Virus record (IMG/VR): IMGVR_UViG_3300038701_000867
Span: 1 to 34,931 of that record
From: a virus
Direction: 5' to 3' (one strand)
DNA length: 34,931 nucleotides
A program made the position numbers and the translations under genes. Every line of letters begins with the position of its first letter. Positions within the stretch are counted from its first letter, which is position 1. Below the pieces are notes generated by a model. It saw only the letters and a list, made by a program, of their open reading frames with translations. It did not search any database and was not told the DNA's origin. Of the stretch, positions 1 through 34,931 are shown in pieces.

Positions 1-13
1 AGAGTGTATCCAC

Positions 14-580
14 ATGACCGCAGAAATGGCGCAGAACTGTCCTACCTGTAATCCGTCACCGAACGCCCGCACCTCGGAACTGGGTCCCTTTCTTCCCCAG
101 CGTGATGAGGCAAGCGGGCCAGCCTTGGGCGTGGAGTTGTCCGATTCCTCCGCCCAAGGCGCCACCACACCGGACCCAGCAGAAGCACACGTCGATGGTT
201 GGCGTGTTCGCGTGATCGAATGGGGAACCGATGAAACGGTCAAAGTTGTTCAATGCAAGGGTGAGCGCGAAGCTAAGAAAATTGAGCGTGGCATGGGTAT
301 AAACATGGCATCTGAATACTACACTGAAATAGACAACAAGCCTCGCACAACGACAACAACCACCACACCTGACCCTGTGTCAGAGGCGGCGAAGGTGCTG
401 GAAAAAAGCCGCACTGCGCGAAAAGCTGCATTTGATGAAATGTGGAAAGTGGCAACGGAAGAGTTTTCCCTAGAGGCCACGAACAACGGCGGGGCGAGAT
501 ATTCGATCACTGGCGATGTTATTAACGCGCTCTGGTATGCCGCCATACGCGCACTCACCAAAGACGGGGAGGATGGGTGA
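14..580 (+). CDS. Hypothetical early protein (188 aa)
   Basis: I do not recognise this protein. It has a low-complexity N-terminal third rich in Pro, Ser and Ala, a run of seven threonines near residue 115, and a more ordered C-terminal part of about 70 residues with regular helical spacing and an aromatic-rich segment near residue 170. It is the first rightward gene and overlaps the next gene by one base (TGATG), so the two are probably co-translated. No Shine-Dalgarno sequence is visible in the 13 bases before the ATG at 14. The true start may therefore lie further in (second Met at codon 5), or the leader may be completed by sequence beyond the window edge or from the other end of the genome. 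Being an ORF is well supported by length and by the coupled downstream gene; function is unknown. Confidence 0.6.
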   Translation: MTAEMAQNCPTCNPSPNARTSELGPFLPQRDEASGPALGVELSDSSAQGATTPDPAEAHVDGWRVRVIEWGTDETVKVVQCKGEREAKKIERGMGINMASEYYTEIDNKPRTTTTTTTPDPVSEAAKVLEKSRTARKAAFDEMWKVATEEFSLEATNNGGARYSITGDVINALWYAAIRALTKDGEDG

Positions 581-1068
581 TGGCTAAACTAAGACCGCAG
601 AAACAGCTAATCACGCACAACCCCAGCGAAGGTAAATTCGGAGATTGTTACCGCACAGCCGTGGCGATTGTTATGGGTGTACCTGCGTCAGAGGTTCCAC
701 ATGTATGCGAAAAAGGCTGGTGCAATGCCGATGATCTGGACGGACTTATCGCTATGCGTGATTTTCTGCGCAGTAAAGGATTTGCAATATCGAAGTCGGT
801 ATTCAACGGGGAATTAACTTGGCCCAAGTTCCGCGAATGGATGGCAAAGTTCAATCCTGACAGCGCGATAATCGTAACTGGGGGAACAGTTCGCGATACC
901 AACCACTGTGTTGTTATGGTCGGGGGCGAAGTCATCTGCGACCCGCTGACGGGATTGGCCAACCAAGAACCGTTCAGCAAAGCCGCACTTGCTGATGGAG
1001 AATTACATTGGTGGGTTGAAACCATCACGACTGTAGCAACCACACCCAAGGAGACAGATCATGCGTGA
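580..1068 (+). CDS. Papain/C39-like cysteine peptidase-fold phage protein
   Basis: A 162-residue protein with the layout of small phage cysteine-peptidase-like proteins. A Cys opens a helix (GDCYRTAVA, C23), a His sits in a central strand (TNHCVVMV, H109), and an acidic residue follows in the next strand turn (VICDP, D121). That Cys-His-Asp order matches papain-like and C39-like folds. The start was set at ATG 580 rather than GTG 577 because a GGGGAGG ribosome site sits seven bases upstream. It overlaps the preceding stop and the following gene (ATGCGTGA), so it belongs to a coupled early operon. Peptidase activity is inferred from residue order only. Proteins of this type are common in phages, and none that I can name has a proven substrate; it could act on a host protein or be a catalytically idle fold. 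Confidence 0.6.
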   Translation: MAKLRPQKQLITHNPSEGKFGDCYRTAVAIVMGVPASEVPHVCEKGWCNADDLDGLIAMRDFLRSKGFAISKSVFNGELTWPKFREWMAKFNPDSAIIVTGGTVRDTNHCVVMVGGEVICDPLTGLANQEPFSKAALADGELHWWVETITTVATTPKETDHA

Positions 1069-1402
1069 CCAGTTGGCGAAACTCGTAGAGGAACCCCTTT
1101 GGGGCAGTACAGCGCGTGAGAGGTCATACGAGACCGCAGACGCAATCATCGCAGCCCTGCCGGATATGGTGCAGCCGTTGGTTTGGATTCGTGGCGCAGG
1201 CTGCTGGCGCGTAAAAGATGAAGATGGCGCTACACTATACGAGGCATACGGCGGAAACGGGACAACACTTTGCGCTCATTGGAGGCGAGCAGATGTTGGG
1301 CGAAATATCCCAGCCGAGAACTTAGGTGACGCCAAAGCCGCAGCCCAAGCCGACTACACCCGCCGCATTCTATCCGCCTTTGGCATCACAGGAGAGACAT
1401 GA
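1061..1402 (+). CDS. Hypothetical early protein (113 aa)
   Basis: A small soluble protein. It has an N-terminal helix (TADAIIAALP, about residues 26-35), a central strand region with Trp residues (PLVWIRGAGCWRVK), and a C-terminal Ala-rich helix (AKAAAQADYTRRILSAF). This arrangement is familiar from uncharacterised phage genes, several in alphaproteobacterial phages, but no function is known to me. The start has a good AAGGAGA site at about 1049-1055 and overlaps the upstream stop by eight bases. The downstream gene begins inside its stop (ATGATGGG), so the row is translationally coupled. It is likely real from its start signals and composition. Confidence 0.65.
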   Translation: MRDQLAKLVEEPLWGSTARERSYETADAIIAALPDMVQPLVWIRGAGCWRVKDEDGATLYEAYGGNGTTLCAHWRRADVGRNIPAENLGDAKAAAQADYTRRILSAFGITGET

Positions 1403-1614
1403 TGGGGTTCGCCGCGAGTATTACTGCGGTACTGGCTAGCTTCGCTGTAGCCCTATGCCTGTTTGTATTTTTTATGGTTTCTGAGGGCGCATCTTGCATC
1501 GGGTACTGCGATGACACAGGCACGTTCATCATCGAATATCGACAGCCATTTCTCAACCCTCCTAACCCCATACCGGAGACACCTCGTGACCTCAGCAACC
1601 CTCATATGCCCTGA
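1399..1614 (+). CDS. Small single-pass membrane protein (71 aa)
   Basis: The N-terminal part (about residues 4-28, from FAASITAVLA to LFVFFMV) is a clear hydrophobic segment without charged residues. A short tail follows with a CIGYC pair of cysteines and a proline-rich end. This suggests an inner-membrane protein with a small tail, or a secreted peptide. The ATG lies in the stop of the previous gene, with GGAGAGAC directly upstream. Its 3' end overlaps the next gene by 29 bases. A role in host takeover or superinfection exclusion would fit the position, but nothing in the sequence shows it. Confidence 0.55.
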   Translation: MMGFAASITAVLASFAVALCLFVFFMVSEGASCIGYCDDTGTFIIEYRQPFLNPPNPIPETPRDLSNPHMP

Positions 1615-2023
1615 TTGCGGGCCAGTGCCTGGCCGTATCCTTCATTCACGAGTCGCGATCGTCCAGTCTCATCGCGTCATGCTCCGTGAGCGGGAATGCT
1701 ACAACTGCAAGCGCACCCTCGAGACAGTAGAGTTTACTTCTGCGCAGCTTTCGCTCGAAACTCTCACAGAGATCGCCGCAATTCGAAAGGAGATAACCGA
1801 CATGAATCGCAGCCCTCGTCCTGATCGTATACTTCGCGGTGTAGCGCCCGAGCTACGCGAGATCGCCTTGAAGATCGCGGATGATTTCCAGCGTGATCAT
1901 CCACACCGATCCGAAGGCACCCGCCACGGTATGCGGTTCACTACTTCCTACAACGACTCCCCTTACCGTTTCTGGGCGCATTTCACATCACGGGCCGTTT
2001 CCGTAGAACAAGAACGCTTTTGA
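1586..2023 (+). CDS. NrdR-like zinc-ribbon protein
   Basis: A 145-residue protein starting at GTG 1586, chosen because GGAG (about 1574-1577) sits before it and the recognisable domain begins at once. The N-terminus is CPDCG, followed about 30 residues later by REC-YNCKRTLETVEF. This four-cysteine ribbon with a basic stretch between the pairs resembles the zinc-ribbon head of the ribonucleotide-reductase repressor NrdR. The ATP-cone that follows in NrdR is absent; the rest is a charged helical region (AAIRKEITDMNR) and a basic C-terminal part. It may bind DNA or RNA. No ribonucleotide reductase gene is visible in the window, so classic nrd control within the phage is unlikely; action on a host promoter is possible but unproven. 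It is the last gene before a 116-base promoter region. Confidence 0.6.
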   Translation: MTSATLICPDCGPVPGRILHSRVAIVQSHRVMLRERECYNCKRTLETVEFTSAQLSLETLTEIAAIRKEITDMNRSPRPDRILRGVAPELREIALKIADDFQRDHPHRSEGTRHGMRFTTSYNDSPYRFWAHFTSRAVSVEQERF

Positions 2024-2063
2024 TCCCGCCCTCCAAATAGTTCACGAAAATGCAAATTAACCG

Positions 2064-2092
2064 TTGACACCGGAATACGGTCATTGTACGGT
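2064..2092 (+). promoter_or_regulatory. Sigma70-type promoter before 2140 gene
   Basis: A perfect -35 box (TTGACA, 2064-2069) is followed 17 bases on by a weak -10 (TACGGT, 2087-2092). The direct repeat TACGGTCAT / TACGGTTAT lies across the spacer and -10, 11 bases (about one helical turn) apart. It sits in the longest gap of the early region and precedes a gene with a strong ribosome site, so the gene at 2140 probably starts its own transcription unit. Confidence 0.6.
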
Positions 2093-2104
2093 TATCCGGT
2101 ACAA
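2084..2104. promoter_or_regulatory. Candidate operator (inverted repeat)
   Basis: TTGTAC and GTACAA form perfect six-base arms around a nine-base centre. The pairing can extend to GG/CC with one bulge. The site covers the -10 box and the expected start of transcription of the promoter at 2064, which is where a dimeric repressor would act. The sequence TCCGGTACAA of its right arm recurs at about 34656-34665, upstream of the TATAAT box at the right end. The binding protein is unknown; the ribbon-helix-helix-like protein at 3255 is one candidate, by inference only. Confidence 0.4.
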
Positions 2105-2139
2105 CACACCACCCAACCCCATCCAAAGGAGATTCCCAG

Positions 2140-2637
2140 ATGGCACAAGACCCTAAGAGCATCAAAGTCCAAGGCGTTACAGTTGAGGTTTCCCAGCCTT
2201 ACGCAGAGGGCCACAAGATCACGGAAGCTGAAGCCCGTTCCCTGAACCAAACCCGCGCCGAGAACATCGCCAACAACAAACGCAAACAGATCAAAGATAT
2301 GCTGGATGCCGAAGGCGCGACCGAAGAGTCGGTGCAGTCCGCGGCCCAAGCCCTGATCACTGAATACGATAAAGAATACGAGTTCACCCTCGCATCTGTC
2401 GGCGGCGGCAGCGTTTCCAAGCTGGACCCTGTTACCAAAGAAGCTCGCGTTATTGCGCGCAACTGGATCGCAGGCAAACTCAAAGAGCAAGGCATCACCC
2501 AGAAAGCCTACCTCGAAGCAAACGGCGACGACGCGATCAAAAACAAAATCGCGGAGCTGGCCGAAAACGAGCAGATCGTCAAGCTGGCGAAAGAAAACAT
2601 CAAGAAGCGCGAGAGCCTGGCCTCCATCGAGATGTAA
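2140..2637 (+). CDS. Conserved phage protein, probably abundant (165 aa)
   Basis: A highly charged, mostly helical protein (KITEAEARSLNQTRAENIANN, about residues 28-48; coiled-coil-like C-terminus rich in Lys and Glu). I recognise the general type from other phages but know no assigned function. Gene context is more telling: its own perfect -35 promoter with a palindromic operator, a strong AAAGGAG ribosome site (about 2126-2132) and two strong hairpins directly after the stop. This suggests a separately controlled, strongly expressed early transcript. A nucleic-acid-binding or structural scaffold role would suit the charge pattern, but this is speculation. Confidence 0.7.
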   Translation: MAQDPKSIKVQGVTVEVSQPYAEGHKITEAEARSLNQTRAENIANNKRKQIKDMLDAEGATEESVQSAAQALITEYDKEYEFTLASVGGGSVSKLDPVTKEARVIARNWIAGKLKEQGITQKAYLEANGDDAIKNKIAELAENEQIVKLAKENIKKRESLASIEM

Positions 2638-2644
2638 CCAAAAC

Positions 2645-2713
2645 GCAGCAGAGTGTATCGAAGCCCTCTGCTGCAACTCTACAGGAGGCGGACGTCTTCC
2701 CCTGCCTCCTGTA
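2645..2713 (+). terminator. Tandem hairpins after the 2140 gene
   Basis: Two perfect stems follow each other. GCAGCAGAG (2645-2653) pairs with CTCTGCTGC (2666-2674). TACAGGAGGC (2680-2689) pairs with GCCTCCTGTA (2704-2713). Neither is followed by a clear U-run, so a classical intrinsic terminator is uncertain; RNA protection or attenuation is equally possible. The second stem hides an AGGAGG motif that has no start codon behind it. Confidence 0.5.
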
Positions 2714-2745
2714 AGACCCCCATTCAACTCTTGGAGAACCCCCGC

Positions 2746-3057
2746 ATGTCTCACCCTACATACAATGACGTAGCTGTTGTCGGAATGCATTTCCGCGGCG
2801 CTGAAGTCAAGTCCATGGTCGGCAATTTTGTCCCTCCACTCAACCTTACCCTGAAACGCGAGCCTGACAACGCTTACGATGCCAACGCCATTCAGGTGTT
2901 CTACGGTGACGTCCACATCGGCTACGTCGAAGGCCCGAGCGCCGCGTTCATCGCTCCCAAAATGGACTCCGGCGCACAATACACCTGCACCGTTGAGTTC
3001 ATGGAACCTCGCCGCAATAACTTGCATCCGATCTGCACTATCGCGCCGAAGGTATAA
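2746..3057 (+). CDS. Stand-alone HIRAN-domain protein
   Basis: A 103-residue protein consisting of little more than a HIRAN domain. The motif string GMHFRGAE, then LKREPDNAYDANAIQVF, a VHIGYVEG turn and a closing TCTVEF strand follow the family layout. HIRAN domains bind 3'-OH single-stranded DNA ends in HLTF/Rad5-type helicases and also occur alone in bacteria and phages. The start was set at ATG 2746, which has TTGGAGAA nine bases upstream and places the domain at the N-terminus; the reading frame is open further upstream but runs into hairpin sequence. Here it may recognise stalled forks or DNA ends beside the recombination genes. The domain call is firm; the role is inference. Confidence 0.75.
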   Translation: MSHPTYNDVAVVGMHFRGAEVKSMVGNFVPPLNLTLKREPDNAYDANAIQVFYGDVHIGYVEGPSAAFIAPKMDSGAQYTCTVEFMEPRRNNLHPICTIAPKV

Positions 3058-3058
3058 C

Positions 3059-3298
3059 ATGAACTCGTCGCTAGTCGAGTTACTTTACGCTGCCTACAAC
3101 AGTGAGTTTGGTATCAAGGTAACAACATCTGATCCAGATCGGCTGCGGCAGCGCATGTACAAAGAGCGCAAGATTGATCCTTGTCTGTCTTGCCTCTCAT
3201 TCGTAACCTCCCCCAGCAACCCTGCTGGCGAAATTTGGATTGTGAAAAAATCAAATGGCCCAGACCTCAATCAAGAAACACACACTGAACCTGCGTGA
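3059..3298 (+). CDS. Hypothetical small protein with CxxC (79 aa)
   Basis: A short protein starting at ATG 3059, one base after the HIRAN gene stop codon. It has a CLSCLS pair of cysteines near residue 42 and a mixed charged sequence around it. The ORF is open further upstream in this frame but only as a shadow of the HIRAN gene. Its end overlaps the next gene by 44 bases, a long overlap even for a phage, which slightly weakens the case. No function can be read from it. Confidence 0.5.
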   Translation: MNSSLVELLYAAYNSEFGIKVTTSDPDRLRQRMYKERKIDPCLSCLSFVTSPSNPAGEIWIVKKSNGPDLNQETHTEPA

Positions 3299-3443
3299 AG
3301 GGGACTGGGACTATCTCGAGTCCATTGCGCGGGGCAAATGCATTCCTACCTCCCTTGTGATCCGTACCTTGGTCAGCAATAAGGTGGACGAGCTACGCGC
3401 CCGTGAAAATTCCACCGTTCCAGAATTGGATGAGTCCCTATGA
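3255..3443 (+). CDS. Ribbon-helix-helix-like small DNA-binding protein
   Basis: A 62-residue protein with a basic N-terminal strand (SIKKHTLNLREGDWDYLESIA) followed by two helices separated by a short turn (PTSLVIRTLVSNKVDEL). This order of strand, helix, turn and helix is the Arc/MetJ ribbon-helix-helix pattern. It would bind DNA as a dimer and could be an early regulator, for example at the palindrome near 2084, though nothing here proves the target. It overlaps the genes on both sides (44 bases upstream, 4 bases ATGA downstream), placing it in a coupled operon. Confidence 0.55.
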   Translation: MAQTSIKKHTLNLREGDWDYLESIARGKCIPTSLVIRTLVSNKVDELRARENSTVPELDESL

Positions 3444-3664
3444 CCGACACTCCCGCAGAAAACCCCACCGACGTTAACGAGCTGTTCTCCCGTGATCCGA
3501 TGAAGCTCACCGAGCAAGACATCGACGCCATCATCGAGAACATGCGAGCAAAACGTCACGCATTCAACTCCATGCCCGCGACAAAATCTGGCAAGCCTGC
3601 AGCGCCGAAACTGACCGACGCGCAGAAAAAAGCCACCGCGATTGATCTGGACTTTAAGCTATGA
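3440..3664 (+). CDS. Hypothetical small acidic protein (74 aa)
   Basis: A charged, probably helical protein (LTEQDIDAIIENMRAKR, about residues 23-39) with a basic, Pro/Ala-rich C-terminal half. It overlaps its neighbours by ATGA on both sides, typical of tightly coupled genes, and the start is fixed by that overlap. I do not recognise the family. The position just before the Cas4-like nuclease and ATPase hints at a small accessory of the recombination module, but no motif supports this. Confidence 0.6.
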   Translation: MTDTPAENPTDVNELFSRDPMKLTEQDIDAIIENMRAKRHAFNSMPATKSGKPAAPKLTDAQKKATAIDLDFKL

Positions 3665-3897
3665 CCCCGTACAAACATCCAGCTTGCAACGCCGTTCTAC
3701 ACGCTCCCGAGGGGATGGAGAATTGTTCCGATTTGTGGGTACAGCGGGAAACCTCCCCTAACGTCCTCACCATCTCCTACTGGGAATTGTCCGATGCTGA
3801 GCTGGCTGAAATCATCAAACACCGAACAGTAGCACTGGTTGCTCATGCAGTAACCCATCCGCCTGTTTCCTTGGTAGTTCCAGGAGTTTCCGAATGA
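3661..3897 (+). CDS. Hypothetical small protein (78 aa)
   Basis: The N-terminal half, with a TPYKHPACNAVLHAPEGME stretch and then WVQRE and ISYWELSDAEL, resembles small phage proteins of unknown role. The C-terminal half is hydrophobic (VALVAHAVTHPPVSLVVPG) but broken by His and Pro, so it is probably not a membrane helix. ATGA overlaps occur at both ends. No function is assigned. Confidence 0.6.
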   Translation: MTPYKHPACNAVLHAPEGMENCSDLWVQRETSPNVLTISYWELSDAELAEIIKHRTVALVAHAVTHPPVSLVVPGVSE

Positions 3898-4817
3898 CCC
3901 CATTTTTCAACGCAAAACGCTCGGTCGAAAACGGCGTTCAGTTTGCTTGGGACTCTACAAGCATCTCACTCGCCCAGACTTGTATGCGGAAATATTACTA
4001 CAAGATGATCCTCGGCCTGCAGCCGAAGAACACTTCCGTTCACCTCGTATTCGGCGGCATCTACGCGGCTTGCCTCGAGCATTTCTACCTCAAACGCGCC
4101 GAGGGAATGCACCACGAGGACGCGCTCCGGTTTGTCGTCCGCAAAGCCATGACAGACTCGTGGGACTTCGACACAGGCGCGCCGAAAATCTTCGACCACA
4201 AAGCGAAAACACGTCCGAACCTGATCCGCACCATTGTCTGGTATCTCGAGCAATTCGGCAAGGAGAACGAAGATGGCCTCGTCACGCATCACTTGCAATC
4301 TGGCAAGCCTGCAGTCGAACTATCCTTCACCATCGAGGCCAATGACGACTTTGTATTCTGCGGCCACCTCGATCGCGTTGTCGGTATGAGCGGGCGTCTC
4401 TATGTCGCGGACCAAAAAACCACCGGAGGCACGGTAGGAACCTATTTCTTCAATCAGTTCTCCCCCGACAACCAGATGTCCCTATACTCATGGGCGGGCA
4501 AGTCCGTATTGGCCAGCCCCGTTTCCGGCGTTATCATTGACGCAGCCCAGATCGCGGTCAACTTCACCCGTTTTGAGCGGGGCATCACTACCCGTTCGGT
4601 GAAACAACTCGACGAGTGGTACGAACACACAATCGACTCCCTCTATGCAATCAATGATTTGGTACGCGCTGGGAAATTCCCGATGAACCCGACTGCCTGC
4701 GGCAACTACGGCGGCTGTGAGTTCCGTAACATCTGTTCACAGGCTCCGTCAGTGCGTGAAAACTATCTCAAAACTGGCTTCATGCCACACAATTGGGACC
4801 CTCTGGAGGCACGCTAA
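3894..4817 (+). CDS. PD-(D/E)XK nuclease, Cas4/RecB-like, with Fe-S cysteines
   Basis: A 307-residue exonuclease of the Cas4/RecB-nuclease type. The catalytic core is visible as GHLD (residues 157-160) followed by a D-x-K strand (DQKTT, D173 and K175) and a downstream Gln-Tyr helix (QMSLYSW, Q194). Four cysteines are placed as in 4Fe-4S members: C30 near the N-terminus (SLAQTCMRKYYY) and C269, C275 and C281 near the C-terminus (ACGNYGGCEFRNIC). Family members resect DNA ends with the cluster stabilising the fold. The gene starts inside the stop of its neighbour and precedes the Sak4-like ATPase, which suggests end resection for phage recombination. Length and motifs are complete. Exact polarity cannot be read from sequence. 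Confidence 0.85.
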   Translation: MTPFFNAKRSVENGVQFAWDSTSISLAQTCMRKYYYKMILGLQPKNTSVHLVFGGIYAACLEHFYLKRAEGMHHEDALRFVVRKAMTDSWDFDTGAPKIFDHKAKTRPNLIRTIVWYLEQFGKENEDGLVTHHLQSGKPAVELSFTIEANDDFVFCGHLDRVVGMSGRLYVADQKTTGGTVGTYFFNQFSPDNQMSLYSWAGKSVLASPVSGVIIDAAQIAVNFTRFERGITTRSVKQLDEWYEHTIDSLYAINDLVRAGKFPMNPTACGNYGGCEFRNICSQAPSVRENYLKTGFMPHNWDPLEAR

Positions 4818-5060
4818 ATGCGTCCACGCTCGATCACCTTTCGGGCGACAGTCCCGAGACCTCTTGCAATCGCCATAGCTACATGGCTCCATAAAAGGTA
4901 CTACGAATGCCCGCAGCTTCTCAACACACTTCCGCCGAGTTTACAAAACTCCTCTTTATCGGTAACTCTGGAGCAGGGAAAACTGGCGCCCTCACAAGCC
5001 TCGTCGCCGCAGGATATAAAATACGTATCATTGACTTGGATAGCGGACTCGAAGCCCTGA
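4818..5060 (+). CDS. Doubtful small ORF overlapping the ATPase gene
   Basis: An 80-codon frame begins directly after the nuclease stop (TAAATG) behind a GGAGG at 4805-4809, a good ribosome site. Only its first 30 codons are outside the next gene; the remaining 154 bases lie out of frame inside the ATPase gene. The N-terminal part is basic with a hydrophobic stretch (LAIAIATWLHKRYYE), while the overlapped part looks like shadow sequence. It may be a translated leader that carries ribosomes towards the ATPase start at 4907, or nothing. Confidence 0.25.
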   Translation: MRPRSITFRATVPRPLAIAIATWLHKRYYECPQLLNTLPPSLQNSSLSVTLEQGKLAPSQASSPQDIKYVSLTWIADSKP

Positions 5061-5695
5061 TCAACCATGTGCGCGAAGAATGTCCTGACAACCTCGACAA
5101 CATCGAGTACCAGACGTTCCGCGACCGTATCAAAATGACTGCGCAAGGTCCGCGGGTGAAAGGCTCCCCGACTGCCTACACCAGTACTCTTGAGGCGCTG
5201 GAACGCTGGCCCGACGACGGCTCCGATCCTGCCACATGGGGCAAGGACTACATCCTCGTGGTCGATTCTCTGACCAACGTAGGCCGCGCAGCCTTCCAAT
5301 GGGCGCGAGCAATCAACCCGACTTCCAAAGACCCTCGGCAGTGGTACAAGGTAGCGCAAGACCTCATCGAAGACCTTATCGCAAACCTCACCTCCGACGA
5401 TTTCCGTACCAACGTGATCGTTATCTCCCACGTCGATATGGGTGAGAATGCCTCCGGTCAATTGAAAGGCTTCGTCAGCTCTATCGGTAAAGCCCTCGGC
5501 CCTAAACTGCCCCGCTTCTTCAACACCTTGATCCTGTCCGAAACAAAAGGCACAGGCAAGAACGTCAAGCGGGAGTTGAAAACCGCGCCCACCGCATTGC
5601 TGGACCTGAAAAACCCCGCCTCCATGCGCATGAGCGACTCCTACGACATTTCGGACGGAATGATTAAAATCTTCAAAGTCCTCCAGTCTTCGTGA
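4907..5695 (+). CDS. Sak4-like RecA-fold ATPase (AAA_24)
   Basis: A 262-residue P-loop ATPase. Walker A is GNSGAGKT at residues 19-26 and Walker B is YILVVDSL at 115-122, with a later strand VIVISHVD (about 170-177) and an acidic DLDSGLEAL after the second strand. This is the AAA_24/Sak4 type, single-domain RecA relatives that support single-strand annealing recombination in phages. It sits directly after the Cas4-like nuclease and before a DUF669-like protein, a trio often seen together. A weak AAAGG precedes the ATG. ATPase identity is firm; Sak4 function is from family knowledge and context. Confidence 0.8.
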   Translation: MPAASQHTSAEFTKLLFIGNSGAGKTGALTSLVAAGYKIRIIDLDSGLEALINHVREECPDNLDNIEYQTFRDRIKMTAQGPRVKGSPTAYTSTLEALERWPDDGSDPATWGKDYILVVDSLTNVGRAAFQWARAINPTSKDPRQWYKVAQDLIEDLIANLTSDDFRTNVIVISHVDMGENASGQLKGFVSSIGKALGPKLPRFFNTLILSETKGTGKNVKRELKTAPTALLDLKNPASMRMSDSYDISDGMIKIFKVLQSS

Positions 5696-5766
5696 CGAAC
5701 TGAGGTTTCCCGCAGCACCTCCGTCACGCCGTAAAAGCTGCTATATCTTCGAAGAAAGAGAAAACT

Positions 5767-6231
5767 ATGAACTTTTCAGACGCACTCGAACGCAACATGG
5801 ACGAAATCGAACGCCCAGCAAACCTGCCGATCGGCAACTACATCTGGCAGATCAGCAAACTTCCTGAACAAAGCGCCTTTGAAAGCTCCCGCACAGGGAA
5901 AACTTTCGAGCGTGTGGACTTCATGGTCCAGTGTGTATCCCCTTCCGACGACGTTGATCCTGACGAGCTGGAAGAATACGGCAATGTCGCTGGCACCATG
6001 AACCGGAAGTCCTTCCTCTTCTCCACGGACGAGGAAGACAAAGCTGGCTTCGACCGTTCCATGTTCCAACTGAAGCAGTTCCTTGAGCATTGCGGTATCG
6101 AAAACATGACGCTGGCCGAGGCGTTTCCTGCGTCCGTCGGCACTCAGTTCATGGGCGAAGTCAAACACCGTCCCGATCCTAATGACGCTGAGGTGATCTA
6201 CGCCGAAATTGGCCGCACAGCAGTTGCGTAA
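5767..6231 (+). CDS. DUF669-like protein, probable ssDNA-binding partner
   Basis: A 154-residue protein beginning with an acidic helix, then a strand-rich core (GNYIWQISK, FERVDFMVQC, RKSFLF) and a C-terminal helical part (MFQLKQFLEHCGI). The order and its place after the Sak4-like gene match DUF669-type proteins, which are often proposed to act as single-stranded DNA-binding proteins. No explicit OB-fold motif can be demonstrated by eye. A 71-base gap separates it from the ATPase and contains a small GAGGT/ACCTC stem; translation probably starts from GAAAGAG. An intrinsic terminator follows at 6241. Confidence 0.6.
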   Translation: MNFSDALERNMDEIERPANLPIGNYIWQISKLPEQSAFESSRTGKTFERVDFMVQCVSPSDDVDPDELEEYGNVAGTMNRKSFLFSTDEEDKAGFDRSMFQLKQFLEHCGIENMTLAEAFPASVGTQFMGEVKHRPDPNDAEVIYAEIGRTAVA

Positions 6232-6240
6232 ATAACTTGG

Positions 6241-6267
6241 CGGGGGCTGTAATGGCCCTCGTCTTTT
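6241..6267 (+). terminator. Intrinsic terminator after DUF669-like gene
   Basis: CGGGGGC (6241-6247) pairs with GCCCTCG (6255-6261), including one G-U pair, around a seven-base loop. TCTTTT follows at once. It ends the recombination transcript only partly, since the next gene starts 14 bases later with its own GGAGG; read-through is likely. Confidence 0.6.
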
Positions 6268-6280
6268 CATGGAGGACGGT

Positions 6281-6616
6281 ATGAGAGAACAATTGTTAGA
6301 GAGCGCACTAGCCGCGACTATGGGCGACCGGAATAAAACCTACGGCGCTCCGATTGACAACATGGACAACATCGCAGAGTTATGGAATGCCTACCTGCGA
6401 ATGAAAACCGCTGGTCTGCCTATCGGCAGTGAAGAGGCGCAGAATGAGTACCAACTCACTGGCGAGGACATTGCGTGGATGAACGTCCTGCAGAAAATCG
6501 CCCGTACAGCTTCCGGCGTTTTCCATCCCGATAATTATGTCGATGCTGTGGCATACTCAGCGATTGCCGGAGAATGCGCTCAATACACAGACTCGTGGAA
6601 AGAGGGTGACGAATGA
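6281..6616 (+). CDS. DUF6378-family protein
   Basis: A 111-residue protein with the hallmarks of DUF6378: GDRNKTYGAP near the N-terminus, then NIAELWNAYL, and the C-terminal LTGEDIAWMNVLQKIAR, followed by HPDNYVDAVAYSAIAGE. The start is ATG 6281 because GGAGG at 6271-6275 sits five bases before it; an upstream ATG at 6269 would overlap that site. These proteins recur in phage replication regions. The D-x-x-x-Y-x-A-x-A helix looks like the all-alpha nucleotide pyrophosphatase superfamily, so hydrolysis of nucleotides is possible but not established. Confidence 0.75.
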   Translation: MREQLLESALAATMGDRNKTYGAPIDNMDNIAELWNAYLRMKTAGLPIGSEEAQNEYQLTGEDIAWMNVLQKIARTASGVFHPDNYVDAVAYSAIAGECAQYTDSWKEGDE

Positions 6617-6807
6617 CCAAGAAGCTCAGCCGCCGCGCCGTGTGGAAACACAACAGTTATTTCGGATTTACCGCACTCACGCGCCGCAACATGCTTACCA
6701 TCGCTGACGCGCCATCCACCACGCCACGCGCTCAAGACCTCGCCAATCAAATCGCCGCCCTCACAACAGAGCTGGCAGAAGAACTCAAAACCAGGATTGA
6801 CCCATGA
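6613..6807 (+). CDS. Hypothetical small protein (64 aa)
   Basis: A basic N-terminal half (TKKLSRRAVWKHNSYFG) is joined to a C-terminal helix (AQDLANQIAALTTELAEELK) with heptad-like leucines that could form a short coiled coil. ATGA overlaps occur at both ends with the DUF6378 and ParB-methyltransferase genes. I do not recognise it; a small DNA-binding or adaptor role is only a guess. Confidence 0.55.
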   Translation: MTKKLSRRAVWKHNSYFGFTALTRRNMLTIADAPSTTPRAQDLANQIAALTTELAEELKTRIDP

Positions 6808-8102
6808 CCAGCGGAAATTTTGAAATCATCCCCGTAGCCAGCATTATCGTAAATCGGGAACAACGTCAGCGCCGTGAACTAGACAACATCGAGGAACTCG
6901 CAGAGTCAATCCGTGAACGCGGCCTCATCAATCCGATCGTGGTCACTCGTGATCTGGAGCTGGTCGCGGGAGAACGCCGCCTGACTGCCCACCAATATCT
7001 CAAGTTCGACAGTATCGCAGTTCAGTACGCCGAGGACATCGGCACGGATGAACTCTACATGATCGAACTCGAAGAGAACACCAAACGATCTGACCTCAAC
7101 TGGCAAGACAAGGTGCGCGCGGTTCACACCTACCACGAAATGCGGAAGGCGGCTGACGAAACGTGGAACCGCACCTCAACCGCTGAAGCCCTGAATATCG
7201 ACCGCGGGCTTTTGGTCAAGTATGAGCTGGTCCATGCTGCGATGGAGGAGGAAGTGCCGGAAGTCCTCGAAGCGCCGAAAATGAGTACAGCAATTAACTT
7301 TGCGACTCGTCGGCAGGAACGCAAAAAGGCCCACATTTCCGCCGATGTAATGGGCGCAATTGACGGTACGGCACCGGAACCCGATTTGGACGTTACCGGC
7401 GATGATACCCCCGCCCCATTGGCCCCCGCGACCCGTTGCGCGGCCATTTTGAACACCCAATTTCAACCATGGGCCAAAGACGTTCAAACCGAGCCATATA
7501 ACCTCATTCACTGTGATTTTCCATATGGAGTGAACGCGGGTGACACTAAAGGACAGTCAGGCGCGAAGCATCTCGGTGGATACTCTGACAAGCCGGAAGA
7601 CTATTTCAACCTCATCAATGATTTCTTGCGCCTACAAGACAACTTTATCTCTCCGTCCGCACACCTCATGTTCTGGTTCAGCATGGACTTCTATACTGAA
7701 ACCAAGGAACTGTTCACGCAGGGCGGTTGGCGGGTGAACCCTTTCCCGCTCATTTGGCACAAAACCGATAACGCAGGTATCTTGCCGGACCCTAACCGTG
7801 GCCCTCGGCGGACATACGAAACCGCCCTGCTCTGTACCCGCGGCGATCGGAAGGTAGTTAAGCCTGTGGCCAATTCACACGGCGCGCCTACCACCAAGAA
7901 GTTCCACATGAGTGAGAAGTCAGAGGACATGCTCCACCACTTCTTCCGTATGCTTGTCGATGAGAGTACACGGATGCTCGACCCTACATGCGGGAGCGGA
8001 ATGGCGGTTAAGGTCGCTGAGGCTATGGGCGCGGAAACAGCTGTCGGTCTCGAAATGGACTCTACATTCGCGGAGTCTGCAAAAACAAACTTGGGATTGT
8101 AG
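6804..8102 (+). CDS. ParB-like domain fused to N6-adenine DNA methyltransferase
   Basis: A 432-residue fusion. Residues about 1-110 are a ParB/Srx-type domain (IVVTRDLELVAGERRLTAH, with G56-E57-R58-R59). The C-terminal half is an adenine methyltransferase with motif IV D238-F-P-Y241 preceding motif I D393-P-T-C-G-S-G399, the order of beta-class enzymes. It would transfer a methyl group from S-adenosylmethionine to adenine N6 in DNA, probably protecting phage DNA from restriction or marking replication sites. No partner nuclease gene is nearby, so it looks like an orphan enzyme. ParB-methylase fusions are known in phages. A copy of the 31-bp palindrome lies six bases after its stop codon. Confidence 0.85.
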   Translation: MTSGNFEIIPVASIIVNREQRQRRELDNIEELAESIRERGLINPIVVTRDLELVAGERRLTAHQYLKFDSIAVQYAEDIGTDELYMIELEENTKRSDLNWQDKVRAVHTYHEMRKAADETWNRTSTAEALNIDRGLLVKYELVHAAMEEEVPEVLEAPKMSTAINFATRRQERKKAHISADVMGAIDGTAPEPDLDVTGDDTPAPLAPATRCAAILNTQFQPWAKDVQTEPYNLIHCDFPYGVNAGDTKGQSGAKHLGGYSDKPEDYFNLINDFLRLQDNFISPSAHLMFWFSMDFYTETKELFTQGGWRVNPFPLIWHKTDNAGILPDPNRGPRRTYETALLCTRGDRKVVKPVANSHGAPTTKKFHMSEKSEDMLHHFFRMLVDESTRMLDPTCGSGMAVKVAEAMGAETAVGLEMDSTFAESAKTNLGL

Positions 8103-8107
8103 TTACA

Positions 8108-8138
8108 TATGGTCCTTTGAAAAAGTCACAGAACCATA
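8108..8138. repeat. 31-bp palindromic element, copy A
   Basis: TATGG and CCATA ends enclose a TTGAAAAAGTCAC core. The arms pair over 13 positions with two mismatches around an AAAAG loop. The same 31-bp length and core recur at 24771 and (inverted) at 34737. It fills most of the 51-base gap between the methyltransferase and the exonuclease gene. Confidence 0.8.
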
Positions 8139-8153
8139 CCAACTGGAGACAAC

Positions 8154-9203
8154 ATGTTACCCGCAGTCGCACAAACCCGTCAACTATCTCCCAGACACAA
8201 ACCTGTCATGGTTGTAGGAGAGTACCTCAACGAAGCTGAATACATGACAGGAAAGCAAAACGCAGGCCCGACAGGAGGCATTCTGCTCGGCATCCTCCGT
8301 CAAGCTGGTATTGATCCCAAGGAATGCCATTTCACTCACGCAATCGCGCAGAAGCCCGCGGGTAATCGGTGGGAGTCTTTCTGTGAGGGGAAGGCAGAAG
8401 CACTGCCTAACTACCGGCAGTTTGCTAAAGGCAAATTCATCAGCAATAAATACGCCCCTGAGATCGAACGGTTGTTTCGTGAAATTGACGAGGTACAGCC
8501 CAACATCATCATCGCCACAGGCAATCTCGCTCTCTGGGCGCTGTGCAAAAAGACAGGCACTAAAAAGTATCGCGGCAGCCCGCTCCTCACGCATGATCAA
8601 AAGCACAAAGTGATCCCTACATGGGCACCGCAATCTATCATGCGTCAGTGGGAACTTCGCGTTATCACCCTCGCAGATTTCTCGAAGGCGCGGGAAGAGT
8701 CAAAGTTTCCTGAGCTACATCGCCCGTCCCATAAAATCTACATCGAGCCATCTGTCGAGGACATTGAACAGTTCTATATCGAGTACCTCCTCCCTTCCGA
8801 GTTCGTGTCCTGTGATATTGAAACAAAAGGCCTCACGATCACGGAGGTCGGCGTTGGTCCGGCTGACGGTAAACACGTCATGGTTATTCCCTTCTATGAT
8901 CGGGAACAGAAGGACGGGAACTACTGGCGAACCTTTGAAGAGGAGCGCGCTGCATGGGAATGGGTAAAGCGCATTTGTCTGCTTCCTACCGTAGGCCAGA
9001 ACTTCTCTTATGACATGCAGTACTTCCTCCGCTCTATGGGTATTCCGTGTCCGGCGTTTCTCGGAGACACAATGCTCCTACACCATGCCTTGCAGCCGGA
9101 ATTACAAAAAGGGCTAGGCTTCCTAGGCTCCATTTACACCAACGAGCCCTCGTGGAAATTCCTGCGCACCGACCACGCTACATTGAAACGAGAGGACGAC
9201 TAA
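8154..9203 (+). CDS. UDG-like domain fused to N-terminal part of PolA 3'-5' exonuclease
   Basis: A 349-residue protein of two parts. Residues about 16-190 resemble a family-4/5 uracil-DNA glycosylase fold (VMVVGEYL at 18-25, HFTHAIAQKP, PNIIIATGNLALWAL near 116-130, VIPTWAPQS near 153-161). The usual HPS-type active-site motif reads APQ here, so activity is doubtful. Residues about 200-349 hold exonuclease motif I (D221-I-E223) and motif II (GQNFSYD, N283 to D287), plus the GDTMLLHHAL strand. Motif III is missing and lies instead in the polymerase gene at 9538. The product should join that protein to build the proofreading domain. Start ATG 8154 has GGAGA upstream. The stop overlaps the next ATG (TAATG). 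Confidence 0.8.
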   Translation: MLPAVAQTRQLSPRHKPVMVVGEYLNEAEYMTGKQNAGPTGGILLGILRQAGIDPKECHFTHAIAQKPAGNRWESFCEGKAEALPNYRQFAKGKFISNKYAPEIERLFREIDEVQPNIIIATGNLALWALCKKTGTKKYRGSPLLTHDQKHKVIPTWAPQSIMRQWELRVITLADFSKAREESKFPELHRPSHKIYIEPSVEDIEQFYIEYLLPSEFVSCDIETKGLTITEVGVGPADGKHVMVIPFYDREQKDGNYWRTFEEERAAWEWVKRICLLPTVGQNFSYDMQYFLRSMGIPCPAFLGDTMLLHHALQPELQKGLGFLGSIYTNEPSWKFLRTDHATLKREDD

Positions 9204-9541
9204 TGTCTGAGCTTATTTATCTTGCATCCCCATACAGCAATCCTGATCCGCGTATTGAGCAGAAGCGCTACCGCGACGCTCTATCCTTCACAGGCACTGC
9301 TCTTCGCGCTGGCCGTAACATCTTCTCGCCTATTGCCTACGGCCACCAGTTTCAGATCAACGGCTACATGCAGGGGGATGCCGCATCGTGGCAGGCATTC
9401 AACCAGTCCATGATGGAGGCCTGCACTCTGTTTTGGGTACTGAAACTCCCAGGCTGGGAGGAATCAAAAGGGGTGATAGCTGAACTCGATTGGGCCATCA
9501 AGAACGAGAAATTCATCGAGTACATAGGACCAATGACATGA
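9203..9541 (+). CDS. DUF1937 protein, nucleoside deoxyribosyltransferase-like
   Basis: A 112-residue protein with the opening IYLASPYSNPDP, then FSPIAYGHQF and a C-terminal GWEESKGVIAELDWAIKN. This is the pattern of DUF1937, a relative of nucleoside 2-deoxyribosyltransferases with a Rossmann-like fold (YLASPY nucleotide loop, S-x-G-x-x-x-E helix). Nucleotide salvage or modification is a reasonable but unproven role. The gene stands exactly between the two polymerase genes, starting in the stop of the first (TAATG) and ending over the start of the second (ATGACATGA region, four-base overlap). No intron or homing-endonuclease sequence surrounds it. Confidence 0.75.
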   Translation: MSELIYLASPYSNPDPRIEQKRYRDALSFTGTALRAGRNIFSPIAYGHQFQINGYMQGDAASWQAFNQSMMEACTLFWVLKLPGWEESKGVIAELDWAIKNEKFIEYIGPMT

Positions 9542-11151
9542 GAATTTTTGACACAGCCGATCTCACAGAAACGTCCATGAAGAGCATGACCGCGAACGAA
9601 ATCGCGTGTATCTACAACGGTCTTGATGTGGCGGTAACAGCTGACATTTATACAACGCTGATCGCGCAGTTGGCTTCCGAGCCGGAAAACGTCAAGCAAA
9701 CTTATGCCGGATCACTGGCCAAACTTGCTCCGATCATGGAAATGTCTATGCGCGGAACTCTCATCGACGAGTACGCCCGACAGCACTCCATTCGCGATTT
9801 GGAAAACACCAAGCGAGATCTCGACCGGAAGTTTCAGCGCATTATGACTGAGGTGTTTGATTGCAACGTCAATTGGAACTCCCCGATGCAGCTTAAAAAC
9901 CTGTTCTACGGGATCATGGGCTGCAAGGAGATTAAGAAGCGCAACACCAAAGGGCAGTACGTGCCTTCTGTAGACAAAGAAGCACTGGCGGCATTTGAGC
10001 AGTATCTCTACGCTCGCCCGTTGGCAAAGATGGTAGGGATACTCCGTGACCTGCACAAACAGATCGCATTCCTCAAAACAGAGATCGACCCAGATCAGCG
10101 TATGCGTTGCAACTACAACATCGCGGGAACAAATACCGGACGCCTTAACTCAACCATGAGCGACTTCGGCACAGGGACCAACCTGCAGAACGTGAACCGC
10201 GCCCTACGCTACCCGTTTGTAGCGGACGAGGGAATGTACCTGCTCAACATCGACCTTGAGCAGGCGGACGGACGTAATGTCGGCGCGGTATGTCATGAGC
10301 TGTTCTATGACGCATCTCGGGAGCAGATTGCCAAAGCCCTCCGCCTCAAAGAGTGGGCAGGGCCGATCGGCGCTGAGTTTGCATCGACCTATCTGGATGC
10401 CTGTGAGGCGGGCGACCTACACACAACTGTCTGCAATATGGTGTGGCCAGAGGGACTCAACGGAACGCCGTGGCCGGAAGCTGAGGACGCATGGAAAAAA
10501 TTCTGCGATGGTATCATCGCGCACGGACAGGATAGCTTCCGCCAGTTATCCAAGAAAGGCGGCCACGGCACCAACTACTTCGGCACTCCCCGCACCATGG
10601 CAAAACACCTCCACATCAAGGCCAAGATCATTGAGGGGTTCCAGCAACGCTACTTCGGCCAGTTCCCTTGCATTTCTGCATGGCATGGCGCTACCATTGA
10701 TCAGGTCGAGGAGACAGGTATTGTCACTTCCCTGTTCGGGCGCCGCCGCCATTTCTGGGGACGAGCTAAAGACGCCAGTACCCATCGCAAGGCTATCGCA
10801 TATTGCGGGCAGTCTCCTACCGGCGAGCAGATCGACCGCGGTTTGCTACAGATCTGGCGTGAATTTCCTCAAGTACAGCTGCTCAATCAAGTACACGACT
10901 CAATCCTATTACAAGTCCCATTCAGTGAAGTAGAAGAACTAGCACCACGTATTCTGAAAGTCATGGAAGTAACGAGAACACTCAAAGGCGGGCGGCAATT
11001 TACCGTCCCACTCGATGCTGCAGGCGGTTGGAACTGGGGGTATCAAGACCCCGAGAAAGTTACCAACTATCACGGCTTGACGAAATGGCGAGGCAAGGAA
11101 GAGCGCGCTGCTCCTTCTGTCCGCAAGAGAAGTTTGAAAGATTATCTATGA
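9538..11151 (+). CDS. Family A DNA polymerase, polymerase part with exo motif III
   Basis: A 537-residue product. Near its N-terminus Y26-N-G-L-D30 followed by VAVT is exonuclease motif III (Y-x-x-x-D), the piece lacking from the protein at 8154. The polymerase core follows: T200-G-R202 region, motif A NID239LEQADGR, motif B R335-x3-K339 with GGHGTNYFG (His at the position of Phe762 in E. coli Pol I), and motif C QVHD454S, where the common HDE reads HDS. All catalytic aspartates are present. No 5'-3' exonuclease is seen. It should copy phage DNA in complex with the 8154 product. Start ATG 9538 overlaps the stop of the DUF1937 gene by four bases. Confidence 0.9.
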   Translation: MRIFDTADLTETSMKSMTANEIACIYNGLDVAVTADIYTTLIAQLASEPENVKQTYAGSLAKLAPIMEMSMRGTLIDEYARQHSIRDLENTKRDLDRKFQRIMTEVFDCNVNWNSPMQLKNLFYGIMGCKEIKKRNTKGQYVPSVDKEALAAFEQYLYARPLAKMVGILRDLHKQIAFLKTEIDPDQRMRCNYNIAGTNTGRLNSTMSDFGTGTNLQNVNRALRYPFVADEGMYLLNIDLEQADGRNVGAVCHELFYDASREQIAKALRLKEWAGPIGAEFASTYLDACEAGDLHTTVCNMVWPEGLNGTPWPEAEDAWKKFCDGIIAHGQDSFRQLSKKGGHGTNYFGTPRTMAKHLHIKAKIIEGFQQRYFGQFPCISAWHGATIDQVEETGIVTSLFGRRRHFWGRAKDASTHRKAIAYCGQSPTGEQIDRGLLQIWREFPQVQLLNQVHDSILLQVPFSEVEELAPRILKVMEVTRTLKGGRQFTVPLDAAGGWNWGYQDPEKVTNYHGLTKWRGKEERAAPSVRKRSLKDYL

Positions 11152-12335
11152 GAGCGGACTGGGTTGATGGGTTTGTAACTCACACAGAAAACATTTCGTC
11201 GCCCTCTTTATTTTGTAAGTGGGCGGCTATTGGTGCGATTGCGGGAGCGCTCGAACGTAAAGTTTGGGTGAAGAGTCTCGGTTCAAAATTGTACCCTAAT
11301 TTCTACATCATTTTTGTCGCCCCGCCAGGCGTCGGCAAGACTGAGCTTACATGGAGGGTACGGGACATTTGGCAGGCGCTGGAGGAGCATCATATCGCGG
11401 CTACCTCAGTCACCAAAGCGTCACTAATCGACGAGTTGGCTGACGCTAACCGCCGCGTCCTCACCAAGGACGTGACGAACCCTGTCATGCATTACAACTC
11501 CCTTCTCCTTTGCATTAACGAGTTGGGCGTTCTTATTCCGGCGTACGAGAATGAGTTCATGAACACCATGACGGATTTGTGGGACTGTAAACACTACTCA
11601 GAACGCCGCCGATCTAGCGGCCTTGAGATTTCAATTGACGCCCCGCAACTCAATCTCATCGCAGGTTGCACCCCATCGTATCTTATGAACGTACTGCCAG
11701 AAGGTGCGTGGGATCAGGGGTTCCTGTCTCGCACGATGCTGATTTACTCCGGCGATCGGCGGTTGCGTTCCCTATTCGAAGTGGCGAATTTCGATGAGGC
11801 GGGGAATGAACAACTCAAGAAATCCCTCATCAAGATTTCCGAACTTACCGGCGAGATAAAATTCACCGCCGAGGCTGCTCAGCTCATGGATGAGTTCCAC
11901 CTGTCCGATGGAGGCGTCAAACCCGATCATCCGAAATTGATCTCATACAACATTCGCCGCACAGTTCACCTTATCAAACTATGCATGGTAGCCGCAGTCA
12001 GTCGTTCTGACGAAATGGTTATTCGCGAGGAGGACTTCCATCGCGCAATCGGTTGGATGCTCGAGGCCGAGCAGGAAATGCCGGAAATCTTCAAGGCCAT
12101 GAGCCAAGGCGGTGCAGGCAAGATCATTGAGGAAACATGGTACTTCCTATTCACCACTCACGCCAAAGAGAAAAAGCCCGTAGCTAAACACCGGCTGATC
12201 AACTTCCTACAGGAGCGGGTTCCGGCGCACAACATCGAAACCACTATCGACATGATGGTGAAAGGGAAGCTGATTAAAAAGGAACTCGGCGCCACGGGAG
12301 TGGTATACACACCAGCAGCTAAAAAGGCGGGATGA
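11148..12335 (+). CDS. Replicative helicase/primase-type ATPase
   Basis: A 395-residue P-loop ATPase. Walker A is APPGVGKT (residues 58-65). A Walker B-like hydrophobic strand ends in LLLCINELG. An arginine-bearing FLSRTMLIYSGDRR segment follows, and the C-terminus has a winged-helix-like end (KHRLINFLQERVPAHNIETTIDMMVKGKLIKKE). The type resembles phage DUF3987-like proteins found beside polymerases, which are taken to be replicative helicases or helicase-primases. No zinc-binding primase head is present here. Start ATG 11148 overlaps the polymerase stop (ATGA); the frame is open upstream, but only as polymerase shadow. Confidence 0.7.
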   Translation: MRADWVDGFVTHTENISSPSLFCKWAAIGAIAGALERKVWVKSLGSKLYPNFYIIFVAPPGVGKTELTWRVRDIWQALEEHHIAATSVTKASLIDELADANRRVLTKDVTNPVMHYNSLLLCINELGVLIPAYENEFMNTMTDLWDCKHYSERRRSSGLEISIDAPQLNLIAGCTPSYLMNVLPEGAWDQGFLSRTMLIYSGDRRLRSLFEVANFDEAGNEQLKKSLIKISELTGEIKFTAEAAQLMDEFHLSDGGVKPDHPKLISYNIRRTVHLIKLCMVAAVSRSDEMVIREEDFHRAIGWMLEAEQEMPEIFKAMSQGGAGKIIEETWYFLFTTHAKEKKPVAKHRLINFLQERVPAHNIETTIDMMVKGKLIKKELGATGVVYTPAAKKAG

Positions 12336-12550
12336 TGAGACAGACAGGGAAGACCGCGGCAATGGTAATGGCAGCCAAGCAAGCCCAGCTCGAGGGCATT
12401 CCGGTAATGATATATACCGTAGATCAAGAATACACCGCAGCAAGACTAGCAAGCTACGGTGCATTATGCCTCTTGGTCGGGGATAATTACGTATCCCCTA
12501 GATGGCGGGAAGTGGATGCGAATAATCTCTGTGGAACAAAGCGGCTTTAG
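12332..12550 (+). CDS. Small P-loop-like protein (72 aa)
   Basis: The sequence opens MMRQTGKTAAMVMAAKQAQ and continues with a hydrophobic strand (IPVMIYTVDQEY), like the first strand, P-loop and helix of an ATPase. The leading glycine of a normal Walker A is missing and nothing resembling Walker B follows. It is either one of the small RQTGKT-type phage proteins or the stump of a larger ATPase cut off at the collision of the two gene blocks. The start lies in the stop of the helicase (ATGATGAG). The stop TAG at 12548-12550 overlaps the stop of the convergent spanin gene. Confidence 0.5.
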   Translation: MMRQTGKTAAMVMAAKQAQLEGIPVMIYTVDQEYTAARLASYGALCLLVGDNYVSPRWREVDANNLCGTKRL

Positions 12551-12780
12551 CTTTCCTTCTCCGTTTTACAGGCTTCGCGCTCCCAAGTCTTATTCGTCTT
12601 GAAGTCTTTACGTAGATTCCACGGGGCATTCGCCGCCCGCCAATCAAGTTCTTCCTGAGTGAACTTACGCTTTTCCTCAACATCGCAGAACAGCGCCTCC
12701 TTAGAGGCTACGACTTTAGGGGAGCAGCCAGTGATCAGGAACATTGCGCAAATCATCGTCAGTGAGATTATCCACCGCAT
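12547..12780 (-). CDS. Outer-membrane spanin lipoprotein (Rz1-like)
   Basis: A 77-residue lipoprotein. The N-terminus is a signal peptide ending in a lipobox, LITGC, with the lipidated cysteine at residue 19. The mature part is charged, with two further cysteines (FCDVEE; REACKTEKES). O-spanins sit in the outer membrane and join an i-spanin across the periplasm to disrupt the outer membrane at lysis. The gene starts inside the i-spanin gene, the familiar overlapping Rz/Rz1 arrangement. ATG 12780 was preferred over an upstream ATG at 12801 because AAGGAG lies seven bases before it. Confidence 0.75.
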   Translation of the reverse strand: MRWIISLTMICAMFLITGCSPKVVASKEALFCDVEEKRKFTQEELDWRAANAPWNLRKDFKTNKTWEREACKTEKES

Positions 12781-12961
12781 CGTCACTCTCCTTATCCTCA
12801 AGAATATTCAGTACCCGTGCATCACAGGCAGCACGGATCAGTCGTTCTTCGACCAATTCCGCCTGTTTATGCTGAAGCATTTTATATTGCGCCCAGTTGC
12901 CTCCGACAGACACTGCAAGTAGCGCCGCCGGAAGTAGCTTCAAAATCGTCAGCGGGTTCAT
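12716..12961 (-). CDS. Inner-membrane spanin (Rz-like)
   Basis: An 81-residue protein with one N-terminal membrane segment (LTILKLLPAALLAVSVGG, residues 4-21), a short helical region (YKMLQHKQAELVEERLIRA) and an acidic tail ending NLTDDDLRNVPDHW. This type II topology with a periplasmic helix is that of an i-spanin. It overlaps the o-spanin gene by 65 bases. Start ATG 12961 overlaps the endolysin stop (ATGA). It is shorter than lambda Rz (153 aa), but small spanins of this kind are known. Confidence 0.7.
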   Translation of the reverse strand: MNPLTILKLLPAALLAVSVGGNWAQYKMLQHKQAELVEERLIRAACDARVLNILEDKESDDAVDNLTDDDLRNVPDHWLLP

Positions 12962-13968
12962 CGGCCAATATGCCGACCGGAGCGGGCATCCTCTACACGA
13001 GAGTTTCGGATAGCTTGCATGATACTCGGCAGGTAAAAGTAGAGAAAAACACACGCAGCCAAGATACCGATAGGAACGGCGCGATCAGCAATAAGGGACA
13101 GCCATCCGTCCATCTTACTCGCCGCGCCATCTGCACCGCCCAGTTTGTTTTCCACCGCCAGTACCGTATCGAGCGAAATAGCAGTCCCGACTCCCAGCAC
13201 ACCTTTCTTAACCGTCTTCTCGCCTTCATCAGCTTTAGCAATGATCGTCGAGTCAGCCTCGCGCAGGGTTTCTTCCGTGTGCGAACGCTCCGGCGCCACA
13301 ACATCTGACCTCAGCAACACTTTCCAAGTATTGTCACCGATCTCGCCGTCGACCAGAAGGCTAGAGTCACTTTGCAGTGTCCTTACCGCCTGTTCAGTCA
13401 GACGTCCCATAATCCCGTCTACAGCCCCGACGTGATAACCACGGGCGGCCAGCAATGTTTGTGCCTCTTTGACAAATGGACTCTTGTCGCCCTTACGCAG
13501 TATGGGACGCCCTGTCTCGCTGTCCGTACCTTTCGTGGCCCGACGAATACAAATGAGCCGCGTGATCGGATACCAAGCGTCAGACACCGCATTGCCCTGA
13601 TTGCCCCCGCGTACCAAGACCTTATCGCCTGAGAATCGCACGACAAAAGCCACGTGACCCTGCCAGCCGTTAGGATCACCCCGATAAAATACGGCAATAT
13701 CTCCGGCGCGAGCATCGCGGATATAAACATTATGCCCATACGTCTCGTAAGACCGTGCGTTGAGTTTACCACTGTGGGCCAAACCAAGTTGTGCCAGAAC
13801 GCTACCGACAAAAGCGGCGCACCAAGGCGTTTCATCATCTTGTACCCAAGAGTGCCCGACGTCTTCAAAAAAGTCCACGATTTGATCATTGTGGCGAGCG
13901 CCTGGCCATTCTTTAAGGCCGAGATAACCTCCGGCAGTTTCAAGAATTGCAGCATTGTAGTTTACCAT
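12958..13968 (-). CDS. Endolysin: CHAP amidase/peptidase, PG-binding domain, C-terminal membrane helix
   Basis: A 336-residue lysin. Residues about 5-145 form a TIGR02594-type CHAP domain with C50 (TPWCAAFVG), H105 (GHVAFVV) and N123 (GGNQGNAVS). Residues about 155-220 are a peptidoglycan-binding module (LRKGDKSPFVKEAQTLLAARG, VDGIMGRLTEQAVRTLQ). After a charged linker comes one hydrophobic helix (AVPIGILAACVFLYFYLPSIM, about 298-318) and a basic tail. CHAP enzymes cut peptide bonds of peptidoglycan. The C-terminal anchor is unusual for a soluble endolysin and could hold it on the membrane until the holin acts. Start ATG 13968 was chosen for GGGAG upstream and the domain start; the longer open frame lies in the neighbouring gene. 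Confidence 0.85.
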   Translation of the reverse strand: MVNYNAAILETAGGYLGLKEWPGARHNDQIVDFFEDVGHSWVQDDETPWCAAFVGSVLAQLGLAHSGKLNARSYETYGHNVYIRDARAGDIAVFYRGDPNGWQGHVAFVVRFSGDKVLVRGGNQGNAVSDAWYPITRLICIRRATKGTDSETGRPILRKGDKSPFVKEAQTLLAARGYHVGAVDGIMGRLTEQAVRTLQSDSSLLVDGEIGDNTWKVLLRSDVVAPERSHTEETLREADSTIIAKADEGEKTVKKGVLGVGTAISLDTVLAVENKLGGADGAASKMDGWLSLIADRAVPIGILAACVFLYFYLPSIMQAIRNSRVEDARSGRHIGR

Positions 13969-13969
13969 G

Positions 13970-14524
13970 TTAGTTCTCCCAAGTTTCAAATACGGCCACG
14001 GCAGGCCAGCATACTTTTTGCGGTTCGTCAAATCCTGGCACATTGTAAATGCCATGACAAGTTTCGATTGCGTAGCGAGCTGGAGCGAGTCCGGCGGCAA
14101 TCCGTTGTGTACAGTTACCCCCGTATGCCCACCACGACAGGTATAGAGGATCGGGCAATTGCGTCGGATTGCCCTCAACGTCTTTCATTCGGTATTCGCC
14201 ATCTACGCGACCAGTGGTACACCACAGTGAGCCCCCGTCTGCAGTACGAACATGCACCTCATAAAACCCTGTAAAATCCTGCAGCAGTTCCCTCACCACT
14301 TCCATCCGCACAGGATCACCCGCATAAGCGTCCTCTGCAGTAACTGACAGCACGTTGATATAATCGCGAATATCGAATTGCGCACGGAGTTCTGCCTGAG
14401 CCTGTTTTTTCGCGGCTGCCACCTGTGCTTGATACCAGCTCGAGGCAAACGTGGACAGCAATATCACCACAGAAATCGCAAGTACAATACGACTTTCCAC
14501 TACACTAACTAACCGTTTTGCCAT
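13970..14524 (-). CDS. Membrane-anchored protein in lysis cassette
   Basis: A 184-residue protein with an N-terminal hydrophobic segment (IVLAISVVILLSTFASSWY, about residues 12-30) followed by a short Ala/Gln/Lys-rich helix and a folded, probably periplasmic domain with several cysteines (SLWCTT, GGNCTQR, IETCHG, VCWPAV). It may be a signal-anchored lysis regulator or a host-envelope protein; I do not recognise the domain. It lies between the putative holin and the endolysin and overlaps the holin gene by 16 bases. Start ATG 14524 was chosen over an upstream in-frame codon at 14602 that lies in the holin gene. Confidence 0.6.
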   Translation of the reverse strand: MAKRLVSVVESRIVLAISVVILLSTFASSWYQAQVAAAKKQAQAELRAQFDIRDYINVLSVTAEDAYAGDPVRMEVVRELLQDFTGFYEVHVRTADGGSLWCTTGRVDGEYRMKDVEGNPTQLPDPLYLSWWAYGGNCTQRIAAGLAPARYAIETCHGIYNVPGFDEPQKVCWPAVAVFETWEN

Positions 14525-14754
14525 AGCGTTTTTACTGCCTCCATTATTACTTTTAACGAGCCAAGTGCCATGGCCACTGCGGCCAACGCTGCTATGATCC
14601 ATTTTCCGACTCTCCCTAGTGTAAGCATAAACCGAAATGCGGCGATGAATTTACGAAGAATAACCCGCTCAGCGGCATTGAAATCTGGATCATCAGTAAC
14701 CTTCTTCTCGAACTTGGTTAATGCGGTTTGCTCATCGGCAACAGTCTTTTGCAT
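14509..14754 (-). CDS. Putative holin or holin-like membrane protein
   Basis: An 81-residue protein with a charged N-terminal helix (MQKTVADEQTALTKFEKKV), a middle amphipathic part (RVILRKFIAAFRFMLTLG) and one strong hydrophobic segment (KWIIAALAAVAMALGSLKVIM, about residues 52-72). Small size, a C-terminal membrane helix and the position upstream of the endolysin suggest a holin or holin-like role, but holins have no common sequence motif. GGAAG lies before ATG 14754. The frame is open further upstream to 14811, but that would overlap the DUF4376 gene. Confidence 0.5.
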   Translation of the reverse strand: MQKTVADEQTALTKFEKKVTDDPDFNAAERVILRKFIAAFRFMLTLGRVGKWIIAALAAVAMALGSLKVIMEAVKTLWQNG

Positions 14755-14785
14755 AGCGTTACTTCCTTCACGCGATTTCGGCAGC

Positions 14786-15367
14786 TCACCACAATTCATC
14801 AATTGTAACATCTACTGGACGATCTTCCGGCAGCATCGCTTTCAGTGCTTGTGCTTTCTTAATCATCCGATGCTTGTGGGCCAGCAGGGTGTTACCGAAC
14901 TGCACCATGACAGCCGGAGACATTTCCACCTCAGTGTTGTCTTCTGCGGTCCATGAGAAATTGACGCCAAGGCCTGTCCAGTCTCCCTCTGTAGGAGACC
15001 CGCCTGCCAACATGTATCCGATAGCTGATGTAGCCACCCCGCTGATGTTCAGATAGCTGTCAGGATCGGATTGAAACCGCACCCCGTTGAACTCGAACCC
15101 GCCGTAGATGCGCCGATCGCGCTCAGCGTGAACACGAACTTTGAACAGGTAGTCAATGGCCGAAATCCATACTCCGTCAATGAAGTACCACTCTCCGCCT
15201 TGCCAGCCGTCTGGCGCGGTCACGTCCGTAAACAATACTGTATCGTGAACAGTACGATCTCCGATAACCATAGAGGCAGTGCGAATGCAGTTGTCCTGCA
15301 TCTCCACCCATTCTTTATCCTCGAATAGATAAAGGCTGAGCCCGTCAGTGTTGCAAAGAGTTTTCAC
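14786..15367 (-). CDS. DUF4376 protein, tail-fibre associated
   Basis: A 193-residue protein. The C-terminal two-thirds show DUF4376 features: RVHAERDRRIYGGFEFNGVRFQSD, SYLNISGVATSAIGYMLAGG and MSPAVMVQFGNTLLAHKHRMIKKAQ. This domain is common in proteins beside phage tail-fibre genes, where it may serve as a fibre tip or chaperone. Translation starts at GTG 15367, overlapping the fibre stop (GTGA), with GGGAG upstream. It is the last tail gene before the lysis cassette. Confidence 0.75.
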   Translation of the reverse strand: MKTLCNTDGLSLYLFEDKEWVEMQDNCIRTASMVIGDRTVHDTVLFTDVTAPDGWQGGEWYFIDGVWISAIDYLFKVRVHAERDRRIYGGFEFNGVRFQSDPDSYLNISGVATSAIGYMLAGGSPTEGDWTGLGVNFSWTAEDNTEVEMSPAVMVQFGNTLLAHKHRMIKKAQALKAMLPEDRPVDVTIDELW

Positions 15368-17694
15368 AGGCTTATTCTCCCGTTTGTGATTTCAAGTTGT
15401 GTATCTGACCACGCCCGTCCGATGACACCGTAGCCTGTATCAGAAGCGGAAAGTGTACCATCGCCCGCAAGGTAGTAATCGGTATCTTCCGTGAGTCCGG
15501 TCTGCGAAGCATTGACGTCGCCCTCAGAGTCAACGATGAGTGTTTCAGTATCCGCGGCACCTGTCTTGGCAAACCCACAGAATGTGCCGATATTACTAAC
15601 CGCGGAGGCAGGGTCAATGATCAGTGGATTGTTGTGCGAGAAGTGTGTCCGCATGAGGAACATAACCTGCTGCGTGTCTGGATCAAAGCAGCAATGCTTG
15701 CCAGCAAGTTGACTTACAGTGCTGTAGCCGTTTTCCTCGTAGTTGATTGAGTCCACTGACAAAACTTCCGAAGCCATACTGGCAATCATTACAAACGCAT
15801 AGTCAGTTCCGCCATTTGTAGTGTATCCCATGATAATCCACTGGTCTGTGAGATTGTCATAAATCACACCTGAACTGCCTCTATACGAATAACCAGATTC
15901 TGGCGTTGTCACAATAGGAGAGTTCATGATAACCGTAGCACCAGTTACCGAACCTGTAACCGTATACATTGTGGTAGAGCCAGGCATGAACGCCACCAGA
16001 ATTTCACCAGTACTCGGGTTGACGTCCATGTGAAATTCGAGACCTGACACCGATGTGCCATTATACGCCACTGTCGAACTGTTATACGTAATTGAGGTAC
16101 CAACGAGGGTAAGCGTCCGCATCAGCAAATCATCATCATCAGAAACCTGATACGCAATCACATAGCGAGAACTTGACGCGTCATAAACAATGTCAGACAC
16201 GAATGCCTGATCTGCGGCTGTAACATCTACCGGAGTTCCCATGGTAATGGTAGTGCCGGACACAGTGCCTGCCACACAAGCCAGCTGATACGGTGAACCG
16301 CTTTCCGTGTAGATAAACACAATTTCAGCTGCGGTAGGATCACTCGCAATCTTAGGCGTATTGTACACAGTCGCTGTAGAAATGGCCGCCGATGTGTTAA
16401 CCGTGATGGACGTTCCACTGAGTGTCAGCACATTGTAGTATGCTTTACTATCTGAGGTCTTGTCGTACAGCACAATAGTCCGACCAGACTGTGCGTGGTA
16501 GTGAACAAAAGTGGTGTCGCTGGCGTTGCTTTCAATGACTACCGGAGTCCCGAAGGTCAAAGTAGTACCGACCAGCGTAGCGGCCACCACGGTAGGGTAA
16601 TAAGAGTTACCAGCATCGGAGTAACAGAAGACAAAACAGTTCTGCGTCTTATCGTAGTCAACAGACATCTCATATCCGTAGTCACCGACATGCGTTTGCA
16701 TCGTGCCAGTGTCCACAGCGGAATATGAACCCAGCGTAAGTCCAATTTCTTTGACGACGCCATCGCCTACAATGCCTACAGCGGCTCCTGCAGCAATGGC
16801 ACCGCTGGCCACCATCTGCTTCGCCGTATTGATAACATTTCCGAGGAATGTAGGATCAATGTCGCCATTTTCGTCTGCGCGTACAAGCGAGTCTTCACTC
16901 CCTGCCCCGCCAGTGTTTGACGAAATGTCACTCACAGGAACGTACTCAGAAGGCAGAAGCCCTGCGGCATCTAAGAGCGGAATCAGCCCGTCGTTGTCGC
17001 TTGCTGGATCAGCCGCCGGATCGGCATAGAGCGACGAAAGGTCAAGCAGACTCGCAGCGATGAACCCGCTGGAGTTTGTGAATACCAGCTGATCTTCCTT
17101 ACCGCTACCGCCGGAATTTACGCCGTAGGGGAAGATATCCACGGTGATCTGTGTTGCGCTCAATGCGTAAGCAATCTGCCGTGAGTCGCCTGTAACCGTC
17201 TGGGTAAGTACACCTCCATCAGCCACGTAAATCGGCGCACCAGCTGTCCATGTCCAGTCGCCATTGGTCAGCGTTCCTGTCCGTACAACGTTAACGCCCT
17301 CGCCGGAAACTGCATCCGCCTGAGCAATGCCGCCCATCTTTGCAATGTCAGCTTCGTCGCACAACGCACCATCAGTTGTAACAACACTGTACGCCGTGAC
17401 GTCTTCAGTGGTAGTAACCGTCAACACCGCGGAGCCACCGCCGAGCGAAATATACCATCCGTCAGTGGTCTGTCCGTCCACCGTAGCTGTGATATAGTAC
17501 ACACCGGTTTCCGCCCAGAACTGCGCCAGTGCGTTTGCATCCGCGTTGAAAGGGTTGGCCAGTGCTGTGCCTGCTTCGTCACTGAACAGCGTTGCCAGCG
17601 AGCCCGCGGCGGAGCCGTTTCGCACAGTCACAACAGCGAGTGGAGCGATGGCTCCGGTTTGATCTTGAACAGTTGCCTGCCATGGGAAAGCCAT
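15364..17694 (-). CDS. Tail fibre with beta-propeller-like repeats
   Basis: A 776-residue fibre or receptor-binding protein. The N-terminal 90 residues (MAFPWQATVQDQTGAIAPLA, then ATLFSDEAGTALANPFNAD) are an adapter domain seen in phage fibres. The region after about residue 330 has at least five repeats at roughly 50-residue spacing, each with a VGTTLTFGTPV / LSGTSITVN / VSGTTITMGTPV / VGTSITYN / VTGATVIMNSP strand pair, which reads as a beta-propeller. The C-terminus repeats fibre-shaft phrases (DTDYYLAGDGTLSASDTGYGVIGRA). It probably decides host range. It is joined by stop-start overlaps to both neighbours. Confidence 0.75.
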   Translation of the reverse strand: MAFPWQATVQDQTGAIAPLAVVTVRNGSAAGSLATLFSDEAGTALANPFNADANALAQFWAETGVYYITATVDGQTTDGWYISLGGGSAVLTVTTTEDVTAYSVVTTDGALCDEADIAKMGGIAQADAVSGEGVNVVRTGTLTNGDWTWTAGAPIYVADGGVLTQTVTGDSRQIAYALSATQITVDIFPYGVNSGGSGKEDQLVFTNSSGFIAASLLDLSSLYADPAADPASDNDGLIPLLDAAGLLPSEYVPVSDISSNTGGAGSEDSLVRADENGDIDPTFLGNVINTAKQMVASGAIAAGAAVGIVGDGVVKEIGLTLGSYSAVDTGTMQTHVGDYGYEMSVDYDKTQNCFVFCYSDAGNSYYPTVVAATLVGTTLTFGTPVVIESNASDTTFVHYHAQSGRTIVLYDKTSDSKAYYNVLTLSGTSITVNTSAAISTATVYNTPKIASDPTAAEIVFIYTESGSPYQLACVAGTVSGTTITMGTPVDVTAADQAFVSDIVYDASSSRYVIAYQVSDDDDLLMRTLTLVGTSITYNSSTVAYNGTSVSGLEFHMDVNPSTGEILVAFMPGSTTMYTVTGSVTGATVIMNSPIVTTPESGYSYRGSSGVIYDNLTDQWIIMGYTTNGGTDYAFVMIASMASEVLSVDSINYEENGYSTVSQLAGKHCCFDPDTQQVMFLMRTHFSHNNPLIIDPASAVSNIGTFCGFAKTGAADTETLIVDSEGDVNASQTGLTEDTDYYLAGDGTLSASDTGYGVIGRAWSDTQLEITNGRISL

Positions 17695-18050
17695 CAGCTA
17701 TCTCCTCTGATTACGTCTTGAATTTCCAGCGTGCCTTTACCGACAGGATACTCTTCATCATCACTGTTGATAATCCACGCCTCGATATTGTAGAAACCGG
17801 CATCGAGTGCCGTATCCGTTTGTGTGAGCAAGCAGTTGAACTGGTTGTCATTGTTGATCTGCACCGTAGTCGCGGCGAGTGTTTTTGTAAATTGCAGTAC
17901 CGGAGTATCCGCTTGTGTCCACACTGTCACGATGATGTTGCTTGCGTTACTGATATCAACCAGCTCTGCGGCAGGATCGTACACAGTAAAATACAAACGA
18001 ATGTCGCTATGCTGCGGCACACAAATAGAAAGACTAGCAATGCCAGACAT
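17694..18050 (-). CDS. Hypothetical baseplate/fibre adapter (118 aa)
   Basis: A beta-rich protein (IRLYFTVYD, NIIVTVWTQ, YNIEAWIINSDDEEYPVGKGTLEI) resembling the small immunoglobulin-like or BppU-N-type domains that attach fibres to a baseplate. It lies directly before the large fibre gene, with one-base overlaps (TAATG) on the upstream side and at its end. The family cannot be named with confidence; attachment of the fibre is inferred from order and fold impression. Confidence 0.55.
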   Translation of the reverse strand: MSGIASLSICVPQHSDIRLYFTVYDPAAELVDISNASNIIVTVWTQADTPVLQFTKTLAATTVQINNDNQFNCLLTQTDTALDAGFYNIEAWIINSDDEEYPVGKGTLEIQDVIRGDS

Positions 18051-18229
18051 TACGTTTCCTCTTCAACTACTTCAGGCGGTAGTTTAACTCCGCCAGGAAT
18101 AAACGCGTCAATCACATGAGGCCATGTCACGGACACTGTGATAGACTGCCGCCATGTTACGTTGGTCACTACTGCAGGAGTTCGCGGACGGGGAGTCACT
18201 ACAAACCCTATGCCAAGATGTTTACTCAT
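18050..18229 (-). CDS. Small tail-region protein (59 aa)
   Basis: A 59-codon frame, short enough to be missed by a 60-residue cutoff. The sequence starts MSKHLGIGFVVTPRPR, continues with two Trp-containing strands (VTWRQSITVSVTWPHVI) and ends acidic. It begins inside the stop of the coiled-coil gene (ATGAGTAA) and ends over the start of the next gene (TAATG), so it fills the gap exactly and continues the chain of coupled genes. That fit is the main evidence that it is translated. Function unknown. Confidence 0.65.
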   Translation of the reverse strand: MSKHLGIGFVVTPRPRTPAVVTNVTWRQSITVSVTWPHVIDAFIPGGVKLPPEVVEEET

Positions 18230-18413
18230 TAGCGGCCTGCCGTTTCAGTGCCATATTCTCCCGCTCCAACAGCTGGATTTGTGCACGAAGTCCCGCAAGT
18301 TCTGCAGCATTGTTCACCGGCTTTTTCGCTTTCACGAGTTTTGCTTGCAGCGATTGTACTTCAGCCTGTAGCTGAGCAATATCGGAACGAAGCTGTGGAT
18401 CAGATTTGGCCAT
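18222..18413 (-). CDS. Short coiled-coil protein (63 aa)
   Basis: Almost the whole sequence is a predicted coiled coil with heptad Leu/Ile residues (LRSDIAQLQAEVQSLQAKL, then LAGLRAQIQLLERENMALK), broken once by KKPVNN. It may trimerise or bind fibre subunits. Strong CAGGAGA ribosome site; the start overlaps the upstream gene by 14 bases. Position between hub and fibre suggests a tail-tip accessory, by inference. Confidence 0.6.
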   Translation of the reverse strand: MAKSDPQLRSDIAQLQAEVQSLQAKLVKAKKPVNNAAELAGLRAQIQLLERENMALKRQAANE

Positions 18414-18708
18414 AATTTATCTCCTGCAGCATTGCATGAATTTCTTCATTTGTCAAGTCTTTTTTCCCGTCGAGAACCGCCTGCGTGGCCAGCATACATC
18501 GACGAAACGCGGCTGCCATTTGATCCACCTCAGCGGCTTTAGGTGGTTCTACTCGAGGGACAAACGGCTGCACGTCACCGAACGCGCCGCCAGTTACAAG
18601 GTGAAAGAAGTCCCCAGAAATCGGCTCAATGACACACTCAGTGTCGTCGAGTCGCACAGCGCGGATCATCGTGCATTCCTCGTTGAGGTATTGAAGATGC
18701 TTATACAT
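18400..18708 (-). CDS. Hypothetical tail-region protein (102 aa)
   Basis: A protein starting MYKHLQYLNEECTMIRAVRL. Start ATG 18708 is favoured by GGAGG six bases before it and by overlap with the preceding stop (TGATG); a second possible ATG at 18669 also has a GAGG site. The N-terminal half is strand-like (ECVIEPISGDFFHL) and the C-terminal half helical (EVDQMAAAFRRCMLATQAVL, TNEEIHAMLQEINYG). No known domain. Possibly a chaperone or structural minor protein of the fibre. Confidence 0.6.
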   Translation of the reverse strand: MYKHLQYLNEECTMIRAVRLDDTECVIEPISGDFFHLVTGGAFGDVQPFVPRVEPPKAAEVDQMAAAFRRCMLATQAVLDGKKDLTNEEIHAMLQEINYGQI

Positions 18709-19241
18709 CAGATACCTCCACAAGACCGTTTGGCTGCGGCGGTACGATACGCCACGTCCGATACAACAATCTCACCCGCGGTTGCCCCGCCGCCAGAGCC
18801 TGTGCCACCGCGAACTTCGAACCAGCTGGTATCTCCGTCAGTCATAGAGAGATCAGTGCTGAGGGAGCCGGAGGTCGCAGAAGTTACCTCCGTGCCGTTC
18901 TTAACCACTCGCACCTCTCCCCCGCCGAAGCCTGAGTCCACAGTGCAAGTCGCTCGCAAAGCGCATGGTGTAGTGCAGCGAAAACGACTGCCAGGCACTT
19001 CAACCCACGGTGAAGTTTCGTCAACACCAGAACCTGTGTACGTATTAGATTTACCAAACGCCTGAAACAGTACCGTGTCGCCAACGAGTGAACCTCCGCG
19101 AGCAGCTTCATCCAACCGCTCAGCGCCTGATGCACCCTCAAATGCAGCAACAACGTTGTTTGCCCACCGCTTGCCCAGCGACGATGTAATTGGTTTATCT
19201 GGATCAGTCTCCGAGTCCAGAATATCGGTCCATGTAGCCAT
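18708..19241 (-). CDS. Minor tail/fibre protein, beta-rich (177 aa)
   Basis: The N-terminal helix region (TDILDSETDPDKPITSSLGK, then WANNVVAAFEGASGA) is a motif often seen at the start of phage minor tail proteins. The rest is Gly/Thr/Ser-rich beta sequence with FRCTTPCALRATCTVDSGFGGG, like a small jelly-roll. It is likely a tail-tip decoration or short fibre. AGGAGG lies before the ATG. It follows the hub gene after a nine-base gap. Confidence 0.6.
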   Translation of the reverse strand: MATWTDILDSETDPDKPITSSLGKRWANNVVAAFEGASGAERLDEAARGGSLVGDTVLFQAFGKSNTYTGSGVDETSPWVEVPGSRFRCTTPCALRATCTVDSGFGGGEVRVVKNGTEVTSATSGSLSTDLSMTDGDTSWFEVRGGTGSGGGATAGEIVVSDVAYRTAAAKRSCGGI

Positions 19242-19250
19242 GATTGCCTC

Positions 19251-21023
19251 CTAGAAAAATACATAGGGAGGGGTACCATCCGGAAACAGTCCCTCAGCCC
19301 CGTCGGAAAAGTACGTACCTTTTTCCTGTTCTGCGGTTGACGAGGAGCTGTAGTCTCCTCGCGCATTGTCAGTTATAAACGCAAATCGCCCATCAAACTC
19401 GTAGGTCTCTGCCGTGAACTCAATTCGCGTTTCCATCCGCTCTACGCTTGTGATCTGCATAGGCTCCACAGCCGGAAATCCATCATCGCGTAGAAGCCGT
19501 TGGGACTCTACCGTTACAAGCGCCGCAGGTACAACAGTGTCTACGTCTTTGATACCTACGGCGCCGGTGATGATCCGTGGTGCAGCATTGTAGCGGTTGA
19601 GGAGCCGTTGCGAGATAATCCGCGCAGCAGCATCATCACCGAACTGTCCGAACCATGGACAGTAGATGGTGTGTGAGGCTACCTTATCGTGATTGTCGCC
19701 ATCCTCAGGCAATGCGGTGTTTACCTTCCGATAATTCTCACCACCGCGTGTCGTATCCGTAGGGTCAATTTCACCGTGCACGAAAAACAGCTGACTGATC
19801 CGCTTTGCCGCGCCAATAGCCACGTCAACGGAGGACACGATTAGATTGTTTCGTTCTGTTATCGCGGTTGCAGACTCTCCCAGATCAAGAGGGCGATTAG
19901 CACGGAACTTAATCTTAGCCTCGTAGCTATCCCACCAGAGGAAACAACCGAGTTGACAAAGCTCACCATAATACTCGTCCACATCAGTAGGCTTGCTGAG
20001 TGTTCGGGTGAGCAAGATACCGCCCATCCAACGGCCTGCCTCTAGCGTCCAATCTGCAGTATCGTAGTAAGTCGCAGGAATGTCTGCGCGATCCGTAAGA
20101 TCAATCAGCACCTCATCTATAGGAGCATTGTCGTATCGGATACACAATTGGGCAGTATCGCCTGTGGAGTGACTGCCAATCTCAGTTCCGTCAACGGCTC
20201 TTTCCACGATCGTAAACTCATCGTCAACGCGCGTGTACCGGAGAATTTCCTGACTGATACGAATGCGTCCAGCCGCGTCATAGTCGTCCCCAACACCTGC
20301 TGGTTCAAGAGTGAAGGTAGTCCCTTCCTCGTCCAGATCATCTACCAGCTGTCCTACCGATTGCGCAGGAACCTGTTGAGAGTTCTTAGACACACGCTGG
20401 AAGATATCTTCACAAACCAGCGTGACCTGATTGCCGTTTCCTGGCCCTTCCCACTCGGATATAAAGCAGTGCCGTGTAGGCATGTCTGCAAAGTCTTGCC
20501 CGACCACACCCTCGCGAATACGAACAGCCGCTCCCTCAAAAGTAGGCCACCGAACTGGAAGACGGGTGAGTAGGGTTCCGTAGTCCAGCGGATCATAACC
20601 CTGACCGGAAAACTGCGCGGCACCACTGATCCGTTCGGAATGATAAGGATCGAGCAACGTGTCGTTATACGCGGTATCATTGAGCCGGATTTGAATACGC
20701 TCACGGCGGCCCAGCGCATAGGACTGCGGATCAACCCCAGACAGATTGATTTCCGCAGGGACGGTATCCACTGAGTCCAGCAGCGGGAAGATAGTCTGAC
20801 CCTTCGGCAACCCTTTCTGCGGTTTTGCAAACCGTAGAGTAAGTGTAGTCTCCGCGAAGTTATTCCGATCTTGACAGCCCTTGAACATGTTGAAGCATTT
20901 TCGAGGGTTCTCCGACGACAGACTTGCAGTGCAGGCGCCTGATCCGTAAGTCAAGGAGCATACAGGAACGTCTATTTCTACGATGGTAAGCGACTGGCGG
21001 GCAAAATCAGGCATCATACACAT
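19251..21023 (-). CDS. Tail hub with Fe-S-type cysteine cluster
   Basis: A 590-residue central tail protein. The N-terminus has C22-x8-C31-x11-C43-x6-C50, ending in KCFNMFKGCQDRNNF. Four cysteines in this spacing, followed by Asn-Asn-Phe or similar, are the signature of lambda gpL-type tail proteins that bind a 4Fe-4S cluster. The remainder is long and beta-rich with later hub-like segments (YYGELCQLGCFLWWDSYEAKIKFRANR, ERNNLIVSS), so L-like and J-like functions seem fused, as in gene-transfer-agent-like tails. Several in-frame ATGs lie at 21023, 21017 and 21014, so the exact start is open; the first overlaps the upstream gene by 17 bases. Confidence 0.7.
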   Translation of the reverse strand: MCMMPDFARQSLTIVEIDVPVCSLTYGSGACTASLSSENPRKCFNMFKGCQDRNNFAETTLTLRFAKPQKGLPKGQTIFPLLDSVDTVPAEINLSGVDPQSYALGRRERIQIRLNDTAYNDTLLDPYHSERISGAAQFSGQGYDPLDYGTLLTRLPVRWPTFEGAAVRIREGVVGQDFADMPTRHCFISEWEGPGNGNQVTLVCEDIFQRVSKNSQQVPAQSVGQLVDDLDEEGTTFTLEPAGVGDDYDAAGRIRISQEILRYTRVDDEFTIVERAVDGTEIGSHSTGDTAQLCIRYDNAPIDEVLIDLTDRADIPATYYDTADWTLEAGRWMGGILLTRTLSKPTDVDEYYGELCQLGCFLWWDSYEAKIKFRANRPLDLGESATAITERNNLIVSSVDVAIGAAKRISQLFFVHGEIDPTDTTRGGENYRKVNTALPEDGDNHDKVASHTIYCPWFGQFGDDAAARIISQRLLNRYNAAPRIITGAVGIKDVDTVVPAALVTVESQRLLRDDGFPAVEPMQITSVERMETRIEFTAETYEFDGRFAFITDNARGDYSSSSTAEQEKGTYFSDGAEGLFPDGTPPYVFF

Positions 21024-21840
21024 CCATGGAAATCTGCAATCGCATCAGATCGCGTACGCCATTGTTAGTTGGACGTAGGCCACTGCCGGATTTCCAACCG
21101 TAGTAGAAGTCCTGCGGATATTTTGTAGGACGCCACGCGAAGTAAACCGGATCGCCTTTGTTGAACCCCTCTTGCAGCGCGAGGTATTCTGCGCTCCGAC
21201 AGGAAGCCGCACTCAGATTATCTAAGGTCGCAGAGAGGCTTGATCCCTGAAAACGTACATGGCCCTCAAGCAGTTGCCCGCCAATCGAGCGGTTTACGTT
21301 AAGTTCGATTTCCGATGGAGTAAGAACCGGAGAAAATCCTCCGTAGAACCGCCGATCGAATATGAACTCCTCCCCGAGGAACACGGTAGCAACGGCTAGT
21401 GTGCCAGAGAAACTGGTAATGTAGAATCGCCAGCGGGTAGCTCCGATAGTGCCTTTGAGGCGGAACCCGATTGGATCATCGTTAGTGGCGACGACCGAAC
21501 CTGCACCTGAGTCATTCCACGTCGCCCCGTTGTTCAGCGTGTATTGTAAAGAGACAATTGCCCCTGTTGATCCGAGATTGTGTCCCGCCAGCGCTGCGAA
21601 CGAGGGCAGCACGTTTGAGGTAAAGTCCATTTGCAGCCACGCCGAACCGGAACTGGTAGACGGACTGTAGAAGTTCCACGTCGCGCCAGTCTTCGCGTTT
21701 TCCGCGGCACCGTCTGCTGCAGGGCTGAATCCCGAAATGGTAGCATTGTCGATGTAGTTATACCACGCCATAACTGGGTTGTTCTCCAGCCCCAGCGCGG
21801 CAAGAATAACTGCCCGATCAGGATCAATCACTAGGGTCAT
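21007..21840 (-). CDS. Distal tail-type protein (277 aa)
   Basis: A beta-rich protein between the tape measure and the hub, the position of distal tail proteins. The sequence contains discoidin-like strands (WLQMDFTSNVLPSFAALAGHNLGS, then TRWRFYITSFSG) and a C-terminal part with FYGGFSPVLTPSEIELNVNR. The discoidin-like portion may bind sugars. It resembles proteins downstream of the tape measure in gene-transfer-agent-like clusters. Stop and start overlap the tape measure by one base (TAATG). Confidence 0.6.
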   Translation of the reverse strand: MTLVIDPDRAVILAALGLENNPVMAWYNYIDNATISGFSPAADGAAENAKTGATWNFYSPSTSSGSAWLQMDFTSNVLPSFAALAGHNLGSTGAIVSLQYTLNNGATWNDSGAGSVVATNDDPIGFRLKGTIGATRWRFYITSFSGTLAVATVFLGEEFIFDRRFYGGFSPVLTPSEIELNVNRSIGGQLLEGHVRFQGSSLSATLDNLSAASCRSAEYLALQEGFNKGDPVYFAWRPTKYPQDFYYGWKSGSGLRPTNNGVRDLMRLQISMDVYDA

Positions 21841-24140
21841 TATACAAACTCCAATCCACGAGTACCGGCTTCTTTCTGTAGTTGCGTAAACAACTCTTTG
21901 ATATATTTCCCGCTGAACTTTGCATCGTCAGCAATGGGGTCCATCATGATACGCAGTGGACCTTCTCCCCCGCCGGATGCTGAGGATGCAGTACTGGCAG
22001 CAGCTCCCGAAGCACCACCCGCGGCGCTGCTGCCACTCCCACTCTTAATCGCCTGTACAGCCCCAAGACCTGCACTGAGAACGGCAGTTGCCGCGGCGAA
22101 TTTCGCAAAGAATGGAAGACTCGGATCGGCAAGTGTCTGGTTATAGGCGCGCCAGGCGTTGACAAGAGCCTCAGCCGCGCCAAAAATTCGCGCCGCTTTT
22201 GCCATCTTATCGCCACCCTGAGCGAACGCATTTGCCATATCGCCGAAAAACTGTCCCGCTTGGTCTAGGCCAGTACCATACCGATATGCATCAATACCCG
22301 CCATGGTCTCTTGGTGTTTCTTATTCGACTGTTCCATGTATTTCTGGTATTCTTCCTGCGTGATCAACTTGTTGTTGAGGGCAGTTTTCAGCATCTCTTG
22401 CTGACGTTCGTATGCCTCAAGCTGAATTTCCGCTTCGGTAAGGAACTCCTGTCGAATGCGTTCCCACTCTTTAGTGGTTTTGCTTTTCTTGGCTTTACCA
22501 CCGCCGCCCGCCTTTTTCTTCTCGAGACGCTCCCGCTCAAGCGCCGCTTCCCGCTCCGCAATCAGGGTATCGTCTAGTGTTCGGTTATACTCATGCTGCT
22601 TTCGGATCACAGCCCCGATGAACTCACCAACTTTCCCGAACCGCGACTCCACGGCCATAACTTGCGCGTCTAGCCGGACGTCTTCGGTAGATCGTTTTGC
22701 AGCCAACGCAGCTTCTTTAACCGTCTGGCCAGCTCGCAATGCCGCGATTTCTGTACGCTTTGCTGCCGCGGTAATCATTCCGCCGCCTAGCTGTCCTATG
22801 ATTGAGGCGATAGAAGCAAGTTCGAACTTAACCTGCGCCATCATACCTGCCCAGCCGCTCGTAGCGCTAGTTGCCAGCTCGATGTTGCCAGCGATATCGA
22901 CGTTAGCCACGCCGTTTGCTGCGTCCCACGAGTCCATCAGTGCCTGTTTCATCAAGCCGCCTACTCGCAAGCTATTCACCTGCGAGCGGTATAGCTGACG
23001 TTCTGCCTGCACGGAGGCTGTGCGGTACTGAACGCTATTCGCGCCGTATTGCAGTTCCAGTTTGGAAAGATGCGCCTGCGCCTGCGTAGTCTTCAGCATG
23101 TTCTTGGCTTCGACATTTGCCTGAGCGGCGTACAATCGCTGCCGTGCCAGATCGGAAGTCCAAGACTCGCCGGTGTTATTCAACTGCCTCTGCGTCTCCA
23201 CCATCTCCCGTAGCGTGGTGAGGATGGTAAGGAGTTTTGAGAGGTACGCGTCCTCTTCAATCGTACGCACCCCGCTGAGATCGGCCAATCGAACAGAGTT
23301 CTCGTACAATGCTTCCGTGGTTTCTAGCTGCCGCTCCAGTGTGTTTGCAGTAGCCGCGGCCTCTTCCAGAAGCACCTGCCCGCCGATATTCACACGGGTC
23401 TTTTTGTTGTTTGCATGGAGGTTGAAGAAATCGCGAATGCCTTCAGCCCCCTGCTGCATTTCCTCCAGTGTGGCTTTGATCCCTGAAGCGGTGTTCCGGC
23501 TTTCAATCTCAGCGATAACTGCGTAGTAGGCCTGTGCAGCTTCTGCCCCCGCACCAAACATTTCGGTGAGCTTCTCAGTAGGTAATTGCGCGTTCTTGGC
23601 GGCTGACTGATATTTTCCGAGGGCGTCCTCAACTTTGTCCAGCGCCTCTTCCCAGCGTTCAGATGCTGTAACCGAATCGTCAGCTTTCATGGCCCACTGA
23701 ACCAACGCGGCACCACCTGCAATTACCCCGATCGTCATAAGGCTGAGCGGGGAGATCATAGATTTAATACCCGCTACGATGGCAGGGAATACGTTACTGG
23801 CTTTCCCGCCCATCTGCGCAAACACTTGGTTGATCTGAGTACCCTGCTGCATAGCAAGGAGTAACGGACTCTGCCCCGCTGCAAGCATGACACCGATATC
23901 GTTGAACTGGGCAGTAAGATTTGCGGTCTGCATCGAGGCAACCCGCATCTGTTTTTCCATACTTTTCGTACGGCTGCTGGTGAGGTTAAACGTGTTCCCC
24001 ATACTCGCCAGCGCTTTGTCCGCCGAAGTACCATGCCTACCTAACCGATCGAGCGCCGCGGCAGCAGCGTTTGCAGCGGAGACTGCATCAGACGAGTCCC
24101 CGCTGGTTTTGATGTGCATTCCGGTCTGTTCAACTGCCAT
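21840..24140 (-). CDS. Tape measure protein
   Basis: At 766 residues this is the second largest protein of the window and lies just after the frameshifted chaperone genes. The N-terminal third has the tape-measure phrase TAQFNDIGVMLAAGQSPLLL and QQGTQINQVF (prophage tail-length family), followed by a hydrophobic stretch (PLSLMTIGVIAGGAALVQWA, about 130-149). The centre is long helix. The C-terminal part has KKKAGGGGKAKKSK, more coiled coil, a second hydrophobic segment and a Gly/Ser/Ala-rich linker. It sets tail length; at about 0.15 nm per residue a tail of roughly 115 nm would follow, and no lysozyme domain is visible. Confidence 0.9.
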   Translation of the reverse strand: MAVEQTGMHIKTSGDSSDAVSAANAAAAALDRLGRHGTSADKALASMGNTFNLTSSRTKSMEKQMRVASMQTANLTAQFNDIGVMLAAGQSPLLLAMQQGTQINQVFAQMGGKASNVFPAIVAGIKSMISPLSLMTIGVIAGGAALVQWAMKADDSVTASERWEEALDKVEDALGKYQSAAKNAQLPTEKLTEMFGAGAEAAQAYYAVIAEIESRNTASGIKATLEEMQQGAEGIRDFFNLHANNKKTRVNIGGQVLLEEAAATANTLERQLETTEALYENSVRLADLSGVRTIEEDAYLSKLLTILTTLREMVETQRQLNNTGESWTSDLARQRLYAAQANVEAKNMLKTTQAQAHLSKLELQYGANSVQYRTASVQAERQLYRSQVNSLRVGGLMKQALMDSWDAANGVANVDIAGNIELATSATSGWAGMMAQVKFELASIASIIGQLGGGMITAAAKRTEIAALRAGQTVKEAALAAKRSTEDVRLDAQVMAVESRFGKVGEFIGAVIRKQHEYNRTLDDTLIAEREAALERERLEKKKAGGGGKAKKSKTTKEWERIRQEFLTEAEIQLEAYERQQEMLKTALNNKLITQEEYQKYMEQSNKKHQETMAGIDAYRYGTGLDQAGQFFGDMANAFAQGGDKMAKAARIFGAAEALVNAWRAYNQTLADPSLPFFAKFAAATAVLSAGLGAVQAIKSGSGSSAAGGASGAAASTASSASGGGEGPLRIMMDPIADDAKFSGKYIKELFTQLQKEAGTRGLEFV

Positions 24141-24366
24141 TCTGTTTCATCTTTTCTGCATGACGTCGGCGCGCATCAGCCCATTCTGACTGAGAAAACG
24201 CCGAACCGCTTTCCTCGTTCGAAGGTTGCATACGTTTTGCCTCCTCCACCTTAGCATCCAGTTCCCAAAACCACTCTTGCGGGGACAACAACCAGAACTC
24301 ACTAGGTGCCATCCCCCATGAACGCGCTGCTTGATATGCCGTTTTTACAAACCCCGCCCACGTTAC
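24130..24366 (-). CDS. Tail assembly chaperone, -1 frameshift extension
   Basis: This frame is open from the slippery site at 24366-24372 and continues the upstream chaperone after a -1 shift. It first reads VTWAGFVKTAYQAARSWGM and then MAPSEFWLLSPQEWFWELDA, ending with a charged helix. The second part has the aromatic EFW-x-L-x-P-x-E-x-W pattern of the T-domain of lambda GT-type or gene-transfer-agent-like chaperones. It could also start alone at ATG 24312, but no good ribosome site is seen there. Its stop overlaps the tape measure start by 11 bases, as expected for the frameshifted chaperone pair. Confidence 0.7.
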   Translation of the reverse strand, partial: VTWAGFVKTAYQAARSWGMAPSEFWLLSPQEWFWELDAKVEEAKRMQPSNEESGSAFSQSEWADARRRHAEKMKQNGS

Positions 24367-24749
24367 TTTTTTCCGTCAGTCGGCTCCTTCTCGCCGCTGT
24401 CTTCACCGCTGTCTTCCGCAACAGGCCCGATGATGATGCCTACGTAGTCGGTTGCGACTGCCATGGAGTTGTAGAAGCCATGTTCGAACACCAGCTCTTG
24501 CATCTGCTTGAGGGAAATGTCCTCACCCGCGGCCTTCGCGCCGATATGCAGGATGATAGGAATGTTGACGGTATCAAACGCCCACTCAGGCGTGTAGTCG
24601 ATTTGGTGCGCCCGCATCATCTGCGTCGTGGCAGAGATTTGCACGATCTCCATCGGATCGCGAATTTTATCACAGATCTCCATAGAGGCATCGAATGTAG
24701 CAGCGAAGGTCAATTCCCGTCCTGCCAGTGTTTCAGTTAGTTTACGCAT
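24363..24749 (-). CDS. Tail assembly chaperone (G-like)
   Basis: A 128-residue protein (MRKLTETLAGRELTFAATFD, a core of short helices, then an acidic tail EDSGEDSGEKEPTDGKK). Position between tail tube and tape measure and the frameshift signal identify it as the tail assembly chaperone that coats the tape measure before the tube is built. The stop TAA follows the heptamer A AAA AAG directly, so a minor share of ribosomes should enter the frame at 24366. GGAG lies before ATG 24749. A copy of the 31-bp palindrome lies 21 bases upstream of the ATG. Confidence 0.8.
   Translation of the reverse strand: MRKLTETLAGRELTFAATFDASMEICDKIRDPMEIVQISATTQMMRAHQIDYTPEWAFDTVNIPIILHIGAKAAGEDISLKQMQELVFEHGFYNSMAVATDYVGIIIGPVAEDSGEDSGEKEPTDGKK
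24366..24372 (-). promoter_or_regulatory. -1 ribosomal frameshift slippery site A AAA AAG
   Basis: On the coding strand the codons read GGA AAA AAG TAA. The last A of GGA with AAA AAG gives the heptamer A AAA AAG in the correct X XXY YYZ phase, the same as in E. coli dnaX, immediately before the stop. Slippage by -1 continues into GTA ACG TGG and an open frame to 24130. Confidence 0.8.
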
Positions 24750-24770
24750 TTTTGTTCTCCAGTTAGGTGG

Positions 24771-24801
24771 TATGGCCCCTTGAAAAAGTCACGGGACCAT
24801 A
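24771..24801. repeat. 31-bp palindromic element, copy B
   Basis: Same ends (TATGG, CCATA), same length and same core (TTGAAAAAGTCAC) as copy A. The arms match over 13 positions with two mismatches, one of which becomes a G-U pair in the leftward transcript, so the RNA hairpin UAUGGUCCCGUGA with a CUUUU loop is strong. It lies in the 60-base gap between the tail-tube and chaperone genes. Confidence 0.85.
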
Positions 24802-24809
24802 CAGTTGAT

Positions 24810-25217
24810 TTATGCCGACGATGCAGTATAAGTCACTGCGCCGGTAGACAGGAACGTAGCCGAGAACTCGACCGCGCCATCATGAGTCCCATTAGACTCG
24901 TAAGACGACACAAGGAAATTCCCTGCCATAGTACCTGCCGTAGCCAGCGAGGTCGGCAATTCCGCGCTGAGCGTATCTTTGGTCATGCTCGCGTTCATGA
25001 TCGCGGCAAGCAGTACTTCGTCTTTGACGATCCCGCCGACAGTCATTTCGACCGCACGTGTCGCTGGGTCTTCCAGCAAACAGCGCCAGCCATTGTCGTC
25101 GTCGGTAGTCACGTCTACATATTCATTCGCTACGTTCATACCTTTGGTACGGACACCAACGAGTGTGGTGCTGTCCCAGTCGAATACAAACGCGCGACCG
25201 CTAAAGCCTGTTGACAT
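24810..25217 (-). CDS. Major tail (tube) protein
   Basis: A 135-residue beta-rich protein with TP901-1-type tube features: an opening GFSGRAFVFDWDSTTLVGVRT, a middle DVTTDDDNGWRCLLEDPATRAVEMTVGG, and an ending AVEFSATFLSTGAVTYT. It would form the hexameric tube rings. It follows the DUF3168 gene with no gap and has AGGAGG upstream. Size matches the gene-transfer-agent and TP901-1 groups. Confidence 0.85.
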   Translation of the reverse strand: MSTGFSGRAFVFDWDSTTLVGVRTKGMNVANEYVDVTTDDDNGWRCLLEDPATRAVEMTVGGIVKDEVLLAAIMNASMTKDTLSAELPTSLATAGTMAGNFLVSSYESNGTHDGAVEFSATFLSTGAVTYTASSA

Positions 25218-25628
25218 TTACAATGCCTCCTGAATTGTGAGCCGGTAAGTCAGTACACCGTGTCTCGTTGCGTTGTCGTCCTCCTGGCGGACAAATCCGT
25301 CCATGAAGAGCGTATCCACCACCGAGTAGCCAGACAGAGTGAAAGGCTGCCGATGAAGAATTTCGTAGATTTCGCCGTTGAGTGCTTTTACCTCAGCGGC
25401 TCCGTCATATCTGCTATAGGTGTGAAGTGTTACGAAAACATTCATACCTCGTTGATCGTCGTCGTCGAACGGGTGAGCATCACAATCCCCGACATATACG
25501 TAGGGGTAGTTAGCGGAGGGCTGCCCGTTCGGTAGGCGTGGTACATCGTCGTATACGGACGCAGTTACATTCCCGTCCAGTGCGGTCACAACGATCTGTT
25601 GCGCGGCGTATTCAAATGCGGTACTCAT
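25218..25628 (-). CDS. DUF3168 tail completion/terminator protein
   Basis: A 136-residue protein with DUF3168 traits: a start helix FEYAAQQIVVTALDG, then YPYVYVGDCDAHPFDD, a strand MNVFVTLHTYSRYDG and a helix AAEVKALNGEIYEILHRQPF. These proteins cap the tail tube at the head end. The order connector, adaptor, gp10-like, DUF3168, tube is standard. The start overlaps the upstream stop (ATGA). Confidence 0.8.
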   Translation of the reverse strand: MSTAFEYAAQQIVVTALDGNVTASVYDDVPRLPNGQPSANYPYVYVGDCDAHPFDDDDQRGMNVFVTLHTYSRYDGAAEVKALNGEIYEILHRQPFTLSGYSVVDTLFMDGFVRQEDDNATRHGVLTYRLTIQEAL

Positions 25629-26074
25629 CGCAGTGCCTCATACGTTTCGCGGAGCTCTTTTGCAACAGTACGGATCGCCGAGCGATACGACCGCCACAGG
25701 AACGGACGAGGTGCCATTTTGCTTGTTCCGTATTCTAGGTCTTCCGCGTGAGGAAGGTTGGTGCCTACACGGGAGTACAGGCTACCCGCAACTGCGTGGT
25801 CGATCTCGAGCGATGCAATCAACTCGCGTGTGTCATGACGCGGATACGCTTTGCCGGAGGCACTAGATGCAGTGTGAATGCGCCGCGGATTAGACTTGGT
25901 GTAGGTACGTCCGGTAGCCGGAGATGCGGCCATTCCCTCTTCAATCCGTTCGATAGTCCGTTCAGCCACACGATTCAGCACAAGGACATTTGCCTGCTCA
26001 ACCGCATGGGTGGTCCGTTCGAGGCGTGATCGAATTTGCGCCAATCCGTCAATCTGTACTCCGAAGTGGCTCAT
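25625..26074 (-). CDS. HK97 gp10-like neck/tail completion protein
   Basis: A 149-residue protein with an N-terminal helix (VQIDGLAQIRSRLERTTHAV), a proline-basic loop (ATGRTYTKSNPRR) and the family-typical ending with a His-Glu-Tyr-Gly turn and a Pro-Arg-Pro-Phe motif (HAEDLEYGTSKMAPRPFLW). This fits HK97 gp10-like proteins at the head-tail joint. ATG 26074 overlaps the preceding stop; the longer frame upstream is shadow. Confidence 0.8.
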   Translation of the reverse strand: MSHFGVQIDGLAQIRSRLERTTHAVEQANVLVLNRVAERTIERIEEGMAASPATGRTYTKSNPRRIHTASSASGKAYPRHDTRELIASLEIDHAVAGSLYSRVGTNLPHAEDLEYGTSKMAPRPFLWRSYRSAIRTVAKELRETYEALR

Positions 26075-26433
26075 GACGGACGCCCCTCTACGAGAGTCAT
26101 CTCCAGCCACTGTTGCCGGTCCTCTACGTCGAGGATGCTTTCAATGTTATACGTGCGGTTTTTGTACACTACTCGATCGCCCTCAGTGTAGTAAGGCGCG
26201 CCATAGGCATCTCCGCGGAAGTGAATAACAGCGCGGAAACGATTGAGTGCAACATCTCGATGATCGTGGGACTCTTCGGAATTGAACTGCGCGGTACCTT
26301 TGTAGCCTTTCCAGTTAGCCCACACGCCCTCAGCGGGATCAGCCGCCCATGCAGAGGTATTCCCTCCCATACCGTCCGGCGTGAGAGTTTCCCGCTCGAT
26401 AGAGATTTGCGAACGCAAAAGCCCGCTATGCAT
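26071..26433 (-). CDS. Head-tail adaptor (SPP1 gp16/HK97 gp9-like)
   Basis: A 120-residue protein beginning MHSGLLRSQISIERETLTPDGMGG, which matches the start of phage head-tail joining proteins; a VWANWKGYKG strand and a YNIESILDVEDRQQWLEM ending agree. ATG 26433 was preferred for this alignment over a GTG at 26448 that overlaps the previous stop. It attaches the tail stopper to the connector. Confidence 0.8.
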   Translation of the reverse strand: MHSGLLRSQISIERETLTPDGMGGNTSAWAADPAEGVWANWKGYKGTAQFNSEESHDHRDVALNRFRAVIHFRGDAYGAPYYTEGDRVVYKNRTYNIESILDVEDRQQWLEMTLVEGRPS

Positions 26434-26444
26434 GTCACAGCATT

Positions 26445-27119
26445 TCACAGGCGTACGTCCGCATATTCGGAAAGTAGGGCTAAGGCGCCGGACTCACGAA
26501 CCGCGGCCTCAGGAGAACATGCATCGCCGCGATGAGAGAAGAGGTACGAGGTGATCTGAGCGCAAGCCCGCTGCACGATGAGCGGCACATCGTCCAGTGC
26601 GTCACCGAAACCTGCGGTGTACTCAATCACAACCGCGTTCAGCTCTCGTGTAGCCACGGGCCACGTCTGCCCGCTTTTAAGGCTCATCCGGCCTTTGCGG
26701 GAAACGGTATCCACCTGAAAAACAGTGCCTACGACCGCAGACATTTCGTTATCTGCCGTGTCGTAGGTCTTTACTGCATCGACAGCCTGTAGAGGGTAGC
26801 GAGGAAACTCAATGGTGGTATGGCGGCTAGCAGCCGCTGTAATTGGGCCTTCGCGCACTCCATCCCACCAGTCATTGTCCATAACTGGCCATGAGTCCAT
26901 AGTCATCTGCCATTCCTGCGTGATACACACAAGGCCGGTAGCTGCCTCCATAGCAGCCCTCGCCACAGGGATGAGGTTTGTGATAAACGTATCAGAGTCG
27001 GTAGTGGTGAGCCGCAGTTGATCTTTGACCTGTGCGAGAGTACAAGGCTCAATCGCAGGGCCAGTGACCAGCGAGGTCTCACCCTGCCGATAAATATCTT
27101 TGCGTCCTGTGAGGGCCAT
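26445..27119 (-). CDS. Head-tail connector, gp6-like
   Basis: A 224-residue protein. The N-terminal half holds the phrase CTLAQVKDQLRLTTTDSDTFITNLIPVARAAMEAATG, a clear mark of gp6-like or phiE125 gp8-type connector proteins. Strands with a TYDTADNEM loop and a closing helix (VPLIVQRACAQITSYLFSHRG) follow. It forms the ring below the portal. TAATG overlap with the upstream gene. Confidence 0.85.
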   Translation of the reverse strand: MALTGRKDIYRQGETSLVTGPAIEPCTLAQVKDQLRLTTTDSDTFITNLIPVARAAMEAATGLVCITQEWQMTMDSWPVMDNDWWDGVREGPITAAASRHTTIEFPRYPLQAVDAVKTYDTADNEMSAVVGTVFQVDTVSRKGRMSLKSGQTWPVATRELNAVVIEYTAGFGDALDDVPLIVQRACAQITSYLFSHRGDACSPEAAVRESGALALLSEYADVRL

Positions 27120-27337
27120 TACTTATTCTCCGGCGCTCCTTCGAGCGCTTTCTTGCTGAGGATTTTCATATCCGCGGCTTTGGTAGCTTTGGTCGAGTAG
27201 GAAACGAACTCAGCATCACCAGCACGAACCGCATCGCGAGCCATGTCCCCGTTGAGAACGTCACCCTCAGCGGCCATACGATTGCGCCGAGCTATCTTCA
27301 CTTTGCGTCCTTGCGGATTGATAATTCTGGCTTTCAT
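27119..27337 (-). CDS. Hypothetical head-region protein (72 aa)
   Basis: A basic protein starting MKARIINPQGRKVKIARRN; the rest is helical and Lys/Ala-rich. GGGAGG lies before ATG 27337; the frame is open upstream to 27442, but that part runs through the terminator-like hairpin and is not expected to be translated. Function unknown; possibly a minor capsid or head-completion component judged by position. Confidence 0.6.
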   Translation of the reverse strand: MKARIINPQGRKVKIARRNRMAAEGDVLNGDMARDAVRAGDAEFVSYSTKATKAADMKILSKKALEGAPENK

Positions 27338-27357
27338 GAATACCTCCCGAGGAAAGA

Positions 27358-27391
27358 ATTGGCGGGACCGGAGAACAGTGGCCCCGCCAAT
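27358..27391 (-). terminator. Strong hairpin between head genes
   Basis: On the leftward strand a 12-bp stem (ATTGGCGGGGCC with GGTCCCGCCAAT, one G-U pair) has a ten-base loop and is followed by TCTTTCC. This looks like an intrinsic terminator or attenuator. It would reduce transcription after the capsid and decoration genes, which are needed in larger amounts than connectors. Confidence 0.65.
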
Positions 27392-27395
27392 ATGG

Positions 27396-27845
27396 TTAAG
27401 TGGCAGAAACCGCCGCGCCCACAAACGTGGGAGGTTGTGCATGGGCTTTGCTCAGGATGCACAATACTGAGACGTCGGCGTCAGTGCCAGTTGTCCCTGT
27501 CAGTACAAGCCGTGCGTAGCGAGAATTGCCGACATAACCAATGCCGCCTGCGATTGTGTTATCCGCAGAGTCCGAGGTGACTGTCAGCGTGCTTTCGAGG
27601 TCGGAAAGCTCCGCATCGGCTACGGCGGTGAAGCCGGCTCCTGCAGTTGTGTCGCCTTCTTGTACCTCGGTTGCAAATCCCGCAGCCGTACCTGCGTCAG
27701 TCACCGTGTTGGCGACGACGAGGAAAGTGGCCTTGTCGAAATCCCGCATATCAACGAGATCAGAGTTGGCCGGTGTGGTGCCTGAGAGTGTCAGGTTGCC
27801 CAAGTGAACCACTTGAAGGGCAGATTTACCGTCACGATTTGGCAT
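27396..27845 (-). CDS. Putative head decoration protein (149 aa)
   Basis: A Gly/Ala/Thr/Asp-rich beta protein (NLTLSGTTPANSDLVDMRDFDKATF, TEVQEGDTTAGAGF, YARLVLTGTTGTDADVSVLC) directly after the capsid gene. An AAAGGAGG site lies before the ATG, among the strongest in the window, and a terminator-like hairpin follows its stop, both pointing to high expression. This suits a capsid decoration or stabilising protein, but no family motif is recognised. Confidence 0.6.
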   Translation of the reverse strand: MPNRDGKSALQVVHLGNLTLSGTTPANSDLVDMRDFDKATFLVVANTVTDAGTAAGFATEVQEGDTTAGAGFTAVADAELSDLESTLTVTSDSADNTIAGGIGYVGNSRYARLVLTGTTGTDADVSVLCILSKAHAQPPTFVGAAVSAT

Positions 27846-27869
27846 GTCAATGCCTCCTTTCTGTTTCGG

Positions 27870-29183
27870 TTACGCCGTGAACTCAAGCAGGTTCAAGGCT
27901 TCAAAGTTGACCACATCACCGCCGACACGACGAGTTGTGTAGAACAAGACATAAGGCTTGTTAGTGAAGGGGTCGCGAAGGACACGAGTGCCCTGACGTT
28001 CCACGATCTGATAGGCTTCAGCCATGTCACCGAAGGCAACGGCCAACGCGTCAGTTGTGGTGTAGTCAGGCATATCCTCCAGATTGACCACCCCTTGTCC
28101 GAGCAGTGTGGAAGGCTCACCGGCGGTTGTGGCAGGCTGCCAAAGTGGACGACCATCGCTGTCTTTCAGCAGGCGGACACCGAACGTGGTCAGACGGTTC
28201 ATGTAAAACTTCCCGACAGTCCGATAAGGGTCTTTCAGGTCGTAGATCATGTTCAGCAGTTTGTCCGCGCCGTTAGGATCAGCAGCGAAATCGCCGTCAA
28301 CGCCTGTGCCGAAGCGTTTGATCTGCCCAGGATTGGTCGTGCCGGAAGGATACGACAGGAAACCGCGTGGTTTGCCTGCGCCATCGCCATTGACGAAAGC
28401 CGCGTTTTCGATACGCACCATCTTCGAGGCAGTCTTGTCGGCCAGCCAGTCTTCAATGTTCACGCCTGCATCGTCCAGCAGCTTCTGCGTTGCTTTCGGC
28501 ATCGCGTACAGCTCATGAACCGGAATGTCCCAGACGCCGACTTTTGGCGTATCGGACTCAGAACGCGCACCGGTCTCAGAAACCCAACCTGCATCACCTT
28601 CTTCGAGATCGTAGGTACCGTTCAGCGAGTCCGTCGTGATGACCTGCACGGAAGCATGTTGACGCATGGCAGAAGTTTCGTAAATCTTCTTCACCATCCG
28701 GCCTGACGTGTCCGGCGTGACGTGATAGCCGCCGTCGGAATCAGAACCAACGCTCAGTGCTTTGATCTCGTCCGCCGAAAGCGCGTCTTTGCCTTCACGC
28801 ATCCAGGTCTGCATCGCAGCGCCGTACGCTTTCATCTCTTCGTAGCCAAACGTCTCAGGCATCTTCTTGCCGCCGCGTTCAGCCGTGGCCATCGTCGCCC
28901 AGTCATGCGATTTCTGATCCAACGCGTCGATATCAGCCGGTTTGCCGTCGATCAACAGCTGCGGCCGGTTGTTTTTCGTATGCAACTCGTCGATGATCTT
29001 TTGCTGATCTTCGATCGCAGTGTTGATCTTGGTCAGCGAGTCTTCGAGGAGCGTATCGACCGCGCCTTTGGTCATAAGCTCTTTTTCACGTTCAGCCGCT
29101 TTCTCTTGAAAGCTTTCGAACAGTCGTTTCACCTCGACAACGGCATCCGCCACTGTATTGAGGTCCATTTCATCCTTTGGCAT
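27870..29183 (-). CDS. Major capsid protein, HK97 fold
   Basis: A 437-residue HK97-family capsid protein. About 120 N-terminal residues are a helical, charged scaffold-like delta domain (VKRLFESFQEKAAEREKEL, INTAIEDQQKIIDEL), likely removed by the protease encoded upstream. The mature part starts near SVGSDSDGGYHVTPDTSGRM and includes TDSLNGTYDLEEGDAGWVSE, the NIEDWLADKTASKMVRIENAAFVNGDGAGKPRGF block and the C-terminal TTDALAVAFGDMAEAYQIVER, all typical. GGAG lies within the end of the protease gene, which overlaps by 14 bases. Confidence 0.95.
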   Translation of the reverse strand: MPKDEMDLNTVADAVVEVKRLFESFQEKAAEREKELMTKGAVDTLLEDSLTKINTAIEDQQKIIDELHTKNNRPQLLIDGKPADIDALDQKSHDWATMATAERGGKKMPETFGYEEMKAYGAAMQTWMREGKDALSADEIKALSVGSDSDGGYHVTPDTSGRMVKKIYETSAMRQHASVQVITTDSLNGTYDLEEGDAGWVSETGARSESDTPKVGVWDIPVHELYAMPKATQKLLDDAGVNIEDWLADKTASKMVRIENAAFVNGDGAGKPRGFLSYPSGTTNPGQIKRFGTGVDGDFAADPNGADKLLNMIYDLKDPYRTVGKFYMNRLTTFGVRLLKDSDGRPLWQPATTAGEPSTLLGQGVVNLEDMPDYTTTDALAVAFGDMAEAYQIVERQGTRVLRDPFTNKPYVLFYTTRRVGGDVVNFEALNLLEFTA

Positions 29184-29865
29184 GGAGTATCTCCTTCAGG
29201 GAACTAAGTTCCGCCATTACTGTTTGCAGTGCTTTGGCGTTCTTAGCGTCACCATCGCGGTGATCGCTGTTCAGCCGTTTGGTCGCCTCTGGCAGCCCGT
29301 AACGAGCGACCAATTTAGCGAAGTTATTGGGAACACCCGCATCGCGCAGTATGCTCTCAACATCACCTACCCCACCTAGCTGCTTCACGTCAGTCACAGT
29401 GGAGAGGGCGTTCATCGGGAAAGTCACGTGTGACACCTCCCACAACTCGGCTTCGTGGATCAGCCGGACTTCCTCTTCGTCCCGCGTTTCCCAGCTCGCG
29501 TTGATTGTTTTGTATCCGATAGATAGACCCTCGAGGGAATCGTCTTTCAGCAGATGGTAAATCTCGGCGCCGCGCTGGACGTTCATATTGAGGTGGCCCT
29601 TAACGTAGAGTCCTTTGGCCTCATCCTCGAAGTGGTCCCATTTCCCTACGATCTCCCGCACATCATGCATGAAGAGCATTTTGGGCTTACGGTCGCCGCG
29701 TTTGATCTCTGCAAGGGATTTGTCGAAAGCGCCTGCCTCAACAACATCGTAGCCGCGGTCTACATTGCCGTAGACGGAGGCGTAGCCCTCGAAATGGCCT
29801 GTCTTTTTCAGCGCCTTGAGTTCGAGTTTGACCTCAGCGGTTTGCTGGAAGGGGCTTTGAGGCAT
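29170..29865 (-). CDS. Prohead protease (HK97/U35 type)
   Basis: A 231-residue protease. FEGYASVYGNVDRGYDVVEAGAF near the N-terminus, MLFMHDVREIVG with H67, and LEGLSIGYKT with the likely nucleophile S115 follow the herpesvirus-type serine protease fold used by HK97 gp4. It would trim the capsid delta domain during head maturation. The gene overlaps the portal by 32 bases and the capsid gene by 14. Confidence 0.9.
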   Translation of the reverse strand: MPQSPFQQTAEVKLELKALKKTGHFEGYASVYGNVDRGYDVVEAGAFDKSLAEIKRGDRKPKMLFMHDVREIVGKWDHFEDEAKGLYVKGHLNMNVQRGAEIYHLLKDDSLEGLSIGYKTINASWETRDEEEVRLIHEAELWEVSHVTFPMNALSTVTDVKQLGGVGDVESILRDAGVPNNFAKLVARYGLPEATKRLNSDHRDGDAKNAKALQTVMAELSSLKEILHAKG

Positions 29866-31111
29866 CTTTCGGTTCCTTCTCGCTTGTAGTTTCGGTATGG
29901 CCCCGATTGGTGGCCCGCATTTCAGACATTAACATACCACCCTTTTCCGCGTCTGGCAAGGCCGGATAACCCTTTATGGCTCTTGCCTCGTCAACAGTCA
30001 GCTCGTCCGAGGTATTCGCCATTTCCCACCGCTCAGTTCTGCGATCAGCGAGGGCCGGAATAGCGTCTTTGTCCAGCTCGAGGGTGCCGCCTTTGAGGGC
30101 TTCGGGGAGCCACGCGTTGTACTCGTCCGCGATATATTCGCATAGAGGCACGATTGTGTCCTCGTAGAACCCGCGACGGGCCTCTTTGTAGTTGGCGTAG
30201 GTGGTATCGCCTGGGATATTCAACAAGAGGGGCGGAACGCCGAAGGCCAGCGAGATATCACGGGCCGCTGAGTCTTTCAGCTTGAGTATCTCCATGTCCA
30301 GCGGGGAGAACCCCATGGCTTTCCAGTCCATTCCGCCCTCGAGCAGCATAGGACGACCTGCGTTATCCGAGCCGGAGTATGTCTCCTCGACGCTTTTCTT
30401 CAGCGTCGCGAACTGTTTGTCACTCAGCGCCGTATTAGGCGGTACGATAATCGCGCCGGAAGGCCGTGCAGAGTTTTGCAAGAGCCGCTGAAGCCAATTT
30501 GTCGCCTCGTTGTGCTGGTCGATCGCCTTTGCAGCCGCCTCAAACGGTGACATACCGTACCAATCGTCAGTAGGATGGAAAAGCCGCATGTGGCGGATAA
30601 CGCTCTGGCCGGTATTTGGGTCTGCAGGGTAGGGTACTTTGCGAGAGCCGACACGGTACTCAAAACCCGCAGGCATCCCCGTCCCGCTCGGGATGATGGA
30701 GAAACGGTCAGGGCGGAACGTCCAGAGTTCCTTGATTTCCCGCGCTCCGGCCACTTTTTCGTCGTATGAGTTGCCATTTAGGTACAAAAACGCGATTTTA
30801 GTGCGCCAAAACTCGGTCTGAGACTGCATCGGATTGGGGTTTTGGAGCAGTTTCAGGACCGGATGGTTGTCCACAGGATTGCCGTTTTTGACCACGCGCC
30901 ACTTGATTGAGGCCACGGCAGTGGCAATTGTCATGACAGAACGGAAAGCAATCACGTTAGATCGGAAGCCCTCACGCACATAATCTTGGTATCTGTTGCT
31001 GTTCCACTGCGCAGAAGGCAGTCCTGTCATGTGCAGCGCGTATCCGGCGGAGGTTTTACGTTCCTCAGCCATGTCAAGTGGACGAGAACGGAAGAAATCG
31101 AGAAGGCTCAT
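29834..31111 (-). CDS. Portal protein, HK97 family
   Basis: A 425-residue portal protein with the family sequence run: VMTIATAVASIKWRVVKNG, NPNPMQSQTEFWRTKIAFLYLNGNSY, VIRHMRLFHPTDDWYGMSPFEAA, LQNSARPSGAIIVPPN and FGVPPLLLNIPGDTTYANYKEA. Twelve copies form the DNA entry ring. ATG 31111 overlaps the terminase stop (ATGA). The C-terminus is a charged tail. Confidence 0.95.
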   Translation of the reverse strand: MSLLDFFRSRPLDMAEERKTSAGYALHMTGLPSAQWNSNRYQDYVREGFRSNVIAFRSVMTIATAVASIKWRVVKNGNPVDNHPVLKLLQNPNPMQSQTEFWRTKIAFLYLNGNSYDEKVAGAREIKELWTFRPDRFSIIPSGTGMPAGFEYRVGSRKVPYPADPNTGQSVIRHMRLFHPTDDWYGMSPFEAAAKAIDQHNEATNWLQRLLQNSARPSGAIIVPPNTALSDKQFATLKKSVEETYSGSDNAGRPMLLEGGMDWKAMGFSPLDMEILKLKDSAARDISLAFGVPPLLLNIPGDTTYANYKEARRGFYEDTIVPLCEYIADEYNAWLPEALKGGTLELDKDAIPALADRRTERWEMANTSDELTVDEARAIKGYPALPDAEKGGMLMSEMRATNRGHTETTSEKEPKDASKPLPANR

Positions 31112-32367
31112 AGCGCACGAACTCCTGGAGTTGTTTTGGCCTTAATCATAGGCTCGAGGGCATAGCGAGTAGCGTCAATGCCGTGGTTGAAGGCGTCAAC
31201 TATGACGGGGAGGATATCGCCGGATAGTTTATCGACCTTGTAGGAATATTTGGTGAACTCGCGGTACAGTTCGGGGCAATCAGGATGGATCACTACCTGA
31301 TCGTAGGCTTTGATGTGAGCTACCCCGTCCTCAATCGAACCGCGGCCTTTCTTACAGGCTACAATGCGTGGGAGGCCGTGACGGGAGAGGTAAGAGATGG
31401 ACTCAGGCCGCGCATTATCCGCGCGAATTACATGCATAGCGCCGCGAGGGAATGCCTTAGCAAACGCGGAAGCAGTGTCGTCGAGTTCGAGTTTCTTTTT
31501 GAAGAGCTCGCGGCGGATGAACAGCGTGTTGTCTTTGACGTAGCACTCCACGGCTGCAAGCGCATCATTGGCAAACCCGAAATCGAGGCCGTAGTAAGGG
31601 CCGTGATAGGTCTCGTCGGGGGTGAACTCTTCCTTAACGAAATGGTCCTTGAAGATTTGCGCCTCGGTCAGGACGAGGTAGTCCCCGAGCCACACGTGAT
31701 CGTAGGTCTCAGGACGTTTGATCTGGTCCTCTAGCCGCTCCGCGTCGAGTACTTTCGGAAACCACGGATTGTCGTAGTACTGCAGGTTGATTACTTTCGT
31801 GTTTTCCCCTGCGTTGGTGTAGAACCGGCGGTTAGTCGCGGAGTCTTCTTTCTCAGGGTTGTAGCTGATCCAAAGTTCAGATTGCCAGTCCCAGAAGGCG
31901 CGTTGCGCTTCGGTAGCCTCGGCGCGTACAGTCGGGATGAGTTTCGTCCACGCGGCCTCGCTTACGTCCTCGGCTTCGTCAATCCACGCGCGCAGAATCC
32001 GCGCCTTCGATTTAAGGCTTCCGAGATTGTGCCGGAGGCCTGTGAAGACGTAGTGAACGCGGCGGTTTTTCGTTCGGATATATTTCTCGCCAATGTCGTA
32101 GTAATCTTCGAGCCAACTCTCGGATCGGATCGCGGCCTTCACCTCTTCCATGGAAGATTCTTCGAGGGAGGACAGGTGTTCACGTCCGCACAGCATGACG
32201 CCGGAGATACCGGCCTCTGCAAATCGGTACCCGTCCACGGCAGTCATCTTGGCAAAGCCGAATGTCTTACCTGAACCACGTCCGCCCCGTGCTACCCTGT
32301 TCCGAGCTTTACCTTGAAACAGTGGTAGCATTTTAGGCGGTAGCTGAACGCGAGCAACCTTACTCAT
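31108..32367 (-). CDS. terL: Terminase large subunit (TerL)
   Basis: A 419-residue packaging motor of the PBSX/Terminase_3 type. Walker A is GGRGSGKT (residues 28-35), Walker B ILRAWIDEAE (124-133, D130 and E131). The nuclease half has GLDFGFA (D262), IRADNAR (D317) and VDAFNHGIDATRYA (D391, D398). ATG 32367 was chosen over an upstream TTG at 32376; it overlaps the small-subunit stop (ATGAGTAA). The enzyme pumps DNA through the portal and cuts concatemers. Packaging mode (cos or pac) cannot be deduced from sequence alone. Confidence 0.95.
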   Translation of the reverse strand: MSKVARVQLPPKMLPLFQGKARNRVARGGRGSGKTFGFAKMTAVDGYRFAEAGISGVMLCGREHLSSLEESSMEEVKAAIRSESWLEDYYDIGEKYIRTKNRRVHYVFTGLRHNLGSLKSKARILRAWIDEAEDVSEAAWTKLIPTVRAEATEAQRAFWDWQSELWISYNPEKEDSATNRRFYTNAGENTKVINLQYYDNPWFPKVLDAERLEDQIKRPETYDHVWLGDYLVLTEAQIFKDHFVKEEFTPDETYHGPYYGLDFGFANDALAAVECYVKDNTLFIRRELFKKKLELDDTASAFAKAFPRGAMHVIRADNARPESISYLSRHGLPRIVACKKGRGSIEDGVAHIKAYDQVVIHPDCPELYREFTKYSYKVDKLSGDILPVIVDAFNHGIDATRYALEPMIKAKTTPGVRAL

Positions 32368-32875
32368 CAGGGCCAACCAGCTCGATAACCACAGGCTTGT
32401 TGACTGACTCGGAATTGTCGCGCGCCCGATCGCCCAGCTCAGTAATCATCGTGATAAGTTCACGGTTGGAGAAATCGTCCGGTGCCTCTTCCATCCGCTC
32501 ACGCAGCTCATCCATCGCGTCTTTCGACAGGCCCGCCATGTGGTCGAGCAGACTTGTGAACTTGTAGTCCACTTCATCACGGTAGATTTTGAGCAGGTCT
32601 TGGAACGCGGGGGACTGTTGGATGATCGAAACCCGCGAGTTCGACATTCCGAGCGTAGCGGCGACGTCACCTGGCGACATACCGGAAGCGAGCAACCGAG
32701 CCATGGCGTGATGCCGGTCAGTAACTCGCTTAATATCCGGCGCGACGATCCCCCGATCACTCGTCGCCAGCAGTTCGAGGTCCACCTGCGTCAGATCACC
32801 CGCATGATCCGCCACAAGCGGCGCAGCCTTACGTCCTGGCCCCGCAAGATTGTCAATGTTCAACCCGAGTGACAT
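32360..32875 (-). CDS. terS: Terminase small subunit-like, with HTH
   Basis: A 171-residue protein. A helix-turn-helix (MSPGDVAATLGMSNSRVSII) lies at about residues 62-81, followed by an oligomerisation-type helical region (FQDLLKIYRDEVDYKFTSLLDHMAGL) and a C-terminal acidic tail. It sits directly before TerL, as expected for the packaging-site recognition subunit. ATG 32875 has GGAAAGGAG upstream. The longer frame to 32917 would run into the promoter. Confidence 0.8.
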   Translation of the reverse strand: MSLGLNIDNLAGPGRKAAPLVADHAGDLTQVDLELLATSDRGIVAPDIKRVTDRHHAMARLLASGMSPGDVAATLGMSNSRVSIIQQSPAFQDLLKIYRDEVDYKFTSLLDHMAGLSKDAMDELRERMEEAPDDFSNRELITMITELGDRARDNSESVNKPVVIELVGPDE

Positions 32876-32907
32876 ATGGCTCTCCTTTCCGCCGCCGCTA
32901 CACTCCT

Positions 32908-32936
32908 TGCATAGCACGCCTGCGGAGGCTTGTCAA
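32908..32936 (-). promoter_or_regulatory. Promoter of the structural operon
   Basis: On the leftward strand TTGACA (32931-32936) is separated by exactly 17 bases from TATGCA (32908-32913), a near-consensus sigma70 promoter. The spacer contains GCCTCCGCAGGC, a GCCT/AGGC inverted repeat that could be an operator. It drives the terminase-to-lysis block; no other promoter as clear was found in that 20-kb block. Confidence 0.8.
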
Positions 32937-32959
32937 CTAGGGATAGGGTATGGCGAAAG

Positions 32960-32979
32960 TATGGCTTGAAAAACTCACC
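32960..32979. repeat. Partial copy of the 31-bp element
   Basis: TATGGC followed by TTGAAAAA-C-TCAC matches the left half and core of the 31-bp element with three bases missing and one changed; the right CCATA arm is absent. It lies just upstream of the structural promoter. Could be a decayed copy or chance similarity. Confidence 0.35.
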
Positions 32980-33053
32980 AAATTGAAAAATCGGGTAGAT
33001 CGCGCCGGAGAATTTCCGCGGATTTTTGATATATCTTTTTCTGCAGGGGTTGA

Positions 33054-33082
33054 CTCGGGCGCTGCGATGTGCATTGCCCGAG
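33054..33082 (-). terminator. Hairpin after the 33092 gene
   Basis: CTCGGGC (33054-33060) pairs perfectly with GCCCGAG (33076-33082) around a 15-base loop, ten bases after the stop of the leftward gene at 33092. No U-run follows, so termination is uncertain. The 32876-33091 stretch otherwise holds the structural promoter, AT-rich sequence (GATATATC) and no gene I can support. Confidence 0.45.
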
Positions 33083-33091
33083 CCGTGAGGG

Positions 33092-33667
33092 TTAGATGGT
33101 CAAGGAGGCGAGCGCCTTGCTTGCGGCACGATCCGCTTCCATCCGCTCCTCTGCGATAGGGTCGATCACGTCAGACTGCGCGGCAGCCCAAGCCAAGCGG
33201 TACTCGTAACGTGCCTTCTGGTCTGACGAGTCGATTGCGGCGTATTCCTTAGCAACGGGGCTGTCAGGCTTGGCTTTGATCAGGTCAAGCACGATGGCAA
33301 CGCGGTAGGAGTCAAGCGGGTTAACGGTGCGGCCTGTGGCGCGGGTAACGCCCCAAATGTTTTTGGCCAACGCCTCCGCGCATTCCGTGCGAAGTGTTTC
33401 GCGCATAGAGACGACTGCCTCGGGGTTTTCCTTGCCCCATGCCTTGCGGGCCTCTGGTTCGGCGTCATGAGCCTCATCGCCAATGGCTTCAACCATGGCT
33501 GCGAGGAGTGCGCCGGACGCCGCGTCGTTGACCTTTTGGGTCAGACCGTATTCAAAGATCTGCGCGATTGTCTCGGCGTTCATGGAGGTGGTGTCAACGG
33601 TGACAACGGAGCCGGAGCGGTTGGAGATGGAGAAGGTTGCGGCGGGGGTGAAAGTTACTTTTGTCAT
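33092..33667 (-). CDS. Hypothetical protein (191 aa)
   Basis: A mostly helical acidic-basic protein. The N-terminal part (TFTPAATFSISNRSGSVVTVDTTS) is beta-like. The centre (TIAQIFEYGLTQKVNDAASGALL) reads like a substrate- or DNA-contacting helix. The rest is Ala/Glu-rich helix (ARKAWGKENPEAV, SYRVAIVLDLIKAKPDSPVAKEY). AAAGGA lies before the ATG. I do not recognise the family. It is transcribed with the two genes upstream, away from the early block, and may be a DNA-associated early or middle protein. Confidence 0.65.
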   Translation of the reverse strand: MTKVTFTPAATFSISNRSGSVVTVDTTSMNAETIAQIFEYGLTQKVNDAASGALLAAMVEAIGDEAHDAEPEARKAWGKENPEAVVSMRETLRTECAEALAKNIWGVTRATGRTVNPLDSYRVAIVLDLIKAKPDSPVAKEYAAIDSSDQKARYEYRLAWAAAQSDVIDPIAEERMEADRAASKALASLTI

Positions 33668-33739
33668 TGGATAGTCCTTTGGTTAACGATGCGGGATTGC
33701 ATCACGGAACAGCCACACGGCTGCTCGCTGATACGGTCC

Positions 33740-33925
33740 TCAAGGCACCTTGTGCTGGGCGGTGCGTTGCTTGACGCAGGCGAAGTTGATAAGGGGGTTC
33801 TCCGAGGTGTTGTAGTCGGTGATGAGGTCTTGGCAATCGCCCCAGCTCAAGTTGTAGTCGATGATGTATTCGTCGTCACCGCCGGAGGCGTTAATGATGG
33901 TAAGGATTAACATGAAGGTTTTCAC
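33740..33925 (-). CDS. Small protein with N-terminal hydrophobic segment (61 aa)
   Basis: The N-terminus (TFMLILTIINASGG) looks like a short signal peptide or membrane anchor, followed by an acidic segment (DDEYIIDYNLSWGDCQDLITDY) with two cysteines further on (C31, C50). Translation should begin at GTG 33925, which has CAGGAG about eight bases upstream; an ATG four codons in is an alternative. It may be exported to the periplasm. Function unknown. Confidence 0.55.
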   Translation of the reverse strand: MKTFMLILTIINASGGDDEYIIDYNLSWGDCQDLITDYNTSENPLINFACVKQRTAQHKVP

Positions 33926-33939
33926 TGGTAGACTCCTGT

Positions 33940-34257
33940 TTAGGTTTCATAGAACCGCGTGGCTGCGGCGTGGTGGTCAAGATTGAACTCGTCGAACGGG
34001 ACAAGCTCGAATTCCATAGGATCGTCAAAGCGGCGCAGCAGGCCGCGTGTCATGGCTTGGACGGGAAAGACGCGGGACTCCTTGTGTGGCGTGGTGGTGA
34101 ATGCGTTAGCACCGTCGAAGAAATACTCGTATGCAACAACGCTGTCGCCGCGTTCAAGCAGGTCTAGGGTGGTATCGTCAAGCATGGCAAGTTGATCCTC
34201 GTCTATAGAATAGGACAAGGGTCCGGCTGGGGTCTGGTAGACAAATTCGATAAGCAT
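33940..34257 (-). CDS. Hypothetical protein (105 aa)
   Basis: A soluble alpha/beta protein (LIEFVYQTPAGPLSYSIDEDQLAML; VVAYEYFFDGANAF; ELVPFDEFNLDHHAA). GAAGGAG lies before ATG 34257, which is also the first gene after the control region at the right end. No known domain. It appears to be the leader gene of a three-gene leftward operon. Confidence 0.65.
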   Translation of the reverse strand: MLIEFVYQTPAGPLSYSIDEDQLAMLDDTTLDLLERGDSVVAYEYFFDGANAFTTTPHKESRVFPVQAMTRGLLRRFDDPMEFELVPFDEFNLDHHAAATRFYET

Positions 34258-34292
34258 CGCGGGCTCCTTCGGGGCGGGTTGTTTCGTGTCGT

Positions 34293-34327
34293 GTTATACA
34301 TATGGCGATAGGCCAGCCAGTTGTCAA
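34293..34327 (-). promoter_or_regulatory. Promoter for leftward right-end genes
   Basis: A perfect TTGACA (34322-34327 on the leftward strand) is followed by AT-rich sequence ATATGTATAAC. A 17-base spacing would use CATATG (34299-34304); TATGTA lies at 19 bases and TATAAC further on, so the exact -10 is unclear. It stands about 40-70 bases before the ATG at 34257. Confidence 0.5.
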
Positions 34328-34422
34328 GACGTGCGAACGAAGAAAAGCGACAACTGTAACAATTCGTGATCGACCAGCCTGTGCGCAGTCTTGGGGTGTG
34401 GCCAGCCAGAGCAACACCCGTT

Positions 34423-34592
34423 AAGCGGTAACCCTCCACCTGAGCGGAATATCGGAGAACCTCCGGCTGAGCGGAATCGGAGGGATAACGAAGCCCGCTT
34501 GACCCTCTGCCCGAGGAGGAGGGGGAAGCGAGATGCCTTAACGCTCTGGGTGAGCGGAATGAGGAGGAGCTGCCAAGAAGCGTTATCCCTCG
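34423..34592. repeat. Cluster of short iteron-like repeats
   Basis: TGAGCGGAAT occurs three times in the same direction (34441, 34468, 34551). A second motif occurs as AAGCGGTAACCCTCC (34423-34437), inverted as CGGAGGGATAACG (34478-34490) and again direct as AAGCGTTATCCCTCG (34578-34592); the last two share perfect ten-base inverted arms. The region also has a purine-rich GAGGAGGAGGGGGAAG. No open frame here is convincing. It may be a replication origin, packaging site or structured RNA. Confidence 0.55.
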
Positions 34593-34679
34593 CGGTGCGG
34601 CCCGATGGCGAGTTGGGACTTCGCGGGCGGGGATGTCCTGTAAAACCGTAAAGTTTCCGGTACAAGGTTCGGTGGTGGC

Positions 34680-34685
34680 TATAAT
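34680..34685 (+). promoter_or_regulatory. TATAAT box, possible early rightward promoter
   Basis: A consensus -10 box lies about 265 bases before the first rightward gene if the ends are joined. No TTGACA-like -35 is placed 16-18 bases upstream; TCCGGTACAA, shared with the operator at 2084-2104, covers that position instead, so an activator or the same regulator may act here. Confidence 0.4.
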
Positions 34686-34714
34686 CGGGTATCACCGATG
34701 GTATGCGGGTTGGG

Positions 34715-34730
34715 GGTATGGCTCCATACC
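34715..34730. repeat. Arm-only derivative of the palindromic element
   Basis: GGTATGG-CT-CCATACC is a perfect 7-bp inverted repeat with a two-base centre. Its arms equal the ends of the 31-bp element, but the GAAAAAGTC core is absent. It lies six bases from copy C. Confidence 0.6.
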
Positions 34731-34736
34731 AGGCTG

Positions 34737-34767
34737 TATGGTTCCGTGACTTTTTCACACCGCCATA
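34737..34767. repeat. 31-bp palindromic element, copy C (inverted)
   Basis: Read on the leftward strand this is TATGGCGGTGTGA-AAAAG-TCACGGAACCATA, the same 31-bp length and core as copies A and B. The outer five and inner four base pairs are kept, with an unpaired centre of four positions on each side. Confidence 0.8.
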
Positions 34768-34773
34768 CCGAGC

Positions 34774-34903
34774 TGCCCCGTTTCCCTCTTCCCCTCCCTT
34801 CCGCTTTCCCTTTCCAGGCTTTCTTGCGGTTCAGGGCTTGCGGTTTCCTCTTTCCGGTTTCTTCTGCGTCAGGTGTTTTAGTAAATTTTTTTTTTTTTTT
34901 TTT
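34774..34903. other. Pyrimidine-rich tract and 18-T run
   Basis: From about 34774 to 34815 the rightward strand is almost only C and T (GTTTCCCTCTTCCCCTCCCT and similar), a second such stretch follows near 34840-34870, and an uninterrupted run of 18 T lies at 34886-34903. No gene is supported in 34258-34931. Strong strand asymmetry like this can mark an origin, a DNA terminus or a melting site; the T-run may also be an assembly or length artefact. Confidence 0.6.
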
Positions 34904-34931
34904 AAACTAACCTCCCTCAGAAACGGCCACC

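Follow-up and report, generated by a model that had tools for sequence, protein, structure and literature searches.

The family A DNA polymerase (PolA) encoded in the window (the whole stretch of DNA analysed, a tailed-phage record of 34,931 bases that is perhaps a fragment of a phage genome) is cut into two chains within its proofreading exonuclease domain. It is very probable that these chains form a two-subunit enzyme whose DEDDy site is completed in trans, that they were separated by one ancient cut, that the joint between them has since served as a cargo slot, and that the DUF1937 gene now found there arrived later. This reading draws on the observed anatomy of the locus, the conservation of its residues, the grouping of split polymerases in one clade, the existence of empty joints, and the turnover of cargo genes.

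Anatomy of the polymerase locus

The replication module of the window lies on the plus strand, and terminase, portal, capsid, tape-measure, and tail-fibre genes lie on the minus strand. Searches of phage records with the window DNA returned no DNA-level match. Within the module (all coordinates are on the plus strand), the N-terminal polymerase chain (chain 1; 349 aa; 8154..9203) consists of a UDG-like domain (residues 13-189) and the first part of the exonuclease (residues 190-349). The latter contains exonuclease motif I, D221-I-E223, in the context S219-C-D221-I-E223 (8814..8822), and motif II, N283-F-S-Y-D287, with a Gln preceding N283 (9000..9014). The C-terminal tail of chain 1 after W334-K335, together with the TAATG stop-start joint (9201-9205) that ends it, spans 9159..9205. 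A complete gene for a 112 aa, nucleoside 2-deoxyribosyltransferase-like DUF1937 protein follows in the break (9203..9541; Pfam DUF1937, 5e-12) and meets the gene for the C-terminal polymerase chain (chain 2; 537 aa; 9538..11151) at an ATGA joint (9538-9541). Near its start, chain 2 carries exonuclease motif III, Y26-N-G-L-D30 (9613..9627), and the complete polymerase domain follows (Pfam DNA_pol_A, 3.4e-32), including PolA motifs A (D239), B (R335, K339, and Y347), and C (H453-D454) at 10252..10899. On re-reading the sequence and its translations, the coordinates, motifs, and joints given in a preliminary description of this DNA proved exact.

The phrog_17 profile (phage DNA polymerase) matches chain 1 at positions 480-788 and chain 2 at positions 804-1231. 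These matches are consecutive and do not overlap; therefore, the two chains together correspond to one polymerase, which, with the motif positions, bears out the earlier proposal of a PolA cut between exonuclease motifs II and III. The genes for chain 1, the DUF1937 protein, and chain 2 are in three different reading frames, and thus cannot be joined by readthrough or a single frameshift. The overlapping stop and start codons suggest that translation is coupled, as had been proposed, and because the genes overlap stop to start, a single coupled transcript is the probable source of both chains.

The UDG-like domain, which is of the family-4 type, had previously been overlooked. Chain 1 matches Pfam UDG at 2.7e-9 (and DNA_pol_A_exo1 weakly), and the structural match of its model to 1ui1 (Z 19.9, 152 residues, 1.8 Å) indicates that the UDG fold is present. 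The catalytic motifs of family-4 UDGs, G-E-x-P-G and H-P-S, are absent from chain 1, where the window has G-E-Y-L-N and A158-P, and chain 1 scores below the cut-off of the NCBIfam family 4 UDG model.

Distribution and origin of the split

Relatives were sought in phage records and IMG/VR using the window proteins and alignments of relatives as queries. More than 500 candidate relatives were found, and the analysis took in the nearest 80 from each scan; near-copies were removed, and pairs were counted where both halves were readable, the window included. At least 103 non-redundant loci (among the nearest 80 of more than 500 candidates per scan) have the same break. In these 103 pairs, with few exceptions, the N-terminal profile runs to or near its last positions and the C-terminal profile begins at position 1-3, and the start codon of chain 2 has a nearly identical aligned position. 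The contigs are mostly metagenomic fragments, with mechanical gene calls in the gaps. One complete isolate genome, that of Caulobacter phage Kuura, is among the split loci: its polymerase (OQ067476; 38% and 32% identity) is cut at the same place, but its break holds two other small genes and its genome is without DUF1937. A separate search for intact single-ORF relatives recovered MW202489, Microcystis phage Mel-JY34, and about 70 contigs. Additionally, a scan of prophages in bacterial genomes yielded a single contig (L181), which is itself split and has DUF1937.

Some polymerases are cut at other positions. For instance, those of L201 and L247 are cut ahead of the exonuclease core, and that of ctLwi270 is cut after motif III, distinct from the cut in the window. 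In most members of the group of OM43 phages that includes MEP401 and MEP402, PolA is likewise encoded by two ORFs that flank a small third one, but the cut lies inside the polymerase domain: one ORF combines the exonuclease with the N-terminal part of that domain (PMC10580990). The cut in Vibrio phage VS-ABTNL-3 is also inside the polymerase domain, unlike that of the window. Similarly, split gene 43 of the Aeromonas phages 25 and 44RR gives a two-protein replicative polymerase, and a foreign gene can be accommodated in its gap. The 43A and 43B products of phage 25, which is T4-like, co-purify and are active as a polymerase, a published precedent for the assembly of two such chains (PMC2988022). 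However, gene 43 encodes a family B polymerase (PolB), which is unrelated to the family A enzyme of the window and is cut elsewhere. The preliminary description had called the split unusual, and this is correct against textbook PolA, but not within this phage clade, where a split polymerase is the rule.

In a tree of 124 polymerases, a single fully supported branch parts the split from the intact sequences. In a smaller tree, for which more distantly related single-chain phage polymerases supplied the root, the split sequences form one clade (100/100) with the intact outgroups outside it; some outgroup branches are long, and the position of the root among the intact rows is less sure. On the rooted tree, the split has a single origin, in the common ancestor of a large group of phages. 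Outside that clade, SPO1 gp31, MW202489, and Mel-JY34 (all of the phrog_17 type) have the UDG-exo-pol order of the window in a single chain. These single-chain polymerases are encoded in one reading frame (with an intron in SPO1), and have 16-20 linker residues compared with 31-45 in most split pairs; correspondingly, the distance from K335 to the Tyr of motif III is 31-45 residues in most split pairs and 16-20 in nearly all intact relatives. The single ancestral cut would lie in a loop of the exonuclease domain, and the linker around the new ends is roughly 15-20 residues longer than that of intact relatives.

How the cut was made is a separate matter, and a homing endonuclease that split the gene, with DUF1937 taking over the site later, is a tentative possibility that is compatible with the two-subunit reading. 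HNH_3 endonuclease genes are found in the break of four loci (L160, L109, L163, and L172), and in T4-like phages, nrdA, gene 60, and perhaps gene 43 owe their splits to inserted endonucleases (PMC2988022). Additionally, the SPO1 polymerase, which has the same domain order, has an intron endonuclease in its gene. However, the deepest split branches have no recognised endonuclease in the break, and the endonucleases that were found may be later invaders, as is thought possible for phage 25. There is no endonuclease gene in the window's own break.

Occupants of the break

Across the 103 loci, the break holds DUF1937 in 62 (a figure of 60% that is not a population estimate, since the searches started from the window proteins, which over-represents near relatives), DUF7768 in 7, other genes in 27, and no gene in 7. 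The gene-free breaks comprise the empty joints TAATGA (L144 and L156), ATGA (L151 and L164), and TAAATG (L078 and L137), in which stop and start codons share bases or adjoin, and one gap of 57 bp (L095). Only TAAATG is in frame among the empty joints and, given also the three frames in the window, fusion of the chains by readthrough or frameshift was rejected. The other genes include one for an Acb1-like anti-CBASS protein (L027), and PADLOC returned nothing for those break proteins that were submitted to it. Where DUF1937 is present, it is in the break only and never elsewhere in the retrieved stretches. It abuts or overlaps the start of chain 2 in 56 of its 62 loci, and extra DNA lies solely upstream of it, on the exonuclease side, in 48, and solely downstream, on the polymerase side, in 2. 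DUF1937 is missing from the break in the remaining 41 loci, including complete or near-complete genomes without a copy elsewhere. A whole-record search of most of the 40-55 kb records lacking DUF1937 in the break found none elsewhere (alignment A3; positive controls worked).

The middle protein scores 46.9 bits against the Pfam DUF1937 cut-off of 23, and has weaker Pfam matches to DUF7768 and Nuc_deoxyrib_tr. In its signature S88-x-G90-x3-E94 (9464..9484), the three named residues do not vary among 61 DUF1937 proteins from the break, and DUF1937 is thus a working protein rather than debris. The match to Nuc_deoxyrib_tr, at 15.5 bits, falls under the cut-off of 28.8, and phrog_355, annotated as nucleoside 2-deoxyribosyltransferase, matches the protein at 1e-11; therefore, what can be claimed is a likeness to nucleoside 2-deoxyribosyltransferases and not membership of the curated family. 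A relative of the middle protein with a solved structure, PDB 1t1j (8e-19), which is of the DUF1937 family, is listed only as a hypothetical protein, and no paper naming DUF1937 was found in the open-access literature searched. To judge from its superfamily, the protein is probably a separate nucleotide-metabolism enzyme of the deoxyribosyltransferase or N-hydrolase type.

The presence of DUF1937 in the break requires nine changes on the tree, at least five of which are forced by well-supported branches. Because the deepest split lineages, Kuura (L001), L025, L030, and L164, are without DUF1937, it is most parsimonious to suppose that the cut preceded the arrival of DUF1937. The notion that DUF1937 made the split is ruled out by the rooted trees, on which the split is older, and the split also exists with nothing between its halves. 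After the cut, the joint would have become a tolerated site for small cargo genes, which DUF1937 would have entered later for a long stay directly ahead of chain 2, with several losses or replacements. DUF1937 is best read as a long-term, swappable resident of the break and not as an obligate subunit.

The preliminary description had suggested that the middle protein may belong to the polymerase complex. This is not supported: so many split loci, near-complete genomes without any copy among them, lack the protein in the break that it cannot be an obligate subunit of the split polymerase in general. In its own clade, it is improbable that the protein serves as a third subunit of the polymerase or binds to it, for instance to remove unwanted nucleotides from the active site, although several observations point that way: the 62 occurrences are always in the break; the confinement of DUF1937 tightly before chain 2 (56/62), with extra DNA mostly on the exonuclease side (48 versus 2), would also be consistent with a functional link between the two; the cousin family DUF7768 occupies the same place in 7 loci; and in the three intact relatives with DUF1937 nearby, the gene is upstream of the polymerase, within about 1 kb. 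Against such a partnership stand the 41 loci without it and its arrival after the split. Additionally, the sequence of DUF1937 follows that of the polymerase no more closely than does that of a separate gene downstream. The distances of the exonuclease and polymerase halves correlate at 0.83; for the downstream DUF3987 gene the values are 0.58-0.64, and for DUF1937 they are 0.33-0.38. The order is unchanged at equal length (0.67 for the exonuclease, 0.52 for the DUF3987 gene, and 0.36 for DUF1937), where the UDG-like part of chain 1 gives 0.37. Since the UDG-like part is as low at equal length, the low DUF1937 value is merely suggestive and does not prove exchange. It is similarly doubtful that, within the large DUF1937-bearing sub-clade, the protein works with the split polymerase; it might, for instance, bind to it and remove or remodel nucleotides at the fork, as a nucleotide N-hydrolase or a transferase. 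If true, such cooperation would account for the confinement of DUF1937 to the break, immediately before the polymerase half, and for its replacement by DUF7768 in other lineages.

The divided proofreading site and its implications

The preferred reading, in which two subunits complete one proofreading site, is carried by conservation and by predicted structure. The DEDDy residues (D-x-E, D, and Y-x3-D) are all present in the window and are divided between the two chains. D221, E223, and D287 of chain 1 and D30 of chain 2 are conserved in 103 of 103 split pairs, and Y26 in 102; N283 is likewise kept in all 103 pairs, and motif I also in 74 of 74 intact relatives. The polymerase motifs of chain 2 are conserved in 94-103 of the 103 pairs. 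This retention of both exonuclease and polymerase motifs indicates that selection is holding the split active site together. AlphaFold2 models of each chain alone have a pLDDT of 92.6 (chain 1) and 95.0 (chain 2). Residues 190-345 of chain 1 cover positions 324-484 of Klenow fragment 1d8y (Z 13.7), and chain 2 covers about 470-928 (Z about 29), so that the motif III residues Tyr497 and Asp501 fall in chain 2.

The conserved residues and the complementary coverage of Klenow are strong indirect evidence for proofreading in trans, as the preliminary description had anticipated. The comparison with intact phage polymerases and the alignment of the break, which it had put forward as a check, place the cut at the same aligned place in the split pairs. 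Chain 1 would contribute the UDG-like domain together with an exonuclease core bearing motifs I and II. Chain 2 would add the segment with motif III and the entire polymerase domain, and the two would then assemble into one exonuclease fold within a single Klenow-like enzyme. Inter-chain mutual information is enriched for the motif III segment, but the top coupling score (0.240) is not clearly above that of a pairing-shuffled control (0.235), and coevolution is thus no independent proof of contact. A phage PolA exonuclease domain is likewise found on its own polypeptide in ExnV1 (PDB 7r0t), which its authors considered to be a truncated gene; unlike chain 1, however, ExnV1 has the full exonuclease domain, including the residues matching Klenow Asp501 and Tyr497 (PMC9629493).

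It is very unlikely that the split abolished proofreading and that chain 1 persists solely because of its UDG-like domain or because it binds DNA. The UDG-like domain of the window is without the usual catalytic His (Ala at A158), which suggests that the function of chain 1 has partly changed. However, that His is free to vary, being kept in 63 of 103 split relatives, whereas the five exonuclease residues are kept in 102-103 of the same pairs; the strict exonuclease conservation is therefore not a sampling effect.

There is next to no chance that a split intein or trans-spliced intron rejoins the chains. A putative split intein PolB has been reported in phage MIJ3 (PMC6892783), but here chain 1 stops 14 residues past W334-K335 and chain 2 starts 25 residues ahead of Y26, with no intein-length extensions, and the empty joints have no space for one. 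The earlier statement that there is no room for an intron likewise stands, given the stop-start overlaps and the absence of any Rfam intron match in the window. That the split reflects gene decay or an error of sequencing or assembly is ruled out with near certainty by the same break and intact reading frames in at least 103 non-redundant loci, including the complete isolate genome of Kuura; no evidence in favour of such an artefact or pseudogene was found.

Split phage polymerases are already known as a kind; the position, age, and spread of this cut were not found described in the open-access literature searched. They indicate that a replicative polymerase can stay cut through its proofreading site while its lineage diversifies over a long period, each side retaining its catalytic residues. 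In the annotation of Kuura, the one isolate record of the clade, only the C-terminal half is named as a polymerase and the exonuclease half is a hypothetical protein; therefore, gene surveys can miss the exonuclease half. As a natural two-piece PolA, the enzyme would allow proofreading to be examined by adding or omitting one chain. The joint may also serve as a marker, making the genes parked in it (DUF1937, DUF7768, HNH endonucleases, and the Acb1-like anti-CBASS protein) candidates for roles in nucleotide metabolism or counter-defence.

Upstream gene and UDG-like domain

Immediately upstream of the split family-A DNA polymerase is a gene for a fusion protein that combines a ParB N-terminal domain with an N6/N4 DNA methylase (6804-8102), and a methylase or ParB-like gene is annotated in the corresponding place in several relatives. 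The first polymerase chain carries a UDG-like domain (8190-8720; aa 13-189) from which the usual catalytic motifs are absent (G-E-Y-L-N; Ala, not His, at position 158). The catalytic His is likewise absent in approximately 40% of the split relatives (103 non-redundant loci with the same break, including the window). The role of this domain may be DNA binding or uracil sensing, instead of excision.

Polymerases split at other positions

The same kind of polymerase is separately split in MW202554 (ctLwi270; locus L264:1727-4364), where the cut falls after exo motif III. Two further loci, L201 and L247, have a different split: the N-terminal profile match stops before the exonuclease core, and approximately 240 bp separate the open frames.

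Genes carried in the polymerase break

In several lineages, the break is occupied by HNH_3 endonuclease genes (relatives' loci L109:1548-1985, L160:2716-3150, L163:7008-7604, and L172:7028-7501), two of these four having Pfam scores slightly below the cut-off. Break genes at L026:5969-6250, L090:3351-3731, and L174:2420-2770 appear MazG-like by eye, with nothing above the Pfam cut-off. A recurrent family of 18 proteins of ~100 aa each (L106:5343-5648 and 17 similar genes) had no match in Pfam or PADLOC for the single member tried. Finally, the break of L027 contains a gene for an Acb1-like anti-CBASS protein (L027:6478-6861; Pfam, 2.5e-11), adjoined by a DUF7768 gene. The presence of this Acb1-like protein suggests that the polymerase break slot can carry counter-defence cargo.
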